From: Labilibaculum filiforme
Lineage (GTDB): Bacteria; Bacteroidota; Bacteroidia; Bacteroidales; Marinifilaceae
Direction: 5' to 3'
NCBI RefSeq assembly: GCF_002843315.1
Contig: NZ_MVDD01000007.1
Coordinates: 1 to 64,000, forward strand
DNA length: 64,000 bases
The translations under genes were made by a program, and so were the position numbers. The notes beneath the pieces are model-generated. The model was not told where the DNA came from and did no database searches. It saw only the letters and a program-made list of their open reading frames with translations. Positions 1 to 64,000 of this stretch are shown here, piece after piece. The number at the start of each line of letters is the position of its first letter. The stretch's first letter is position 1.

Positions 1-169
1 TTATCGTAATTCTTATTGACAAGGTTTTTATTCTTGTATTTACCTAACTTGTTGTTTCCAATATTTTCAAAGAACTCTTTTCGATCGCTTATCCTCTATC
101 ACTAAAGGCGACCTGTTCTAATAATTTTAATTCCTAAAAGACAGTCGTTACTGCCTCTAAAAGCGGTTG

Positions 170-201
170 CAAAGATAAAGACTTTTTAAGCTCATCTGCA
201 A
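170..201 (-). promoter_or_regulatory. Promoter of the tandem array, copy nearest the transcript
   Basis: Minus strand: -33 TTG (199-201), 21-bp spacer, -7 TATCTTTG (170-177). This matches the Bacteroidota sigma-ABfr consensus. It lies about 100 bp upstream of the boxA-like GTTCTTTGAAA at 65-75. Confidence 0.65.
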
Positions 202-295
202 GAAAAAAGTAAAGTTTTTTTTATCTTTTTTTTTGCCGGTGTAAAACCGTTTCAACCACAATCTTGTAAAGAACTTTCGCCGTTTAAAGCGGGTG

Positions 296-328
296 CAAAG
301 ATAAAGAATTTAATTCCTAACCTGCAAA
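296..328 (-). promoter_or_regulatory. Promoter of the tandem array, second copy
   Basis: Minus strand: -33 TTTG (325-328), 21-bp spacer, -7 TATCTTTG (296-303). It is followed by its own leader-like GTTCTTTACAAGATTG at about 259-274, so promoter and leader appear to have been duplicated together. Confidence 0.65.
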
Positions 329-419
329 TGTTTTTTCAACTTTTTTTTAAAGCTAATTGCACTCCTAAGCCCCATGTTTCCTAGTGACTCGTCGAGTTCG
401 TTAACCCTTAAAGCGGGTG

Positions 420-452
420 CAAAGATAAGAAATAAAAATCTACATATCCAAA
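420..452 (-). promoter_or_regulatory. Promoter of the tandem array, third copy
   Basis: Minus strand: -33 TTTG (449-452), 21-bp spacer, -7 TATCTTTG (420-427). The spacing is identical to the two other intact copies. Confidence 0.65.
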
Positions 453-701
453 CCCAAAGTGAAAAAAATTCAAAGAAAAATAAACTCCGGTTTTTGTGAA
501 ACAAAAATCACTCCCTAAATCACTCTAACCGTTGCACACTTTCCGTTGAAAGCGGTGCAAAGATAACCTATTATTTTTCCCACTTCCTAATTCTTTTGAA
601 AAGTTTTTTCACAAAAAGAAATAGCTGCCTGATTATCAGAAGCTATATTTTTAATCCGAAAGGGAAAAACAAATTACAAAATTCAAATGAGAATGTCCAG
701 T

Positions 702-1691
702 CTAATGGTGAAGATTTTTTAATAAACGTGACTTTTCTTTATTAAATACAATATTCGGATACTCTCGCTCCAAACGCTCCAGATCATCTAAGGTATTGGT
801 TATGAATTGCTGATGACTAATTGCATCTGCATTAAAAGGTCTGTGGTTAGATGCCACAACAATTTTATCGACCCGCTTCATCACTGCGAGTGTTTGATTA
901 GTCATGTATGTATCGACAAAACGGGACCAAATATAATTTACCGAAGAAGAATTCATATGCAACATATCCTCGGCGTAGAAACGATAGTCTCTTAGTTCAT
1001 CCATTACAATTTCGTAGGATGGAAAATAGGATACCTGGTCGAATAAATCCACTAATTGTTCTATTGCAAGCAATAACGTTGCTTTACTAAGCTGATTTCC
1101 ATGCGCTCCATCTTTCCAATGACGAATAGGGCTCACTGTAAATACTATTTTCAAATTTGGGTTGAAAACGGATAAAGAAACAATCAACTTTTTATAAAAT
1201 TGTACGATTTCATCAACATCTAGGCGATAACGATGAAATTCGCGTGCAGGCAATTTGTGACAATTAGATACTACAATTCCCGTATCGAGCAACTCAAAAA
1301 CCCAAGAAGTACCGAATGTGATGTATAGAACATCGGAATTTGCCAGATCTAAGGATGACTTTTTAACTTCTGTATTAATAGCATCCAGGCATTCATTAAC
1401 ATCGGTATTTGAAAAACGACCATGATGGGCAAAGCTAAACCACCTTTCATTAGAAAAATTTAGGTCTTCTTCAGTGAACTTTTTATTCTCGATTAGTATT
1501 TTTAGACTATTGCCAACACTAATTGGATTATAAATTACCCCAAATGGATTTATATTAACATCGAATTTAAATTTTGCCAGTTGCTCACCAATGCTCTCGG
1601 TAAAACATGAACCCAGCATAATTGCCTTAGAATTATAATCGAACTTATCTTGCGAAACTGGAATCTTTACGTTGGTTCTAAAAAGTGTCAT
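702..1691 (-). CDS. GSCFA domain protein (SGNH-like hydrolase)
   Basis: The 329-residue protein carries the eponymous GSCF motif at residues 27-30, followed by TESIG, and a block with INPFGVIYNP that is typical of the GSCFA family (PF08885). The family is thought to have an SGNH/GDSL-type fold; in that reading Ser28 would be the nucleophile. No signal peptide or membrane segment is visible, so it is probably cytoplasmic. The substrate is unknown. It starts with ATG and lies 12 bp downstream of the hydrolase gene at 1704, so the two are probably co-transcribed. Family assignment is firm, function is not. Confidence 0.85.
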   Translation of the reverse strand: MTLFRTNVKIPVSQDKFDYNSKAIMLGSCFTESIGEQLAKFKFDVNINPFGVIYNPISVGNSLKILIENKKFTEEDLNFSNERWFSFAHHGRFSNTDVNECLDAINTEVKKSSLDLANSDVLYITFGTSWVFELLDTGIVVSNCHKLPAREFHRYRLDVDEIVQFYKKLIVSLSVFNPNLKIVFTVSPIRHWKDGAHGNQLSKATLLLAIEQLVDLFDQVSYFPSYEIVMDELRDYRFYAEDMLHMNSSSVNYIWSRFVDTYMTNQTLAVMKRVDKIVVASNHRPFNADAISHQQFITNTLDDLERLEREYPNIVFNKEKSRLLKNLHH

Positions 1692-1703
1692 ATTCTAAAT
1701 AAT

Positions 1704-2543
1704 TTACTTATTCTCTGCTAATCGAGCGTTCAACCAATTTAATATATCTGCAAAAACCTTTTGATGACAGAATTCATTATGTAGCTCATGATAAGCTTTA
1801 TCGTATTGAATATGGGTACCATAATTTACAATTTTCTCTGAAAATATTCTACTGGCATTACAATCTGTAATTTGATCGGCATTCCCATGGAGTAATAACA
1901 ATGGCTTTTTTACTTTGTTCGAATTTTTTAAAATATAGTAACCTGCATCATATGCATCAACAAATAACCGAAAGGAGACCATATGATGAATTAATTCATC
2001 CTCATTATATTTGATCCAAACATTCTCGATATGTGATAACTTTTTAGCATCGAAAGAGGTTTTAATACTAAAAGATGGAATAAAGTTGGCCAATGCACGT
2101 AGAAAAGGAATTAGAATTTTTGGAGGTGCCTCTTGTGTCACAATCCACGGAGAAGTAGAAATGACGCCTAAATAATTGGATTTTCGGCTAATTAAATGAT
2201 TTAACACCTCTCCTCCACCCATGCTATGACCGTATAAAAAGCAAGGAATATCTCCAAAATTTGTTTTAATTTCCTCCAGAGCGAAATCGATATCGTTCAT
2301 TAATTGTTCGTACGAACCAATAACACCTCTTTTCCCACTCGACAAACCATGCCCCCGTTGGTCGTAAGTACAAACAGCAATGTTCTCTTCGACGAATTGT
2401 TCGGCCCACTCGTGATATCGAGAAGAATGCTCTCCAATACCATGTACCAAACAAATTACAGCTTTTGGTTTAGACGATGGTTGCCAGACTTGGAAAAACA
2501 ATTGGTTTTCGTTATCAGTATTTGCATGATAGATATGATGCAT
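1704..2543 (-). CDS. Alpha/beta hydrolase, monoacylglycerol lipase/lysophospholipase-like
   Basis: Serine hydrolase of the Hydrolase_4 (S33-like) family. The sequence shows an oxyanion-hole region VHGIGEHS, the YDQRGHG turn typical of monoglyceride lipases, a nucleophile elbow GHSMGG, the acid in HGNADQITD and the base in YHELHNE near the C-terminus. The longest open frame begins at a TTG (2609). The ATG at 2543 (279 aa) starts just before the conserved domain and matches the usual family length, so I prefer it. No signal peptide. The likely role is release of fatty acid from monoacyl- or lysolipids; the exact substrate cannot be read from sequence. The GSCFA gene follows closely on the same strand. 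Confidence 0.82.
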   Translation of the reverse strand: MHHIYHANTDNENQLFFQVWQPSSKPKAVICLVHGIGEHSSRYHEWAEQFVEENIAVCTYDQRGHGLSSGKRGVIGSYEQLMNDIDFALEEIKTNFGDIPCFLYGHSMGGGEVLNHLISRKSNYLGVISTSPWIVTQEAPPKILIPFLRALANFIPSFSIKTSFDAKKLSHIENVWIKYNEDELIHHMVSFRLFVDAYDAGYYILKNSNKVKKPLLLLHGNADQITDCNASRIFSEKIVNYGTHIQYDKAYHELHNEFCHQKVFADILNWLNARLAENK

Positions 2544-2648
2544 TCTTGAAAATTTAATTCGTTCTTTTATCGATAAAATAAATGTAAGAAAATTATAAGG
2601 CTTATTCAACGTTCTTTTCCATACTCCAAAGAATATATAATCTATTAC

Positions 2649-3599
2649 TTAGTCATTTTCATTGTTAGCTTTGTTAAGAAAATCGATATTTCGTTTTAAG
2701 CCTTTCAATTTTGTTCGTTTTACCGCTGAATTTTTAAATAATTCACCAAATTTATGAGCATCCATTTGCTCCCATTCTAGTTTTGATAAAGAGAGTACAT
2801 CTGGATTTGGTTCGAATTCGGGAACAGAATGAGCTTTTGCCATACGATTCCAAGGACAAACATCCTGGCAGATATCACAACCAAATGCTCGGTTTTCGAA
2901 TTTCCCTTTCATTTCTTCTGGAATTTCTCCTTTTAGTTCGATTGTGAAATAGGAAATACATTTACTTCCATTCACCACATAGGGTTCGGTAATTGCACCG
3001 GTTGGACAAGCTCGAATGCACTTACTACATCCTCCACAAAAATCTTGATATTTTTCATCCTCGTACTCTAATTCCATATCGATTAACAATTCGCCCAGAA
3101 AAAGAAAGGATCCAATTTTACGATTTAGCAAAAGCGAATTTTTTCCAATCCAGCCTAAACCGGCTTTTTTTGCCCAAGCGTGTTCTAATATTGGTGCTGA
3201 ATCGACAAATGCGCGACCGGAAACTTCGCCAATTTCGGTATTGATGTATTCCAAAAGCTGATTGAGTCGATCTTTTAGTACAAAATGATAATCTTTTCCG
3301 TAAGCATATTTTGCAATTATGGGTGCTTTGGGATCTTGTTGCTGTTCTTTGGGAAAATAATTCAGACCCACAACCACAACCGACTTTGTATTTTCTACCA
3401 ACAAACGTGGATCTAATCGTTTTTCAATATTATTGGTCATGTAAGTCATTTCACCATGGTATTTTTTTTCTAACCACGATTGAAAATTCTCTTTCTCATC
3501 TTCCAAAAAGTCAGCCTTTGCGATTCCACAAAGATCCAAACCAAGCTCGAGAGCTTTGGCTTTAATAAGTTTTGATTTAATGGAGAGAGTGAGATTCAT
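2649..3599 (-). CDS. queG: Epoxyqueuosine reductase QueG
   Basis: Cobalamin- and iron-sulfur-dependent enzyme that reduces epoxyqueuosine to queuosine in tRNA, the last step of Q34 synthesis in the cytoplasm. The 316 residues cover the full family length. The N-terminal part contains the family block from [16 protein letters not shown] to NYFP, and the C-terminal part has two [4Fe-4S] cysteine sets: [12 protein letters not shown], and [12 protein letters not shown] with an earlier Cys in GSKCIS. The ATG at 3599 directly precedes the conserved N-terminus. It lies 105 bp upstream of the hydrolase start and ends 39 bp before the hydrolase's alternative TTG, so it may head that small operon. Confidence 0.95.
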
Positions 3600-4670
3600 G
3601 TTGCTAAATTAAGATTGTTAGCGACAATTCGTGATAATTATTTTGCATTTTCTAATGATATTGTATTTCAAAATAAATATTTCAAACTTTTTTCTTGATA
3701 AAAAAGTTACAAAAAATCAAGACTATGGACCTCGGCGACCCATTACGGCTCAAAGACTAAAAAAAAGTAATGCTGAAAAAATGATTTAGAATCCCTAATC
3801 AAGTCAATTCTATTAGGATTCTTTCCTATTCATCCTTACTAAAGACTCCAATTCATTTTCCCAACGGATTTTTTTCTTAACGTCTTTTTCTCCTATGGGT
3901 ACCCGCCTGCGTTACCGATGTCAATCCTTTTCGCACAAAACAAAGTGAAAATCCATGGAGATGTTCTGCAAATACCAGACAATTCTTAAACTTAAATTAT
4001 TTTGCGTTAGGGATTGTAGTGGTTACCCCACAGCGAAGAATGAGCGAGGAGTAAAATATTTTGCATTTTCTAATGAAAATGTATTTACGGATAACTATTT
4101 AAAGTGTTTTCCTTTTCTATTTATAACTCAAAACCATTGCACTCTTAAAATTGTTCCACTCTCTAATTTTTCAAAATTATATTTTTTAAAATTGCTTTGT
4201 CCTTAAGCCGGACGGCTCTTACTTTTCTCCTTAAATGAGAAAAGTAAGCAAAAGAATCAAGTCAATAGAAAGCTCTTCCGCATTCTAAATCAACTAAAGT
4301 AGCACGTGGCACGCTCTATTGACAGCACTCGCTTATAATTTTAAAACTCCAAAACATTATCCATCTAATTGTTTTATCGGTAACTGCAACAAAGACGTAT
4401 CTCCAAATTCAATGTTGAACCCAAATATTCAATCTGTTTTGCGTTAGGGATTGAAGTGGTTACCCCACAGCGAAGAATGAGCGAGGAGTAAAAACGGAAA
4501 GCCCGACCTGAGGAACGAAGGAAACGCCCAAAACAAAATTCGAATTACAAATCGATTTATTTCACATTACATCTATTGATTTAAAACAAAGCTTGCTGAT
4601 TATTAGTAAAAACCAAGTTACACCCTGACATGAACGGCTTGGTTACAGTCTGAGCATGACCCACAGATGC
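3600..4670. repeat. Non-coding stretch filled with dispersed Bacteroidota repeats
   Basis: About 1.1 kb without a credible gene. It contains two nearly identical copies of a block starting GCGTTAGGGATTG(T/A)AGTGG and running through GCGAAGAATGAGCGAGGAG (about 4003-4053 and 4441-4492). The second copy continues into AAAGCCCGACC, a string I know from interspersed repeats in other Bacteroidota. It also contains a 29-bp imperfect direct repeat (3640-3668 and 4058-4086, 27 of 29 identical) and stretches such as GAGAAAAGTAAGCAAAAG (4237-4254) that recur in intergenic DNA of this phylum. Open frames here show no recognisable protein features. Confidence 0.6.
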
Positions 4671-4672
4671 AC

Positions 4673-4700
4673 AAAAAAGGACTGTAAAAACAGCCCTTTA
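4673..4700 (-). terminator. Intrinsic terminator of the suf operon
   Basis: Inverted repeat AAAGGACTGT/ACAGCCCTTT with a short A loop and one mismatch. On the minus strand it is followed by a run of six T. It sits directly after the stop codon of the last suf gene. Confidence 0.75.
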
Positions 4701-4706
4701 TATTAT

Positions 4707-5018
4707 TTAAAGAAAACCCAGTTCGAGTTTTGCTTCTTCGGTCATCATTTCTTTATCCCAAGGCGGATCGAAAGTTAACACAACGGTTACATCTTCGATT
4801 TGAGGTAGCGATTTTGTTCTTTCGTTTACCTCTTCCAAAATTTGATCGGCCATTGGGCAGTTCGGAGCTGTAAGAGTCATGGTGATTTTCACCTCATCCT
4901 CCTCGTACATATCCACTTCGTAGATTAATCCCAGATCGTAAATATTTACTGGAATTTCGGGATCGTAAATGGTTTTTAAAACCTCAACGATTATTGCTTC
5001 TGTTTCTCTTTTTCCCAT
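4707..5018 (-). CDS. MIP18/PaaD-like (DUF59) Fe-S assembly factor, SufT-like
   Basis: A 103-residue single-domain DUF59 protein. Features are the N-terminal TIYDPEIPVNIYDLGLIY motif and TAPNCPMAD with the conserved cysteine that is functionally important in MIP18-type proteins. In other bacteria SufT proteins help load Fe-S clusters onto target enzymes. It is the last gene of the suf operon here, 10 bp after sufE and just before the terminator, which supports the SufT role rather than phenylacetate metabolism (no paa genes nearby). Starts with ATG at 5018. Confidence 0.88.
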   Translation of the reverse strand: MGKRETEAIIVEVLKTIYDPEIPVNIYDLGLIYEVDMYEEDEVKITMTLTAPNCPMADQILEEVNERTKSLPQIEDVTVVLTFDPPWDKEMMTEEAKLELGFL

Positions 5019-5028
5019 TTTATCCTGA

Positions 5029-5451
5029 TTATTTGCTTACATGATTGAAAGCAATTCCATACATTTTAATTTGTTTTACCATAGAAACTAATCCATTTGA
5101 GCGAGTAGGTGATAAATGTTGTTTTAAGCCGATTTCATCGATAAATTTAAGGTCGGCATTCATAATATCCTGAGGTGTTTGATTATTGAAAACACGAATT
5201 AACAAAGCTGCGATTCCTTTTACGATAATAGCATCGCTATCGGCCTGTAACTTTACAAGTCCATTTTCAAGAGATGCGTTAAACCAAACTTTTGACTGAC
5301 AACCCTTTATAAGATTCGACTCTGTTTGATGTTTTGCATCTAGACCGGAAAGGTCTGTTCCCAACTCAATTAGATAGGCGTATTTGTCCATCCAATCTTC
5401 AAACCCTGCAAATTCTTCAATTATATCCTCTTGAATTTCGTTTATTGTCAT
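5029..5451 (-). CDS. sufE: Cysteine desulfuration protein SufE
   Basis: SufE accepts persulfide sulfur from SufS and passes it to the SufBCD scaffold. The protein has 140 residues, the normal length, with the active-site cysteine in the loop KGCQSKVWF and a conserved C-terminal part (GLKQHLSPTRSNG). It lies between sufS and the DUF59 gene on the same strand. The 132-bp gap to sufS contains a copy of a short dispersed repeat (see 5465-5508). Confidence 0.93.
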   Translation of the reverse strand: MTINEIQEDIIEEFAGFEDWMDKYAYLIELGTDLSGLDAKHQTESNLIKGCQSKVWFNASLENGLVKLQADSDAIIVKGIAALLIRVFNNQTPQDIMNADLKFIDEIGLKQHLSPTRSNGLVSMVKQIKMYGIAFNHVSK

Positions 5452-5464
5452 ACTATAGATTTTA

Positions 5465-5508
5465 GATATGAGATTTTAGGAATGAGAAAAAATCCCATTC
5501 CAAATCTA
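5465..5508. repeat. Short dispersed repeat GATATGAGATTTTAGGAATG-type, copy 1
   Basis: About 44 bp between sufE and sufS. It is similar in order and wording to 8261-8306 (AAGATTTGAGAAATGAGATAAATCC, ending with CTACATCTAC versus CAAATCTAC here). A shorter version, ATATGAGATTTTAGAGGTGAG, occurs at about 57137-57157. The function is unknown. Confidence 0.4.
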
Positions 5509-5583
5509 CGAACGTATCTAATTTATATTTTTTTCAGCCGAAAGTTACAATAATTTTCTATCTGTGAAAATCTAACCAACGAA

Positions 5584-6810
5584 CTATTTTACAGCAAACA
5601 TTTTGCAAACTTTTACTATTCCATTATATAGTACATCGATTTCTTCCTTTGTATTGTAGAATGAAAATGACGCACGAACGGTTCCGTCGATTCCGAAATG
5701 CTGCATTACCGGCTCGGTACAATGAGTACCAGTTCTTACGGCAATTCCCATTTGATCGAGAAGCATTCCCATATCGTAGAAATGAATTCCCTTTACTAGA
5801 AAAGAAATTACCGAAGTTTTCTCTTTCGCAGTTCCATAAATTCTTAATCCATTAATAGTTAGCAATTTTTCGGTTGCGTACTCCAGCAATTCATGTTCGT
5901 GACTATCGATATTTACCATTCCAATACTCTCTACATATTCGATTGCGGCACCTAAGCCAATAGCATCGATATAATTTGGTGTTCCCGCTTCGAATTTAAA
6001 GGGAAGTTCGTTGTAGGTAGTTTTCTCGAAACTCACTTCGGCAATCATTTCCCCTCCGCCTTTCCATGGTGGCATTTGGTTTAGCAATTCTTCTTTGCCA
6101 TACAAAACACCAATTCCGGTAGGTCCGTAAATTTTATGACCCGAAAAAACCAAAAAATCTACATCTAAATCCTGAACATCGATTGTTTTGTGTTGCACAG
6201 ATTGAGCTGCATCGATTAAAACGCGAACATTTTTAGCATGTGCAATCTCTATTATTTTACGAATAGGATTTATGGTTCCTAAAGAATTGGAGATGTGATT
6301 AACCGCAATTATTTTTGTACGTTCGGTAATTAAACCATCCAATTTCTCAATCATCAATTCACCACGATCGTTAAAAGGCAACACTTTTAAAACTGCATTT
6401 TTTCGTTCGCAGATTAATTGCCAAGGAACGATATTGGAGTGATGCTCTAATTCAGAAACGATTACCTCATCGCCTTCGAAAATAAATTTTTCGCCAAACG
6501 AATTGGCAACTAAATTTATAGATTCAGTTGCTCCGCTGGTAAAAATAATTTCGTGCGAATGCTTTGCATGAATAAAATTCTGTACAATTATTCTTGCATT
6601 CTCGTTTCCATCGGTTGATTTGTTACTCAAATAGTGCACACCACGATGAATATTAGAATTGTACTTATAGTAATACTCGGTTAACTTATCGATTACCTGA
6701 CGAGGTTTTTGAGTAGTTGCAGCATTATCGAAGTAAACAAGAGGTTTACCATGAATCAATTCCTCAAGAATAGGAAAATCTTTACGTACTTTATGGATAT
6801 CTATGGTCAT
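5584..6810 (-). CDS. sufS: Cysteine desulfurase SufS
   Basis: PLP-dependent group II cysteine desulfurase (408 aa) that takes sulfur from L-cysteine for Fe-S cluster synthesis. Visible features: YFDNAATTQKP at the N-terminus, TSGATESIN, NHISNSLGT, the PLP lysine in SGHKIYGP, and the catalytic cysteine in RTGTHCTEP, a loop of the group II (SufS/CsdA) type. It lies in the operon between sufD (56 bp) and sufE, its sulfur-accepting partner. ATG start at 6810. Confidence 0.96.
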   Translation of the reverse strand: MTIDIHKVRKDFPILEELIHGKPLVYFDNAATTQKPRQVIDKLTEYYYKYNSNIHRGVHYLSNKSTDGNENARIIVQNFIHAKHSHEIIFTSGATESINLVANSFGEKFIFEGDEVIVSELEHHSNIVPWQLICERKNAVLKVLPFNDRGELMIEKLDGLITERTKIIAVNHISNSLGTINPIRKIIEIAHAKNVRVLIDAAQSVQHKTIDVQDLDVDFLVFSGHKIYGPTGIGVLYGKEELLNQMPPWKGGGEMIAEVSFEKTTYNELPFKFEAGTPNYIDAIGLGAAIEYVESIGMVNIDSHEHELLEYATEKLLTINGLRIYGTAKEKTSVISFLVKGIHFYDMGMLLDQMGIAVRTGTHCTEPVMQHFGIDGTVRASFSFYNTKEEIDVLYNGIVKVCKMFAVK

Positions 6811-6866
6811 TCTATAAAATAATCAAATGCATCGCAACAAATACGATGCACTAAGATTAATTAATT

Positions 6867-8228
6867 CTAGTTTTTGCAGGCAATTGCACAAGTATTACAC
6901 TTCGAAATTTCGCCCCTTAATCGTGTATCCACTAAAGCATCAATTCGATCTTTAAGTGGCTCTACTCTAATTTTTTCGATTATTTCGTGAGCGAAAGCAA
7001 ACATCAACATCTGACGAGCTTCTTTTTCATCAATACCTCTTGCGCGAAGATAAAACAATGCATCCTCGTCCATTTGTCCAACGGTTGCTCCATGACTACA
7101 TTTCACATCGTCGGCATCGATAATTAGCTGAGGTTTTGTATTAATTTGAGCATCGTCGCTCAATAACAAATTGTTATTGGATTGATAAGCTAAGGTTTTT
7201 TGTGCATCGGGGCGAACGTAAATTCTGCCTGCAAAAGCTGCGGTGGCTTTTCCATCCATTACACCTTTAAAATGCTCGTTGCTTAAACAGTTTGGTTTCG
7301 CGTGATCGATAGAAGTAAAATTGTCGACATGTTGATCTTTATCCATCAAATACATTCCGAAGGTATGATTTTCGCAATGCTCGCCATCTAACAAAACGTG
7401 ATGATTGTTACGAATAGTTCCTCCATAAAGAGAAATTGTATTCGTAAGCACATTGGAATTTTTTTCCTGACGGATGAATGTAGAATTCAGAATTACAGAA
7501 TTTAAATGCTGATTTTGCAAGGTATACAAATCGAAGACTGCATTAGTTGCCACATTTATTTCGGTTACCGCATTACTTAAGTATTTGTGGTGCGTTAAAG
7601 TATGATCGCAAACAATTATTTTTGCTTGTGCATTTTCTTCAATCACGAATAAATTTCGTTGTGTTGCCAATAAATCCCGGTCGGAACGCAAAAGATTCAC
7701 TACCTGAATTGGCTTTTCGACTACTACTCCTTTTGGCACGTAAATGAATAAACCATCTTTTGCCAAAGCTGTATTCAATGCTACTAGTCCATCGTCGGCA
7801 GGCTTGGCATATTTGCCATAATGCGCCTCGAAAATAGCTGGATATTTTTTCGCAGCCTCCTGAACACCACAAACAATAACTCCTTTGGGTAATTCGGTAA
7901 GTGTTTTATTGTTGCCGTAATACCATCCGTTTGTTAGTAATACCATATTGGTATCCAACTCCGGCACATCGCACTGAAAAATATCATTCAAATCCACATC
8001 CACTTCCATATAACGAAGATTCACATTGTATGGATGATCGAAAGCAGGTATCAGATTGGTGTATTTGTAATTCTCGTTGGCACGAGTAGGTACGCCTAAC
8101 TTCTGAAACTGAACGAAAGCTTTTTCGCGAGCCTTATTCATGCAGTTGGAAGAACCATTTGTAAGCAATTCTTTCCCTTGCTCGAATAAATTGGCAAAAT
8201 CCTTATTTATTGTATCTATGTTGGCCAT
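6867..8228 (-). CDS. sufD: Fe-S cluster assembly protein SufD
   Basis: Subunit of the SufBC2D scaffold on which Fe-S clusters are built. The 453-residue protein has a SufD-type N-terminus with ANENYKYTNL and the C-terminal SUF-FeS beta-helix with MDKDQHVDNFTSIDHAKPNC and CSHGATVGQMDEDALFYLRARG, which ends in the alpha-helical tail. It stands between sufC and sufS, the standard order. It starts with ATG; the 76-bp gap to sufC holds a 7-bp stem hairpin (8246-8263) and a dispersed repeat. Confidence 0.95.
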   Translation of the reverse strand: MANIDTINKDFANLFEQGKELLTNGSSNCMNKAREKAFVQFQKLGVPTRANENYKYTNLIPAFDHPYNVNLRYMEVDVDLNDIFQCDVPELDTNMVLLTNGWYYGNNKTLTELPKGVIVCGVQEAAKKYPAIFEAHYGKYAKPADDGLVALNTALAKDGLFIYVPKGVVVEKPIQVVNLLRSDRDLLATQRNLFVIEENAQAKIIVCDHTLTHHKYLSNAVTEINVATNAVFDLYTLQNQHLNSVILNSTFIRQEKNSNVLTNTISLYGGTIRNNHHVLLDGEHCENHTFGMYLMDKDQHVDNFTSIDHAKPNCLSNEHFKGVMDGKATAAFAGRIYVRPDAQKTLAYQSNNNLLLSDDAQINTKPQLIIDADDVKCSHGATVGQMDEDALFYLRARGIDEKEARQMLMFAFAHEIIEKIRVEPLKDRIDALVDTRLRGEISKCNTCAIACKN

Positions 8229-8245
8229 GTTTTTTTAGATATTAG

Positions 8246-8306
8246 TCCCGATATGAATCGGGATAAGATTTGAGAAATGAGATAAATCCAATTTCCTACA
8301 TCTACT
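8246..8306. repeat. Hairpin plus dispersed repeat between sufC and sufD, copy 2
   Basis: Inverted repeat TCCCGAT/ATCGGGA (8246-8252, 8257-8263) followed by AAGATTTGAGAAATGAGAT, similar to 5465-5508. It could be a stabilising intercistronic hairpin or a small mobile repeat. The sequence alone does not decide. Confidence 0.4.
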
Positions 8307-9057
8307 ATTTTCCGTTTTCTTCCTTAATCCAGTCGTATCCTTTTTCTTCCAATTCGAGAGCAAGCTCTTTACCGGCAGTTTTTACAATTCGACCATCAAA
8401 CAAAACATGTACAACATCAGGAACGATATAATCTAATAAACGTTGGTAGTGAGTAATCACGATTGTTGAGTTCTCTGCTGTTTTCAATTTATTCACTCCA
8501 TTTGCTACTACACGAAGCGCATCGATATCCAAACCAGAATCAGTTTCATCTAAAACGGCCAATTTTGGTTCCAACATTGCCATTTGAAAAATCTCGTTCT
8601 TTTTCTTCTCTCCACCAGAAAACCCTTCGTTTACCGAACGATTTGTTAGTTTTGAATCGATTTCAACCAAATTTTTCTTATCGCGCATCAGTTTTAAAAA
8701 ATCGGATGCCGTTAATGGTGCCAATCCTTTGTGCTTACGATGCTCGTTAACTGCAGTTTTCATGAAGTTAACGGTAGAAACTCCAGGAATTTCGATTGGA
8801 TACTGAAAACCTAAGAAGATGCCTTCTTTTGCACGATCTTCCGGTGCCATATCCAATACGTCTTTTCCTTGAAATACAATCTCACCTTCGGTTACTTCGT
8901 ATAAATCTCTTCCTGCCAACACCGAAGCCAAAGTACTTTTACCAGCACCATTTGGTCCCATTATAGCGTGAACTTCTCCTGGTTTCACCTCCAGATTAAT
9001 TCCTTTTAAGATTTCCTTTCCATCGATGGAAACGTGTAAATTTTTAATGCTTAACAT
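8305..9057 (-). CDS. sufC: Fe-S cluster assembly ATPase SufC
   Basis: ABC-type ATPase of the SufBC2D complex (250 aa). Walker A GPNGAGKST, a Q-loop region near FLGFQYP, the SufC-specific signature SGGEKKKNEIFQ, Walker B AVLDETDSGLD and the switch histidine in VITHYQRLL are all present. It lies 125 bp downstream of sufB and 76 bp upstream of sufD. It has no membrane segment, as expected for this cytoplasmic ABC protein. Confidence 0.97.
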   Translation of the reverse strand: MLSIKNLHVSIDGKEILKGINLEVKPGEVHAIMGPNGAGKSTLASVLAGRDLYEVTEGEIVFQGKDVLDMAPEDRAKEGIFLGFQYPIEIPGVSTVNFMKTAVNEHRKHKGLAPLTASDFLKLMRDKKNLVEIDSKLTNRSVNEGFSGGEKKKNEIFQMAMLEPKLAVLDETDSGLDIDALRVVANGVNKLKTAENSTIVITHYQRLLDYIVPDVVHVLFDGRIVKTAGKELALELEEKGYDWIKEENGK

Positions 9058-9182
9058 CTATATTTAGATTTTTGCCATTAGCGTATTGCCATTGGCTATT
9101 AACATTTAGTTTATTCTGCCAGTAAATAATCAACTGGTCTTTGCAAATTAGCTACAAACAATATACTAGCTAAAATTTATAT

Positions 9183-10634
9183 TTATCCTACGGATCCTTC
9201 CAAGCTAATTGCCAAAAGCTTTTGAGCCTCAACAGCAAACTCCATAGGCATTTTATTGATTACCTCTTTGGCATATCCGTTTACAATTAAACCAATGGCA
9301 TCCTCGGTAGAAATACCTCGCTGATTGCAATAGAAAATTTGATCTTCACCAATTTTAGAGGTAGTAGCTTCGTGCTCAACTTTAGCAGATTTATTGCCAA
9401 TTTCGAGATAAGGGAATGTGTGTGCTCCACATTTGTCTCCTAAAAGTAATGAATCGCACTGAGAAAAGTTACGAGCTCCTTCACAATTCTTGGTTACCTT
9501 AACCAATCCCCGGTAAGAGTTGCTGCTTTTCCCTGCTGATATTCCTTTCGAGATAATCGTGCTTTTGGTATTGTTACCAATGTGAATCATTTTTGATCCG
9601 GTATCGGCTTGCTGATGATTGTTAGTAACCGCAACCGAATAAAATTCGCTCGACGAACCATCCCCTTTTAAAATAGTAGAAGGGTATTTCCAGGTTACTG
9701 CCGATCCGGTCTCCACTTGAGCCCACATCAACTTGGAATTTACACCCTGACAAATACCTCGTTTGGTTACAAAATTATAGATACCACCTTTGCCTTCTTT
9801 ATTACCCGGATACCAGTTTTGCACGGTAGAATATTTCACCTCTGCATTATCCTTCACAATAATTTCGACAATGGCTGCATGCAACTGATTTTCATCACGC
9901 ATAGGCGCCGTACATCCTTCCAAATAACTTACGTAACTATCATCTTCACATACAATTAAAGTACGTTCGAACTGACCCGTATTTTCGGCATTAATACGGA
10001 AATAGGTAGACAGCTCCATTGGGCAGCGAACCCCTTTCGGGATGTACACAAAAGAACCATCGGAAAATACAGCAGAATTTAAAGCTGCAAAAAAGTTATC
10101 CTGAACAGGAACTACTGTTCCCATGTATTCCTGAATTAAATCGGGATGTTCCTGAACGGCATCGCTAAATGAGCAAAAAATAACACCTTTCTCAGCCAAA
10201 GCCTGCTTAAAGGTAGTTTTCACCGACGACGAATCCATTACCACATCCACAGCAACATTCGCCAATAGTTTCTGCTCATCTAATGGAATTCCCAGCTTAT
10301 CGAAAGTGGCACGAATTTCAGGATCAACATCATCCATACTTTCCAATTTCGCTTTCTGTTTTGGTGCCGAATAAAAAATGATATCCTGATAATCGATAGG
10401 AGGAATCTTTAAATATGCCCATTCCGGCATTTTCATAGTCAACCAATGACGATATGCTTTTAATCGAAATTCAAGCATAAATTCAGGCTCATTTTTCTTA
10501 GCCGATATCATTCTAATAACATCTTCGCTAAGGCCTTTGCCTATATCATCATTTTCAATATCGGTTACAAAGCCATATTTGTAATCACTTTGTGTTACCT
10601 CATCTAGTATTTTATCTTGTTCTTCTTTTGCCAT
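9183..10634 (-). CDS. sufB: Fe-S cluster assembly scaffold SufB
   Basis: First gene of the suf operon. The 483-residue protein matches full-length SufB: an N-terminal helical part with [10 protein letters not shown] and QDIIFYSAP, then the beta-helical core with [22 protein letters not shown], the cysteine in YLEGCTAP, and a C-terminal block [13 protein letters not shown] followed by [15 protein letters not shown]. SufB carries the nascent cluster and receives sulfur from SufE. No isc genes are seen in the window, so SUF may be the main system. A possible promoter -7 box on the minus strand is TATATTTG at 10806-10813, but no -33 partner is clear. Confidence 0.97.
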
Positions 10635-11200
10635 GTTATTTAAGTATCAGGTAGAAAGCTTCCAAATCGAATATGATTTTTTATACTTCCTTAAAAGAAT
10701 TCAATATTTTAAATTAAAAGGGAAGCAGTGAAGAGCTTCATTTCTGTAGAAAAAACTAAAACCATTCAGCGAACTCACAATTGCATGCCCCAATGAAATT
10801 TCATGCAAATATAATAAAGTATTTAGATATCTTTTTAAATTGAAGCGAATAAAATACCTAGAAGTCCTTTTATTTAGTGCCGTAATTTAAATGGAAAGGA
10901 TGCATTTGCGGAGAGAAGATTTCCCAATACTTTTTCAAACTACTTTTTTAATTGAATTTACAGCTCTGTATTTTGCATGCCGCGCAATTAAAAAAAATAT
11001 TAACCAACCTTACATAAATTAAACCCAATATTTTTTACACTTTGTAAAAAAGGCTGTAAATCAAGAAACATAAGAGATACAGAGTTTATTTAAACCCTAC
11101 CATTGAAATATTTATCAATATTTAACAAATGAAGGGGTTACCTTTTTAACATTTTAGGAATTAATAGGTAAATCACAACAGCCAACTAATAGTTCAACAC
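10635..11200. other. Intergenic region between the suf operon and the RiPP locus
   Basis: A 566-bp divergent spacer without a credible gene. It should carry the suf promoter (candidate TATATTTG, 10806-10813, minus strand) and the promoter of the HTH gene. A strong palindrome, TTTTTTACA-CTT-TGTAAAAAA (11031-11051), lies 150 bp before the HTH start and could be an operator or a terminator-like hairpin. Composition becomes strongly AT-rich to the right of about 10980. Confidence 0.5.
11031..11051. promoter_or_regulatory. Palindrome upstream of the RiPP locus, possible operator
   Basis: Perfect 9-bp arms TTTTTTACA and TGTAAAAAA around a CTT centre. It is the most symmetrical sequence between sufB and the HTH gene. 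A regulatory role is inference from position only. Confidence 0.35.
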
Positions 11201-11416
11201 ATGACACATTTAGAGTTTTTAGAAAAAGTGGAGTTCGTTAAAGAACTAATAACTATTGGAAGTACAGGCACTCCAGCAGAACTAGCCCAACGATTAAACA
11301 TTTCGGAACGTAGTTTGTATCGAATTATCTCCTCTTTAAAAAATATGGGACACCCAATTACTTACAGCAGATGCAAGCAAAGCTATTGTTATGTAACTGA
11401 AAAGGAGGAGGTATGA
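11201..11416 (+). CDS. Small HTH protein, probable regulator of the RiPP locus
   Basis: A 71-residue protein consisting of little more than one helix-turn-helix: TPAELAQRLNISERSLYRIISSLKNMG with a DeoR/HTH_11-like pattern, then a short wing-like ITYSRCKQSYCYVT. Small stand-alone HTH proteins of this kind occur next to double-glycine peptide genes in other Bacteroidota, so a regulatory role for the cluster is likely but not shown. It has no effector domain. The ATG at 11201 is preceded by an AT-rich leader. It is separated from the precursor gene by 338 bp of structured non-coding DNA. Confidence 0.7.
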   Translation: MTHLEFLEKVEFVKELITIGSTGTPAELAQRLNISERSLYRIISSLKNMGHPITYSRCKQSYCYVTEKEEV

Positions 11417-11754
11417 TTGTGAAAAATCTCTCTATAAGGATAAATAGATTCCTTTCGGCAACCTACTATCTATATTATATGATGTTCAATTTAACCGTTA
11501 TTTAGAATGCCCCAATTACCTTTCTATTATGTGAATCACAACAATCCTAATAACTACAATAAATACAATACAAAATCAATAGGTAAATTAGACTTAATAA
11601 AAAATAATCTCACTGCCAAATAGTGGCAGTGAGCTTTCATAACTTGCTTCTCGAGTTTATCAATATGCGCATAACAAAACTCAAAGCCCTAGATCTCGTT
11701 CGAGGAGACAAGGGCAAAATTAAAGTTAATATTAATTAAAAAAAATTGTTAAAT
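11417..11754 (+). promoter_or_regulatory. Structured leader region before the precursor gene
   Basis: A 338-bp spacer holding two hairpins. The first is a perfect 10-bp stem CTCACTGCCA/TGGCAGTGAG (11609-11618, 11624-11633); its T-rich side reads on the minus strand, so it may terminate leftward transcription. The second (11686-11715) pairs GCCCT with AGGGC around an inner CTCG-TT-CGAG and lies 40 bp before the precursor start. The region may contain the precursor's own promoter, but I cannot point to a clear TTTG/TAnnTTTG pair. Confidence 0.45.
11665..11739 (+). CDS. Possible 24-residue upstream open reading frame
   Basis: ATG to TAA encoding a 24-residue peptide, MRITKLKALDLVRGDKGKI plus five residues. 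It ends 15 bp before the precursor ATG and overlaps the 11686-11715 hairpin, a layout seen for leader-peptide attenuators. It is short and could be chance; nothing beyond position supports expression. Confidence 0.25.
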   Translation: MRITKLKALDLVRGDKGKIKVNIN

Positions 11755-12012
11755 ATGAAAAATTTAGCCGAATTGGATAATTCATATCCATCTTTTTCCG
11801 AAATGAAACTATCAAACAAAGAAATGAATTTACTTGCAGGTGGTAGATGTGAATCTGTTTGTTACAAACAATGTACAACAAAGAAAAAAACAACAACAGT
11901 TAAAATCGAATGTGGAAATAAGAAAAAAGCCAGTGCACTGGTTCAAGATCTTCCAAATCTAGCGCCTGAATATCCAGGAGAAATAGGTCATATTACTATT
12001 ATTCATCCTTAA
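11755..12012 (+). CDS. RiPP/bacteriocin precursor with double-glycine leader
   Basis: An 85-residue peptide. Residues 1-30 form a leader ending in LSNKEMNLLAGG, the Gly-Gly pattern cut by C39 peptidases and typical of Bacteroidota natural-product precursors. The predicted 55-residue core (31-85) has four cysteines, C32-x3-C36-x3-C40-x12-C53, a Lys/Thr-rich middle (TTKKKTTTVK) and a Pro/Ile-rich, cysteine-free tail ending in HITIIHP. I start at the ATG 11755 rather than the in-frame TTG at 11746, because it gives the usual MKNLxEL leader start. It stands directly before the processing genes. The type of modification (thioether, epimerisation or other) cannot be read from sequence. Confidence 0.8.
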   Translation: MKNLAELDNSYPSFSEMKLSNKEMNLLAGGRCESVCYKQCTTKKKTTTVKIECGNKKKASALVQDLPNLAPEYPGEIGHITIIHP

Positions 12013-12019
12013 ATTAAAT

Positions 12020-12053
12020 GGGTGTCCTATTTATTAGTGACACCTATTTTCAT
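12020..12053 (+). terminator. Hairpin after the precursor gene, possible partial terminator
   Basis: GGTGTC-CTA and TAG-T-GACACC pair around a short T-rich loop (about 12021-12047), followed by TATTTTC. It begins 8 bp after the precursor stop and ends before the ATG at 12063. Such a hairpin would let precursor mRNA be made in excess over the enzyme genes, as is common in RiPP operons. The U-run is weak, so read-through is expected. Confidence 0.5.
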
Positions 12054-12062
12054 CAAAAACAT

Positions 12063-13133
12063 ATGAAATACTTCATCTATTGTATTATGCTCCTTTTGCC
12101 GTATTCTGTAACAGGACAGAACAACTATGACACTTTTTTAAAGCAAGACCATCCAACCCCAAACAATTATCTAAAATCGATTTTTAAGCAGAAAGATATT
12201 GTTGTCTTTTGCGAAAGAGATCATCCGGAAACCACTCAATACGATTTTTTTTATGGACTTGTTTCTCAAAACTGGTTCATCGAAAATGTTGGAACAATAA
12301 TTATCGAAGTTGCAACACAAAGTATTCAAAAAGAATTGGATGATTATCTAATTAATGGAAATAATACGTTACTACTTAGTATATGCCGTAATAATACACA
12401 TAGTCCTTTATGGCAAAAAACCAACTTTCATGATTTTCTGAAAAGAATACATACGTTAAACTTCAGCTTAAAAAAGGAACAAAGGATAAGAATTATAGGT
12501 GCAGACATACCGTTTAACTGGAGCAATATCAAAAACAAAACTGATTTAGCTAATTTTAAAAATAGCTCTGTATACTTGAATAGAGATGAATCAATGAGCA
12601 CGTTTATAATCGATTGGTATAAGAAAGCACCAAAAATTAAAAACAAGGCTTTAGTAATAATGAACTATCGACATTCGTATGGAAATTTATATTCTACTAG
12701 TGCTCAAAATTCATATACACCCAACTGCTATAGATTTATTAGAATAGCTTTACCTGAAATCAGCACCAATGTATTTTTGAATAGGTTCACATACTCCAAA
12801 TTTCTAGGATTAAGAAAGAAGCATGGTAAAGGTAAATGGGATAAATCATTTCTTAAAAACGATAATAAGCCCCTTGGTTTTGCATTAAAAGACTCTCCCT
12901 TTGGAATTGACCTATTTGATGATTACCCATATCTTAAAACGGATTTAAAGTGGCAGGATTTTTTTGATCATTTTATATTTTATAATCCAATTAATGAATT
13001 CATTAATTCTTTTGGAGTGAAAAACCTTGTTGATGATAGTTTCAAATCTGAATTAACAAGAAGATACCGCCTGTTTGGTAATAAATTATCGGATAAAAAA
13101 ATTCTAAAAATAAATACAATTAAAACTTATTAA
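12063..13133 (+). CDS. Secreted EreA/ChaN/TIKI-superfamily-like protein in the RiPP locus
   Basis: A 356-residue protein with a clear signal peptide (MKYFIYCIMLLLPYSVTGQ, cleavage near residue 19). An upstream ATG (12018) would bury this signal and overlap the hairpin, so I reject it. After the signal come VVFCERDHPETTQYDFF (His54), GTIIIEVA (Glu82), IRIIGADIPF (Asp148) and NYRHSYGN (His204). This order resembles erythromycin esterases and the related ChaN/TraB/TIKI enzymes, where a GExxH-type motif and a following Glu line the active site. It abuts the rSAM gene (stop 13131-13133, next ATG 13134). Its role is unknown: periplasmic peptide processing, immunity or core modification are possible. 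Family assignment is by motif only. Confidence 0.6.
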   Translation: MKYFIYCIMLLLPYSVTGQNNYDTFLKQDHPTPNNYLKSIFKQKDIVVFCERDHPETTQYDFFYGLVSQNWFIENVGTIIIEVATQSIQKELDDYLINGNNTLLLSICRNNTHSPLWQKTNFHDFLKRIHTLNFSLKKEQRIRIIGADIPFNWSNIKNKTDLANFKNSSVYLNRDESMSTFIIDWYKKAPKIKNKALVIMNYRHSYGNLYSTSAQNSYTPNCYRFIRIALPEISTNVFLNRFTYSKFLGLRKKHGKGKWDKSFLKNDNKPLGFALKDSPFGIDLFDDYPYLKTDLKWQDFFDHFIFYNPINEFINSFGVKNLVDDSFKSELTRRYRLFGNKLSDKKILKINTIKTY

Positions 13134-14636
13134 ATGCTAGAAAAAATAATAATATTTAATCCTTACTATCATATACATCATGATATAAATAGAGCATTTA
13201 TCTTAAATGATAATTTTTTTCAAATTGATAACGAAGTTGCAAAATCAGAATTTCATACCTTAATACATCCTATTCAAGCTTCTTTTTTATCTTTTTTTGA
13301 TGGTGAACATAAACTTTCAGAAATTCTACCTAAAATTGCTAATTTTCTAAGAATATCAGAAGAAGAAGCGCTTGAAAAAGTTAATATGTTTTACTATAAC
13401 CAGGAAATAAATGTAGAATATGATAATCATGTTTTTGGCCTACCTCCTAACTTACTTATAGAAAAATCAAATGTTCCAAGAAAAACGAAATACAACCCAT
13501 CTGATTTTTTAATGACCAAGAATTTTTTAGATCTAAAGCAGAATAGATTTAACAAGCCTAATAATTTTACAATTGTTATTAATAATATTTGCTATACAAA
13601 CTGCAAGTATTGTTATGCTGATAAGAAAGAAGCTCGTCAGTGTCAGTTATCCTCTATGCAATTTGGGAAAATAATTAGTGATGCTCATCAATTGGGAATT
13701 AAACAAATTGACATAACTGGAGGTGAGTTATTCCTATATAAAGAATGGTATGAGTTACTTACAGAACTAAAAAACTATAATTACTTCCCATATATATCTA
13801 CAAAAGTACCAATTAACGAACAACAGATCATAAAGTTAAAAGGGCTTGGTTACGATTTTATACAGTTCTCTTTAGACTCTGCTGATCCACTAACACTTAC
13901 AGATCTTTTAGATGTCGATGAGAATTACATTTCTAAAGTAAAAGAGACACTAAGCAATTTACAAAAACATGGTTTTAAGGTTACTATAAACACTGTCCTA
14001 ACCAATAAAAACTCAGACAGAAACCAGTTAAACCAACTTATAAATTTCCTAAACAAGTATGAAAATGTAAAAGAAGTTCAGTTTGCAGTTATGGGTTATT
14101 CAATCAATATGACATATGAAAATTATATGGACTATAAAATGAAAAAATCTAAATTGGCTGAATTAGATAAGATTGTAGATGAATTACAATCAGTATATTC
14201 GAAGAAAAAAATAGCTATAGCAGGATTTTCAGAAGAAAAAGAATATGTTGCATCCGTAAGTGAAAAAACTAAATCATTTAATGAAAGAGCCATGTGTTCT
14301 GGGAATTTCAATAGCTTTATTATGCTTCCTAATGGAGATGTAACCATCTGTGAAGAGTTATATTTTAGAGAAAACTTTATTATGGGCAATCTTCTAGAAA
14401 ATACAATTGATGAAGTTTGGAATTCAGATAAAGCTAAAAATTTATTCTATTTAAAAAACCTATTTGAAAACAGCCATTCTATCTGCAAGGAGTGCTCAAT
14501 TATCGATGAATGCAGGATATCTGGTTTAGGAGTTTGTTGGACAGAAATAATAGGTGCTTACGGAGAAAATAATCTAAGTTATCCAGATCCAAGATGCCCA
14601 CATGCCCCAACATTCAATAAAGAGGTATATTATTAA
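13134..14636 (+). CDS. Radical SAM/SPASM peptide maturase with PqqD/RRE-like N-terminus
   Basis: A 500-residue radical SAM enzyme. The [4Fe-4S]-SAM motif is C153-x3-C157-x2-C160, followed by ITGGELFL (the GGE motif). The C-terminal SPASM region has Cys388, 406, 451, 454, 460, 468 and 488, enough for two auxiliary clusters. Residues ~35-95 (HTLIHPIQASFLSFFDGEHK to NMFYYNQE) resemble the PqqD-like RiPP recognition element that binds leader peptides. SPASM maturases make thioether, C-C or epimerised residues in peptides; which one is unknown here. It starts at the base after the previous stop, which indicates translational coupling, and precedes the exporter by 12 bp. Confidence 0.88.
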   Translation: MLEKIIIFNPYYHIHHDINRAFILNDNFFQIDNEVAKSEFHTLIHPIQASFLSFFDGEHKLSEILPKIANFLRISEEEALEKVNMFYYNQEINVEYDNHVFGLPPNLLIEKSNVPRKTKYNPSDFLMTKNFLDLKQNRFNKPNNFTIVINNICYTNCKYCYADKKEARQCQLSSMQFGKIISDAHQLGIKQIDITGGELFLYKEWYELLTELKNYNYFPYISTKVPINEQQIIKLKGLGYDFIQFSLDSADPLTLTDLLDVDENYISKVKETLSNLQKHGFKVTINTVLTNKNSDRNQLNQLINFLNKYENVKEVQFAVMGYSINMTYENYMDYKMKKSKLAELDKIVDELQSVYSKKKIAIAGFSEEKEYVASVSEKTKSFNERAMCSGNFNSFIMLPNGDVTICEELYFRENFIMGNLLENTIDEVWNSDKAKNLFYLKNLFENSHSICKECSIIDECRISGLGVCWTEIIGAYGENNLSYPDPRCPHAPTFNKEVYY

Positions 14637-14648
14637 TCTTTATTTTTT

Positions 14649-16841
14649 ATGAAATTCAATACTTATATCCAACACGATGCAATGGATTGTGGAGCCACTT
14701 GCTTAAGAATGATTGCCAAATATTATGGCAAGAATTATAATGCACACAAATTGCAAAGTCGAACTTACATATCAAGAGAAGGGGTAACTTTACTAGGTAT
14801 AAGTGATGCCTCAGAAAGCATAGGCATGCGAACATTAGGGGTTAAAACCACCTTTGATAAGCTTGAAAAAGAAAAAGTTACCCCTTTTATTGTTCATTGG
14901 AGACAAGAACATTTTGTTGTGGTTTACAAAATCACAGCAAATAATGTTTTTGTTGCCGATCCTGCAATAGGTAAAGTAAATTATTCAAAAAGTGAATTTA
15001 TAAAACATTGGGCAAGTACAGTAGAAAATAGCGAAAAAAAAGGTGTTGCATTGTTGTTAAATCCTTCACCTGATTTTTATTTGCAAAATGATGAAGATAT
15101 AGATAAGGCAAAAGTAGGCTTCCTTTTAGAATATCTTCGTCCACATCGTAAGCTTATTATCCAGCTTTTTATAGGCTTTACTGTGGGTAGTTTATTACAA
15201 TTGATACTTCCATTTTTAATGCAAAGCATTGTTGATTTTGGAATATCTAATCAAAATTTGAATTTTGTTTATCTCGTCCTCATCGCTCAAATGATTCTAT
15301 TGATCAGTCAAATGTCAGTCGAGTTTATTAGCTCATGGATATTATTACATATTAGTACAAGAATTAATATTTCGCTAATATCCGATTTTTTGATAAAATT
15401 AATGAAGCTTCCAATTAGTTTTTTTGATTCGAAAATGACTGGTGATCTAATACAACGTATTGATGATCACACGAGAATAGAGGATTTCCTGACAACGCAA
15501 ATAATATCTACAGTATTCTCCGCTTTTAACCTAATTGTTTTTGGAGCTGTTCTTGCTTGGTATTCGTTGAAATTATTAATGATATTTCTTTTGGGTTCGA
15601 CTCTCTATATTTTATGGATTTCAATTTTCATGAAGAAACGTCGAGAATTAGATTATAAACGTTTTCAGGAATCTTCTTCAGAACAAAGTAGTGTAATCCA
15701 GTTAATTCAGGGTATGCAAGAAATCAAACTTCATAATGCAGAAAAACAAATGAGATGGGGTTGGGAGCATATTCAAGCGAGATTATTTAAAATAAGTATA
15801 AAAGGTTTAACCCTTAGTCAGTTTCAGCAATCAGGAACTATTTTTATTAATGGTGGTAAAAATATTTTCATTTCATTTTTCGCTGCTTATTCGGTTATAA
15901 AAGGTGATATGACTTTAGGTATGATGTTAGCGATACAATACATCATTGGCCAGTTAAATGGACCAATAGATAATTTTATTGGATTTTTACACTCTTTACA
16001 AGATGCCAAAATAAGCCTGGAAAGACTCGGCGATATTCACAAGACTAAAAATGAAGAAAGTGATGATTCAATTATCACATCAATAATGCCAGCAAATCAT
16101 ACGATAGAACTTAAAAATGTTGATTTTTATTATAACAATCCTCATAATGAAAAAGTTCTTAAAAATGTTTCTTTAGTAATTCCTCCAAATAAAGTAACTG
16201 CTATTGTAGGTTCAAGCGGAAGTGGTAAAACAACATTATTTAAATTACTTCTAGGTTTTTACCAAATTAAGCAAGGTGAAATATTATTAGGTAACAATCA
16301 TTTAAAAAACTACTCCCAATCGTGGTGGCGAGGACAAGTTGGTGCAGTATTACAAGATGGCTATATTTTTAATAGTTCAATTGCTACAAATATTGCTATA
16401 GGCCATGAATCCATTGATAAAACAAGACTTGAAGAAGCATCTAAGATCGCTAATATTCAAGAATTTATTGAGAATTTACCACTAGGTTATAATACTAAAA
16501 TTGGTGGTGAAGGCCACGGCCTAAGTCAAGGTCAAAAACAGCGTATTTTAATTGCCAGGGCTGTATACAAAAATCCTAAGTTTATTTTTTTTGATGAAGC
16601 TACAAACGCCTTAGACTCTACAAATGAAAAAATCATTATGAATAACCTTAATCAGTTTTTTAATGGCAGAACGGTACTCATAATTGCACACAGACTTAGT
16701 ACTGTGAAAAATGCCGATCAAATTGTCGTACTTAAAAAAGGCGAAATACTAGAGATAGGAACTCATAAAGAGTTAATTGCAAAACAGGGTGCTTATTATT
16801 CCCTCGTTGAAGATCAACTTGAACTAGAAGATATAAAGTAA
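14649..16841 (+). CDS. Peptidase-containing ABC transporter (C39), leader-cutting exporter
   Basis: A 730-residue inner-membrane protein in three parts. Residues 1-140 are a C39 peptidase with Q8, catalytic C14 (DAMDCGATC), H88 and D104; it cuts after Gly-Gly. About 155-440 is the six-helix transmembrane domain. About 475-730 is the ATPase, with Walker A GSSGSGKTT at 521-529, signature LSQGQ at 625-629, Walker B with D649/E650 and the AHRL switch. It should remove the 30-residue leader of the upstream precursor and export the core. No outer-membrane TolC-like gene is in the locus, so a partner encoded elsewhere is needed. All catalytic residues are intact. Confidence 0.95.
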   Translation: MKFNTYIQHDAMDCGATCLRMIAKYYGKNYNAHKLQSRTYISREGVTLLGISDASESIGMRTLGVKTTFDKLEKEKVTPFIVHWRQEHFVVVYKITANNVFVADPAIGKVNYSKSEFIKHWASTVENSEKKGVALLLNPSPDFYLQNDEDIDKAKVGFLLEYLRPHRKLIIQLFIGFTVGSLLQLILPFLMQSIVDFGISNQNLNFVYLVLIAQMILLISQMSVEFISSWILLHISTRINISLISDFLIKLMKLPISFFDSKMTGDLIQRIDDHTRIEDFLTTQIISTVFSAFNLIVFGAVLAWYSLKLLMIFLLGSTLYILWISIFMKKRRELDYKRFQESSSEQSSVIQLIQGMQEIKLHNAEKQMRWGWEHIQARLFKISIKGLTLSQFQQSGTIFINGGKNIFISFFAAYSVIKGDMTLGMMLAIQYIIGQLNGPIDNFIGFLHSLQDAKISLERLGDIHKTKNEESDDSIITSIMPANHTIELKNVDFYYNNPHNEKVLKNVSLVIPPNKVTAIVGSSGSGKTTLFKLLLGFYQIKQGEILLGNNHLKNYSQSWWRGQVGAVLQDGYIFNSSIATNIAIGHESIDKTRLEEASKIANIQEFIENLPLGYNTKIGGEGHGLSQGQKQRILIARAVYKNPKFIFFDEATNALDSTNEKIIMNNLNQFFNGRTVLIIAHRLSTVKNADQIVVLKKGEILEIGTHKELIAKQGAYYSLVEDQLELEDIK

Positions 16842-16863
16842 AATAACAATTAATTTTTTCAAC

Positions 16864-18150
16864 TTGGAAAAACCTAAAAATATAGAAATAAGAAGTGAAG
16901 AAATACAGGATATTCTCGGATCTGTTCCCTCTCGTATTGTTCGTATAGGAATAGGTATCGTTTTTTGTATTATAATATTCGTTATTTCCGGAACTTGGTT
17001 CTTCAAATATCCTGACATAATACAAGCAAAAATAACTCTTTACACAAAAACGCCACCAGTAGCATTGCAAGCAAAATCCAACGGAATGATAACGAGTCTA
17101 TTTGTAAGTGAAAATCAGCAAATAAATAAAAACCATGTCGTCGCTATTATTGAAAACACAGCTAACTATAATGATATCCAAATCTTAAAAGAAATTCTTG
17201 ACACTCTAAATTATACTCAGGAATTCCGTATACAAAGGAAACTTGAGTTAGGAGAATTACAATCAGCCTACACATCATTTTTAAGGCTCTGCAAAGATTA
17301 TATGTGTTTTATTAAAATAGATTATCATCAAAATCAAATACACTCAATAAATAGTCATATTACTGACCAAATAACTTATTTCAATATCCTTCAAAATCAA
17401 AAAGAAATTAAAATACAAGAACTCAATTTAGCGAAAGAACAATATGAAAGAGACAAAAATCTCTTTAATCAAGGTATATATTCGAAATTAGATTTTGAAC
17501 AATCACAAAAAAAATACCTCCAAGAAAAATTATCATATAATGATACAGAATCTTCTCTCGCAAATATAAAAATGCAAATCAATCAACTAAAACATAAAAT
17601 AAGTGAATTAAACCTACAACACTTAAAAGAGAAACAAACCCAAGAAATAATCCTAAATGAATCAATTGAAAACCTTAAAAGTTTAATTAAGAATTGGGAA
17701 ATGAAATTTGTCTTAAAGTCTCCAATAAATGGTGAAATCACATTAACAAAAATCTGGAGCAAAAATCAAAACATTAATACTGGCGAAACCGTAGCAACCA
17801 TTATCCCAACAGACAACTCAAATATTATTGGACGACTCGAAATTCCAACTACAGGTATCGGCAAAGTCAAAATCAATCAACCAGTAAATATTAAATTAGA
17901 TAATTTTCCATATATGGAATTCGGACTGCTAAGAGGAACTATCTCTAACATTTCTCTTATCCCTTCTTCCATAAACGGTAATACCATATATACCGCAGAA
18001 TTAAATATTCCTGATAGCCTTATATCAAATTATGGAGAACATTTAAAATTTAATCAGAAAATGACAGGTATTGCCGAAATTTTAACCGATGACACAAGAT
18101 TATTAGAACGATTATTACATCCACTTAAAATGATCTATCACAAAAATTAA
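16864..18150 (+). CDS. HlyD-family periplasmic adaptor of the peptide exporter
   Basis: Membrane fusion protein that links the ABC exporter to an outer-membrane channel. The frame starts at TTG 16864; there is no nearby ATG and TTG gives the expected short cytoplasmic N-terminus (428 aa). One membrane helix spans about 25-47, followed by a biotinyl-lipoyl half (VALQAKSNGMITSLFVSENQ), a long coiled-coil hairpin (about 100-290) and a second lipoyl/beta-barrel part with SPINGEITL and TGETVATIIP. It lies 22 bp after the ABC transporter and is the last clear gene of the RiPP operon. Very AT-rich, like its upstream neighbours. Confidence 0.9.
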   Translation: MEKPKNIEIRSEEIQDILGSVPSRIVRIGIGIVFCIIIFVISGTWFFKYPDIIQAKITLYTKTPPVALQAKSNGMITSLFVSENQQINKNHVVAIIENTANYNDIQILKEILDTLNYTQEFRIQRKLELGELQSAYTSFLRLCKDYMCFIKIDYHQNQIHSINSHITDQITYFNILQNQKEIKIQELNLAKEQYERDKNLFNQGIYSKLDFEQSQKKYLQEKLSYNDTESSLANIKMQINQLKHKISELNLQHLKEKQTQEIILNESIENLKSLIKNWEMKFVLKSPINGEITLTKIWSKNQNINTGETVATIIPTDNSNIIGRLEIPTTGIGKVKINQPVNIKLDNFPYMEFGLLRGTISNISLIPSSINGNTIYTAELNIPDSLISNYGEHLKFNQKMTGIAEILTDDTRLLERLLHPLKMIYHKN

Positions 18151-18180
18151 CATAGTTAATAATTAAAAAAACAACTCAAA

Positions 18181-18657
18181 ATGAAAAACAACGACTTAAT
18201 TCAGGTCACATTTAACCCAGAAGAATTGACCGAAAACAATGCTCATTTAGATGCTTTGTTGGCATCGGCCAATAAAAATGCACCCGGTTTAACTCCCGAG
18301 CAGCGCTCCACCTATGGTTCGATAAACGAAACCAATAAATTATTGGTGAATAAAGCACGGGCAATTATGCATGAAAACCCTAAGTATGTGCCTAATTTTG
18401 TAGGCTTGGATGAGTTCGAGCGAGATTTCAGAGCCAGAGAAGTAATTGAAGACATGTTACGAAAAGTGGCTCAGATTCAACAAAAATTAAACGACACCAA
18501 AATTTTGCTGGACAACGACAATTATCAGGATGTAATGGCCTATTATCGTGCAATTCGTTACTATACCAGCGAACACGATCAGGAAGCCATGCCGCTTTAC
18601 AATGAATTAAAACAGTTCTTCCCAAATCATAAAAACGGACAAAAGGAAGAAGAATAA
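18181..18657 (+). CDS. Hypothetical protein, no recognised family
   Basis: A 158-residue soluble protein, mostly helical by residue pattern, with many Asn, Glu and Lys. It has no signal peptide, membrane segment or motif I recognise. Stretches such as NETNKLLVNKARAIMHENP and EDMLRKVAQIQQKLNDTK look amphipathic and could form a helical bundle. It follows the HlyD gene by 30 bp, so it could be co-transcribed, yet its codon use looks less AT-biased than the RiPP genes, more like the host chromosome. It may be a resident gene that marks the right border of the acquired locus. An immunity role is possible but unsupported. Confidence 0.65.
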   Translation: MKNNDLIQVTFNPEELTENNAHLDALLASANKNAPGLTPEQRSTYGSINETNKLLVNKARAIMHENPKYVPNFVGLDEFERDFRAREVIEDMLRKVAQIQQKLNDTKILLDNDNYQDVMAYYRAIRYYTSEHDQEAMPLYNELKQFFPNHKNGQKEEE

Positions 18658-18671
18658 AATTTCGAATTAAA

Positions 18672-18806
18672 AAAGGTGATCCAAAAAGTTCCATTTTATT
18701 GTCATTCTGAGCTTATCGAAGAATCTGCCGTATTAAGAGACAGATGTTTCGACTTCGCTCAATAGGACAACCCGATGCGAATTCTTCCTTTTTGGACCGC
18801 CTCTTT
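18672..18806. repeat. MITE-like dispersed repeat with imperfect terminal inverted repeats
   Basis: Ends AGGTGATCCAAAAAG (left) and CTTTTTGGACCGCCT (right) are imperfect inverted copies. The interior has TGTCATTCTGAGCTTATCGA and ATGTTTCGACTTCGCTCA, strings I know as widely interspersed intergenic repeats in Bacteroidota. It contains no gene. Confidence 0.55.
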
Positions 18807-18845
18807 TCTTTTGCCACATCTCTGCGCATACTGCCTTTTTTAGGT

Positions 18846-19080
18846 GCAATCGAATATCGAAGCTCCCAAACCGAGTATTGAACCACGGTTCGAGTTAAAA
18901 AAACCACACCGTATCGTGCTTCGAGGCACGAAAATCGAGTATCGAAACACGGTTGCGATTAAAAATTTTAACACGAAGTGTGGTTCCACCCTCGAAAATC
19001 GAGTATCGAGATACACTTCCGATCAAAAAGTTTGACAAGAATCGTGGTTCGATACTCGATTGAGCCTAAAAGTTTTGACT
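18846..19080. repeat. Degenerate ATCGAGTATCGA repeats, direct and inverted
   Basis: Three direct units share (A)ATCGAGTATCGAAACACGGTT-like sequence followed by (G)ATTAAAAA: about 18869-18904, 18933-18973 and 18997-19035. One inverted unit (CGTGGTTCGATACTCGATT) lies at 19043-19061. The unit spacing is about 64 bp. The copies are too divergent and too few for CRISPR. Short open frames across them are artefacts. Confidence 0.5.
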
Positions 19081-19173
19081 TGGAACCTAAAAAACTATTG
19101 TTAACAATCACAATGCCTGGCAAGATTCTAAAACCCGTCCCAGCTCCCCTCAATTCTATTTCCAATTTTTAGC

Positions 19174-19181
19174 TATCTTTG
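19174..19181 (+). promoter_or_regulatory. Probable -7 box of the thiL promoter
   Basis: TATCTTTG matches TAnnTTTG exactly and lies 28 bp before the thiL ATG. The -33 element is not evident in the expected window. Confidence 0.5.
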
Positions 19182-19209
19182 CAGGCAAATATCAATAATT
19201 AAGGATACT

Positions 19210-20256
19210 ATGCAGGAAAACAATGCTAAAGGAACTGATATCTCAACATTAGGAGAATTCGGATTGATTAAACACCTTACTAAAAATATAAAACTAAAAC
19301 ACGCAAGTACCAATGTGGGTGTTGGCGACGATGCTGCTATTTTAGATTATCAGAATAAAAAAACTGTGGTTACCACCGATTTACTGCTGGAAGGTATCCA
19401 TTTTGATTTAATGTACACCCCGCTTAAACATCTAGGCTATAAAGCAATTGCTGTAAATGTTTCGGATATTTATGCCATGAATGCTTTGCCAAAGCAGGTA
19501 ACGGTTTCTATTGCTATTTCGAAGCGATTTACTGTGGAAGCTCTTGAAGAAATTTACGAAGGAATCAATTTGGCTTGCGAAAATTACAATGTTGATTTAG
19601 TTGGTGGAGATACTACCTCCTCTTTAACCGGATTGTGTATTTCGGTTACTGCAATTGGTGAAGCTGATGCAGATCAATTGACTTATCGAAGTGGTGCAAA
19701 AGAAAATGATCTAATCTGCGTAAGCGGAAATTTAGGTGCAGCCTTTGCAGGATTACAACTACTGGAACGTGAAAAACGCGTTTTCGATAACAATCCAGCC
19801 ATGCAACCCGACTTAACGGGTCATGATTACATTCTGGAGCGTCAGTTAAAGCCAGAGGCTCGAAAAGACATTTATGAACGTTTACAGGAAGCAAAGATTG
19901 TTCCTACTTCAATGATTGATATTTCTGATGGTTTGTCGTCGGATATCATGCACATTTGCGAGGAATCGAAAGTTGGCTGTCAGATTTACGAAGAGAAAAT
20001 TCCTGTTGACTATGAAACGCACAAAATGGCCGAAGAGCTAAATATGAATTACAGTACTTTCTCGCTAAATGGTGGTGAAGATTACGAATTGCTGTTTACT
20101 GTTCCTTTGGATCAGTTCGATGCAATTCAAAAAATCGAAGATGTGAAAGTGATTGGTCACATCACGGCTATCTCGAAAGGAAAATATTTAGTAACACGAG
20201 ATGGAGTAGAAATTGAATTACAGGCACAAGGCTGGAATCCAATTGGAGAAGAGTAA
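19210..20256 (+). CDS. thiL: Thiamine-monophosphate kinase
   Basis: ThiL phosphorylates thiamine monophosphate to thiamine diphosphate with ATP, the last step of cofactor synthesis. The 348 residues match family length. Conserved metal/ATP-binding segments are GVGDDAAIL, TTDLLLEGIHFD, AVNVSDIYAMNA, GGDTTSS, VSGNLGAAFAGL, MIDISDGLSSD and LNGGEDYELLFT. It starts with ATG 19210, just after a TATCTTTG -7 box, so it is probably transcribed alone. No TPP riboswitch was recognised upstream. It is flanked by repeat blocks on both sides. Confidence 0.96.
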   Translation: MQENNAKGTDISTLGEFGLIKHLTKNIKLKHASTNVGVGDDAAILDYQNKKTVVTTDLLLEGIHFDLMYTPLKHLGYKAIAVNVSDIYAMNALPKQVTVSIAISKRFTVEALEEIYEGINLACENYNVDLVGGDTTSSLTGLCISVTAIGEADADQLTYRSGAKENDLICVSGNLGAAFAGLQLLEREKRVFDNNPAMQPDLTGHDYILERQLKPEARKDIYERLQEAKIVPTSMIDISDGLSSDIMHICEESKVGCQIYEEKIPVDYETHKMAEELNMNYSTFSLNGGEDYELLFTVPLDQFDAIQKIEDVKVIGHITAISKGKYLVTRDGVEIELQAQGWNPIGEE

Positions 20257-20269
20257 AAGCTTTAAATAT

Positions 20270-21000
20270 TCGGGCTGAAAGCCCAATTAAATTCAGCCCA
20301 GGGATATTTCCCTGGGTATTTTTGTGCTCGCAGAAAAACGCCCTGAAAGGGCAACTTATACCTATTTAACTCTCAAAACTCCTTAAATATATATAGACAT
20401 GAAGTCAACACAATTAGGCATATTATATCAGTACTCAATATTAATCCTTCCACAAATATTCTTCGTTATATTCAATTCCATACTCTTTTAAAAAATAGAA
20501 GATATTCATCTCTAAATGTCAGTTTTAGATGATGTTCTTCCTGATTTTCAATACATTGTTTCGTTTTATCGTACACAGAAAAACTAACAGAAAAGCCAAC
20601 ATAGCCTCCTTGCCAAGCAAATTTTGAGTAGTTAGATCCCTTCGTCTTAATCCAACGACTACTATGTCTCTTGATCTCTTCAACCAACTTTGCAAGTGCA
20701 ATATTCATGGACATTATACACAATATATGTACATGATCTTCAACTCCATTAATTATTATCGGAATTGAATCGTTATCTTTTATAATGGCACCAATATATG
20801 CATACAATTCTGCTCGGTTTTCCTTGCTTATTTTAATAGTATTATTCTTCACATGAAAAATAATGTGAACAAACAGTTTGGATAATGATTGTGCCATAAA
20901 ATATAAAGCTACCCTTTCAGGGCGTTTAATTAATATATCTTTATCGACCCAAGGCATTGCTTTGGGCTGAATTAAATTGCCACTTTGTGGCGCTAAACCG
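20270..21000. mobile_element. REP-flanked IS200-like (RAYT) element
   Basis: The two sides carry REP sequences in inverted orientation. On the left (20273-20353) are palindromes GGGCTGAAAGCCC, CCCAGGGATATTTCCCTGGG and GCCCTGAAAGGGC. On the right (20911-20995) are CCCTTTCAGGGCG, CCCAAGGCATTGCTTTGGG, the linker GCTGAATTAAATT and GCCACTTTGTGGC. The transposase gene lies between them on the minus strand. This is the usual architecture of Bacteroidota REP-associated tyrosine transposases. The enzyme looks inactive (see next entry). Confidence 0.7.
20451..20897 (-). pseudogene. REP-associated Y1 (IS200-like) transposase, frameshifted, catalytic Tyr lost
   Basis: From ATG 20897 the frame encodes a 141-residue Y1 transposase: MAQSLSKLFVHIIFH start, HUH motif in EDHVHIL (His55, His57), and FAWQGGYVGFSVSFS. 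Two defects are visible. In the helix KQCIENQEEHH the position that normally holds the catalytic tyrosine (YIxNQxxHH) is Cys115, codon TGT, one base from TAT. After EYLLFF the frame runs to a premature TGA (20472), whereas removing one T from the T6 run restores KEYGIEYNEEYLWKD and the normal stop at 20451. An upstream in-frame ATG (20957) lies inside the REP and is rejected. Confidence 0.8.
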
Positions 21001-21057
21001 CACTTAAGTTAACAATATCATTTAATATTAATCACCCCTACAACCATTTAAAAACAA

Positions 21058-21092
21058 AAAGTGAGATCCTCAATTGAAGATCTCACTTTTTG
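21058..21092 (-). terminator. Intrinsic terminator after lpxA
   Basis: Perfect 9-bp stem AGTGAGATC/GATCTCACT with a 10-nt loop, flanked by A- and T-runs on both sides, so it could work in both directions. It sits 20 bp beyond the lpxA stop. Confidence 0.8.
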
Positions 21093-21112
21093 TTTTTTTT
21101 TATCTATCGGTA

Positions 21113-21895
21113 TTACTCAGGAAAATATCCTCTCATAATGCCACGCTTCGAATTCTTTACAAACAGAATAATATCATCACGCTCAGGAGAAGCAGGCATT
21201 TCAGCCTCTATAGCTTCAAGAGCATTAAAATTATTCATTCCTTTTTGGTATAGGTAACGGTAAACATCCTGAATTTCACGGATTTTTTCATTTCCAAATT
21301 CACGACGACGCAAACCAATTGAATTCACACCAATGTAAGAAACCGGTTCACGACCTGCTTTTACAAATGGAGGAACATCTTTACGTACCAATGATCCACC
21401 CGAAATCATAACGTGTGAACCAATATGAACAAACTGGTGAATAGCAACCAATCCACTTAAAATAGCGAAATCGTCAATAATTACCTCGCCTGCAATTTGA
21501 GTTGCATTACCAATAATACAATTGTTACCAATAACACAATCGTGTGCTACGTGCACATAAGCCATTAACAAACAGTTACTACCTACAACAGTTTTTCCTT
21601 TAGCGGCAGTACCTCTATTAATGGTAACACACTCGCGAATGGTAGTATTGTCGCCAATTTCAACAGTCGTTTTTTCACCACGAAACTTTAAATCCTGAGG
21701 CACAGCTCCAATAACTGCTCCAGGAAACACCACGCAATTTTTACCAATACGGGTTCCTTCCATGATAGTGGCATTGGAACCAATACGAGTTCCCTCTTCA
21801 ATTACCACATTTTTATCAATGGTTACAAACGGTTCAATCACTACATTATCAGCTATTTTCGCCTCAGGATGTACATATGCTAACGGTTGCTTCAT
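21113..21895 (-). CDS. lpxA: UDP-N-acetylglucosamine O-acyltransferase LpxA
   Basis: First enzyme of lipid A synthesis: it moves the 3-hydroxyacyl chain from ACP to UDP-GlcNAc. It is a left-handed beta-helix protein with many hexapeptide repeats (VVIEPFVTI, ATIMEGTRIG, CVVFPGAVIG) and the catalytic histidine within AYVHVAHDCVIG. The frame extends to a GTG at 21928, but the ATG at 21895 begins MKQPLAYVHPEAKI, as in other LpxA proteins, and gives a normal 260 residues. It is the last gene of lpxD-lpxC/fabZ-lpxA and ends at a strong terminator. Confidence 0.95.
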   Translation of the reverse strand: MKQPLAYVHPEAKIADNVVIEPFVTIDKNVVIEEGTRIGSNATIMEGTRIGKNCVVFPGAVIGAVPQDLKFRGEKTTVEIGDNTTIRECVTINRGTAAKGKTVVGSNCLLMAYVHVAHDCVIGNNCIIGNATQIAGEVIIDDFAILSGLVAIHQFVHIGSHVMISGGSLVRKDVPPFVKAGREPVSYIGVNSIGLRRREFGNEKIREIQDVYRYLYQKGMNNFNALEAIEAEMPASPERDDIILFVKNSKRGIMRGYFPE

Positions 21896-21970
21896 CTTTT
21901 TTATATTTCGTTTTATGCAAAACTCCACTTTTAGGAAGTTATTGCGTAGCAGTAGTTACTAACTAATTAA

Positions 21971-23362
21971 TTATTTTTTCTTTGCGATTTGAGCCATAAA
22001 CTCACCTTCGGCAACAACAGTATCACCAACAAAAGCTAAACCGCGCATGTTAGCAACTCCCCTACGAATAGGAGATAAAAATGATAATTTAAAAATTAAA
22101 GTATCACCTGGCACCACCTTACGTCTAAACTTAATGTTGTTCTGAGTAAGGAAGTAAGTGCCGTAATTTTCAGGATCTTCAACCTGATTAAGCACTAAAA
22201 TCCCTCCACATTGAGCCATTGCTTCTACCATAAGAACACCTGGCATTACCGGTTCTCCTGGGAAATGACCAACAAAATAAGGCTCGTTCATGGAAACATT
22301 CTTCACGCCAACAATACTATCGTCTTGAATATCAATAATCTTGTCGACCAACAAAAATGGAGGACGGTGAGGCAACAAGTTCATTATACCAACGATGTCT
22401 AATACAGGCTCCTTATTCGGATCATAAGCCGGAACTGAATCTTTTCCCATTTCTTTCTTAATTCGTTTGATTAATAATTTCGCCATTTCGGTGTTTGGTC
22501 CATGACCAGGACAGGTTGCAATAACCCTTCCCTTAATAAACTTTCCGCAGAGAGCAAGGTCGCCAATCACATCTAATAATTTGTGACGAGCACACTCATT
22601 ATCAAAATAAAGTTCCAAATTACTTAAAATTCCTTCCTTTACCTCAACATGCTGATGGTCGAATAAATCGGCAATACGGTTTAACTCATTTTGCTCCATC
22701 ATTTGGTCCATTATAACAATGGCATTATCCAAATCTCCACCTTTAACTAAATTGTGGTTTAATAAAAATTCTAGTTCCCGTACAAACACAAACGTACGAC
22801 ACATCGAGATTTCCTCTTTGTAGTCTTTTAAAGAACTTAAGCGGGCATACTGATTCCTCAACACTTTAGAGTCGAATGAAATCATTGTATCAATACTATA
22901 TTCATCATCAGGCAAAATCGTGATTTCAGAACCACGAGCTTCGTCCCTGTAGGTTATTTTTTCTTTAGGTACAAAATACTCACGAATAGCATTCTGCTCT
23001 ACGATACCAACTTTTTCAATTCCTTCCACATAAAATCTGGCACTTCCATCTAAAATGGGAGGCTCAGGAGAATTCATCTCAATTAAGCAGTTATCAACTC
23101 CTAAACCATATAATGCAGACAATGCATGTTCAACAGTTTGAACTTTACATTCTCCTTTTTCCAATACGGTTCCTCTCGAAGTATCTCCAACAAATTCTGC
23201 ACTTGCTACAATAACAGGCTGACCTTCTAAATCTACTCGTTTAAACTGATATCCGTGATTTTCGGATGCCGGCACAAACTTAATCGAAACTTCTAATCCT
23301 GTATGAAGTCCTTTTCCTGTTAAAGTAAATTCTTTTGCTAATGTTCTTTGTTTATCTGCCAT
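21971..23362 (-). CDS. lpxC/fabZ: Bifunctional UDP-3-O-acyl-GlcNAc deacetylase / hydroxyacyl-ACP dehydratase (LpxC-FabZ)
   Basis: A natural fusion typical of Bacteroidota, 463 residues. Residues 1 to about 300 are LpxC (KEFTLTGKGLHTG, TVEHALSALYGLG with a zinc-binding His, and RHKLLDVIGDLAL). From about 318 it is FabZ (MNLLPHRPPFLLVDKI and FVGHFPGEPVMPGVLMVEAMAQCGG with the catalytic His and Glu). LpxC makes the committed deacetylation of lipid A synthesis; FabZ dehydrates 3-hydroxyacyl-ACP, the same pool LpxA and LpxD draw on. The fusion thus places both users of the branch point in one chain. It lies 57 bp after lpxD. Confidence 0.97.
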   Translation of the reverse strand: MADKQRTLAKEFTLTGKGLHTGLEVSIKFVPASENHGYQFKRVDLEGQPVIVASAEFVGDTSRGTVLEKGECKVQTVEHALSALYGLGVDNCLIEMNSPEPPILDGSARFYVEGIEKVGIVEQNAIREYFVPKEKITYRDEARGSEITILPDDEYSIDTMISFDSKVLRNQYARLSSLKDYKEEISMCRTFVFVRELEFLLNHNLVKGGDLDNAIVIMDQMMEQNELNRIADLFDHQHVEVKEGILSNLELYFDNECARHKLLDVIGDLALCGKFIKGRVIATCPGHGPNTEMAKLLIKRIKKEMGKDSVPAYDPNKEPVLDIVGIMNLLPHRPPFLLVDKIIDIQDDSIVGVKNVSMNEPYFVGHFPGEPVMPGVLMVEAMAQCGGILVLNQVEDPENYGTYFLTQNNIKFRRKVVPGDTLIFKLSFLSPIRRGVANMRGLAFVGDTVVAEGEFMAQIAKKK

Positions 23363-23419
23363 AACTTGACATCAATATTTTTAAATTTCAGGTTCAATAA
23401 TTGAAGGAACAACCTCCTC

Positions 23420-24457
23420 TTATTTTTCCTTTAATGCTTTTATTTCCTTTTCCAACTCAATAATTTGCTGTCTCATCTGAGGCAAATTTCTAAACAAAAC
23501 ATATGATTTCTGATAAGGACCAAATTCGAAGGCTGGAGATCCCTGAACCACCGTACCAACTTTTTTGATGTTTTTTCCAAGACCAGATTGTGCAGCTATT
23601 TTTACTTCATCAGCAACAGTCATGTGTCCAGCAAAACCAACCTGTCCACCAATCATACAATTTTTACCAATTTTTGTGCTTCCGGCAACACCGGTTTGAG
23701 CAGCAATTACGGTATTTTCATCGATCTCTACATTATGAGCCACTTGAATTAAGTTATCCAACTTAACTCCTTTACGGATAATTGTAGATCCCATAGTAGC
23801 ACGATCAACACAAGTATTTGCACCTATTTCCACGAAATCTTCGATTACCACATTACCCACCTGAGGTACTTTCTTATAATTATTTTCTGATGAAGGTGCA
23901 AAACCAAATCCATCGCCACCAATTACTACTCCAGAGTGAAAAATGCAACCTGCACCAATCTTACATCCTTCATAAATCTTAACTCCTGAATTTAAAATAG
24001 TATTGTCACCAATCACCACATTATCGCCCACGTAAGTGTGAGGATAAATTTTTACATTATTTCCAATTTGAACGTTACTTCCAATATATGCGAAAGCACC
24101 AATGTAAATTTTCTCTCCCAATTTCGACGACTTACTCACAAAAGAAGGTTCTTCAATTCCTGTCTTTTGTGGCTTACTTTGCTCATACATTTCTAGTAAT
24201 TGAGCCAAGGCCTGATAAGCATCCTCCACACGAATAAGCGTAGCTTCAACTGCTCTTTCGGCTACAAAAGTTTTGTTTACCAATACTATTGACGACTGCG
24301 TTGAGTAAATATAATGTTCGTACTTTGGGTTTGCTAAAAATGAAAGAGTTCCAGGCTTCCCTTCTTCAATTCTGGAAACATTGGTTACCTTAACCAAAGC
24401 ATTCCCATCAACTTCTCCGTTGAGAAACTCTGCAATATCTTCTGCTGTAAATTCCAT
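23420..24457 (-). CDS. lpxD: UDP-3-O-(3-hydroxyacyl)glucosamine N-acyltransferase LpxD
   Basis: Third step of lipid A synthesis, N-acylation of UDP-3-O-acyl-glucosamine. The 345-residue protein has the N-terminal uridine-binding domain ([13 protein letters not shown]), then hexapeptide repeats of a left-handed beta-helix with [12 protein letters not shown] and the catalytic histidine region [10 protein letters not shown], and a C-terminal helix ([18 protein letters not shown]). It is the first lpx gene of the minus-strand group, 225 bp downstream of the HD gene. A -7-like box TAGATTTG (minus strand of 24570-24577) lies upstream without a clear -33. Confidence 0.96.
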
Positions 24458-24682
24458 TCGTTCTATTTTTTATCAGATTCATTAAATGCTTCAAAAGCTG
24501 GCATTTTTACACTATAAATCCCAAGCACAAATCATCCAACATAGCTGATTTATAAGAAAAAAATTTCTGCAAATCTAATAATTATTTCATGCACTTAAAA
24601 TTTTTTCTCCTATTCCCTGCTTTATCCATAGAAAAAGTACGCTTAAAAATGAGGTAGAAATCACCCCTTACGACTTAAAAAA

Positions 24683-25972
24683 TTAGAACCTATCCTCCTG
24701 TATTTTAGGATAACACAAATAATATTTCTTAACCGTTTTGGAAAGAACCGAAGCATCCAACATATCCGAAGCCTCGCCTATATCACACTGAGTGCCATCT
24801 TTATACAGAATATTTATTTGATCATCATCCGAGCTATAAGCATTATTACTAATTGAATTTGAAATTACCATAAATTCCAAAGCATGATTTGAACACCCAA
24901 AATAATCTCCTACTCTTTTTTTTACTTGATCAATATATTCTTTAGTGAACGCTGTTTTTTGAATCTCTATTTTAAACAATTTACGGTCTCGTATACATTT
25001 ACACAAATAGGAAAGCACCCTATCCTTATGTCTTGCCCACACCTTAATACTCACCATGATATCATCATCATCCAAATCGGCAAAAATCTCCAATGCACTT
25101 CTTCCATTTAAAACAACATTCGGATTTTCGAATTCCAATTCCCCTACTTTATGATACAAAAAGTAGGCTAAAGAGGGAGTTGTAAATAATTCCTCTCCTC
25201 TTTCGGCAAGGTATTTTGCTCTTTTTAATACATGCACAAGCATTTCTTCTGCTGCAATTACAGTTTTATGCAAATATACCTGCCAATACATTAGGCGTCG
25301 TGCTATCAAAAACTTCTCGATGGAATAGATTCCTTTTGCCTCTACTACCAACTGATCGTTGCGAACGTCTAACATTTTTATGATTCGAGCCGACCCCACA
25401 ACACCTTCGGTTACTCCAGCAAAAAAACTATCGCGCCTCAAATAATCCAAACGATCCATATCCAGCTGACTTGATACCAACTGATTCAAAAAATGTTTTG
25501 GGTATTCGTTCCGGAATATTTTTATCGCCAAATCCAATCTACCTCCAAATTGCTGATTTAGTTGCCTCATGAATAGTTCAGAAATCCGTTCATGCGTAAT
25601 ACCATCAACAATACTATACTCCAGCGCATGAGAAAATGGTCCGTGTCCAATATCATGCAATAAAATTGCCACACTCACTCCTTCTTCTTCTTCCGGAGTA
25701 ATTTCGTGACCTTTCGATCGAATTGTTTCTATAGCGAGACTCATTAAATGAGTTGCTCCCAAAGCATGTTGAAAACGGTTATGAAAAGTTCCTGGAAAAA
25801 CCAGATAGGTAAGTCCTAACTGCTTTATTCTTCTTAATCGCTGAAAAAAAGAATGCTCCACCAAATCGCTAGCAATTCCGGAAGGAATATGAATAAATCC
25901 GTGAACAGGGTCATTTACAATTCTTTTCTTACCGCTTGTTTTTAAAGTCATACACATTTGTATCAATTGCAT
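24683..25972 (-). CDS. HD-domain phosphohydrolase (dNTPase/SAMHD1-like)
   Basis: A 429-residue cytoplasmic protein. The N-terminal part has VNDPVHGFIHIP and RLRRIKQLGLTYLVFPGTFHNRFQH, and the metal ligands are His in RFQHALG, His-Asp in LLHDIGHGPFSHALE and Asp in QLDMDRLDYLRRDSFFAG. This pattern is that of the HD hydrolases widespread in Bacteroidota and related to dGTPase/SAMHD1; the actual substrate is not known. Three in-frame ATGs lie close together (25972, 25957, 25951); the last, giving MTLKTSGKKRI, may be the real start. It precedes lpxD on the same strand. Confidence 0.85.
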   Translation of the reverse strand: MQLIQMCMTLKTSGKKRIVNDPVHGFIHIPSGIASDLVEHSFFQRLRRIKQLGLTYLVFPGTFHNRFQHALGATHLMSLAIETIRSKGHEITPEEEEGVSVAILLHDIGHGPFSHALEYSIVDGITHERISELFMRQLNQQFGGRLDLAIKIFRNEYPKHFLNQLVSSQLDMDRLDYLRRDSFFAGVTEGVVGSARIIKMLDVRNDQLVVEAKGIYSIEKFLIARRLMYWQVYLHKTVIAAEEMLVHVLKRAKYLAERGEELFTTPSLAYFLYHKVGELEFENPNVVLNGRSALEIFADLDDDDIMVSIKVWARHKDRVLSYLCKCIRDRKLFKIEIQKTAFTKEYIDQVKKRVGDYFGCSNHALEFMVISNSISNNAYSSDDDQINILYKDGTQCDIGEASDMLDASVLSKTVKKYYLCYPKIQEDRF

Positions 25973-26203
25973 TCCATCAAATGTATAAAAAGTAGCGAAA
26001 AAAGCCTATCTTAGTGCTATTCAAACCCCAATTAATTTTCGTTTGCTAAAAAAGTATTTTTCCTGAGATAGGAATGATTTAGCCAAATGGGTTAAAATCA
26101 TCCAATTGAACAAAAGAGGGAATTGGAATTCATCAAAAAAACTCATCCTCAGAAGAATTATTTTTCATTAGCAATTAGAATACAATAATTTAGAGGTGTG
26201 TCA
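25973..26203. other. Divergent intergenic region between the HD gene and rimP
   Basis: Non-coding; no gene, repeat or clear hairpin seen. It supplies the promoter of the plus-strand rimP operon at its right end (26204-26235) and presumably that of the minus-strand HD gene. Confidence 0.5.
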
Positions 26204-26235
26204 TTTGTTTTTTAGAACATTTATCTCTAATTTTG
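26204..26235 (+). promoter_or_regulatory. Promoter of the rimP-nusA-infB operon
   Basis: TTTG (26204-26207), 20-bp spacer, TAATTTTG (26228-26235): a full match to the Bacteroidota -33/-7 consensus, 71 bp before the rimP ATG. It lies inside the upstream extension of the rimP frame, which supports the start at 26307. Confidence 0.7.
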
Positions 26236-26306
26236 CATCGAAAAGCAAGCAAATTGTAAGCTTTAGGGGACAAAAAGTCCCCTATTTTATTGATATTAAC
26301 CGACAT

Positions 26307-26771
26307 ATGATTGATAAGAAGACTATAACTGAAATTGTTGAAAGTGAAATTGCCGACACCGACCTGTTTTTGGTTGATGTAAGTGTTTCATCCGGAAACG
26401 CTATTTCTGTTGTAATTGATAGCTTTAAAGGAGTACCGATCATTACCTGTATCGAGCTAAGCAAAGCTATCGAAGGACATTTTGATCGTGAAGTTGAAGA
26501 CTTTGAATTGCAAGTAGCTTCAGCGGGAATCGGTCAACCTTTTCAGGTGTTTAAGCAATACCACAAATACATTGATAAAGATGTTGAGGTATTAACAACT
26601 GAAGGAGTTAAATTTTCAGGGAAACTGATCACCGTAGGTGAAAATCAAATAGAAATTGAAGTTGAACAAATGGAGAAAGTAGAAGGAAAGAAAAAGAAGC
26701 AACTTGTTGTGAAAACTTATTCTTTTACTTTGGATCAAATTAAATCAACAAAAGACATTATTACTTTTTAA
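26307..26771 (+). CDS. rimP: Ribosome maturation factor RimP
   Basis: RimP helps 30S ribosomal subunit maturation. From ATG 26307 the product has 154 residues, the family's usual length, with SGNAISVVIDSFKGVPI, the SKAIEGHFD segment, DFELQVASAGIGQPF and a C-terminal SH3-like part (VLTTEGVKFSGKLI). The open frame extends upstream to 26196, but that part contains the promoter and has no homology-like features. It is the first gene of rimP-nusA-infB, a gene order conserved across bacteria. Confidence 0.93.
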   Translation: MIDKKTITEIVESEIADTDLFLVDVSVSSGNAISVVIDSFKGVPIITCIELSKAIEGHFDREVEDFELQVASAGIGQPFQVFKQYHKYIDKDVEVLTTEGVKFSGKLITVGENQIEIEVEQMEKVEGKKKKQLVVKTYSFTLDQIKSTKDIITF

Positions 26772-26790
26772 CAAGTAAATAGCTGAATAC

Positions 26791-28026
26791 ATGAACCTTA
26801 TTGAAACTTTTTCAGAATTTAAGGAGTTGAAAAGCATCGACCGCGCTACTATGATGAGCGTGCTTGAAGATGTTTTCAGAAATCTTCTATTGAAAAATTA
26901 TGGTACCGACGAAAACTTTGATATTATTATTAATCCAGACAAAGGTGACTTAGAGATCTGGAGAAATAGAGAAGTTGTAGTGGACGGACAAGTAGAAGAC
27001 GAAAACCTACAGATATCACTTTCTGAAGCCAAAAAAATTGATGCCGATTACGAAGTTGGTGAAGAAGTTACCGACGAAGTAAAATTCATGGATTTTGGTC
27101 GACGTTCGATTCTAACTCTACGTCAGAATCTTTCTGCCCGAATTTTAGAATTAGAGAAAGACAATATCTTTAACTTGTACAAAGATCGGGTTGGCGAAAT
27201 TGTTACCGGTGAGGTTTATCAAATCTGGAAAAAAGAAATTTTGATTCTAGATGATGAAGAAAACGAATTAATTCTGCCAAAAACAGAACAAATCCCATCT
27301 GATTATTTCCGTAAAGGAGAAACCGTTAGAGCGGTAGTTGTTCGTGTCGAGGTAAAAAATAACAGTCCACTTATTGTTGTTTCAAGAACTTCTCCAGTTT
27401 TCTTGGAGAGATTATTTGAACTGGAAGTACCAGAAATTTTTGATGGTTTAATTACAATAAAAAATATTGTTCGAATTCCAGGAGAAAGAGCTAAGGTAGC
27501 TGTTGAATCGTACGATGAAAGAATTGATCCTGTTGGAGCGTGTGTTGGGATGAAAGGATCGAGAATACATGGTATTGTTCGTGAATTACGAAACGAAAAT
27601 ATCGATGTAATAAACTACACCTCCAACACTCAGTTATTTATTACAAGAGCTCTAAACCCAGCTAAGGTTTCCTCGGTAAAATTAAACGAAGAAACCAAAC
27701 GTGCTGAAGTTTATTTGGATCCTGAAGAGGTTTCCTTAGCAATTGGTAAAGGTGGATTAAACATCAAATTGGCAAGTCAGTTATCAGGATATGAAATAGA
27801 TGTATATCGTGAGAAATCTGAAGAAGAAGTCGAGGAAGATGTAAACTTATCAGAATTTACGGATGAAATTGATGCCTGGATAATTGATGAGTTGAAAAAG
27901 ATTGGTTGTGATACAGCAAGAAGCGTTCTTGATTTATCTCCAGAGGAGTTGGAAAAAAGAACTGATCTTGAAATAGAGACCATTAATGAGATTTTGAATA
28001 TTTTTAAATCCGAGTTCGATAATTAA
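26791..28026 (+). CDS. nusA: Transcription termination/antitermination factor NusA
   Basis: A 411-residue RNA-polymerase-binding factor that takes part in pausing, termination and rRNA antitermination. Domains in order: N-terminal RNAP-binding domain (residues 1-125, EFKELKSIDRATMMSVLED), S1 domain (about 130-200, DRVGEIVTGEVYQIWK), KH1 (GERAKVAVESYDERIDPVGACVGMKGSRI) and KH2 (YLDPEEVSLAIGKGGLNI). A shortened C-terminal acidic stretch follows, lacking E. coli-type extra repeats. It lies 19 bp after rimP. It may act at the boxA-like leaders of the rRNA control region at the left of this window. Confidence 0.97.
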   Translation: MNLIETFSEFKELKSIDRATMMSVLEDVFRNLLLKNYGTDENFDIIINPDKGDLEIWRNREVVVDGQVEDENLQISLSEAKKIDADYEVGEEVTDEVKFMDFGRRSILTLRQNLSARILELEKDNIFNLYKDRVGEIVTGEVYQIWKKEILILDDEENELILPKTEQIPSDYFRKGETVRAVVVRVEVKNNSPLIVVSRTSPVFLERLFELEVPEIFDGLITIKNIVRIPGERAKVAVESYDERIDPVGACVGMKGSRIHGIVRELRNENIDVINYTSNTQLFITRALNPAKVSSVKLNEETKRAEVYLDPEEVSLAIGKGGLNIKLASQLSGYEIDVYREKSEEEVEEDVNLSEFTDEIDAWIIDELKKIGCDTARSVLDLSPEELEKRTDLEIETINEILNIFKSEFDN

Positions 28027-28087
28027 ATTCTTCAGAATCATGATGTAAATTTTTGAAACGGGACATTTTAACAGTTAACTTTTAAAT

Positions 28088-31000
28088 ATGGTGAAAGTCG
28101 ATAAAAATATAAGACTTAGTAAATTAGCGAGAGAACTAAACGTTGGTACTTCAACAATTGTTGAATTTCTGAACAAAAAAGGTATTCCGATTGATTCCAA
28201 TCCAAATACTAAAGTTTCGGAAGAAGCATATAATATGCTTGCCAAAGAGTATAGCTCTGACTTGAATCTAAAAAAGGAATCTGAAAAGGTAAATCTGAAA
28301 AATACCCGCGAAAGAAAAGAGACAGTTTCAATCGAAAAAATTTCTAAAGAATCGGAGTCTGAAACTCATAGTAAAGAAAAATCTGTTGTAAAAACAGAAG
28401 AAGTAGTTCCGAAAAAAGAACCTGTAAAAATAGTTGGTAAAATTGATTTAGATGCATTAAAGCCTAAAGCAAAGAAACCACAAGAAACAAAACCGGAAGT
28501 CGCAGCAAAAGCGAATCCAGATAAGGTAGAAAAAACTATTAAGCCAGTTCAGTCTGAGGCTCCTAAAAAAGAGGCACCAAAGGCGGAGGTTACTACAGAT
28601 AAACCTGTGGTTGGGATAGTTAAACCTCCAAAAGAAAAAACTGAACAAACATCGGAAGCGGTTAAAAAACCAGTTTCTGATGACCAAAATGTTAAAATGG
28701 AAACCCCGAAAAAAGAGGAAAAAGTTCGAGCTCCTAAAGAGGAGAAAAAAGATGAACTTAAAGTGGTTGGCAAAATTGATTTATCTGCTTTAAATCAAAA
28801 AACCAGACCAACCAAAAAAACCAAAGCTGAAAAAGAGGTTGAAAGAAGAGAGAAACAAAAAACACCTTCTTCAAAACCTTCAGCACAGGAAAATCCAGCA
28901 TCTGGAAAAGAAGAAATTTACAAATCTTCTACCCAAAAACTAGCTGGTCCTACTGTAGTTGGAAAAATTGAACTTCCAGTTGAGAAAAAACCAAGTAGTA
29001 ATAAAGATAAAGTATCTGCCAATCAGCGCAAGAAGCGCAAGAGAATTAAGAAAGATACTGAAAAGGTTAATATAGCTAACCCAGGACAGGGAAGATCTGG
29101 AAAACCAGGAACTCCAAGCGACAGACCAAGAGGAACCGGAGCAGGAGCAGCTAAGTTCAACAAACTGAAGAAGAAAAAAGTCGTTAAAAAAGAGGTTAGC
29201 GAAGAAGACGTACAAAAACAAATTAAGGATACCCTTGCCAGATTAACTTCTAAAGGAGGTAAATCTAAAGGATCTAGACACCGTAGAGATAAGCGTGACA
29301 GTGAAAGCGCAAAACGTGAGAGAATTGCAGAACAAATTGAAGCTGAAAAAAATATTTTAAAGCTTACTGAATTTGTTACAGTAAATGAGCTTGCTACTAT
29401 GATGGCTGTTCCGGTTACAAATATTATTGCAACCTGTATGGGATTAGGTTTATTTGTGTCGATCAATCAACGATTAGATGCAGAAACCATTGCTATTGTT
29501 GCCGACGAATTTGACTATAAAGCTGAGTTTGTAAGTGTTGAACTTCAGGAATCAATTGAAGAAGAAGTTGATGAAGAAGGAGATTTATTAGATCGTGCAC
29601 CTATTGTTACTGTAATGGGACACGTTGACCATGGTAAAACTTCGCTACTGGATTATATTCGTCATGCAAATGTTATTGCCGGTGAAGCCGGAGGAATTAC
29701 CCAGCACATTGGAGCTTATAACGTGAAGCTTGATGATGGCAGAAGAGTTTCATTCCTTGATACTCCAGGTCACGAAGCTTTTACCGCGATGCGTGCACGT
29801 GGTGCTCAGGTTACTGATATTGCTATTATTATTGTAGCCGCTGATGATAACGTAATGCCACAAACAATTGAAGCAATCAATCACGCAAGTGCAGCAGGAG
29901 TTCCTATTGTATTTGCCATTAACAAGATTGATAAGCCAGGTGCTGACCCTGAGAGAATCAAAGGAGAATTGGCAAATATGAACTATTTAGTTGAGGACTG
30001 GGGTGGTAAATACCAGTGTCAGGAAATCTCGGCAAAGAATGGTATTAATATTGCAGAATTACTAGAAAAAGTTCTTTTAGAAGCAGAAATGCTGGAACTT
30101 AGAGCAAATCCAAATAAACGTGCTATTGGATCGGTAATCGAGTCATCATTAGATAAAGGTAGAGGTTATGTTACTACATTGCTGGTACAAGCTGGAACCT
30201 TAAAAATTGGAGATATTCTTTTGGCAGGTAGTTATACTGGTCACGTTAAGGCGATGTATAATGAGCGTGGTAATAGAATTGAGAAAGTTGGTCCGTCGGA
30301 GCCAGCATTAATTCTTGGTTTGAATGGTGCACCTCAGGCAGGAGACAACTTTAATGTGATGGAAAGTGAAAAAGAAGCACGTGGAATCGCTAATAAGCGT
30401 GAACAATTACAACGTGAGCAAGGACTTCGTACACAAAAACACATTACCCTTGACGAGATTGGTCGTCGTATTGCAATTGGAAACTTCCAGGAGTTGAATG
30501 TTATTGTGAAAGGTGATGTGGATGGATCGATTGAAGCTCTTTCTGATTCATTAATCAAACTATCTACCGAAGAGATTCAAGTAAATGTTATTCACAAAGC
30601 TGTTGGTCAGATTTCCGAATCGGATGTATTGCTTGCAACTGCCTCTAACGCTATTATTGTTGGATTCCAGGTTAGACCTTCAATCGGAGCAAGAAAACTT
30701 GCTGAGAAGGAAGAAATCGACATCCGCTTGTACTCTATCATCTACGATGCAATTGACGAATTAAAATCAGCAATGGAAGGTATGCTTTCTCCTGAAATTA
30801 AGGAAGAGATTACCGCTACTGTTGAAGTTGTTGAGGTATTTAATATTACCAAAGTGGGTAATATTGCAGGTTGTCTTGTTCGTGATGGAAAAATCAACCG
30901 TAACTCTAAAATCCGTTTGATTCGCGATGGTATTGTTGTTTACACTGGAGTACTTGGTTCGCTAAAACGTTTCAAAGACGATGTGAAAGAAGTAGCTAAA

Positions 31001-31099
31001 GGTTATGAATGTGGATTGAATATCGATAAATATAACGACATTAAAGTTGGCGATATGGTAGAAGCATTTGAAGAAATTGAAGTGAAAAAGAAATTGTAG
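28088..31099 (+). CDS. infB: Translation initiation factor IF-2
   Basis: GTPase that brings initiator fMet-tRNA to the 30S subunit. The 1003 residues comprise an N-terminal IF2_N domain ([23 protein letters not shown]), a long low-complexity Lys/Glu/Pro-rich linker (about 65-400), a second IF2_N-like part ([15 protein letters not shown]), then the G domain with [17 protein letters not shown] and NKIDKPG, and the domains binding fMet-tRNA. The linker explains several long antisense frames that are not genes. It is the last gene of the rimP operon and ends at a strong terminator. Confidence 0.98.
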
Positions 31100-31120
31100 T
31101 ACACAATTCTATAGATAATA

Positions 31121-31149
31121 AAAAGCAGGCTATGTAGCCTGCTTTTTTT
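31121..31149 (+). terminator. Intrinsic terminator of the rimP-nusA-infB operon
   Basis: Stem AAAGCAGGCT/AGCCTGCTTT with a 4-nt loop and a run of seven T, 22 bp after the infB stop. Confidence 0.88.
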
Positions 31150-31302
31150 ATACCTGAAATTTTGAAACAGTTTTTCCATAGAAACATAATTACTAATCAA
31201 CATGTACTCTTTATTAGATAGAAAGATTCAAAAAAATCAGGAACAACTTTACTTACAAACTTTATGGGAAACTACTAATTGAGCTGTGTAACTTTAAGGG
31301 CA

Positions 31303-31336
31303 CAAAAAATCCCTCCTACGAAGTGTAGAAGGGTTA
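31303..31336 (-). terminator. Intrinsic terminator after gcvH
   Basis: On the minus strand, AACCCTTCTAC pairs imperfectly with GTAGGAGGGATT around a short loop, followed by six T. It lies about 18 bp beyond the gcvH stop. Confidence 0.7.
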
Positions 31337-31353
31337 CTGTATATTTAAAAGAA

Positions 31354-31728
31354 TTACAATAATTCTTTGTACTGTGCTGCGCTTAATAATTCATTCAATT
31401 CTGAACTATCAGTAATTTTGATTTTAACAATCCAACCTTCACCATAAGGATCTGAGTTGATCAAATCCGGAGCATCTTCCAGTTTTTCGTTGAACTGTAA
31501 CACTTCACCCCCAATAGGCATAAACATGTCTGAAACCGTCTTCACCGCCTCAATAGTTCCGAATATTTCTTCTTTATCTAATTCATCGCCTTCTGTTTCC
31601 ACTTCAACAAAAACGATATCTCCAAGCTCTCCTTGAGCAAAGTCAGTAACACCAACAAAAGCTTCTTTGCCTTCAACACGAATCCATTCGTGATCTTTAG
31701 TATACTTTAAATTTTCAGGTACATTCAT
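31354..31728 (-). CDS. gcvH: Glycine cleavage system H protein
   Basis: A 124-residue lipoyl carrier that shuttles the aminomethyl group between the P, T and L proteins of glycine cleavage. The lipoylated lysine lies in [15 protein letters not shown]-terminal [26 protein letters not shown] and [10 protein letters not shown] are family hallmarks. No gcvP or gcvT is in the window. Its place just downstream of sprA on the same strand is a gene order I know from several Bacteroidota (ruvA-sprA-gcvH). Confidence 0.96.
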
Positions 31729-31902
31729 GATAATATGTTGTTTATTAAGAGTATTAAATTACTGGTCAAATTTACATTTTTTTTTTAATTATAAAATATC
31801 ACCTCCTACCGAATTGAATGTTTAATAACTTATTCTTATTCATTCTAGATGACACAACAAAAAAATTGATACTCTTCCCTGTTAACAAGCCAAATTATCT
31901 GA

Positions 31903-34900
31903 TTAATTCGAAAGAGTAAAACGAATACTTGCTCCAAACTCGGTTGTTGTAGTTGGATACGAAAGCGAAACATAAGGAGTATTCACAATACGATCGTAAT
32001 ACAATCTTAAATTAAACCGATTACTCAATACATAGTCGGCACTAAATTTAAGCGTTACTACTTTTTGTCCTGAAGTTAGCTGATCTACCTCGTCAACAAT
32101 TTTCCGGATAATCGTATTATTTTTTCTAATGGACAAGTCGCCACGTAAATTTAAATCAGATTTAAACTTCTTTTGTCGAGAACCAGAACCTATTATCATT
32201 CCAAAATCATCGAAGCGGTAACCAAGTCCAAAAATCATTTCGTTGGAAGCAACTTCGGTAAGCTGTGTGTTCGACAAACTGAGAATTAAATTTCTTGTTC
32301 TTTTAATTTCAAAACTAGTAGAGAAATTATTTTTCCAGATCATATCCACATTAATCAGTGGATTAAACTGTTCATTTATAGAAATAGAGTTGGCTTCGTA
32401 TAGAGGTAAAAAGTTATCCGACATATCACGAATAATACTAAATCCATCTTCACCTTCCTCATAAGTTAAGTTTGTATTATAGGAACCCACATCGTAGGTA
32501 GCAGAATAAGAATGACTCAAATTGATCGATTTAAAATACCTTTTAATTAAAGGTAATTTAGACAAACCTTCGAAGGTAACCCTCCAATTTGGTTTCATTT
32601 GAGTAATAGCAGGAAACAGTTTGTCATACCCCTTTCCACCGTTGCCATATGCCTTAAGGAAAGCTGGAATTAAAACTTCCTGGGATGTTTCTCCATAACC
32701 TTCATAATAGCCGGTCTCCACAGTTGTTACTTCAGTTCCTTTCATAACTTGTTCGGTTATCATTTTTTCGTCGTAATCTGCTCCATATCTCGCTTTTGCC
32801 AATCGCAAACTTTCATTCTTTCTAATTTCTAAAAACTTATCGAAGTATTCAGAAGAATAGTCACCAGTATTTCCAATGGTAAAAAAGGCAGATTTTATAC
32901 TCATAAAACTCATACTGAAGTTACCAGATTTAACCAAATTTTCGGCAGTAAATTTATCACTTCCCGAATCATAAATATAGTATTCGCTCCGGTTACGAGA
33001 ATAATTTCGATTTGCTGTTAAATCAATTTTTAATCCTTTTAAAGGTTCAATAGTACTTCGAATAGTAAAGTTTTGAGTATGACTCATAACGTATGGTTCA
33101 TACAAGCTTTCATCTGTTGTAATCCAACCTTTGTCCGCAGCAGTTTGAGCAAAATTATTGTCCTGATTACCAATTAGGAAATTAAACCCTGGAGCTTTGG
33201 TTCCATTATACGATTCACCACCAAAATAATTCGTTTGTGGCATATATCCTGATAAAGTGGTGGAATTAATTTCCGAGTAATTAATTGAAATATTACGAAC
33301 ACTCATTACACCTCTAAGTATATTTTCACCAATTAAAGCAAAAATTCCGTCGCTTTCTGAAAGCTTTCCGTTTACTCTTACCCTAACATTTCGCACATCC
33401 TCGCTCGCTGTAATCTTAGCCCGGTTTCCTGTTACTGCTTTCACTTTAACATTTACTTCCTTACCTTGCGTATCGTATACCTTAATACTGATATCTTCGG
33501 TGGATAGTTTGTGATAAATTGAATAAGGAATTCCTGCTTTTAACTCTTCAACCGTACTTTCGTAATTTACTTTTTTGTAGCTATCAGTTTTCTTTTTGTA
33601 TTTCCGGTTGGAGCTGTATTTTTGATTGATTCTTTTTAAAATACCAACCTTATTATACAAATTAACCATGTTTAACTGCCCGTTTACCTGAATGTTGTTC
33701 GAATTACGAATGGTATTTCCTAATTCGATAGTATCAGCGGTAATTGCCCCTGCATTCCAATCGTACGCACCCGCATAACGGGCAGTAACTGAAGTCCAAT
33801 TCAGCAATGGAATTTTATTTATTGGAACCGTATACGTAAGATTGAAGTTATGATGGTACTGAATATTTCTACCACCATCCATCAAATTATTCCAAATAGA
33901 ATCTTTCCATATATTATAGGATTCACGATCTCTATCTTTATCCACAATACCATCAGGTTCATCAATTCGAGAAGTATTAGTAGCAGAAAAATCAAACTTC
34001 AATCCTTTGGTTAGGTTGTATTTTAAATCGTAATACCGATACCAAATAAAATCTTTATCAAAAGTTGGATCGATTTTAATTGTGGTTAAGTCTGTACTTC
34101 CAACTTCAGGAATATTTCGTTTTTCTATTTCGCGGTAATAGCGTTGCAAATCCGATCGGAACGAAAGCTGTGTTGGCAAGTAGTAAAAATTAAAATCCTT
34201 CAGCAATCTAAACATCGGCTTTTGAAAAGCTTTCACCCGCTTAAATGGTTGCACATTTTTAGGAACATTATTATAGTTATAACTCAGCACACCTCTGTAA
34301 TTTTTTTCCAAATCGCGAACTGTACTTATATCTCTCGAATAAGTTTCATTATAAGAATAGGTAAGCGACAAATTGGAAACGTCAAGTAATTTTGCTTTTC
34401 CCTCTGCCTTTTCAATACGAACATTGGTCAAGTTAAAACTCTTTCTTTTTGTATATTCTTGAGAAATTTTTTCAATAGAGTCACGCTCCGATTTAGAACC
34501 TGCATTATCCAGTGCAACATCCAATGGGATATCTGGATCTAACGGATTGTACTCCGGACTTACCGTTTCTTCGGAAATAGCATAATACATAGGAATTCGC
34601 ACTCCAGATTTTTCAGGAAAGAATTTACCTAACTCAAAACTAGCGGACAAATCGTACTGAAAAATATTATCTTGGTAACGATCGTTCACACCATCTTCAA
34701 TTCCTCCGAATCCAGAAGTAATTTTACTTCCTGCCCAAGTCACTGTACCAAAATCGGCCAACTTTGTTGTAACCCTAAGGTTAGCAGCCCAACCACCATC
34801 TTCATCAAAATCAGTTAGTCGCATTTCGTTTAACCAAACTTCAACAGATTTTAACTGATTATCGTCCATGCCTGTACCATCATCAGAAGGATTTTTCACC

Positions 34901-37900
34901 CCAATCATAATGGTTTTAATAGTTGCAAGATTTGGATTTCCCTTTATTCTAACAATATGCTCGTCGTGCAAGGCATCCGCGTCGCTAGACAAGGCTGCAA
35001 CTTTTAAATCGTATACATCGGAATAATTTGCACTAGAACTCCGAACAGCATCATTTCTTAATTGTTTTATGGTTTGAAACAAACTAAGTTTAAAATCGAA
35101 TCGATTTTCATCTGGCCAAACGGTTAAACGATCATCGTCACTATCTCCATTATAAAGACCAGCTGGAGTTAATTTTAATGGAATTTCATATTCGTAGTAA
35201 TTGTCCTGATAATCTGAACCTAAACGAACAAATACACTTACTTCATCGTCTCCAAGAGCATAACCTTCAATTTGTTCCGCATGAACATCCATTTTAAACT
35301 TACCATATTTTCGAACGTCCATGTTAAGGGTTTTGTATGCCCCTCTCCCTTTTCCATCTTCCAAATCAGTAATCTTTAACAGTATCGCTTGTTCGTTCAA
35401 TTGGATCAATTGAGGATTACTTGGATCCACCACGCGATCGATACCTGGAGGTAAAATATAATTAACTGGTTCTTTACTTGCATTCTCCTCGATATTTACT
35501 GCTGTAATATCAAAACCTGCTTCCGAAACGATATCATCCATTTCATTTTCATTGATCGATTGATCGTATCTTCTCCAATCATCACGCACTAAATCAAGAG
35601 TTGCAAATCGAAGAACCACATCTTCTTCAAAATCTTTCATGAACATTCTCATAAAACGAATGGATGTAAAATCACTTATATTACCATAAGAATCGTCAAA
35701 CTCATCAACCGGAATCTTAAATTGGTACCAATTAACAGAACCTTCTGTACCGTTTTCCAAATCCACAGTGCTGGTTACCTTATCAACAATGAAGTTTTGC
35801 CCCACCTGCATTTCTGTTGGTGTCAAATGTACTTTGTATTGATAATATGCTTCTGTTTCACTTAAAGTATTATCATGGTTAATGTCCTCAACATCCGGCA
35901 ATGTGGTTGCAGATGTAGGATAAGAACTACCCGATAATTCCGATGTAGGTGAGTTACCCTCCGGACCATTATATTTTTTATAACGATCCAAAATACTCAC
36001 TTCATCGCTATCGTAATCGGCTCCTCTAAAGTAATGATAATCATCACCCGATGGATCATTTTGAGCCAATACATATGCTCCTGAACCAGCTCCTAAGTTT
36101 GCAGAAATACTTATTGCTTGAATATATTCATTAAAGTAAGTCAACTCATCCTCCGAATTCAATCCGTCCAATCCAACATCCTGATACCTTCTGGAATTTG
36201 TATTGTTATCGAAAGCATTTACCAAAGATTGAACCAAAGGAACACGACCCCATTTTGTACTGTCTACCAAAGTAACCACTTCATCGGTTGGCAAACCGTT
36301 CTCAAATGATTTTCTAGAATCTCTTAATATATCCTCTGAAACATTTCCAAGGTTAAAATACAAATCCCCTCCTTTATGATTTTGCTCGTAAACGAATGGA
36401 TCCATCATCCAAAACTCCACGTAGGCAATATTTGCTGCTTCGAAATCATTAGTTTCAATTTTCCGCATAATACCACCCCATCTCGATTCTGGCGCTTTAA
36501 GAGAACCATCCGGATTCATCCCTTGAGAAATCCCAGCCTGTCCGTCTACATCAAAATTATAAGGACCTTTTTCGTCTGGATAATAAGCCATATTCAACAC
36601 AGAAATATTGGTTGGAACCCCCGAAGCAGTTTCTTTATTTGGCCAGATTTCTTCTTCGTATATTTCTCGAACAAAATGATTCGATTGTTGATCCTTATCG
36701 GATTTTATATGCCCCGGTGTTGCCGAACTATTTCGTAGAAATAAAGGATCAATAACGTACCAAGCTAATTTCGCACGGTTATATCCATAAGCTAAATCAT
36801 TATTCAAATTTCCTTCCGGGAAAAGGCTTTCATTATTTTGAGGAGTACTTGCCAAAACCCAAGAACTTAAACTTTTCATGTCAATCGAAGTTTCTGTTCC
36901 CTCAAAATCATCGATATATGATGTTCCCGAACTACCAATTGCTTTATTGTGACCAGGAATCAGCTGAGCAAATTCACCTTCAATAGCAATTGATGACGGT
37001 TCTTTGGTTTCAATAAATGGAATTTTATCGACCATCCGGGTTAAAAATTCAGATTCGGTTCTATAACTACCATTTAATCCCCAAATAGTATTTGATATTG
37101 GCTCATCGCCAATATTAACTTTTTGTGTTAAAGGCTGTTCCGAAAGATGCATCATGGTGGCACCAAGATTAAAATCATCATTAAACTGATAATCCATTTG
37201 AACACCCATTAATGTTTTAGTTTGGATATTAAATAGTGAATTATTTTCTGATGAAATAGAAATTGGGGTGCTTGATTCCAATAAACTTTGATTGATAATT
37301 TTCACCCTTCCTAAGGTGTAATCAACCGTATAATCAATATTTTCGACAAGCTCCCGTCCCCCCGCTTTAACACTAACCGAACCTGGTTCCACATTTAGGG
37401 CATTTAACGAGATCTCCGAACTTGTTGATGATTTGTAACTACCTTTTAAACTATACTTATTTTTTTCGGCAATTTGTTGTGCATCGTTCTGCGTTAAGGT
37501 ATAAAGTTCCTCGAATACATACTTATCTGCAATTGCATCGTTATTAATTTTTTCTCTTAAGTAACTACCAAAAGGCTCAATCTCTGGAAATATAATTCGT
37601 CCATTGGTTGAGTAAATTGTAATTCCATCAATAAAATCGAACATGCCATCGGCACCCGGATCCAATTGTGAATTCAAATTATCAACATTTAAAACCTCAA
37701 GCAGACTTTTATTTTTAATATCTCCTTCGGTAATGTAGTTAATTGAGGTACCAGCATTCGCATTTTGGTACAATACGTTTAATATAAAATCCTCTTGATT
37801 TACTTGAAAAGCACCAATATTATAGATGTTTTTCATCATTAATTTCCAGGTAGGCATTTTAGGACTCAGATTGGTTCCTTTCAGCAACTTCATAATAAGG

Positions 37901-39462
37901 GTTTGAGGAGCACTAACACCATCGCTGGTAAATTCTCCCACTCGAAACACTTGTCCTCTGTAAGTATACTCGAACGAAACCGCTAAAACTTCATCTGCAT
38001 TTAATGCTTGGCTTAATGAAATATAACCCAATTTTTCATTCACCGAATATTCCGATTCGGATAGTTTTCGTGCATTTTCCACTTTTTCGTAATCGGTACC
38101 GCTAACAAAACTGGGAGCTAATGGATTCAATGTACTTGTAACCTGATTAATATCACGAATACCAGAATAGGTGCTTGTCATTTGCTGATACAGATCATTC
38201 AACTCGTTGTTCGGTAAATTACCTGTTCCTGTTTGCGAAAATACTGAGGGATTAGAAATATTAGCAGCATCCTCGGCCAAATCTACATAAGCAACAAGGT
38301 TTCTGGAATCCTGAAAATTGGAAGTTTTATTTGTTACCCAAACCTCCACTTTATTTATGGCAATCCCCGAATTAATAACAGGAAGATTTTTCAATGCCTG
38401 ATCGTAATGATCGTAAAAATATTTGGATAGGAAAAAATGTCGGTTTGCTTCGTATTTATCTACTGAAATTTCAAACTCATTTTCTTGAGCACCATTCTCC
38501 ATTTCAATAACGCTAGTTTCCCCTTTTTGCTGAGAAAAAATAGATGTAACAGATAACTTTCCGAATTGCATTTGCGCCTTTACCCCAAACAAATTTTGAC
38601 CGCCTGTGATCAGTGTATTGGAGATTGGCATTGAAACATTCCCAGCTTCAATTTTCTTAATAATTTCATCTTCGTCACCAGAATATTCCAAACGCATCTG
38701 ATTTTCGAAATCAAAAGTAGCCTCGGTATTGTAATTTACATCCATTTTCAACTTCTCGCCAACGGTACCCGTTACGTTCATTTGAATCTTCTCATCGAAA
38801 TCGAAGCTGGTTGTTTTTCTAAGATTTACAGGAAGGGTTGGATTTTCGACCTTGGTAGTATTAATACCAAAAGTTAATTCAGCTGATCCCTGCGGTTTGA
38901 TTGAAATTGTATTGCTGCCAAAAATTTTATCAACAAATTGTCCTCCTAATTTCAAATCTGGAACTAATTCATCTCCACCAGCACCATCACTTTTACTTCT
39001 CTCCATCCAATAATCTCGAAGCGACTTATCTGCTTCGTATTGTTTGTACTCTTCCTCAGTCATGCTAATTGGACGACGATAATCCACATCGCCAATTCGA
39101 GTTACTAAAATATAGTTGCCCGAAACAGGATCGTACTCAATAGAGGTTTGAATATTTTGAGGATCTTTAAGATAAAGAGGAGATTGATTCTGAGATCCAA
39201 ATTCCAAATTATCATTTACATCATCAAAAGGATAAGGTAAAGAGTTGTCTTTAGCATCAGGATTATCTTTGTAGAATGGAGATTTTGCATTAACTACGCG
39301 ATTCGTTCCGCTTTTTGTTCGTTTGGTAGTATCCTGTTGCTGTGTTACTTGTAACTCATTATTCAAAATGGAGTTACGAGCATTCAGACTGTAGTTACTT
39401 CCCAGAGCACTACAGAACAATACTATAAAAACAGTCAATATAAATTTAATCAGTTTCTTCAA
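31903..39462 (-). CDS. sprA: SprA, outer-membrane translocon of the type IX secretion system
   Basis: The 2519-residue protein is the giant SprA beta-barrel through which type IX cargo crosses the outer membrane; it also supports gliding in motile relatives. A signal peptide (MKKLIKFILTVFIVLFCSALG) is followed by repeated SprA_N-type segments (e.g. GSNTISIKPQGSAELTFG and GKLSVTSIFSQQKGE) and a long C-terminal barrel ending in EFGASIRFTLSN. The start codon is TTG: an in-frame TAA lies four codons upstream and no ATG occurs between it and the signal sequence. It follows ruvA by 43 bp. The frame is uninterrupted. Confidence 0.96.
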   Translation of the reverse strand: MKKLIKFILTVFIVLFCSALGSNYSLNARNSILNNELQVTQQQDTTKRTKSGTNRVVNAKSPFYKDNPDAKDNSLPYPFDDVNDNLEFGSQNQSPLYLKDPQNIQTSIEYDPVSGNYILVTRIGDVDYRRPISMTEEEYKQYEADKSLRDYWMERSKSDGAGGDELVPDLKLGGQFVDKIFGSNTISIKPQGSAELTFGINTTKVENPTLPVNLRKTTSFDFDEKIQMNVTGTVGEKLKMDVNYNTEATFDFENQMRLEYSGDEDEIIKKIEAGNVSMPISNTLITGGQNLFGVKAQMQFGKLSVTSIFSQQKGETSVIEMENGAQENEFEISVDKYEANRHFFLSKYFYDHYDQALKNLPVINSGIAINKVEVWVTNKTSNFQDSRNLVAYVDLAEDAANISNPSVFSQTGTGNLPNNELNDLYQQMTSTYSGIRDINQVTSTLNPLAPSFVSGTDYEKVENARKLSESEYSVNEKLGYISLSQALNADEVLAVSFEYTYRGQVFRVGEFTSDGVSAPQTLIMKLLKGTNLSPKMPTWKLMMKNIYNIGAFQVNQEDFILNVLYQNANAGTSINYITEGDIKNKSLLEVLNVDNLNSQLDPGADGMFDFIDGITIYSTNGRIIFPEIEPFGSYLREKINNDAIADKYVFEELYTLTQNDAQQIAEKNKYSLKGSYKSSTSSEISLNALNVEPGSVSVKAGGRELVENIDYTVDYTLGRVKIINQSLLESSTPISISSENNSLFNIQTKTLMGVQMDYQFNDDFNLGATMMHLSEQPLTQKVNIGDEPISNTIWGLNGSYRTESEFLTRMVDKIPFIETKEPSSIAIEGEFAQLIPGHNKAIGSSGTSYIDDFEGTETSIDMKSLSSWVLASTPQNNESLFPEGNLNNDLAYGYNRAKLAWYVIDPLFLRNSSATPGHIKSDKDQQSNHFVREIYEEEIWPNKETASGVPTNISVLNMAYYPDEKGPYNFDVDGQAGISQGMNPDGSLKAPESRWGGIMRKIETNDFEAANIAYVEFWMMDPFVYEQNHKGGDLYFNLGNVSEDILRDSRKSFENGLPTDEVVTLVDSTKWGRVPLVQSLVNAFDNNTNSRRYQDVGLDGLNSEDELTYFNEYIQAISISANLGAGSGAYVLAQNDPSGDDYHYFRGADYDSDEVSILDRYKKYNGPEGNSPTSELSGSSYPTSATTLPDVEDINHDNTLSETEAYYQYKVHLTPTEMQVGQNFIVDKVTSTVDLENGTEGSVNWYQFKIPVDEFDDSYGNISDFTSIRFMRMFMKDFEEDVVLRFATLDLVRDDWRRYDQSINENEMDDIVSEAGFDITAVNIEENASKEPVNYILPPGIDRVVDPSNPQLIQLNEQAILLKITDLEDGKGRGAYKTLNMDVRKYGKFKMDVHAEQIEGYALGDDEVSVFVRLGSDYQDNYYEYEIPLKLTPAGLYNGDSDDDRLTVWPDENRFDFKLSLFQTIKQLRNDAVRSSSANYSDVYDLKVAALSSDADALHDEHIVRIKGNPNLATIKTIMIGVKNPSDDGTGMDDNQLKSVEVWLNEMRLTDFDEDGGWAANLRVTTKLADFGTVTWAGSKITSGFGGIEDGVNDRYQDNIFQYDLSASFELGKFFPEKSGVRIPMYYAISEETVSPEYNPLDPDIPLDVALDNAGSKSERDSIEKISQEYTKRKSFNLTNVRIEKAEGKAKLLDVSNLSLTYSYNETYSRDISTVRDLEKNYRGVLSYNYNNVPKNVQPFKRVKAFQKPMFRLLKDFNFYYLPTQLSFRSDLQRYYREIEKRNIPEVGSTDLTTIKIDPTFDKDFIWYRYYDLKYNLTKGLKFDFSATNTSRIDEPDGIVDKDRDRESYNIWKDSIWNNLMDGGRNIQYHHNFNLTYTVPINKIPLLNWTSVTARYAGAYDWNAGAITADTIELGNTIRNSNNIQVNGQLNMVNLYNKVGILKRINQKYSSNRKYKKKTDSYKKVNYESTVEELKAGIPYSIYHKLSTEDISIKVYDTQGKEVNVKVKAVTGNRAKITASEDVRNVRVRVNGKLSESDGIFALIGENILRGVMSVRNISINYSEINSTTLSGYMPQTNYFGGESYNGTKAPGFNFLIGNQDNNFAQTAADKGWITTDESLYEPYVMSHTQNFTIRSTIEPLKGLKIDLTANRNYSRNRSEYYIYDSGSDKFTAENLVKSGNFSMSFMSIKSAFFTIGNTGDYSSEYFDKFLEIRKNESLRLAKARYGADYDEKMITEQVMKGTEVTTVETGYYEGYGETSQEVLIPAFLKAYGNGGKGYDKLFPAITQMKPNWRVTFEGLSKLPLIKRYFKSINLSHSYSATYDVGSYNTNLTYEEGEDGFSIIRDMSDNFLPLYEANSISINEQFNPLINVDMIWKNNFSTSFEIKRTRNLILSLSNTQLTEVASNEMIFGLGYRFDDFGMIIGSGSRQKKFKSDLNLRGDLSIRKNNTIIRKIVDEVDQLTSGQKVVTLKFSADYVLSNRFNLRLYYDRIVNTPYVSLSYPTTTTEFGASIRFTLSN

Positions 39463-39505
39463 TGGTTGATTACCTTAGGTTAGTAAAGCAATTACGTTCT
39501 TTAAA

Positions 39506-40087
39506 TTACAATTGTTTCAAGGCCAGTTTAATTAGATCCTCAACACTTGCATCGCGATTCGCTGTAAAAAGTTTATCTATAACTTTAGTCACCGAATTCT
39601 TTGCAAATCCTAACATTACTAAAGCAGATAACGCTTCTTCTTTGGTAGTATTGTTCTGCGGCAAAGAAAAGTCGGATATATCAGTATCTTTTCCAAGTTT
39701 ATCTTTTAGTTCGATAATAATTCGCTGTGCCGACTTAGCACCAATTCCTTTTACTCCCTGTAATGTTTTTACATCACTCGAAATAATTGCAGTTTGAATT
39801 TCGGAAGGCGTTAAAGAGGAAAGCATCATTCGAGCAGTGTTTGCACCAACACCCGACACCGATATTAGATAACGAAAAATTCCTCTCTCATTCGCATCTA
39901 TAAAACCAAACAAAATATGTGCATCTTCGCGCACCACCTGATGCAAATACAACTGCACCTCTCTATGTCCAGACAATTTAGAATAGGTATTTAATGATAT
40001 ATTTAAAAAATACCCAATTCCGTTAGTTTCAATAACTACCGAGGTTGGTGTTAGCTCAGCAATTATTCCTTTGATATACTCAAACAT
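39506..40087 (-). CDS. ruvA: Holliday junction branch migration protein RuvA
   Basis: RuvA binds four-way junctions and loads the RuvB motor. The 193 residues show the N-terminal OB fold (MFEYIKGIIAELTPTSVVIETNGIGYF), two helix-hairpin-helix motifs (ISVSGVGANTARMML and LQGVKGIGAKSAQRIIIELKDKL) and the C-terminal RuvB-binding domain. It lies directly upstream of sprA, the usual arrangement in Bacteroidota, and 142 bp downstream of pdxA, from which it is separated by a terminator. Confidence 0.96.
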   Translation of the reverse strand: MFEYIKGIIAELTPTSVVIETNGIGYFLNISLNTYSKLSGHREVQLYLHQVVREDAHILFGFIDANERGIFRYLISVSGVGANTARMMLSSLTPSEIQTAIISSDVKTLQGVKGIGAKSAQRIIIELKDKLGKDTDISDFSLPQNNTTKEEALSALVMLGFAKNSVTKVIDKLFTANRDASVEDLIKLALKQL

Positions 40088-40177
40088 AAAATATGAATTG
40101 GATTTCCTTGTTTAGAACGTTAAAATATGTAAAATTATGCAATTTTTATAATCAATACTTCCCTTTTAACAAAAAAT

Positions 40178-40208
40178 AAAAGAGCGATTTAGATTCAACC
40201 GCTCTTTT
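40178..40208 (-). terminator. Intrinsic terminator after pdxA
   Basis: Stem AAAAGAGCG/CGCTCTTTT with a 13-nt loop. The minus-strand product ends in a T-rich tract. It separates pdxA from ruvA-sprA. Confidence 0.7.
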
Positions 40209-40229
40209 CACTATTTTTTTGAAAGTTAA

Positions 40230-41285
40230 TTACGAATTTTTTGATGCTTCTGATGTTTGCATCGGATTCTTACTAATTTCTTCGAAATTTTCTCGATTTC
40301 TATAAACATCAATTGCCATATACAAGGCTTGCTGAAAAGATTTTTCAGACGCAACATTTGTTCCTGCAATAGAATAGGCTGTTCCGTGTGCTGGTGATGT
40401 TCTAATTTTAGATAATCCAGCTGTAAAATTCACACCAGAATCAAAAGCCAAAGCTTTAAAAGGAGCCAAGCCTTGATCATGATACATTGCCAAAATAGCA
40501 TCAAATTTTAGATAATCTGACGAACCAAAGAAACCATCGGCAGGATAAGGTCCTAAGGCCATAATTCCCTTTTCGCGAGCTTCATCCAAAGCAGGAATTA
40601 TTACATCGATTTCTTCTGTGCCAATTAACCCTTCGTCGCCAGCATGCGGATTTAAGCTTAAGACCGCAATTCGTGGTTTTCTAATTCCAAAATCCTTCTG
40701 TAAAGAACTATTCAGGATATTCAACTTACTTATAATATTCTCTTTTGTAACTACTTCGGGAACTTTCGAAATAGGTACATGACCTGCAACAACTCCCACT
40801 CTAAGCTTATCACTAATTAAAAGCATTAATGATTTTCCAGAATTCAATTTGCTTTCTAGATATTCGGTGTGACCTGGAAATACAAAATCTTTAGATTGAA
40901 TATTCTTTTTATTGATTGGAGCTGTCACCAACACATCAATTAATCCCTTTTCTAAATCGGCAACTGCAGCTTCTAAAGCCTTAAATGCTGATTCGCCAGC
41001 ACTACTTGTGGATTTTCCTAATTCAACTTTTATATTTTCATCGACACAATTAATAATATTGGTTCGATTCGGATGTGCTTCCTGAGCTTCCTTTATATTA
41101 TTTAAACTAAAGGTTTCTATATCAAGAGCTTTTCGGTGATAGGCTGCTACTTTTGGAGAACCATAAATAATAGGTGTACAAAGCTCGTACATCCTTTCAT
41201 CCATCAAACTTTTAATAATAACCTCGTAGCCTATTCCGTTAATATCGCCATGAGTGATTCCAACTCTTATTTTAGTGTTTTTCAT
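40230..41285 (-). CDS. pdxA: 4-hydroxythreonine-4-phosphate dehydrogenase PdxA
   Basis: NAD-dependent, metal-dependent enzyme of DXP-dependent vitamin B6 synthesis. Motifs: GITHGDINGIGYEVI near the N-terminus, metal-ligand histidines in VFPGHTEYLES and MYHDQGLAPFKAL, and LSLNPHAGDEGLIG. It has 351 residues, normal length. It is probably transcribed alone: a terminator follows it and 244 bp of non-coding DNA precedes it. Its B6 product supports PLP enzymes such as SufS in this window. Confidence 0.95.
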   Translation of the reverse strand: MKNTKIRVGITHGDINGIGYEVIIKSLMDERMYELCTPIIYGSPKVAAYHRKALDIETFSLNNIKEAQEAHPNRTNIINCVDENIKVELGKSTSSAGESAFKALEAAVADLEKGLIDVLVTAPINKKNIQSKDFVFPGHTEYLESKLNSGKSLMLLISDKLRVGVVAGHVPISKVPEVVTKENIISKLNILNSSLQKDFGIRKPRIAVLSLNPHAGDEGLIGTEEIDVIIPALDEAREKGIMALGPYPADGFFGSSDYLKFDAILAMYHDQGLAPFKALAFDSGVNFTAGLSKIRTSPAHGTAYSIAGTNVASEKSFQQALYMAIDVYRNRENFEEISKNPMQTSEASKNS

Positions 41286-41529
41286 CTGTCATTCATTTTA
41301 TATCAGTGGACTGATATTACTTTCAATTGTTCTATTGTAATTTGCTATTACCAAAAATACTGAACAAGAAAATAATCAGTTATATCTATACTTCTGCAGC
41401 CATCTGCCTTTGTAAATACAAAGAACCGAAGGATTAAGAAACACATTTGCAAGACATTGTGCTTTCATTTTAGAAAATCATTACAAAAATAGAAAGATTC
41501 AATAAAAGAGCATCATCTTTTCAATTATT

Positions 41530-42969
41530 CTATGAGCGATATTGTTTAATAAATTCAAATAACAATCGTACACCAACCCCTGTACCACCTTTCCCTCTAT
41601 AATTATCGGTAGCACTTATAAATGCAGGTCCGGCAATATCCAGATGAATCCATGGATAATTGGTAAAATGCTCTAAAAACTTCCCAGCAGTAATTGCTCC
41701 TCCATCCCGGCCACCAAGGTTCTTTAAATCTGCAATGTCCGACTTTATTAACTCTCCAAACTCTTCCCAGAAAGGAAACTCAACCAATCGTTCATACACT
41801 TTTTCTCCCGACACCTTTAGTTGAATCATTTTATCTTTACTCGCATCGTTTCCCATTGCAACCATACCATATTGACCAATGGCAACGGCGGCTGCACCTG
41901 TTAAAGTAGCCAAATCAACAACAAATTCTGGTTTGTACATATCGGCGTAACTAAGAGCATCGGCCAAAAGCATTCTTCCTTCGGCATCGGTATTTAAAAC
42001 CTCCACTGTTTTCCCATTATACATTTCAACAACATCACCAGGAACATAAGCATTCCCACCAGGGCGATTATCGGTTGCTGGAATCAAACCAATAACATGA
42101 ATTGGTAATTTAGCTTTCGCGATTGCATAAATAGCTCCGGCTACCGATGCAGCACCACCCATGTCCGATTTCATCAAATCCATGCTATCTTTAGTAGGCT
42201 TCAGGCTCAATCCTCCTGTATCGTAAACAACTCCTTTCCCAACAAAAACAATAGGTTTGGCATTTACTGCGTCTTTTGATTTCCACTCTAAAATAGAAAA
42301 AGTTGGCTCATCAATACTTCCTTTATTCACTGCCAGCAAACCTCCCATTTTTAAACTTTCAATTTTTTTCTTTCCAAAAACTTCCACCGAAAATCCAGCT
42401 TTACTTCCCATTGTACGAATTTCCTCGCTAAGTTTTTCTGCTGTAAGGTAGCTTAATGGTTCATTTACCAATTCACGAGCAAACCGTACTCCCTCTACTA
42501 TAGCAATTAACTCATCCACATGGTTTTGACCTACAACACTACTATCAATAAAAACTTCTTGAAGCGTATGCTTTAATTTTTTTGTATCCGTAAAGTATTT
42601 TAGAAATTGATAATTACTTAATGCAATACCTTCTGTTAAAGCAAGAATTGCCTCCAAATCGTTCAGCATATCCTGCAAAACAATTTTGGTGATTTTACTT
42701 TCCTGAATTTTGCCATGCAAAGAGAAACCCAATTTCCTCATTTTTTCTAAATCGGAATCGGCAAACTTCTTGGTATCAGTTACATGTAAATACAGCTTTT
42801 GTGTATAACGATTCAGTTCAATTAAAAGAACTTCGTCGGCAATTTGCGCATCGACAAACTTCATTTCCTGCTCGGAAAGAGGAAGATTTTTATAATTTTC
42901 ACTTGTAGCTAAAAAAAGAACATTATCGTTCTTGTTCAACTTCTGATTGCTTTTTACTTCTATTTTCAT
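41530..42969 (-). CDS. Leucyl aminopeptidase, M17 family
   Basis: A 479-residue cytosolic metallo-aminopeptidase. The two-metal site and catalytic lysine lie in FVGKGVVYDTGGLSLKP, MDLMKSDMGGAASV and NTDAEGRMLLADAL, all intact. The N-terminal M17 domain is present but divergent. It would release N-terminal residues from short peptides, in line with the peptide-consuming lifestyle suggested by the S46 dipeptidyl-peptidase elsewhere in the window. ATG start 42969. Confidence 0.95.
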   Translation of the reverse strand: MKIEVKSNQKLNKNDNVLFLATSENYKNLPLSEQEMKFVDAQIADEVLLIELNRYTQKLYLHVTDTKKFADSDLEKMRKLGFSLHGKIQESKITKIVLQDMLNDLEAILALTEGIALSNYQFLKYFTDTKKLKHTLQEVFIDSSVVGQNHVDELIAIVEGVRFARELVNEPLSYLTAEKLSEEIRTMGSKAGFSVEVFGKKKIESLKMGGLLAVNKGSIDEPTFSILEWKSKDAVNAKPIVFVGKGVVYDTGGLSLKPTKDSMDLMKSDMGGAASVAGAIYAIAKAKLPIHVIGLIPATDNRPGGNAYVPGDVVEMYNGKTVEVLNTDAEGRMLLADALSYADMYKPEFVVDLATLTGAAAVAIGQYGMVAMGNDASKDKMIQLKVSGEKVYERLVEFPFWEEFGELIKSDIADLKNLGGRDGGAITAGKFLEHFTNYPWIHLDIAGPAFISATDNYRGKGGTGVGVRLLFEFIKQYRS

Positions 42970-43157
42970 GGAAACTACTATTTAGAGTGAAGTCCTGATT
43001 TATCAACGTGAACACTTGTATTACCGCAAGATACAACTACTACTTTCATTGCATCCCCTTAATGTAGTAATAAACAAATATCTTCAGTTGATTTTTATAG
43101 TCAAGTAAAAATAGTAAAAAACCAGGCGGAAAACATTACTCCTTGAGTATGAAAATA

Positions 43158-43185
43158 AAAACCGCAGTTCAAAGCTGCGGTTGTT
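43158..43185 (-). terminator. Intrinsic terminator after the 43.2 kb hypothetical gene
   Basis: Stem AACCGCAG/CTGCGGTT, 7-nt loop, followed on the minus strand by TTTTATTTT. It ends directly at the stop codon of the gene at 43187. Confidence 0.75.
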
Positions 43186-43186
43186 T

Positions 43187-43567
43187 TTACAATTTATCGG
43201 GATTTTCTTTGAAATAATTTCTAATGAGTACTTTCTTCAGTTCTCGTAAAATAATTAATTCTGTCAGTAATTCTGATTTCGGAACATCCGGAAAATCCAA
43301 TTCTGTTCTAATTATTTGTTTCTCGTTCACATCGATCTGATACAATAGTAACACTAATCGGTGATAATCCCGATCCAGCAAATAAGCGATATGCTCATTT
43401 AATTGATTAAAAAGTTCTTCGTAAGCATTATGAATTTCCCCGGAAAATTTCACCTCCAAACCAAACTGATCAAAATCTTTTTCGATTTGGGCTGCCACTT
43501 GCCGAATTACCTCCTCGCGATTACGATAAGGTTCAATGCTCAAATTTTTTAAATCGGGTAAATTCAC
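43187..43567 (-). CDS. Hypothetical protein, Bacteroidota type
   Basis: A 126-residue soluble, probably helical protein. It begins at GTG 43567; an in-frame stop two codons upstream and the absence of an ATG make this start the only one that keeps the N-terminus MNLPDLKNL. Conserved-looking parts are QFGLEVKFSG, LLDRDYHRLVLLLYQIDV and LTELIILRELKKVLIRNYF. I do not recognise a named family. It follows the DUF4837 lipoprotein gene by 3 bp, so the two are surely co-transcribed, and a terminator follows. Confidence 0.7.
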   Translation of the reverse strand: MNLPDLKNLSIEPYRNREEVIRQVAAQIEKDFDQFGLEVKFSGEIHNAYEELFNQLNEHIAYLLDRDYHRLVLLLYQIDVNEKQIIRTELDFPDVPKSELLTELIILRELKKVLIRNYFKENPDKL

Positions 43568-43570
43568 GTT

Positions 43571-44569
43571 CTATTTTTTTTCGATACTAGTGTAAGAGTA
43601 CATGATCGCTTCCAATTCCCTCAACAATTCTCGTTTGTCGTGGTTCGGATAGTAAACGTATGAATCCAAGCAAACTACTCTATTGTTCTTTTGGTCGAGA
43701 AAAGTGATATTAACAAAAGGACCACCCATAAAATCGCCATTCACTTTCCACAAGCCTCGTGTTTCGGAAGCATAATTGTCGAAAAACTCGAATTGACGAT
43801 TCGAGATCGGAAAACCCATTTCAGTACACATATAGCTCCCTTCCTTAGGTCCAGGGACATATTTTTCCAGTAAGAAATTTCTCTTTTTTACTACCGCTTC
43901 TTTTAAAAATGCATCTTCGGAAAGATAATCGTAGGTATAAATAAACATACCTTGACTGGTACTTGGTGTTTCTTTACTCACCCAAATAAAATCAGCCTCT
44001 TCCTTATTAATAGTATATCCAGGAGGAAAAGACAAGGTGAAACCATTTTTCTCTTTTAGTTTTTCAAAAATTTCCTGAACAGCACTCTTTTTGAAAACTT
44101 TAAGTATTCGATCCCGTTCTCCAACATGAAAATAAGCGATAATTTTATTTTTATTTTCACTCAAAAGTTGAATCATCTCCTTATTACTCTTTGCTTCGAT
44201 TTTCATGAACGATTGTGTTTTTGCATACAATTCATTCTTAACGGAAATCTTATTCTCGGTAACTTTTGACGACACCCGTAGATCCAAGATACTTCGGTGA
44301 GTTTTAAACATACTGGAAAACTCATTGTGCGTAAGTTGCAGTATGTTAAATAGAGACTCATCTTGTGGCAATCCAATTTGAGTATCATTTAATACAGATT
44401 TTAAAGTATCTCCCACACTTCCTTCATATAAAGCATCGTTGATTAATACTACTACTTCTCCAGATGCTCCAGTTACAGTAGGCCGTAAGCCCTGTGTTGT
44501 TTTTTTGCAGGAAGAAATACTTACTACCACAAGCAAACTAAATAATACTGTTTGAATTATTCTCTTCAT
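43571..44569 (-). CDS. DUF4837 family lipoprotein
   Basis: A 332-residue exported lipoprotein. The signal ends in the lipobox SISSC (Cys21). The mature part has the DUF4837 features TGASGEVVVLIND, LPQDESLFNILQLTHNEFSSMFKTHRSI and FPPGYTINKEEADFIWVSKETPSTSQGMFIYTY. The family is largely restricted to Bacteroidota; the function is unknown. Neighbours MltD, TatA and RseP suggest an envelope role, but that is context only. It is 29 bp downstream of mltD. Confidence 0.9.
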   Translation of the reverse strand: MKRIIQTVLFSLLVVVSISSCKKTTQGLRPTVTGASGEVVVLINDALYEGSVGDTLKSVLNDTQIGLPQDESLFNILQLTHNEFSSMFKTHRSILDLRVSSKVTENKISVKNELYAKTQSFMKIEAKSNKEMIQLLSENKNKIIAYFHVGERDRILKVFKKSAVQEIFEKLKEKNGFTLSFPPGYTINKEEADFIWVSKETPSTSQGMFIYTYDYLSEDAFLKEAVVKKRNFLLEKYVPGPKEGSYMCTEMGFPISNRQFEFFDNYASETRGLWKVNGDFMGGPFVNITFLDQKNNRVVCLDSYVYYPNHDKRELLRELEAIMYSYTSIEKK

Positions 44570-44598
44570 AATTTTTAAGTTTACAGAGACAAATGTTT

Positions 44599-46059
44599 CT
44601 ATTCGTAATGAACTATTTTTAATACCATTCCAGGCACTAATTCCTTAGAACGAGTAATACTATTTAATTCTACCAAATCGTTCGTCGATTCTAACTGAAA
44701 CCTGTCAGCAATTGATCTTAAACTATCTCCCGACTGAACTTCATATAACAAAAACCGGCTTTTTTTCAACGACGGATCTCTTTGTGGCTTTTGAGCCAAA
44801 GTATCGGAAGGATATACCCAAATTTTTAATTTCTGTCCAATAAAAATATCCGGACTCTCCATATCGTTCCACTCTTTGATATTATTAATTGTACAAGCGT
44901 ATTTCATTGCTATTTTATGAAAATACTCTCCTGCCTCCACTTTGTGAAGAATACAATATTTTCCGTCGGTACTAGAAAGATCTTTTTGCAATTCCAGATA
45001 CTTTTTAGGTTCCTCTTTCATGCCATAAATAATCTCTTCCGAATCGATAAAATCTCCAACTTTAGCAATTGGAAGCACTAATTTAGCAGGAAGCTCACAC
45101 AAAGGAATTAAATCGCATTTATAAATTGGATTCAATTCTCGAACCGCCTCCAAAGACAAATCGAGAACTTTAGCAACATACTTAAAAGAAACTGGCTTAT
45201 TTACAGTAACCGGCGAAATTCGAAAGTAGGGATAAACATTTTTAGCTGGAACAATATTGTGTTCTGAACTATAATTCATTACGTAATTTACGGCAATAAA
45301 TGCCGGTACATAATTTCTGGTTTGTTCAGGTAAATAAGGAGATATTTCCCAAAAATTGGTTTTCCCACCAGAACGTTGAATGGCCTCGCGAACAATACCA
45401 GGTCCACCGTTATAGGCAGCCAATGCCAGTTGCCAATCGCCAAAAATCCGATGCAAATATTGCAAATATTTGCATGCTGCTTCTGTCGATTTCTCTGGAT
45501 CCATTCTCTCGTCTATATAAGAAGTAATTCTTAAATCGAACATTTTACTGGCATTAAACATGAACTGCCATAAACCCATAGCTCCGGATCGTGATTTTGC
45601 TTTTGGATCGAGTGCAGATTCTATCACTGCCAAATATTTTAATTCAAGTGGCAACTCATATTTATCCAGATACTCTTCAAATAATGGAAAATACAATTCG
45701 GAGCGTTCAATAATTTTGGCGGTTTTTGCCCGATGACGAATAGCGTAGGCATCAATATATCTTCTTACAATAGGCTTAAAATCCAATTCAATTGGACTTT
45801 GCATATTGAGTTTATTCATTCTTTCCTGATATATTTCATCGGTAAAAACAGGAATATAATTCGCATCAAGAATCACATTTTTAGGAAGATCTTCTTTTAG
45901 TATCTCCGATGTAAAATGGATTAGTCGCTGATTAATTTCATTAATATTCTCCGGTTTTTCTTTATTAAGAACATCAAAAAGAGACTGGGCATCTGTCTGA
46001 GTGACAAAAGCCAAGTTAATAATGAAAAGAAGTAAATATTTCCCCATAGATATTAACAT
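44599..46059 (-). CDS. mltD: Membrane-bound lytic murein transglycosylase D with LysM domains
   Basis: Cleaves peptidoglycan glycan strands. The 486-residue product has a signal peptide (start either ATG 46059 or ATG 46047, the latter giving MGKYLLLFIINLAFVT), a family 23 transglycosylase domain with the catalytic Glu in LAVIESALDPKAKS and then GAMGLWQFM and AYNGGPGIVREA, and two C-terminal LysM domains (HKVEAGEYFHKIA and YEVQSGDSLRSIADRF). It heads a three-gene unit with DUF4837 and the hypothetical at 43187. Confidence 0.94.
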   Translation of the reverse strand: MLISMGKYLLLFIINLAFVTQTDAQSLFDVLNKEKPENINEINQRLIHFTSEILKEDLPKNVILDANYIPVFTDEIYQERMNKLNMQSPIELDFKPIVRRYIDAYAIRHRAKTAKIIERSELYFPLFEEYLDKYELPLELKYLAVIESALDPKAKSRSGAMGLWQFMFNASKMFDLRITSYIDERMDPEKSTEAACKYLQYLHRIFGDWQLALAAYNGGPGIVREAIQRSGGKTNFWEISPYLPEQTRNYVPAFIAVNYVMNYSSEHNIVPAKNVYPYFRISPVTVNKPVSFKYVAKVLDLSLEAVRELNPIYKCDLIPLCELPAKLVLPIAKVGDFIDSEEIIYGMKEEPKKYLELQKDLSSTDGKYCILHKVEAGEYFHKIAMKYACTINNIKEWNDMESPDIFIGQKLKIWVYPSDTLAQKPQRDPSLKKSRFLLYEVQSGDSLRSIADRFQLESTNDLVELNSITRSKELVPGMVLKIVHYE

Positions 46060-46227
46060 TTAAGTGCCCTTAAATTTCGTAATTTAATGCGACACGATGC
46101 TATTTCAAGACCAAAATAACATAAAAAAAACATTTATTTCTAAATGTTACACGCAAAATGAATCTAAATAACTAAAAAGTTAGTTTTCAGTGCCATTTTA
46201 TTGAGTTTTAAATAAAAAAATCACAAA

Positions 46228-46257
46228 AAAAAAGGCAGGAAGTAAATCCCGCCTTTA
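46228..46257 (-). terminator. Intrinsic terminator after tatA
   Basis: Stem AAAGGCAGGA/TCCCGCCTTT with one mismatch; the minus-strand side ends in a long T run. It is 6 bp past the tatA stop. Confidence 0.75.
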
Positions 46258-46262
46258 ATGAA

Positions 46263-46460
46263 TTATTTATTTTCTGATTCTTTATCTTTACTCTTATCCT
46301 TATCGTCCTGATCTGTAGCTTTTTTAAACTCCTTCATTCCTTGCCCTAATCCTTTCATTAGTTCCGGAATTTTTTTCCCTCCAAAAAGAAGTACAATTAC
46401 AAATACAATAATTACGATTTGCCAGGGGCCAACCATTCCGGCTAAAACAAAAAGATTCAT
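46263..46460 (-). CDS. tatA: Twin-arginine translocase subunit TatA/E
   Basis: A 65-residue single-span protein of the TatA/B/E family: membrane helix about 13-26 ([14 protein letters not shown]), the hinge motif FGGKKIPEL, an amphipathic helix [14 protein letters not shown] and a charged Asp/Lys tail. It forms the pore of the Tat system for folded proteins. tatC is not in the window. It lies 53 bp after rseP and ends at a terminator. Confidence 0.92.
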
Positions 46461-46512
46461 ATCTATTTTTTTAATGATTTATACTACTAAGTTACTAATT
46501 TTAATGAAATTC

Positions 46513-47868
46513 TTATTTCATATTAGAAATCCATTTCACGATATCATTACCATTCGCAAATATTAGAAGCCCAAACAGTAATACCATCCCGGTAATCTGT
46601 GCATACTCCATAAATTTATCGCCAGGCTTTCTTCCAGTAACTATCTCATACATCAAGAACATTACATGACCACCATCTAAGGCAGGAATTGGAAGAATAT
46701 TCATAATTGCTAAAATAATAGACAAGAATGCTGTTAAGTTCCAGAAAGCATGCCAATCCCAAACGCCCGGAAATATACTGCCTATTGTTATAAAACCACC
46801 AATTGATTTATATGCTTTAGTTTCCGAAGAGAAAATCAGTTTAAACTGCTTTAAATAATCCGATAATTTATCGATGCCTTTATTAAAACCTGCAGGAATT
46901 GATTCAACGAAACTATATTTTAAAGTTGCATACTCTAATACTCCAGCTTCCATTTGAGGGTAGAACCCTAATTTTCCATCATCACCAACGGTAAGCTTAA
47001 CTTGCAACAATTCTCCATCACGATTTAACTGCACTAAAACCTCCTTACTTTTATTTGCAAGCAAATTAGTTTGCAGTTGATCGTAGTACTCGAAGCCAAC
47101 AGAATCGATCGAAACAATTTTATCTCCTTTCAAAATTCCAGCTTCACTTGCCGGAGATTCTTCTACTACTTTACCAATAGATATGGCGCTATATGGATAA
47201 CGAATATCGAATACTGGACTTAAAGCAAACCCTTTACTACTTCTCTCCAATAAAGCAGGAACAAAAGAGGAAGGAATCTCGATACTTTGTTGCTCATTAT
47301 TTCTTATAAACTGAATCGATTTTGGACCATTCAAAAGAATATCAGGAATAATATCATTAAATTTTTCAATCTTCTTATTATCTAAGGAAACGATCTTGTC
47401 GCCATCCTGCAAACCGATACTCTCGGCCAATGAATCGCAAACAACTCCATATTTTACATTTTCGACAGGAAGGTATTGTTCTCCCCAAGAATAAAGAACT
47501 GCGATATAGATAACAAATGCTAAAATAAAATTTACCAAAACGCCACCAACCATAATCAATAGTCGTTGCCATGCTGGTTTCGATCGAAACTCATAAGGTT
47601 CTGGTGGTAATTTCATCTGCTCCTTATCCATCGATTCATCGATCATTCCAGAAATTTTCACATACCCACCAAGTGGTAACCATCCAATACCATATTCTGT
47701 TTCTCCTTTTGTGAATTTAAACAAAGAAAATCCAGGATTAAAAAACATGTAGAACTTCTCCACTCTAGTTTTAAACAATTTTGCAAATGCAAAGTGTCCT
47801 AATTCATGTAACACAACCAAGATGGACAAACTCAACAAAAACTGTCCTATTTTAACAACTACTTCCAT
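46513..47868 (-). CDS. rseP: RIP metalloprotease RseP (site-2 protease)
   Basis: Intramembrane zinc protease. The 451-residue protein has HELGH at residues 21-25 in the first membrane helix, a tandem of PDZ-like regions (e.g. VEESPASEAGILKGDKIVSIDS) in the periplasmic part and the third zinc-ligand segment MNILPIPALDGGHV near the C-terminus. In other bacteria it cuts anti-sigma factors and remnant signal peptides; no anti-sigma target is visible here. It follows dxr by 79 bp. Confidence 0.95.
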   Translation of the reverse strand: MEVVVKIGQFLLSLSILVVLHELGHFAFAKLFKTRVEKFYMFFNPGFSLFKFTKGETEYGIGWLPLGGYVKISGMIDESMDKEQMKLPPEPYEFRSKPAWQRLLIMVGGVLVNFILAFVIYIAVLYSWGEQYLPVENVKYGVVCDSLAESIGLQDGDKIVSLDNKKIEKFNDIIPDILLNGPKSIQFIRNNEQQSIEIPSSFVPALLERSSKGFALSPVFDIRYPYSAISIGKVVEESPASEAGILKGDKIVSIDSVGFEYYDQLQTNLLANKSKEVLVQLNRDGELLQVKLTVGDDGKLGFYPQMEAGVLEYATLKYSFVESIPAGFNKGIDKLSDYLKQFKLIFSSETKAYKSIGGFITIGSIFPGVWDWHAFWNLTAFLSIILAIMNILPIPALDGGHVMFLMYEIVTGRKPGDKFMEYAQITGMVLLFGLLIFANGNDIVKWISNMK

Positions 47869-47947
47869 TCAATTTCAATTAATAATTTAAACACTTTTAT
47901 CGGCAAAAACCTCCAATAAATTAGCGGATGCCTAAGATAGGTATTTT

Positions 47948-49096
47948 TTACAACATAGATAAAGCAAGCTTTCTAGCTTCCTTATCGGTAAACACATAAT
48001 CTTCGTAGCCTGGATTTTTAATAAAATCGGCTTTATGCATACAATTTTCAATAATATCGCTCATTTGTAAAAATCCGACCTCATTTCTTAGGAAAGCCTC
48101 CACCATAATTTCGTTAGCTGCATTTATAATACAAGGTAAATTCCCACCTTTCTCCATGGCTTGATAAGCCAAATCTAGATTTTTAAAATTCTTTGAATCA
48201 GCAGCCTCGAAACTCAGACTCGGATAATCCAGAAAATTGAAACGGGCAAAATTGGTTTTTAATCTTTTCGGATAAGTTAGTGCAAACTGGATGGGAAGTT
48301 TCATATCCGGCAATCCCATTTGTGCTTTCATAGAACCATCTTCAAATTGCACAATAGAATGAACAATTGATTGCGGATGCACAATTACATCAATCTGAGA
48401 GGCCTTTAAATCGAACAACCACTTGGCCTCTATCGCCTCAAAGCCTTTATTCATCATACTAGCAGAGTCGATAGTAATTTTTGCTCCCATCTCCCAATTG
48501 GGATGCTTCAAAGCCTGCTTAGAAGTAACCTTTTCGAGAAATTTCTTATCCTTCCCTCGAAATGGACCTCCTGAAGCTGTTAAGTATATCTTTTCAATAG
48601 AATTCTCGAACTCTCCTGATAAGCATTGGAATATTGCTGAATGTTCCGAATCTACCGGATAAATATTCACTCCATTCTCTAAAGCCAGCTTTTGAATAAT
48701 TTCGCCAGCAACCACTAGAGTTTCTTTGTTTGCCAAAGCGATATTCTTTTTAGCCTCGATTGCTTTAATGGTAGGAAGAAGTCCTGAATAGCCAACCATT
48801 GCAGTAACTACAACATCGATAGACGACATTTGAACTACTTGTGCAATGGCATCAATTCCAGCATATACCTTTATAGGCTCCTCTTTTAGAGCTTCGGAAA
48901 GTGCTGCATATTTTTCTTCGCAAGCAATGACAACAACATCTGGATGAAATTTTTTCGCTTGTTGAATTAACAATTCAATATTCGTATTTGCTGTTAGCAC
49001 ATCCACAATAAATTCATCAGGATTTGCCTCCACCACTTCTAAGGTCTGTGTTCCTATGGAACCAGTAGATCCCAAAATGGCAATATGTTTACTCAT
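47948..49096 (-). CDS. dxr: 1-deoxy-D-xylulose 5-phosphate reductoisomerase
   Basis: Second enzyme of the MEP isoprenoid pathway, NADPH-dependent. The 382-residue product shows ILGSTGSIGTQTLEVV (NADPH site), ANKETLVVAG, VDSEHSAIFQCL with metal ligands, IHPQSIVHS and GLPDMKLPIQFAL. I start at ATG 49096; the frame also opens with a TTG one codon earlier. dxr followed by rseP is a common bacterial neighbour pair. Confidence 0.97.
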   Translation of the reverse strand: MSKHIAILGSTGSIGTQTLEVVEANPDEFIVDVLTANTNIELLIQQAKKFHPDVVVIACEEKYAALSEALKEEPIKVYAGIDAIAQVVQMSSIDVVVTAMVGYSGLLPTIKAIEAKKNIALANKETLVVAGEIIQKLALENGVNIYPVDSEHSAIFQCLSGEFENSIEKIYLTASGGPFRGKDKKFLEKVTSKQALKHPNWEMGAKITIDSASMMNKGFEAIEAKWLFDLKASQIDVIVHPQSIVHSIVQFEDGSMKAQMGLPDMKLPIQFALTYPKRLKTNFARFNFLDYPSLSFEAADSKNFKNLDLAYQAMEKGGNLPCIINAANEIMVEAFLRNEVGFLQMSDIIENCMHKADFIKNPGYEDYVFTDKEARKLALSML

Positions 49097-49120
49097 CAAT
49101 AATTAGAGTTTTGTTTGTAT

Positions 49121-49993
49121 TTAGAATTTGATAAAATCCTCAGGATTTAATGCTTGACCATTGTGCCACAATTCGAAATGTAAATGAGGTCCGGATGTAA
49201 GTTCTCCCGAATTACCAAGCAAAGCAATTGCCTCACCAGCCTTCACATGCTCGCCTGTTTTCTTTAACAATTCGGAGTTGTGTTTATAAATAGACAATAA
49301 ATTATTGGAATGTTGAATTTGAATTACGTAACCAGTATTTAATGTCCATTCGGAGAAAACTACGGTTCCGTCTAATACCGAAGATATCCTTTCATTTAAA
49401 CCTCCAACAATATCGGTTCCAAAGTGTTCAATTCTACTATCGTAATGATTTGTAATCATTCCTTTAATTGGTGCAAAAAAGTGAGTATTTGATAACCCAC
49501 GAGCCTTTACGGCACCACCTAATGATAAATTATATTTTTCATCCTCCTCATGCTCCTTCCGAAAAACAGAATCGTTAGAAGAGGTAGTAAAACTCAAATC
49601 TTTATACTTAGGATCAACAATTGAATCATCCGCATTCTCAACAACATTATCAAAATCATTTCCTGAAACAACGTTTCGAATTCCCTGAAAAAACCGATCT
49701 TTTTTATCGAGCTCAACAATTAAAGAATCAACTAAAATTGCATTATTCTCGATATTTCTTCTCATTTCACCATCGGGATAACCAGGAATATATTCACGCA
49801 AAGGAGTAAAAGCAATGAACAATGTTACCAAAGCAATCAGAATAATAGAAAACAATCCTGTAACGGTAAAAACATTTAAACGTGATAATCGAATCGATAA
49901 TACCTCATCAAAAGTACCTTCATTGGAAATAGTTAACCTGTATTTGTTTTTTAATTTCTCAAGTAAAGGTTTTTTATCTTTTAAACGACTCAT
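49121..49993 (-). CDS. M23 family metallopeptidase, membrane-anchored
   Basis: A 290-residue peptidoglycan endopeptidase-like protein. After about 40 cytoplasmic residues (LRLTIS-type start KLKNKYRLTISNEGTFDE) there is one membrane helix (about 35-60), a spacer, and the LytM/M23 domain with zinc-ligand motifs HFGTDI and HLHFELW, so probably active. Many Bacteroidota carry this architecture. The ATG at 49993 (MSRLKDKKP) is preferred to the in-frame TTG at 49999. It lies 24 bp upstream of dxr. Confidence 0.92.
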   Translation of the reverse strand: MSRLKDKKPLLEKLKNKYRLTISNEGTFDEVLSIRLSRLNVFTVTGLFSIILIALVTLFIAFTPLREYIPGYPDGEMRRNIENNAILVDSLIVELDKKDRFFQGIRNVVSGNDFDNVVENADDSIVDPKYKDLSFTTSSNDSVFRKEHEEDEKYNLSLGGAVKARGLSNTHFFAPIKGMITNHYDSRIEHFGTDIVGGLNERISSVLDGTVVFSEWTLNTGYVIQIQHSNNLLSIYKHNSELLKKTGEHVKAGEAIALLGNSGELTSGPHLHFELWHNGQALNPEDFIKF

Positions 49994-50077
49994 AATCAAA
50001 GGATCTAAAATATTTACGCAAAGGTAAGAGAATTAGCGTAAAATATTCACTTCTGAGAGGGTAAAAATTGGCAATAA

Positions 50078-50110
50078 AAAAAGGGCTTTGGATTTCTCCA
50101 AAGCCCTTTC
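50078..50110 (-). terminator. Intrinsic terminator after the tRNA genes
   Basis: Stem AAAGGGCTTTGGA/TCCAAAGCCCTTT with a 4-5 nt loop, followed on the minus strand by a run of seven T. It ends about 6 bp from the first tRNA. Confidence 0.85.
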
Positions 50111-50115
50111 GGTAG

Positions 50116-50187
<72 letters not shown>

Positions 50188-50249
50188 ATATATTTTCAAA
50201 AGATACAATCTTATAATGTCTTTTTAGGCTTTCTTATCCTAAATCTTAG

Positions 50250-50321
<72 letters not shown>

Positions 50322-50496
50322 ATATATTTTTAAGACATATCTTTCGTTTTGCGGTTGCAAAGATAGGAGGCTTTTGTTCGAAAACAAAATTATTGGAATA
50401 ATATTTCGACAACCCCTTACAAATATTGAGCTAAAGCAAGATGTACCCTCTGTCAATCATACAGATACGAAGCTCAAAAAAAATATCAAAAACTTG

Positions 50497-50940
50497 TTAC
50501 AATACAACCTCTTTCACGTCTAAAAACGCTTCCTCTAAAATTGTCATTTTCGCAAACATGAATTCATAGTAGCTATTCCAATCCTCTTTATTGTAGATCG
50601 AAGCTCCTTTTAAGTGATAATAAATCATACCTACCTCTTTAAATCCTTCAATAAAGTAATCTTTTTCCCATTTTAAATCTGCTCCACACGTTTCCATTAT
50701 TACCGGCTTATATTTTTCAAACCGCTCATAAACAGAATGTCTTTTCGATTCTAATTTGCTATCAAATTGCAAAATTACAAATGCGCCATTCTCATTCAAA
50801 TCAAACTTCAACTGCACTTCCTTAATTTGGGTTCCGCGCAAAACCCAGGATGTCATTTTTCTACCTTTCTCTTTTGAATATCTTTTAAATCCATCCCAAA
50901 ACTGGATCTTTGCTTCTTTCGCTTCTTCCTTTGTATACAT
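50497..50940 (-). CDS. DUF4268 domain protein
   Basis: A 147-residue soluble protein, one DUF4268 domain: FWDGFKRYSKEKGRK at the N-terminus, FVILQFDSKLESKRHSVYERFEKYKPVIMETCG in the middle and WNSYYEFMFAKMTILEEAFL at the end. The family resembles nuclease-like or restriction-associated domains in some settings, but this stand-alone form is of unknown function. It starts with ATG; a -7-like TATTTTTG lies 20 bp upstream on the minus strand. No restriction genes are adjacent. Confidence 0.82.
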   Translation of the reverse strand: MYTKEEAKEAKIQFWDGFKRYSKEKGRKMTSWVLRGTQIKEVQLKFDLNENGAFVILQFDSKLESKRHSVYERFEKYKPVIMETCGADLKWEKDYFIEGFKEVGMIYYHLKGASIYNKEDWNSYYEFMFAKMTILEEAFLDVKEVVL

Positions 50941-51074
50941 GTTGCAACTTTATTTTTTACAAAAATAAGGATATCTTGCTAGATATAATGGCTTGGAAGA
51001 ATATGAATTCGAATTAAATTAAGATGAAAATTAATCTTATCTTTAAACACTCTAAATAACACAATAAAATTTTA

Positions 51075-52223
51075 ATGCCGATAAAACAGATTTCCATATA
51101 TATACAATTCTTATTCCTGCTTATTTCCCTGCCATCGCAGGCATCTTTTACTCAGGATACTATCTGTAAAGATTCTCTTTTGGTTGCAAGTTACGTTGAA
51201 GGTCCTCATGTAAGATACGTCTCCTTGTCGAGAATGGAAGTTTTTTATGTGGTGCACGACAGTATAAAAAACAGAACCAAAAAAATCAGTAAAACATTTC
51301 GTTTTAAAAATGACACCCTCATGTTCCGCGGATTTGCCGGAAAAGATACGTTAACCTATTTTATTCCGAACAAGATTAAATCAGAAAATGGAGAAAACCC
51401 TTCAAGTAACAAAATAGTTGTTTTGGGAGATATTCATGGGGAATTTGAATCCTTACTGGCCATTTTACGCTACAACAATATTATTGATGCAAGCAATAGA
51501 TGGAATTTTGGGGATGGGCAAATAGTTTTTACAGGAGATGTTTTTGACAGAGGTGATAAGGTTACCGAATGTTTATGGTTCATTTTTCAATTAGAAATTC
51601 AAGCGAAGAAACAGGGAGGAATGGTTCATTACCTGCTTGGAAATCATGAAATGATGGCCCTACTATTCGATGATCGATATGTGGTGAATAAATATCAACA
51701 TGCGGCTCATCATATTCAATTTCACTACTCTCATTTTTTCGACAAAAAGTCGGTTTTGGGCAGATGGTTACGTTCAAAAAATACACTTGTACGTATTGGA
51801 GAACAGTTATTTGTACACGGTGGCATTTCCCCTGAATTTCTGGAACAAAAAATGAGTATAAACGAGGTAAATACTAAAATGAGATACCATCTGAACAACT
51901 ACACAGCTCTTGAAGATACCACACAAGTAGATTTATTTTTATATTCGAATAGTCCGTTATGGTATCGTGGCTACTTATCCAGAACTCCAAGTTACGAACG
52001 TATCTCTTTACAGGATGTATTAAAGACTCTGGAATTTTACAATTCTAATGTTATCATTTTTGGGCATACACCTGTTGCTAAAGTATATGCATTTTATTCG
52101 TTTAAACTAATTGGTATGGATGTACCGATAGGTGATCCAAACTATATTGACCAAGCTCTACTTATAGAGAATCAGAAATATTATCGGATATTTGCACATA
52201 AGGAAAAAGAACGATTACAATAA
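51075..52223 (+). CDS. Exported metallophosphoesterase (Shewanella-like phosphatase group)
   Basis: A 382-residue calcineurin-like phosphoesterase with all metal motifs: VLGDIHGEF, GDVFDRGDKV, LLGNHEMMAL, FVHGGISPEF and IFGHTPVAK. The layout resembles bacterial PPP-family Shewanella-like phosphatases, which act on phosphoproteins or small phosphate esters. A signal peptide (PIKQISIYIQFLFLLISLPSQA) directs it to the periplasm. It is followed after 12 bp by the DUF4956 gene and then a CotH-like gene, probably one operon. Confidence 0.88.
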   Translation: MPIKQISIYIQFLFLLISLPSQASFTQDTICKDSLLVASYVEGPHVRYVSLSRMEVFYVVHDSIKNRTKKISKTFRFKNDTLMFRGFAGKDTLTYFIPNKIKSENGENPSSNKIVVLGDIHGEFESLLAILRYNNIIDASNRWNFGDGQIVFTGDVFDRGDKVTECLWFIFQLEIQAKKQGGMVHYLLGNHEMMALLFDDRYVVNKYQHAAHHIQFHYSHFFDKKSVLGRWLRSKNTLVRIGEQLFVHGGISPEFLEQKMSINEVNTKMRYHLNNYTALEDTTQVDLFLYSNSPLWYRGYLSRTPSYERISLQDVLKTLEFYNSNVIIFGHTPVAKVYAFYSFKLIGMDVPIGDPNYIDQALLIENQKYYRIFAHKEKERLQ

Positions 52224-52235
52224 AACGGAAAGAAT

Positions 52236-52913
52236 ATGGATTTTTTTACTGCTATAATAACAAACTCGAATATTCCAACATCATTTATGTACTCGAATAA
52301 TATTCTGGAATTAATGCTTCGATTCCTTCTGAATTTGGGGGTAACCGTTTTTGTAATTAACTACGTTTATTTTAGAGCTACAGGAAAACGATCCTACGTT
52401 TTTACCTATATCATGATTAGTACAACCGTATTTTTTCTTTGTTTCCTACTTGGAAGCATTGAGTTACAACTAGGTTTTGCTCTCGGATTATTTGCAATCT
52501 TTGGGATTATAAGGTACCGAACCGATACCATACCCATTCGCGAAATGACTTATCTATTTTTAGTCATTACCATATCTGTAATTAATGCGCTAACCAGAGG
52601 AGAAGTTAGTTTTAGTGAAATTGCGTTTACCAACACTGCTTTTATGGCTACCACTTGGGTAATGGAACGAGTGTGGATGAAACGCCATCTTGCCAGAAGA
52701 ACCATAGTATACGACCGGCTTGATTTAATTCATCCCAGTCGGCATGCAGAATTAATCGACGACATACAAACCCGAACAGGAATGGTGGTTGCAAAATTTA
52801 GTATTGGACAAATAGATTTAGCAAAAAAAAGCATAAAACTAATTGTATTCTACAAAGAAGCCGCAACTCCCAATATATTAACCGATGCTGAACTAAGCGA
52901 AAGAAGCACCTGA
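52236..52913 (+). CDS. DUF4956 membrane protein
   Basis: A 225-residue protein with an N-terminal membrane domain of about four helices (RFLLNLGVTVFVINYVYF to FLVITISVINAL) including the family hallmark GLFAIFGIIRYRTD, and a C-terminal cytoplasmic part. DUF4956 genes are often found beside CotH-like and VTC (polyphosphate polymerase) genes in other bacteria; a CotH-like gene follows here after 19 bp. The function is unknown. Confidence 0.88.
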   Translation: MDFFTAIITNSNIPTSFMYSNNILELMLRFLLNLGVTVFVINYVYFRATGKRSYVFTYIMISTTVFFLCFLLGSIELQLGFALGLFAIFGIIRYRTDTIPIREMTYLFLVITISVINALTRGEVSFSEIAFTNTAFMATTWVMERVWMKRHLARRTIVYDRLDLIHPSRHAELIDDIQTRTGMVVAKFSIGQIDLAKKSIKLIVFYKEAATPNILTDAELSERST

Positions 52914-52932
52914 TTAACGAAACCCTTGCTTG

Positions 52933-54012
52933 ATGACAATACTTTTTCGACACTACACTTTTTTAATACTTCTTTTTTTGACGACAGGAAGTACATGCCT
53001 TTTTGCAACTATACAGGAGAAAATAGATTCTGTTTATCATGCTCCCGATTTATTTGAATCCGATTCCCTTCTCGAAATTTCGATAACCACCGATTTAAAA
53101 GGCCTGGTAAAAGACGTTGGTGAGGATAACGAATATCACAAAGGACGACTTTCCTACGTACTTGGAGATTCAATTGTATCGATGATTGTGAATCTTAAAA
53201 CCAGAGGGAATTTTAGAAAAGATCGAAGCATATGTGCATTTCCGCCTCTCACCATAAAATTTAATAAATCAGAGTCGAACTATTCCGTTTTCCACGATAA
53301 TCACAAACTAAAATTGGTATCACATTGCCAAAATCGAAATTCTAAATTCGAACAAATGCTTGTGCAAGAATATCTTATTTATAAAGCATATTCTATTTTC
53401 ACTCCCGAAAGCTTTCGGGTTAGAATGGTAAAAATAACCTATAAAGACAGTGAAGACGACCTAAAAGAGCTTACAAAACTGGCTTTTTTTATTGAAGATT
53501 TTAAAAAAATGGCTCGCCGAAATGGGAAGATAACCCGCTACGACAAAAAAGTACATCAAGATCGTACTAACATTGGTAAAATAACCAAACTCGCTATTTT
53601 TCAATACATGATAGGAAATACCGATTGGGGAGTCCCTACCCTTCATAATATTAAACTAATTTCTAAAAAGCCAACTTCGCGTTTAATAGCAGTACCTTAC
53701 GACTTCGACTGGTCTAGCTTAGTGAATGCTCCTTATGCCGTTCCTAACGCAAAACTCGATATTAAATCCATTCATGATCGCTTATACCGAGGATATCAAA
53801 GAACAGAAGAAGAACTTGAATCTATATTTAAGGAGTTTAGAATGAAAAAGAAGTTTGTGTATGATTTATACACCAATTGTAGCTATTTAGAGGATAGCGA
53901 AAAAGAACGCGCTTTAAATTATTTCGATGAATTTTATGAGATAATAGACGATTCGAAACAGGTAAATTCTGAATTTATTGATGCCGCCCGAATAATAAAG
54001 CACAAAAAATAA
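52933..54012 (+). CDS. Exported CotH-kinase-like protein
   Basis: A 359-residue protein with an N-terminal hydrophobic export signal (LFRHYTFLILLFLTTGSTCLFA). The start is taken at ATG 52933, one codon after an in-frame TTG. The body resembles CotH-type atypical kinases: LKTRGNFRK, LKLVSHCQNRN, a basic/aromatic core, AFFIEDFKKMA, then YMIGNTDWGV followed by HNIKL and AVPYDFDWSSLV (the NxDR and DFD-like active-site segments). Divergent from spore CotH, so a kinase activity is inference. The DUF4956 neighbour strengthens the assignment. Confidence 0.7.
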   Translation: MTILFRHYTFLILLFLTTGSTCLFATIQEKIDSVYHAPDLFESDSLLEISITTDLKGLVKDVGEDNEYHKGRLSYVLGDSIVSMIVNLKTRGNFRKDRSICAFPPLTIKFNKSESNYSVFHDNHKLKLVSHCQNRNSKFEQMLVQEYLIYKAYSIFTPESFRVRMVKITYKDSEDDLKELTKLAFFIEDFKKMARRNGKITRYDKKVHQDRTNIGKITKLAIFQYMIGNTDWGVPTLHNIKLISKKPTSRLIAVPYDFDWSSLVNAPYAVPNAKLDIKSIHDRLYRGYQRTEEELESIFKEFRMKKKFVYDLYTNCSYLEDSEKERALNYFDEFYEIIDDSKQVNSEFIDAARIIKHKK

Positions 54013-54077
54013 ATAGCACACCGCATACTTGATTCCACTGAAAATACTGTCTATTTTTACAGACAAATACTATATCG

Positions 54078-54683
54078 ATGACTAATTTAGCTCCCTTTTT
54101 ACACAAAAATTTGATTGAGGCTGGTTGCGACGAAGCTGGACGCGGATGCCTAGCCGGCCCTGTTTTCGCCGCTGCTGTAATCCTACCCAAAAACTTCTCC
54201 AACCATTTATTAAACGATTCAAAAAAACTATCCGAAAAGAATAGATATCTGCTTCGGGAAATTATTGAGAAAGAAGCAATTGCCTGGGCTGTAGGCATTG
54301 TAAGTCATACCGAAATCGACCAAATAAATATATTAAATGCCTCGTTTTTAGCAATGCACAGAGCTGTTGAACAACTTAAAACGAGCCCTGAGCACCTACT
54401 TATTGATGGCAACCGTTTCAATCCCTATCCCAATATCAATCATACCTGCATAGTAAAAGGAGATGGAAAATACTTATCTATTGCAGCGGCCTCTGTATTG
54501 GCAAAAACTTACCGCGATGACTTTATGTTATTAGAGCATGAAAAATTTCCATATTACGATTGGAAAAATAACAAAGGATATCCGACTAAAAAACATCGTA
54601 TGGCGATTCGAGAACATGGAATAAACAGCATCCACCGAAAAACTTTTGCCTTGTTACCCGATCAACTTGAACTGAAATTCTAA
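54078..54683 (+). CDS. rnhB: Ribonuclease HII
   Basis: Removes ribonucleotides and RNA primers from DNA. The 201-residue protein has [14 protein letters not shown] with the acidic pair of the active site, [10 protein letters not shown], the third acid in [20 protein letters not shown] and the C-terminal KGYPTKKHR, all typical of RNase HII. It starts with ATG 54078, 65 bp after the CotH-like gene. A second RNase H (rnhA) lies 2.6 kb away. Confidence 0.97.
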
Positions 54684-54950
54684 AGAAGAAAGGCTCATTA
54701 GCAAGCAATTATCAATTCTCTTTAACGAGAAAAACACAGGGTTCATCTAATTTTAAGAATTCACAATAAATACAACAATCTGATTATCAATAATAAACAA
54801 TAACAATGTGCTTTTTTCAATTTCTACAGAAAAATGGAATTGCATATTAATATTAACTTTGCTAATCGACTAAATACTTATAACAACAAATAACCATATT
54901 GGCTTATTAAAGCTAGCTGGGTTACATTAAAAAAATTTAAAGAAAACAAA

Positions 54951-57128
54951 ATGAGAAAATTTGCATCATTAATTTTGGGACTAAGCTTATTACTTAGCTA
55001 TTCCAATGCAAAAGCAGATGAAGGCATGTGGCTTTTATCTTTATTAAATAAAAATGTTGCCGAAATGCAGGCAAAAGGCTTAAAATTATCTGCCGATGAT
55101 ATTTATAACATCAATAAAAGCAGTTTAAAAGATGCTATTGTTGGTTTAGGATCAGAAGGAAGACCATTCCGTCATTTCTGTACCGGAGAAATTATTTCTG
55201 ACCAAGGATTATTCCTTACCAATCATCACTGTGGATTTAATTCCATACAATCGCACTCCACCACAGAACACGATTACCTTTCGGATGGTTTTTGGGCTTA
55301 CAATAAAAAAGAAGAGTTAACCAATCCTGGAATTACCGCTTCGATCTTAGTTCGCATGCAGGATGTATCGGAAGAAGTTCTTTCTACCGTAACAGACGAA
55401 ATGACGGAAGAAGAACGTTACAACGCAATTGAAAAAATTGCCGTTGAAATAGAGAAAAAAGCCGAAGAAGGAAGCGATTACAAAGCAAATGTACAAAGCA
55501 TGTTTGAAGGAAATCAATATTTTCTTTTTGTATATGTAATTTATAGAGATGTACGTTTAGTTGGAGCTCCTCCACAATCAATGGGAAAATTTGGCGGCGA
55601 TACCGACAACTGGATGTGGCCTCGTCATACTGCAGATTTTTCAATGTTCAGAATCTATACTGGTCCTGATGGAAAACCTGCTTCGTACTCAGAAGAAAAC
55701 ATTCCATTAAAACCAAATCATCACCTTCCTGTTTCTGCTAAAGGAGTAGAAGAGCAAGATTTTGCTATGATTATGGGATTTCCTGGAACTACCGATCGTT
55801 ATTTAACTTCTTTTGGTTTGGAAGAAACAATGAAAATTACCAACCAAAACCGTTACGATATCCGTACTTTAAAACTGGATATTATGAAGAAAGATATGCT
55901 TAAAGATGCGAAAGTTCGTATTCAATATGCATCGAAACACGCCGGAAGTGCCAATTATTGGAAATACTCAAATGAGCAAAATAAAGCACTTGCTAAGTTG
56001 AATACAATGGGTCACAAACAAGAAATTGAAAAAGAATATTTGGCTTGGGCAGATAAAAAATCGAAACGAGAAGCTAAATATGGAAAAGCTCTTGATATGA
56101 TTGCCCAAGTTTATGCAGAACGTAAAGAAGTAATGAATTCAAACTCCTACTTAAGAGAAGCCTTATTAAGTGGTGCTGAAATGCCAATTTTCGCAATTCA
56201 ACTAGGTGCATTACAAAGTCTTCTTACTGCAGAAACGCAAGATACTGAAGCAATTGAAAAAACTATAGAAGCTTTACGTGAAGGTGCCGAAGGATTCTAT
56301 AAAGATTACAATGCTCCAACAGATCAAAAACTAATGGCCGGCATGTACAAAATGTATGCTGAAAATATTACTGCAGATCAGCAACCAACAATATTCAAAA
56401 CTTTTAGCGAAAAGTATAGTAACGATTTCGATAAATTAGCCGAATATGTGTACGGCAACTCTATTTGTGCAACTTCTGAAAGCTTTAATAAGTTTCTTGA
56501 TGCTCCAAAATTAGAAACTCTTGAAAATGATATCGCCTTCCAAATTGGAAGCTCAATTTTAGATAAATACAAAGAGGTTAGTGGCGAACTATCAAAAGGA
56601 GCAGAACAATTACAAAAAGGGAAACGACTTTTCGTTGATGGCTTAATGCAAATTAACAAGAAGAAAAATTTAGCTCCTGATGCGAACTCCTCTATCCGTT
56701 TAACTTACGGAAATGTTGGCGGTTATGTACCTAAAGATGGTGTTTACTACAAGCATTTTACTACACTAAAAGGAGTAATGGAAAAAGAAGATCCTACAAA
56801 TGATGAATTTGTAGTTCCTGCAAAATTAAAAGAGCTTTACAACAAAAAAGACTTTGGTGCATATGCTAACAAAGAAGGTAATCTTCCTGTTTGTTTCCTA
56901 ACCAACAGCGATATTACTGGTGGTAATTCAGGATCTCCTGTAATTAACGGAAAAGGCGAATTAATAGGAACTGCTTTTGATGGTAACTCCGAAGCTATGT
57001 CAGGCGATATCGATTTTGAAGAAAATCTACAAAGATGTATCAACTTAGATATTCGTTATACACTTTTTATTATCGACAAATTTGCCGGTGCTAAAAATTT
57101 AATTGACGAAATGACAATTGTGAAATAA
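54951..57128 (+). CDS. S46 family dipeptidyl-peptidase (DPP7-like)
   Basis: Exported serine dipeptidyl-peptidase, 725 residues with a signal peptide (RKFASLILGLSLLLSYSNAKA). Catalytic segments are LTNHHCGF (His), GGDTDNWMWPRH (Asp region) and TGGNSGSPVINGKG (Ser). The specificity region reads GTAFDGNSEAMSGDI with Gly where DPP11-type enzymes have Arg, which points to the DPP7 type preferring hydrophobic P1 residues rather than Asp/Glu. Such enzymes feed dipeptide uptake in Bacteroidota. A TAACTTTG -7 box lies at 54854-54861 and a terminator follows, so it is probably monocistronic. Confidence 0.94.
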   Translation: MRKFASLILGLSLLLSYSNAKADEGMWLLSLLNKNVAEMQAKGLKLSADDIYNINKSSLKDAIVGLGSEGRPFRHFCTGEIISDQGLFLTNHHCGFNSIQSHSTTEHDYLSDGFWAYNKKEELTNPGITASILVRMQDVSEEVLSTVTDEMTEEERYNAIEKIAVEIEKKAEEGSDYKANVQSMFEGNQYFLFVYVIYRDVRLVGAPPQSMGKFGGDTDNWMWPRHTADFSMFRIYTGPDGKPASYSEENIPLKPNHHLPVSAKGVEEQDFAMIMGFPGTTDRYLTSFGLEETMKITNQNRYDIRTLKLDIMKKDMLKDAKVRIQYASKHAGSANYWKYSNEQNKALAKLNTMGHKQEIEKEYLAWADKKSKREAKYGKALDMIAQVYAERKEVMNSNSYLREALLSGAEMPIFAIQLGALQSLLTAETQDTEAIEKTIEALREGAEGFYKDYNAPTDQKLMAGMYKMYAENITADQQPTIFKTFSEKYSNDFDKLAEYVYGNSICATSESFNKFLDAPKLETLENDIAFQIGSSILDKYKEVSGELSKGAEQLQKGKRLFVDGLMQINKKKNLAPDANSSIRLTYGNVGGYVPKDGVYYKHFTTLKGVMEKEDPTNDEFVVPAKLKELYNKKDFGAYANKEGNLPVCFLTNSDITGGNSGSPVINGKGELIGTAFDGNSEAMSGDIDFEENLQRCINLDIRYTLFIIDKFAGAKNLIDEMTIVK

Positions 57129-57200
57129 CAAAATAGATATGAGATTTTAGAGGTGAGTAATTAGATTGACTTCCCTATTATATTATATCAAAAAATGAAT

Positions 57201-57236
57201 AAAAAGGATGTTCGAATTTTCGGACATCCTTTTCCT
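57201..57236 (+). terminator. Intrinsic terminator after the S46 peptidase
   Basis: Stem AAAGGATGT/ACATCCTTT (57203-57211, 57225-57233) extended by TCG/CGG, followed by T-rich TCCTTCTTT. It lies 75 bp past the stop. Confidence 0.78.
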
Positions 57237-57312
57237 TCTTTAAGTACTTGGAAACAGACCGTGAAAATTATAAATTTTGTTACTTTTGATTTGAAAATCG
57301 CAAACCAAGAAT

Positions 57313-57771
57313 ATGTCGACAAAAATAATCATGTATACTGATGGAGCAGCAAGTGGAAACCCCGGACCTGGTGGATACGGAACTGTTCTAATTTCGGGAA
57401 AACATCGAAAAGATTTAAACCAAGGATTTAAGCTAACCACCAACAATAGAATGGAGCTTATGGCTGTAATTGTTGGCTTAGAGGCACTTAAAACACCTAA
57501 TTGCGACGTTACTATTTACTCCGATTCGAAATACGTAGTTGATTCGGTAGAAAAAAAATGGGTTTTTGGCTGGGTACAAAAGCGATTTAAAGGAAAAAAG
57601 AATGCCGATTTATGGATGCGCTTTCTTGAGGTATACAAAAAGCACCAGGTAAAATTTGTTTGGATTAAGGGTCATGCCAATATTCCTGGAAACGAACGAG
57701 CCGATCAGCTAGCAGTTATGGCATCGCAAGCACCAAACCTACCTGATGACGTAGGCTACAAACCAGAATAA
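57313..57771 (+). CDS. rnhA: Ribonuclease HI
   Basis: Cleaves the RNA strand of RNA-DNA hybrids. The 152-residue protein has the four acidic active-site positions in MYTDGAASGNPGPGGYG, NNRMELMAV, IYSDSKYVV and GNERADQLA, plus the basic handle region VEKKWVFGWVQKRFKGKKN. The ATG at 57313 lies 24 bp after a TACTTTTG -7 box (57281-57288). It converges on the K+ channel gene, with 7 bp between the stops. Confidence 0.97.
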   Translation: MSTKIIMYTDGAASGNPGPGGYGTVLISGKHRKDLNQGFKLTTNNRMELMAVIVGLEALKTPNCDVTIYSDSKYVVDSVEKKWVFGWVQKRFKGKKNADLWMRFLEVYKKHQVKFVWIKGHANIPGNERADQLAVMASQAPNLPDDVGYKPE

Positions 57772-57778
57772 TTTTTTA

Positions 57779-58804
57779 TTATTCCCCTTCTTTCACTCCA
57801 AAAAATTTCTCTAAACTAATTTTTGCTTCACCGCTGGATATTAGAATTAAATAATCGCCAGTTTCGATCCTTGTTCCTTTTGTAGGATTCTTTATCAATT
57901 GTCCTGCCTTCACCATTCCAATTAAGATTGCATTATAATCCATCTTTAGCTTCATAAAAGCAGTGATGTACTCCTCTCCAGAAAAATCGCAATCCTCTTC
58001 AATCACATATTGCTGAATATCCGTATCTTCATCAGCAAAACTAGTTGCAATTAAATCTTCGGTATACATAGCAACATATGGCTCGAACAAATAGGAAGCA
58101 ACCAATTTTGAAGCCACTTCGCTCTCGGCAATCACATGAACGATACCTGCATTAACAAAAGTATCCTTTAAACTAGGATTTAAACAAGTTACTACTACGT
58201 TGGCCTTAGGAAATCTTTTCTTTAAATTGATCACAAAAACCAAAGTTTCCGAATCGTCATCAAAATTCACAAATATCCGTTTTGCACGATCGATATTTAC
58301 TTTGTTTAAAGCTTCGATATTTGAATAGTCGGCAAAAAGACTAAAGGTATTTTTAGAAGAATACAAATCGGCAATTAAATCCAAATCGCTTTTAGTATTG
58401 GTTACAAAAGCCACTTTTTGTCCGGCATGAACCATTTGACTAGCCACTTTTTGTCCAAATTCATTATAACCAATAATGATGTAATGATTCTCAAAATCAC
58501 TTCCCCAAAAACCACTTTTTTTCTTTTCCATATACTGATTAAATCTAACGGTGACTTCACCAATTAAAAAACCTAAAACACCTAAACTTCCAATAATTAC
58601 GATTAAACCTATAATTTTTCCAGCAAAAGTTACCGGATAAAAATCGCCATAACCAACCGTTGTAAGGGTTACAATTGCATACCAAAATGCATCGCCAATT
58701 GTTTTAATATTTGCATCGGCCGATTGCCCCTCAAAATATTTTATTCCAAATATTGCAATTACATAGACCAAAAAAGCAACAAAAAAGATGAGTCTTTTTT
58801 TCAT
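57779..58804 (-). CDS. Potassium channel with RCK (TrkA-N/TrkA-C) domains
   Basis: A 341-residue ligand-gated K+ channel of the MthK/Kch type: two membrane helices (about 4-22 and 62-84) flank a pore loop with the selectivity filter TVGYGD at 49-54. A cytoplasmic RCK domain follows (HYIIIGYNEFGQKVASQMV, a Rossmann-like nucleotide site) and a TrkA-C domain at the end (FMKLKMDYNAILIGMVKAG). It lies downstream of the SpeD-like gene on the same strand. K+ channels are recurrent neighbours of PspA/polyamine gene sets, so a shared envelope-stress role is possible. Confidence 0.92.
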   Translation of the reverse strand: MKKRLIFFVAFLVYVIAIFGIKYFEGQSADANIKTIGDAFWYAIVTLTTVGYGDFYPVTFAGKIIGLIVIIGSLGVLGFLIGEVTVRFNQYMEKKKSGFWGSDFENHYIIIGYNEFGQKVASQMVHAGQKVAFVTNTKSDLDLIADLYSSKNTFSLFADYSNIEALNKVNIDRAKRIFVNFDDDSETLVFVINLKKRFPKANVVVTCLNPSLKDTFVNAGIVHVIAESEVASKLVASYLFEPYVAMYTEDLIATSFADEDTDIQQYVIEEDCDFSGEEYITAFMKLKMDYNAILIGMVKAGQLIKNPTKGTRIETGDYLILISSGEAKISLEKFFGVKEGE

Positions 58805-58901
58805 ATGTGTTTCATTTTAACTTTTTTACATCCCAAACTCAGCATGTAATTGGCGTCAATTCCCAAAAAGCATTATACAGGAGCATTTACAACATTTCTA
58901 C

Positions 58902-59252
58902 TTATTCTGGGCTGCAAATTTCGACTCCCTTTCCATTCCACTTTACCTTTAACTTACTTGCTTTTACCAGATTTAGAAAATCATCTGATTTCTGTTTATT
59001 GCAGCTACTTAACTCGATATAAGACCATCCTTTATCTGGAAAACTATGAATTGCCAAATGAGATTCGGCCAACAACCAAAAGGCGGTATAGCCTTGCACT
59101 GGAAAATGATAATCGGAAAAATTCAAAATTACGAACTTAACCTGCTCCAAATACTCCTGAAAGATAATTTGCAATACCTCAGGATTACATTCCGAAACCC
59201 AAAACCGAAGGTTATGAATCTTTGCTGCTAATATTTTTGTTTTCGTCTCCAT
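58902..59252 (-). CDS. SpeD-like pyruvoyl decarboxylase (AdoMet decarboxylase family)
   Basis: A 116-residue member of the prokaryotic S-adenosylmethionine decarboxylase family. Self-processing occurs at Glu-Ser to form the pyruvoyl group; the motif here is LLAESHLAIHSFPDKG with Ser64, His69 and, further on, Cys84 in LSSCN, positions matching the catalytic Ser, His and Cys of bacterial SpeD. It is divergent elsewhere and slightly short. Some SpeD homologues are reported to decarboxylate ornithine or arginine instead, so the substrate is open. It lies 133 bp downstream of a membrane-anchored spermidine-synthase-like gene. Confidence 0.8.
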   Translation of the reverse strand: METKTKILAAKIHNLRFWVSECNPEVLQIIFQEYLEQVKFVILNFSDYHFPVQGYTAFWLLAESHLAIHSFPDKGWSYIELSSCNKQKSDDFLNLVKASKLKVKWNGKGVEICSPE

Positions 59253-59385
59253 TAAACACTGATTTTAGACGCTGATTATTTCCACTACGGTTTTTTTATC
59301 AGTATAATTTCTCTTTTGAGGATTTTGTCTCAATAATAATTCAAATCAGATTTATTATTAATTGATCATTACTCATTGTTAATCA

Positions 59386-60927
59386 TCAATAAAGATCCCA
59401 ATTGCCTTTTAAATAGTATTTCTGTAATACTGGTTCGTGAATACGATTAATAGCAACGCTATCCTTTTCCCAAGGATAAAAATCCTTACCAAAAGAAGTA
59501 ATCAAAGTCATGGCTTCTTTGTTGATCCAACGTGTTGGAACCTCAATATCCGTATTTTGCAATTTCTTTTTCACGTTTTCACCCAAAAACTCTTTCACTC
59601 CTAAACTCCATCCCCATTCGCCCAAGGTAATTACCTGGTTATGCATTGGAACTGTCTCGAAACCTGCACTTTTCATGGTTTCTAAAATACAGCAAAATGC
59701 CTGCGTTGCAAAATAAGGACTACCCGCCTGTGTAACAATCACACCACCTGGACGCATATGCTTGTAACATAGTTTATAAAATTCATGCGAATACAAACGT
59801 CCGAGTTCTATGCTCCGCGGATCAGGTAAATCGATAATGATTACATCGTAATAATCATCCACAGACAAAAGGAATTTATAACCGTCATCATTCAAAACCT
59901 CCACCTTTTCGTCACTTAACGAATGCTGATTCATTTCTGTAAGAATAGGATGTGTTTTTCCCAAATTAGTCATGGCTGGATCTAAATCAACCAAAGTAAT
60001 TTTTTCTACTTTTGGATATTTCAAAATTTCCCGAACCGCACAACCATCGCCACCACCTAAAACTAATACGTTAACCGGATTTGGATGCAAACTCATTGCC
60101 GGATGTACTAATGGTTCGTGATACATTAATTCGTCACGAGTACACAATTGTTCATTTCCATTTAAATACAACCAGTAATCATTTTTCCATTTTGTAATAA
60201 CAATCCGCTGATATTTTGTTTGTTCGGTATAAACTACTTTGTCGGAATATTTTTGTTGCTCGCCATAAGTAATAATCGGATCGGTTACAAAAATTCCACT
60301 TGTAAGCGAAAGCATAATAAATACACCAATACCAACCAGTAACTTCTTATCCGCAGTATCTAAAAGGTCCCAAAGAAAAATCAATACCACTATCGACACG
60401 GAAAAATTAACAAAACCAAGAATAAATGGCGTGTAAATCAGTCCAAATATTGGTAAACCTACAAAAGCAAAAAATATTCCACCCAATAAGCTACCATAGT
60501 AGTCGTTCTCTAAAATATTAGAAATATTGAATCTAAGCTTCTCATAATCATCATTAATACGAATTACCAACGGAATTTCCATTCCAATGAGCAAACCAAT
60601 ACAAATTGCTAAACTATAAATTAATATTCCTATAGATTGCGTGTAAGCCGAAGCCGTATAAACTAGCAAGGCTGCGAACGAAACAATAAAAGAAAGCGCA
60701 AATTCCAGAATTAAGAAACGTTTTAGTAATCTGGATTCGAAATTTTTTGTGATACGACTACCCAAGCCCATCGAAAATAGCATTAGGGAAATAATCATCA
60801 CCCAATGCAAAACGGAATTACCGAGAAAATACTGAGCCAAGGTGGACAAAATATATTCTGCTACCACTCCAGAAAAACCAGTAGCAAATATTGCCGCTTT
60901 TAATAATGTTGATTTATTCTTGAACAC
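59386..60927 (-). CDS. Membrane-anchored spermidine-synthase-like aminopropyltransferase
   Basis: A 513-residue fusion: residues 1 to about 215 form a seven- or eight-helix membrane domain (FSGVVAEYILSTLAQYFLG, LMLFSMGLGSRI, LLIGMEIPLVIR), and about 220-500 the spermidine synthase fold (LNGNEQLCTRDELMYHEPLVHPAM, VLGGGDGCAVREIL, TLVDLDPAM, VIIIDLPDPRS). The soluble half keeps the acids of aminopropyltransferases. No ATG lies near the 5' end; GTG 60927 gives the expected N-terminus, with an in-frame TAA upstream. With the SpeD-like gene it forms a two-gene polyamine unit. The product need not be spermidine. Confidence 0.88.
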   Translation of the reverse strand: MFKNKSTLLKAAIFATGFSGVVAEYILSTLAQYFLGNSVLHWVMIISLMLFSMGLGSRITKNFESRLLKRFLILEFALSFIVSFAALLVYTASAYTQSIGILIYSLAICIGLLIGMEIPLVIRINDDYEKLRFNISNILENDYYGSLLGGIFFAFVGLPIFGLIYTPFILGFVNFSVSIVVLIFLWDLLDTADKKLLVGIGVFIMLSLTSGIFVTDPIITYGEQQKYSDKVVYTEQTKYQRIVITKWKNDYWLYLNGNEQLCTRDELMYHEPLVHPAMSLHPNPVNVLVLGGGDGCAVREILKYPKVEKITLVDLDPAMTNLGKTHPILTEMNQHSLSDEKVEVLNDDGYKFLLSVDDYYDVIIIDLPDPRSIELGRLYSHEFYKLCYKHMRPGGVIVTQAGSPYFATQAFCCILETMKSAGFETVPMHNQVITLGEWGWSLGVKEFLGENVKKKLQNTDIEVPTRWINKEAMTLITSFGKDFYPWEKDSVAINRIHEPVLQKYYLKGNWDLY

Positions 60928-60945
60928 TTTCAGAGAATTATGAAT

Positions 60946-61213
60946 TACGAATTATTAATTATGAATTGAAACAAACCTTTAGCTAGTCTCAACTCACAAT
61001 ATCTAATTCATAATTCAGCATTTATAATTCGTAATTTCACAAGTACCAGTCTCTTTCCAGATAACACCTATAAGAGAGACGTTCAAAAACCTGTTGAATC
61101 TTGCTATTTCTACCTAATCCTTTTTAAAAAGATAAATTCTAAATCATGAGTACAAAGGATATTTTTTGAATTTCCCCTGAAATTAAAAACTCATAATTCT
61201 TAATTCATAACTC
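60946..61213. repeat. AATTATGAATTACGAATT-type dispersed repeats, partly inverted
   Basis: Between the DUF350 and spermidine-synthase-like genes. AATTATGAATTACGAATT and its variants occur at about 60946-60968, again as inverted sequence at 61002-61036 (AATTCATAATTCAGC... ATAATTCGTAATT), and as AACTCATAATTCTTAATTCA at 61187-61210. Such strings recur in intergenic DNA of many AT-rich bacteria. No gene is present in this 286-bp gap. Confidence 0.45.
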
Positions 61214-62086
61214 TTATAAGCACCATGTGATTAATACCGATCCACCAATATAAGCGAATGCTTCAATTAAGGCTGCACCCACATTTGGTTTTTCCTGATT
61301 GATAATTTCATCGGTTAATCGTTCGCCGGGAAGTAATATTTTATCGGTAATTAATCGCATCACTGGTAATAAAATAATTCCTACTACAAGCTCGAAACCT
61401 GCTTCGGCAAAAGATGGTAACCATCCTTCAAAATCACCTGTTAGTCCGAAACGAATTAAATTTCCAATCGCAATAATTGCTCCGGCAAAACCAATACCTA
61501 CTGCCACATTATCTTTTTCGATATGTTCGTGCAGGTTATAAGGAGTAATCCAATTATAAATACGTGTGGTTATAATTAAAGCTACCTGACCAAAAGCCCA
61601 AAAAACCACTGCGGTAAGCACACCAAACAAAAGGCCATCACTTTCGCCCGAAACAGCTCCAAAAATAATTAAACCCGAAGCAACCGAAATAGCTCCTTCA
61701 ACAACACCGGTCCCTACATTCTGATCCTCAATAATTTCCTTGCGAACCGAAAATTTTCGAAGAATTAAATAATCCGACAAGAATATTGAGATATTTAAAA
61801 GCACAATGGCCAACAAACCGTAAACTGCAATATCAATTGCATCACTTACCAATCCATTCGAAGGACCAACAATAGCACTTCCAATTGAAAATAATAATCC
61901 GATATAATAGCCAACGTGAGCAACGGCAAAAGCAAAATTATCTTTTTTCACCAACTCCTCTTTCACCTTTAAAGATGGATGAAGTAACTGATAAACAAAT
62001 TTACCAATAAGGAAAATAGCAAATGCAAGCGCGATATAAACCACGGCATCATACACGATATACGAAATTTCTGATAATGATATCAT
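61214..62086 (-). CDS. DUF350 (YjfL-like) membrane protein
   Basis: A 290-residue inner-membrane protein made of two DUF350 repeats, each with four membrane helices. The repeat features FAFAVAHVGYYIGLLFSIGSAIVG (first) and NVAVGIGFAGAIIAIGNLIRFGLTG (second) align with each other. The function is unknown. In other bacteria DUF350 genes sit with PspA, SpeD/spermidine-synthase-like and DUF4178 genes, exactly as here, which suggests a role in membrane stress or transport of a modified polyamine. It lies 30 bp downstream of the Ser-rich protein gene. Confidence 0.9.
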   Translation of the reverse strand: MISLSEISYIVYDAVVYIALAFAIFLIGKFVYQLLHPSLKVKEELVKKDNFAFAVAHVGYYIGLLFSIGSAIVGPSNGLVSDAIDIAVYGLLAIVLLNISIFLSDYLILRKFSVRKEIIEDQNVGTGVVEGAISVASGLIIFGAVSGESDGLLFGVLTAVVFWAFGQVALIITTRIYNWITPYNLHEHIEKDNVAVGIGFAGAIIAIGNLIRFGLTGDFEGWLPSFAEAGFELVVGIILLPVMRLITDKILLPGERLTDEIINQEKPNVGAALIEAFAYIGGSVLITWCL

Positions 62087-62116
62087 AAGTTATAAATCTA
62101 TGAGTTATACAATGGT

Positions 62117-62908
62117 TTATTTACCAAATCCACCGCTACGAGAACGAGTGGAGCTTGTGCGGTATCTTGATGAACTTCTTGTTGTTTTGGCAGAAGATCT
62201 TGTACTGCTCGAAGTTGATGAACGACTCACCTTACTTCTAACTCTATCCTTAAATGTGGAGGATTTACTTCCCCATTTGCTAGTGCTACCAGAGTTTGAA
62301 GAGGTATATGATTTAGTACCATAAACCGGACTACTTCCGCTTGGTCCGTAGTATCCTCTTGCTCCTCCGTAATATCCACCACCACGATAATCGTCCCAGT
62401 AGGAACGACGATACGATCCCATATTAAACATAGAAGACATGAATGCATATTGTCCGTAAAAAGCCCAAAAAGAAGATCCTCCACGATTCTCCCAATGTCC
62501 GTACTTTTCGTTTCCAACATAGTGATTGTAACCAGCAGGCACAGCTTGCTTGGTAACAGTACCATCTTTTTTAGAGGCAATCTCCATTCCCATATTGTTT
62601 AAATTCTGAGAAAAGAAAGCCTCACTTACATTTTTCCAAGTCGATTTTTGTTCTACAACGGTATCTGGTCGTTGAATAATAACCTGATACTGGTGACGAT
62701 AATCATTCGAATCCTCATTTGCATCCATATCGAATAAAATGATAGAAAAATTCTGCTCGGCACTCAAATCTTTAATTAGCTGATCGACGGGAGATTTTTG
62801 CCATGTTTTTGCAACAGAAGAAGAGGATGAAGATCCAGATCGCCCACAGGTTTTTGCAATAAAAAACACCACAATAATCCCAATGATTACTTTAGTTACT
62901 GTGTTCAT
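62117..62908 (-). CDS. Exported or membrane-anchored Gly/Tyr- and Arg/Ser-rich protein
   Basis: A 263-residue protein. An N-terminal hydrophobic helix (TVTKVIIGIIVVFFIAKTC) may act as signal or anchor. The Cys at residue 21 is followed by GRSGSSSSSS rather than a standard lipobox context. A globular part follows (SPVDQLIKDLSAEQNFSIILFDMDANE), then PAGYNHYVGNEKYGHWEN and GSSFWAFYGQYAFMSSMF, a Gly/Tyr-rich stretch and a long Arg/Ser/Thr-rich tail ending RSGGFGK. The tail and PxGYxxYxG segment recall YjfM/YgiB-like (DUF1190) proteins that accompany DUF350 and PspA, but homology is not certain. The function is unknown. Confidence 0.7.
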   Translation of the reverse strand: MNTVTKVIIGIIVVFFIAKTCGRSGSSSSSSVAKTWQKSPVDQLIKDLSAEQNFSIILFDMDANEDSNDYRHQYQVIIQRPDTVVEQKSTWKNVSEAFFSQNLNNMGMEIASKKDGTVTKQAVPAGYNHYVGNEKYGHWENRGGSSFWAFYGQYAFMSSMFNMGSYRRSYWDDYRGGGYYGGARGYYGPSGSSPVYGTKSYTSSNSGSTSKWGSKSSTFKDRVRSKVSRSSTSSSTRSSAKTTRSSSRYRTSSTRSRSGGFGK

Positions 62909-62986
62909 ACATAATAATTTACAATTATGAGTTAAGAGCTATTAATAAAAGCACCCGCTTCCTGTTAATACCTCTTCCCCGCTAAT

Positions 62987-63523
62987 TTATTTTGGTAATA
63001 TATTAGATATTTCGAACTCCTTAATGGCTTTTCCAGCCGAAGCTTCAAATTCTTTTTCGTCCCATTGCTCAATGGTAACAATAAAATCTCCGGATTCATC
63101 TACAAAATCCCAGGAAATAAATTCTACCCAATCCTCGCCACGATTTTTATCGTTGAAATATCCTGGTGATTCCTGCTCAAGAAAATACTTTTTATCCTTA
63201 TAAATTAAACTTGCCGGCGGTTTCTGCTCCGTCATTAAATCGGCCAGTACATTTTCGCCCAATTCACGAACTTTAATTTTATCACAAACCGAAAGACTTA
63301 TTTCATCGTCCTCTTCAACCGAAAGAAAGAGCGTTTTGCTTCCATTATTTATCTTGTATTCTTTCGAGAAATAATTATCGCCCCAATCGTACTCATAACC
63401 AGCCTGTACTTCCCAGCTCGATAAATCGTATTCAAAAACAAAACCAACATCCAGATCGGTAACCCGGATGTTGGTAGTGTCGTATTTCGGCTGTTTCCGT
63501 TTAAAAAAATCGGTAAATCCCAT
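62987..63523 (-). CDS. DUF4178 domain protein
   Basis: A 178-residue protein with one DUF4178 domain: VTDLDVGFVFEYDLSSWEV, YEYDWGDNYFSKEYKI, LFLSVEEDDEISLS and GEDWVEFISWDFVD. No signal peptide or membrane helix. The start is the ATG at 63523 (MGFTDFFKRK); the open frame begins two codons earlier at TTG. The function is unknown; DUF4178 genes repeatedly occur with DUF350, SpeD-like and PspA genes. It lies 134 bp downstream of the pspA gene. Confidence 0.85.
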   Translation of the reverse strand: MGFTDFFKRKQPKYDTTNIRVTDLDVGFVFEYDLSSWEVQAGYEYDWGDNYFSKEYKINNGSKTLFLSVEEDDEISLSVCDKIKVRELGENVLADLMTEQKPPASLIYKDKKYFLEQESPGYFNDKNRGEDWVEFISWDFVDESGDFIVTIEQWDEKEFEASAGKAIKEFEISNILPK

Positions 63524-63656
63524 TTTCAATCTCGTTCAAATTTGTAATACCGATTAGTAGTTAAATAAGTATTCATTTCACTACGTTCATGATTCCTTTT
63601 TAACTATCTATCGGCATTATTCGTTTTAATTTTGCAACTATAGTCGAATAAAAAAG

Positions 63657-64000
63657 CTATTCTTTATTTTTCATTTTTGCTTTCAGCTCTTCTAATGCAT
63701 TGGATGCTTTCACGTTAGTTTCATTTAAAGTAGCATCAATCTCTTCATCCAAACTACGGTTTTCAAAAGCAATATCGCCATAAGCTTCGGCCATAGCCTC
63801 TTGCTGAGCCACTTTATCTTTCATTTTCTCTAACATTCCCACTGTTCCCGAACTATCAATTCCAGACAATTGTTTGTTAATTTTTTGCGTTGCCTGACTT
63901 ACACGGGCACGAGCTTTTAAAGTTTTCAACTCATTTTCGTAACGAGTAATTGTCGATTTCAACTTTTTCACATTAGTATCTAATTGACTAATGCTACTGT
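63657..64000 (-). CDS. pspA: PspA/IM30 (phage shock protein A) family protein, partial
   Basis: The C-terminal part of a coiled-coil, membrane-remodelling protein of the PspA/Vipp1 family. Visible are the heptad-rich helix ITRYENELKTLKARARVSQATQKI, then VGMLEKMKDKVAQQEAMAEAYGDIA and a C-terminal acidic helix. The frame stays open to base 64000; a GTG at 63971 is inside the helix and not the start, so the N-terminus lies outside the window. It is the furthest-upstream visible gene of the minus-strand stress/polyamine neighbourhood. Confidence 0.85.
   Translation of the reverse strand, partial: SSISQLDTNVKKLKSTITRYENELKTLKARARVSQATQKINKQLSGIDSSGTVGMLEKMKDKVAQQEAMAEAYGDIAFENRSLDEEIDATLNETNVKASNALEELKAKMKNKE

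What the first reader, a model, noticed from the sequence alone, without database searches (positions are those of the whole stretch)
11201..18150. Complete, apparently undescribed RiPP/bacteriocin-type locus
Six plus-strand genes in AT-rich DNA form a full production line: small HTH protein, double-glycine precursor, secreted EreA/ChaN-like protein, radical SAM-SPASM maturase with a PqqD/RRE-like N-terminus, C39 peptidase ABC exporter and HlyD adaptor. Each part belongs to a known family. The combination with a secreted EreA/ChaN-like enzyme and this Cys pattern is not one I can match to a named RiPP class. It is flanked by ordinary housekeeping genes and repeats, consistent with acquisition.
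Basis: partly seen in the sequence, partly recalled or inferred. Interest (0 to 1): 0.85.

Follow-up and report, generated by a model that had tools for sequence, protein, structure and literature searches.

The report
Exported modified-peptide operon with secreted hydrolase
A Bacteroidales bacterium carries a small gene set that appears to make, chemically modify and export a cysteine-rich peptide, together with a secreted enzyme that may protect the producer; each part is of a known kind, but the pairing recurs in other bacteria and I found no name for it.

Summary
Window 11.2-18.15 kb (+) encodes, in order, a small HTH protein, a double-glycine Cys-rich precursor, a secreted erythromycin-esterase/ChaN-fold protein, a radical SAM-SPASM enzyme, a C39 exporter and an HlyD adaptor. 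The precursor lies just under the TIGR04149 cutoff and the rSAM under the cutoffs of the named maturases shown. The pairing recurs: the nearest partner of 87 rSAM genes in 80 related loci is EreA-like for 14, a beta-barrel protein for 38, neither for 35. On trees of both proteins the linkage was gained or lost several times. All 15 rSAM-linked EreA-like domains aligned keep the 2His/2Glu set. Similar precursor types also occur without EreA, so it is probably not an obligate maturation step; I favour self-protection, with trimming as main rival. The operon is one of several cargoes between an HTH gene and a 158-aa gene in a sufB-thiL slot; other genomes of the genus and family hold different cargo there. 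New variant of a known kind.

The parts
11201..11416 (+). small HTH regulator (71 aa) of the slot; kept in the genus with other cargoes
   Evidence: Pfam HTH_11 31 bits; 65-82% identity to five same-genus copies
11417..11754 (+). leader/promoter stretch between HTH gene and cargo, with hairpin CTCACTGCCA-AATAG-TGGCAGTGAG (11609-11633)
   Evidence: alignment of 6 genomes, 3 given over the full length; hairpin arms present in all 6 with paired changes, function inferred
11755..12012 (+). double-glycine precursor, 85 aa; leader to ...LLAGG, core starting RCESVCYKQC with 4 Cys
   Evidence: TIGR04149 22.6 bits, sub-threshold; GG+Cys rule
12063..13133 (+). secreted EreA/ChaN/TIKI-fold hydrolase-like protein (356 aa from the inner ATG; ORF opens at 12018); E51, H54, E82, H204
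   Evidence: AF2 mean pLDDT 79.7, fold matches BcR135 and ChaN, catalytic set in 15 of 15
13134..14636 (+). radical SAM-SPASM enzyme, 500 aa; CX3CX2C at 153-160, SPASM Cys 388-488; RRE-like N-terminal domain by predicted topology
   Evidence: Pfam, alignment of 22, AF2 mean pLDDT 85.5, fold matches SuiB, SkfB, 5wgg/5why
14649..16841 (+). C39-peptidase ABC exporter (730 aa)
   Evidence: Pfam C39 + ABC domains; 52.7-56.5% identity to exporters of seven related loci
16864..18150 (+). HlyD-type adaptor (428 aa)
   Evidence: HlyD_3 43.6 bits, above cutoff; TIGR01843 119.8 bits, below its cutoff 208.65
18181..18657 (+). 158-aa protein of unknown family; right border of the slot, not part of the RiPP operon
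   Evidence: present after other cargoes in 5 same-genus genomes and, by eye, in 5 of 6 stretches from other genera; no Pfam match

Best explanation
A RiPP operon carried as exchangeable cargo. The HTH gene and the leader stretch probably control expression (inferred). The rSAM-SPASM enzyme probably binds the GG leader through its RRE-like domain and modifies the Cys-rich core, most likely by thioether or other crosslinks (inferred). The C39 domain cuts after Gly-Gly and the ABC/HlyD pair exports the peptide (family knowledge), with an outer-membrane TolC-type channel encoded elsewhere (inferred). The secreted EreA-like 2His/2Glu protein works outside the cytoplasm and hydrolyses its own or kin peptide, protecting or desensitising the producer, much as membrane-anchored PrgY/TraB is thought to do with its pheromone (inferred). 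The peptide is probably a bacteriocin or signal used against or among near relatives (inferred).
For: Gene set and order. Precursors beside the rSAM family (53 of 87 against 2 of 87). EreA-like is the nearest partner of 14 of 87 rSAMs in 80 loci. In 393 genomes of the order, 15 rSAM and 31 EreA-like matches were listed, and 3 rSAMs (window, G211, G282; 2 without the window) have an EreA-like gene beside them; by hand, 15 x 31/393 x 5 kb/4 Mb gives about 0.0015 expected (an estimate, no call; only 3-4 candidates per genome were scored there). Repeated gain or loss of the linkage: EreA label 8 changes on the rSAM tree, at least 5 forced (quick tree); 8 on the EreA tree, at least 6 forced. Catalytic set in 15 of 15 rSAM-linked domains and in 43 of 44 compared, the other cut by a contig start. 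Outside the cytoplasm: 12 of 14 linked proteins show hydrophobic stretches, RDD domains in the two of five tested linked proteins that lie in the RDD branch (L163, L132). Not obligate: similar Cys cores occur with a barrel gene (L152, L166) and with EreA (L140, L141, L164) in one rSAM clade, and two sister rSAMs on L132 have different nearest partners. Five stand-alone EreA relatives, 44-48% identical, in the same bacterial family. TolC-type genes exist in the genome: 29 of 31 OEP matches above cutoff, usually two per protein. PrgY precedent: PMC7117660 (passages).
Against: No activity, product or immunity phenotype is known. The EreA-like protein shares only 9-13% identity with the Ere/ChaN structures it resembles, so its substrate is open. 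L117, L118, L135, L151 and L164 show no C39 exporter beside rSAM and EreA in the 14.5-19.5 kb held, which would also suit a maturation role. Many EreA-like genes stand alone, and the window's own groups with such genes, not with other rSAM-linked ones, so a broader job than immunity is possible. The window protein, L141 and L164 show no hydrophobic stretch at the threshold of my simple scan; secretion of the window protein rests on its N-terminus MKYFIYCIMLLLPYSVTGQ read by eye.
Confidence: 0.5

Rival explanations
1. The EreA-like protein is a maturation enzyme: after C39 cleavage and export it trims or hydrolyses the modified peptide to its active form.
For: It lies between precursor and rSAM in the window and directly after the rSAM, with gaps of 4-66 bp or overlaps of 25-88 bp as called, in 12 of 14 linked loci; in L140 and L141 it lies 367-426 bp upstream. 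It accompanies the rSAM even where no exporter is seen. The window and a four-locus EreA-linked clade share a core pattern C[ED]xxCx2-3C[TVK][TS]..C..K, found in 4 of 11 distinct EreA-linked cores plus the window and in 0 of 51 others (motif drawn by eye after seeing them, the four are one clade). Tiki/TraB peptidases in graspetide loci were proposed as leader-cleaving or maturation proteases (PMC8939145, passage).
Against: Related rSAM/precursor pairs have a barrel protein or neither partner instead. Leader removal is already covered by C39 where present.
Confidence: 0.3
2. The EreA-like protein has an unrelated envelope or antibiotic-resistance role and is only carried along in the cassette.
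For: 28 of the 44 EreA-like domains compared are not beside an rSAM (not a random sample).
Against: Adjacency to one rSAM family at several places on both trees and more often than my random-placement estimate.
Confidence: 0.15
3. The locus is decayed or silent and makes nothing.
For: The set is sporadic: 1 of 9 genomes of the genus has this rSAM, the window's own; 3 of 56 of the family, own included, have a related one.
Against: All six ORFs are open, with catalytic and cluster-binding residues kept.
Confidence: 0.05

Closest known systems
Bacteroidales rSAM/PCAT RiPP clusters (for example BGC2 of Phocaeicola vulgatus, PMC10352776)
   Same: GG precursor, rSAM, C39 exporter, HlyD. The P. vulgatus ATCC 8482 locus L168 holds an rSAM of this family with GG/Cys precursor, C39, HlyD and an HTH gene 23% identical to the window's. 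That L168 is their BGC2 is my inference.
   Different: No EreA-like protein was found in L168; an OMP is described for BGC2. The paper reports no homologues of described immunity proteins (section 3.2 read).
Sactipeptide and streptide maturases (SkfB, SuiB, PDB 5wgg/5why)
   Same: Best structural matches of the rSAM model; Cys-rich cores.
   Different: 13-17% identity; below the cutoffs of the named NCBIfam maturases shown; crosslink chemistry unknown.
Erythromycin esterase / ChaN / TIKI-TraB-PrgY superfamily
   Same: Fold and 2His/2Glu set; membrane-anchored relatives beside RiPP genes recall PrgY, a membrane peptidase thought to degrade its own pheromone (PMC7117660, passages).
   Different: Below the Pfam PF05139 cutoff; substrate unknown.
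Graspetide loci with an Ere homologue or Tiki/TraB peptidase (PMC8939145, passages)
   Same: An Ere homologue next to a precursor and double-glycine peptidase; Tiki/TraB peptidases in loci that often have an rSAM.
   Different: Those have ATP-grasp ligases; no ATP-grasp model is among the rows shown for the proteins of 11201-18657.

Membership tests
TIGR04149 rSAM-modified RiPP precursor | score at or above the curated cutoff (25 bits) | tested here: not met
   22.6 bits, E 7.5e-5
Double-glycine peptide exported by a C39 ABC transporter | GG leader with hydrophobic spacing, and a C39-ABC gene in the operon | tested here: met
Sactipeptide/ranthipeptide | Cys-rich core beside an rSAM-SPASM enzyme with full cluster Cys set | tested here: met
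   4 Cys in core; Cys 153, 157, 160, 388, 406, 451, 460, 468, 488 invariant in 22 of 22, Cys 454 in at least 90%
Sactipeptide/ranthipeptide | thioether from Cys sulphur to a peptide carbon | not testable with these tools
   needs mass spectrometry or NMR
Sactipeptide/ranthipeptide | rSAM within a named maturase family (AlbA, SkfB, StsB and the like) | tested here: not met
   30-63 bits against cutoffs of 265-850 for the peptide-maturase models shown (best 25 rows of each)
RRE-bearing RiPP enzyme | PqqD-like winged-helix N-terminal domain | tested here: inconclusive
   AF2: strands up to 44, helices 46-52, 61-72, 76-86, strands 92-103; best fold match SuiB (that SuiB has an RRE is recalled, aligned ranges not given); no Pfam PqqD match in 22 members; PDB profile search gives only a weak transcription-regulator hit, E 0.32
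Erythromycin esterase PF05139 | Pfam gathering score | tested here: not met
   14.5 bits, cutoff 26.4
EreA/ChaN/TIKI fold superfamily | fold and 2His/2Glu residues | tested here: met
   Foldseek 3b55 E 2.4e-6, ChaN 2g5g E 5.5e-4; profile hit 2rad E 0.0012; residues in 15 of 15
Graspetide locus | ATP-grasp ligase in the operon | tested here: not met
   no ATP-grasp model among the rows shown for the proteins of 11201-18657
PrgY/TraB-type self-signal degrading peptidase | degrades the producer's own exported peptide | not testable with these tools
   needs an assay

The most novel reading that the evidence does not exclude
EreA/TIKI-fold extracytoplasmic hydrolases are a repeatedly and independently recruited self-protection family for rSAM-made peptides of Bacteroidales, swapped in and out against an outer-membrane barrel protein; the many stand-alone copies are orphan immunity genes in non-producers, and the sufB-thiL slot is a family-wide exchange site for such peptide weapons.
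Probability: 0.33. Interest if true: 0.78.

Novelty: new variant of a known kind. Interest (0 to 1): 0.62.

Why it matters
Immunity to Bacteroidales RiPPs is a gap: a study of nine such clusters reported no homologues of described immunity proteins (PMC10352776, section 3.2). A catalytic, extracytoplasmic candidate that recurs beside one rSAM family gives a direct test. The cargo slot between an HTH/leader stretch and a 158-aa gene also gives a natural place to look for new peptides in related genomes.

Tried and rejected
Tried without gain: scan of viral contigs with the rSAM (no relative); phylum-wide rSAM search (395 genomes, E 1e-40: only the window's own and two genomes already found); PADLOC (pVip/viperin models at 58-64 bits, which I take for a generic rSAM cross-hit because SPASM, operon and precursor fit a maturase); repeats across the operon (20 of 22 direct and 25 of 59 inverted families shown, short and imperfect, no clean flanking pair among them); PDB sequence search with the N-terminal domain. 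Considered and rejected: graspetide (no ATP-grasp), named sactipeptide families (cutoffs not met), HTH as RiPP-specific (kept with other cargoes).

Results against my reading: precursor and EreA family cutoffs not met; the window's EreA groups with stand-alone genes; 35 of 87 rSAMs have neither partner within 1.5 kb, some at contig ends; several EreA-linked loci show no exporter; tree changes can be gains or losses, so separate recruitment is my inference; in G028 and G034 the DNA similarity upstream of the cargo stops near 11.31 kb apart from a short piece.

In one search, L087 was counted as stand-alone although a 95-aa rSAM C-terminal remnant lies beside its EreA-like gene. Seven of the eight papers were seen in the listing only.
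Full report
Observation. sufB lies upstream on the minus strand (Pfam SUFBD core) and a gene I take for thiL downstream (name recalled, not tested). The order is Bacteroidales by inference: genome G219 of the same order has a contig of the same length and match place as a Bacteroides ihuae record. Pfam supports HTH, rSAM+SPASM, C39-ABC and HlyD above cutoff; the precursor matches TIGR04149 below its cutoff (22.6 of 25 bits) and the EreA-like protein matches Pfam Erythro_esteras below its cutoff.

EreA-like protein. Its AF2 model (15-row alignment, mean pLDDT 79.7, pTM 0.82) has as best PDB matches BcR135 (3b55, E 2.4e-6), then ChaN (2g5g, E 5.5e-4) and, weaker, EreC (6xcq, E 0.039); a profile of the 15 domains also finds BcR135 by sequence (2rad, E 0.0012). 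E51, H54, E82 and H204 are invariant in 15 of 15 rSAM-linked domains and present in 43 of 44 domains compared, the other being cut by a contig start. A 2His/2Glu set is proposed to be shared by active TIKI and Ere proteins and was shown essential in one member (PMC6254334, passages). Of 14 linked relatives, 12 show at least one hydrophobic stretch: several in L117, L118, L122, L132, L135, L163 and L171, one at the N-terminus in L120, L140, L150, L151 and L155; L141, L164 and the window gave none at the threshold used. RDD domains were confirmed by Pfam in L163 and L132.

rSAM. CX3CX2C and six SPASM cysteines are invariant in 22 members, a seventh in at least 90%. AF2 mean pLDDT 85.5; best PDB matches SuiB, then SkfB, the sactipeptide entries 5wgg/5why and PqqE. 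None of 22 members matches Pfam PqqD at E 0.1, so the RRE rests on topology. Among the rows shown for the window protein no equivalog model reaches its cutoff; the SPASM domain model does.

Recurrence. In 393 genomes of the order, 12 hold an rSAM match (15 matches, E 1e-25) and 27 an EreA-like match (31 matches, E 1e-15); only 3-4 candidates per genome were scored, so these are lower bounds. tblastn of the window proteins against the fetched rSAM loci found an EreA-like domain next to the rSAM in L041 (G282) and L044 (G211); in G211 only 178 residues of the rSAM are open and an ORF of the other strand follows. A scan of genome contigs with the rSAM alignment gave 150 relatives, 80 kept. Of 87 rSAM genes there, the nearest same-strand partner within 1.5 kb is a beta-barrel protein for 38 (OMP_b-brl_3 with CarboxypepD_reg in the one member tested), an EreA-like protein for 14 and neither for 35; one rSAM has both. 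On the rSAM tree (quick method) the EreA label needs 8 changes, at least 5 forced by well-supported branches. On a tree of 44 EreA-like domains the rSAM-linked label (16 rows) needs 8 changes, at least 6 forced; the window's protein groups at 100/100 with five stand-alone genes of its own bacterial family (neighbourhoods). Changes may be gains or losses; I read them as repeated recruitment.

Precursors. A small ORF with a GG leader and at least two later Cys lies within 2.5 kb on the rSAM's strand for 53 of 87 rSAM genes (24 of 38 barrel, 10 of 14 EreA, 19 of 35 neither), against 2 of 87 on the opposite strand; neighbouring rSAM genes can share an ORF. Core types tend to follow the rSAM clade: EreA-linked L140, L141 and L164 and barrel-linked L152 and L166 share cores with a late C[TE]SG element, so that product type does not require EreA. 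The window core resembles that of four EreA-linked loci of another rSAM clade (4 of 11 distinct EreA-linked cores, 0 of 51 others); the motif was drawn after seeing them and the four are one clade, so this is a hint only.

Slot. In six same-genus genomes sufB and thiL lie 2.0-6.0 kb apart on one contig, in the window 8.6 kb. Between them G028, G029, G032, G033 and G034 have an HTH gene of the same family, then different cargo, then the 158/159-aa gene; G027 has neither. In G030 the HTH follows sufB with other genes after it, and thiL is on another contig. DNA similarity to the window reaches 11739-11761, that is the first cargo start codon, in G029, G032 and G033, but stops near 11.31 kb in G028 and G034 apart from a short piece around the hairpin in G034; in all five it resumes at 18148-18169, 12-33 bases before the start of the 158-aa gene. 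Outside the genus, the six genomes with the best HTH matches (G035, G038, G040, G036, G026, G039) all have them in the sufB region, in five of them as two copies on both sides of the cargo. L228, L229 and L230 carry GG-leader, Cys-containing small peptides with a C39 exporter there, L227 a C39 exporter with no GG peptide called, L226 a 73-aa glycine-rich peptide, L225 other secreted-type genes. A second HTH of the family in the window's own genome sits beside a class I lanthipeptide precursor (NF038153 29.8 bits, cutoff 22). This context favours a bacteriocin-like role, by association only.

Mechanism and status of each step. Shown: genes, conserved residues, predicted folds, recurrence, slot. 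From family knowledge: rSAM modification of a leader-bearing peptide, C39 cleavage at GG, ABC/HlyD export. Inferred: thioether chemistry, RRE binding, TolC-type partner elsewhere (29 of 31 OEP matches above cutoff, usually two per protein, one of the two weak ones being the window's own HlyD), HTH control, EreA-like hydrolysis of the exported peptide for self-protection. PrgY, a membrane peptidase similar to Tiki and thought to degrade the producer's own pheromone, is the closest working precedent (PMC7117660, passages).

Literature. Nine searches of the held open library gave one paper, among those I opened, that links an Ere homologue to RiPP loci: PMC8939145 (passages), for graspetides, where its function is called unclear (additional modification or resistance). 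Seven other papers that hold both terms were seen in the listing only. PMC10352776 (abstract, section 3.2 and passages) describes Bacteroidales rSAM/PCAT clusters and reports no described immunity homologues. Most subscription papers are not in that library, so absence of a name for this combination is provisional.

Noticed in passing
window 10634-19210; L199-L204, L225-L231: sufB-HTH-[cargo]-158-aa gene-thiL is a cargo slot in the genus and in other genera of the family, with different peptide, secreted-protein or export cargo in different genomes.
   Followed up: partly
L199:1406-3748 and L200 (same-genus genomes): A 107-aa glycine-zipper-like secreted protein followed by three further proteins, one of the SpoIIM family (58 bits); reminiscent of circular-bacteriocin immunity/export genes (recalled).
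   Followed up: partly
L232 (own genome, contig C5 about 275-287 kb): Second RiPP-type locus: class I lanthipeptide leader (NF038153), a 404-aa protein LanC-like by eye, a C39 gene, and an HTH of the same family.
   Followed up: partly
L087:422-2755 (G295) and L044 (G211): EreA-like gene open beside only a C-terminal remnant or fragment of the rSAM; would fit retained immunity, but contig ends limit this.
   Followed up: partly
L105, L116, L119: Several GG precursors with Cys-rich repeats (Cys-x-Gly-Gly in L105) beside rSAM genes of this family, with no EreA or barrel partner within 1.5 kb.
   Followed up: no
L142:368-1396, 7377-8778 and L179:10528-11899: Extra uncharacterised genes inside related loci (for example 285- and 180-aa proteins between two rSAM genes), perhaps further tailoring or immunity genes.
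   Followed up: no
window 18700-19070: Short imperfect inverted repeats (for example 18997-19061, 74% complementary) between the 158-aa gene and thiL; the stretch is partly similar in G029 (L203).
   Followed up: partly
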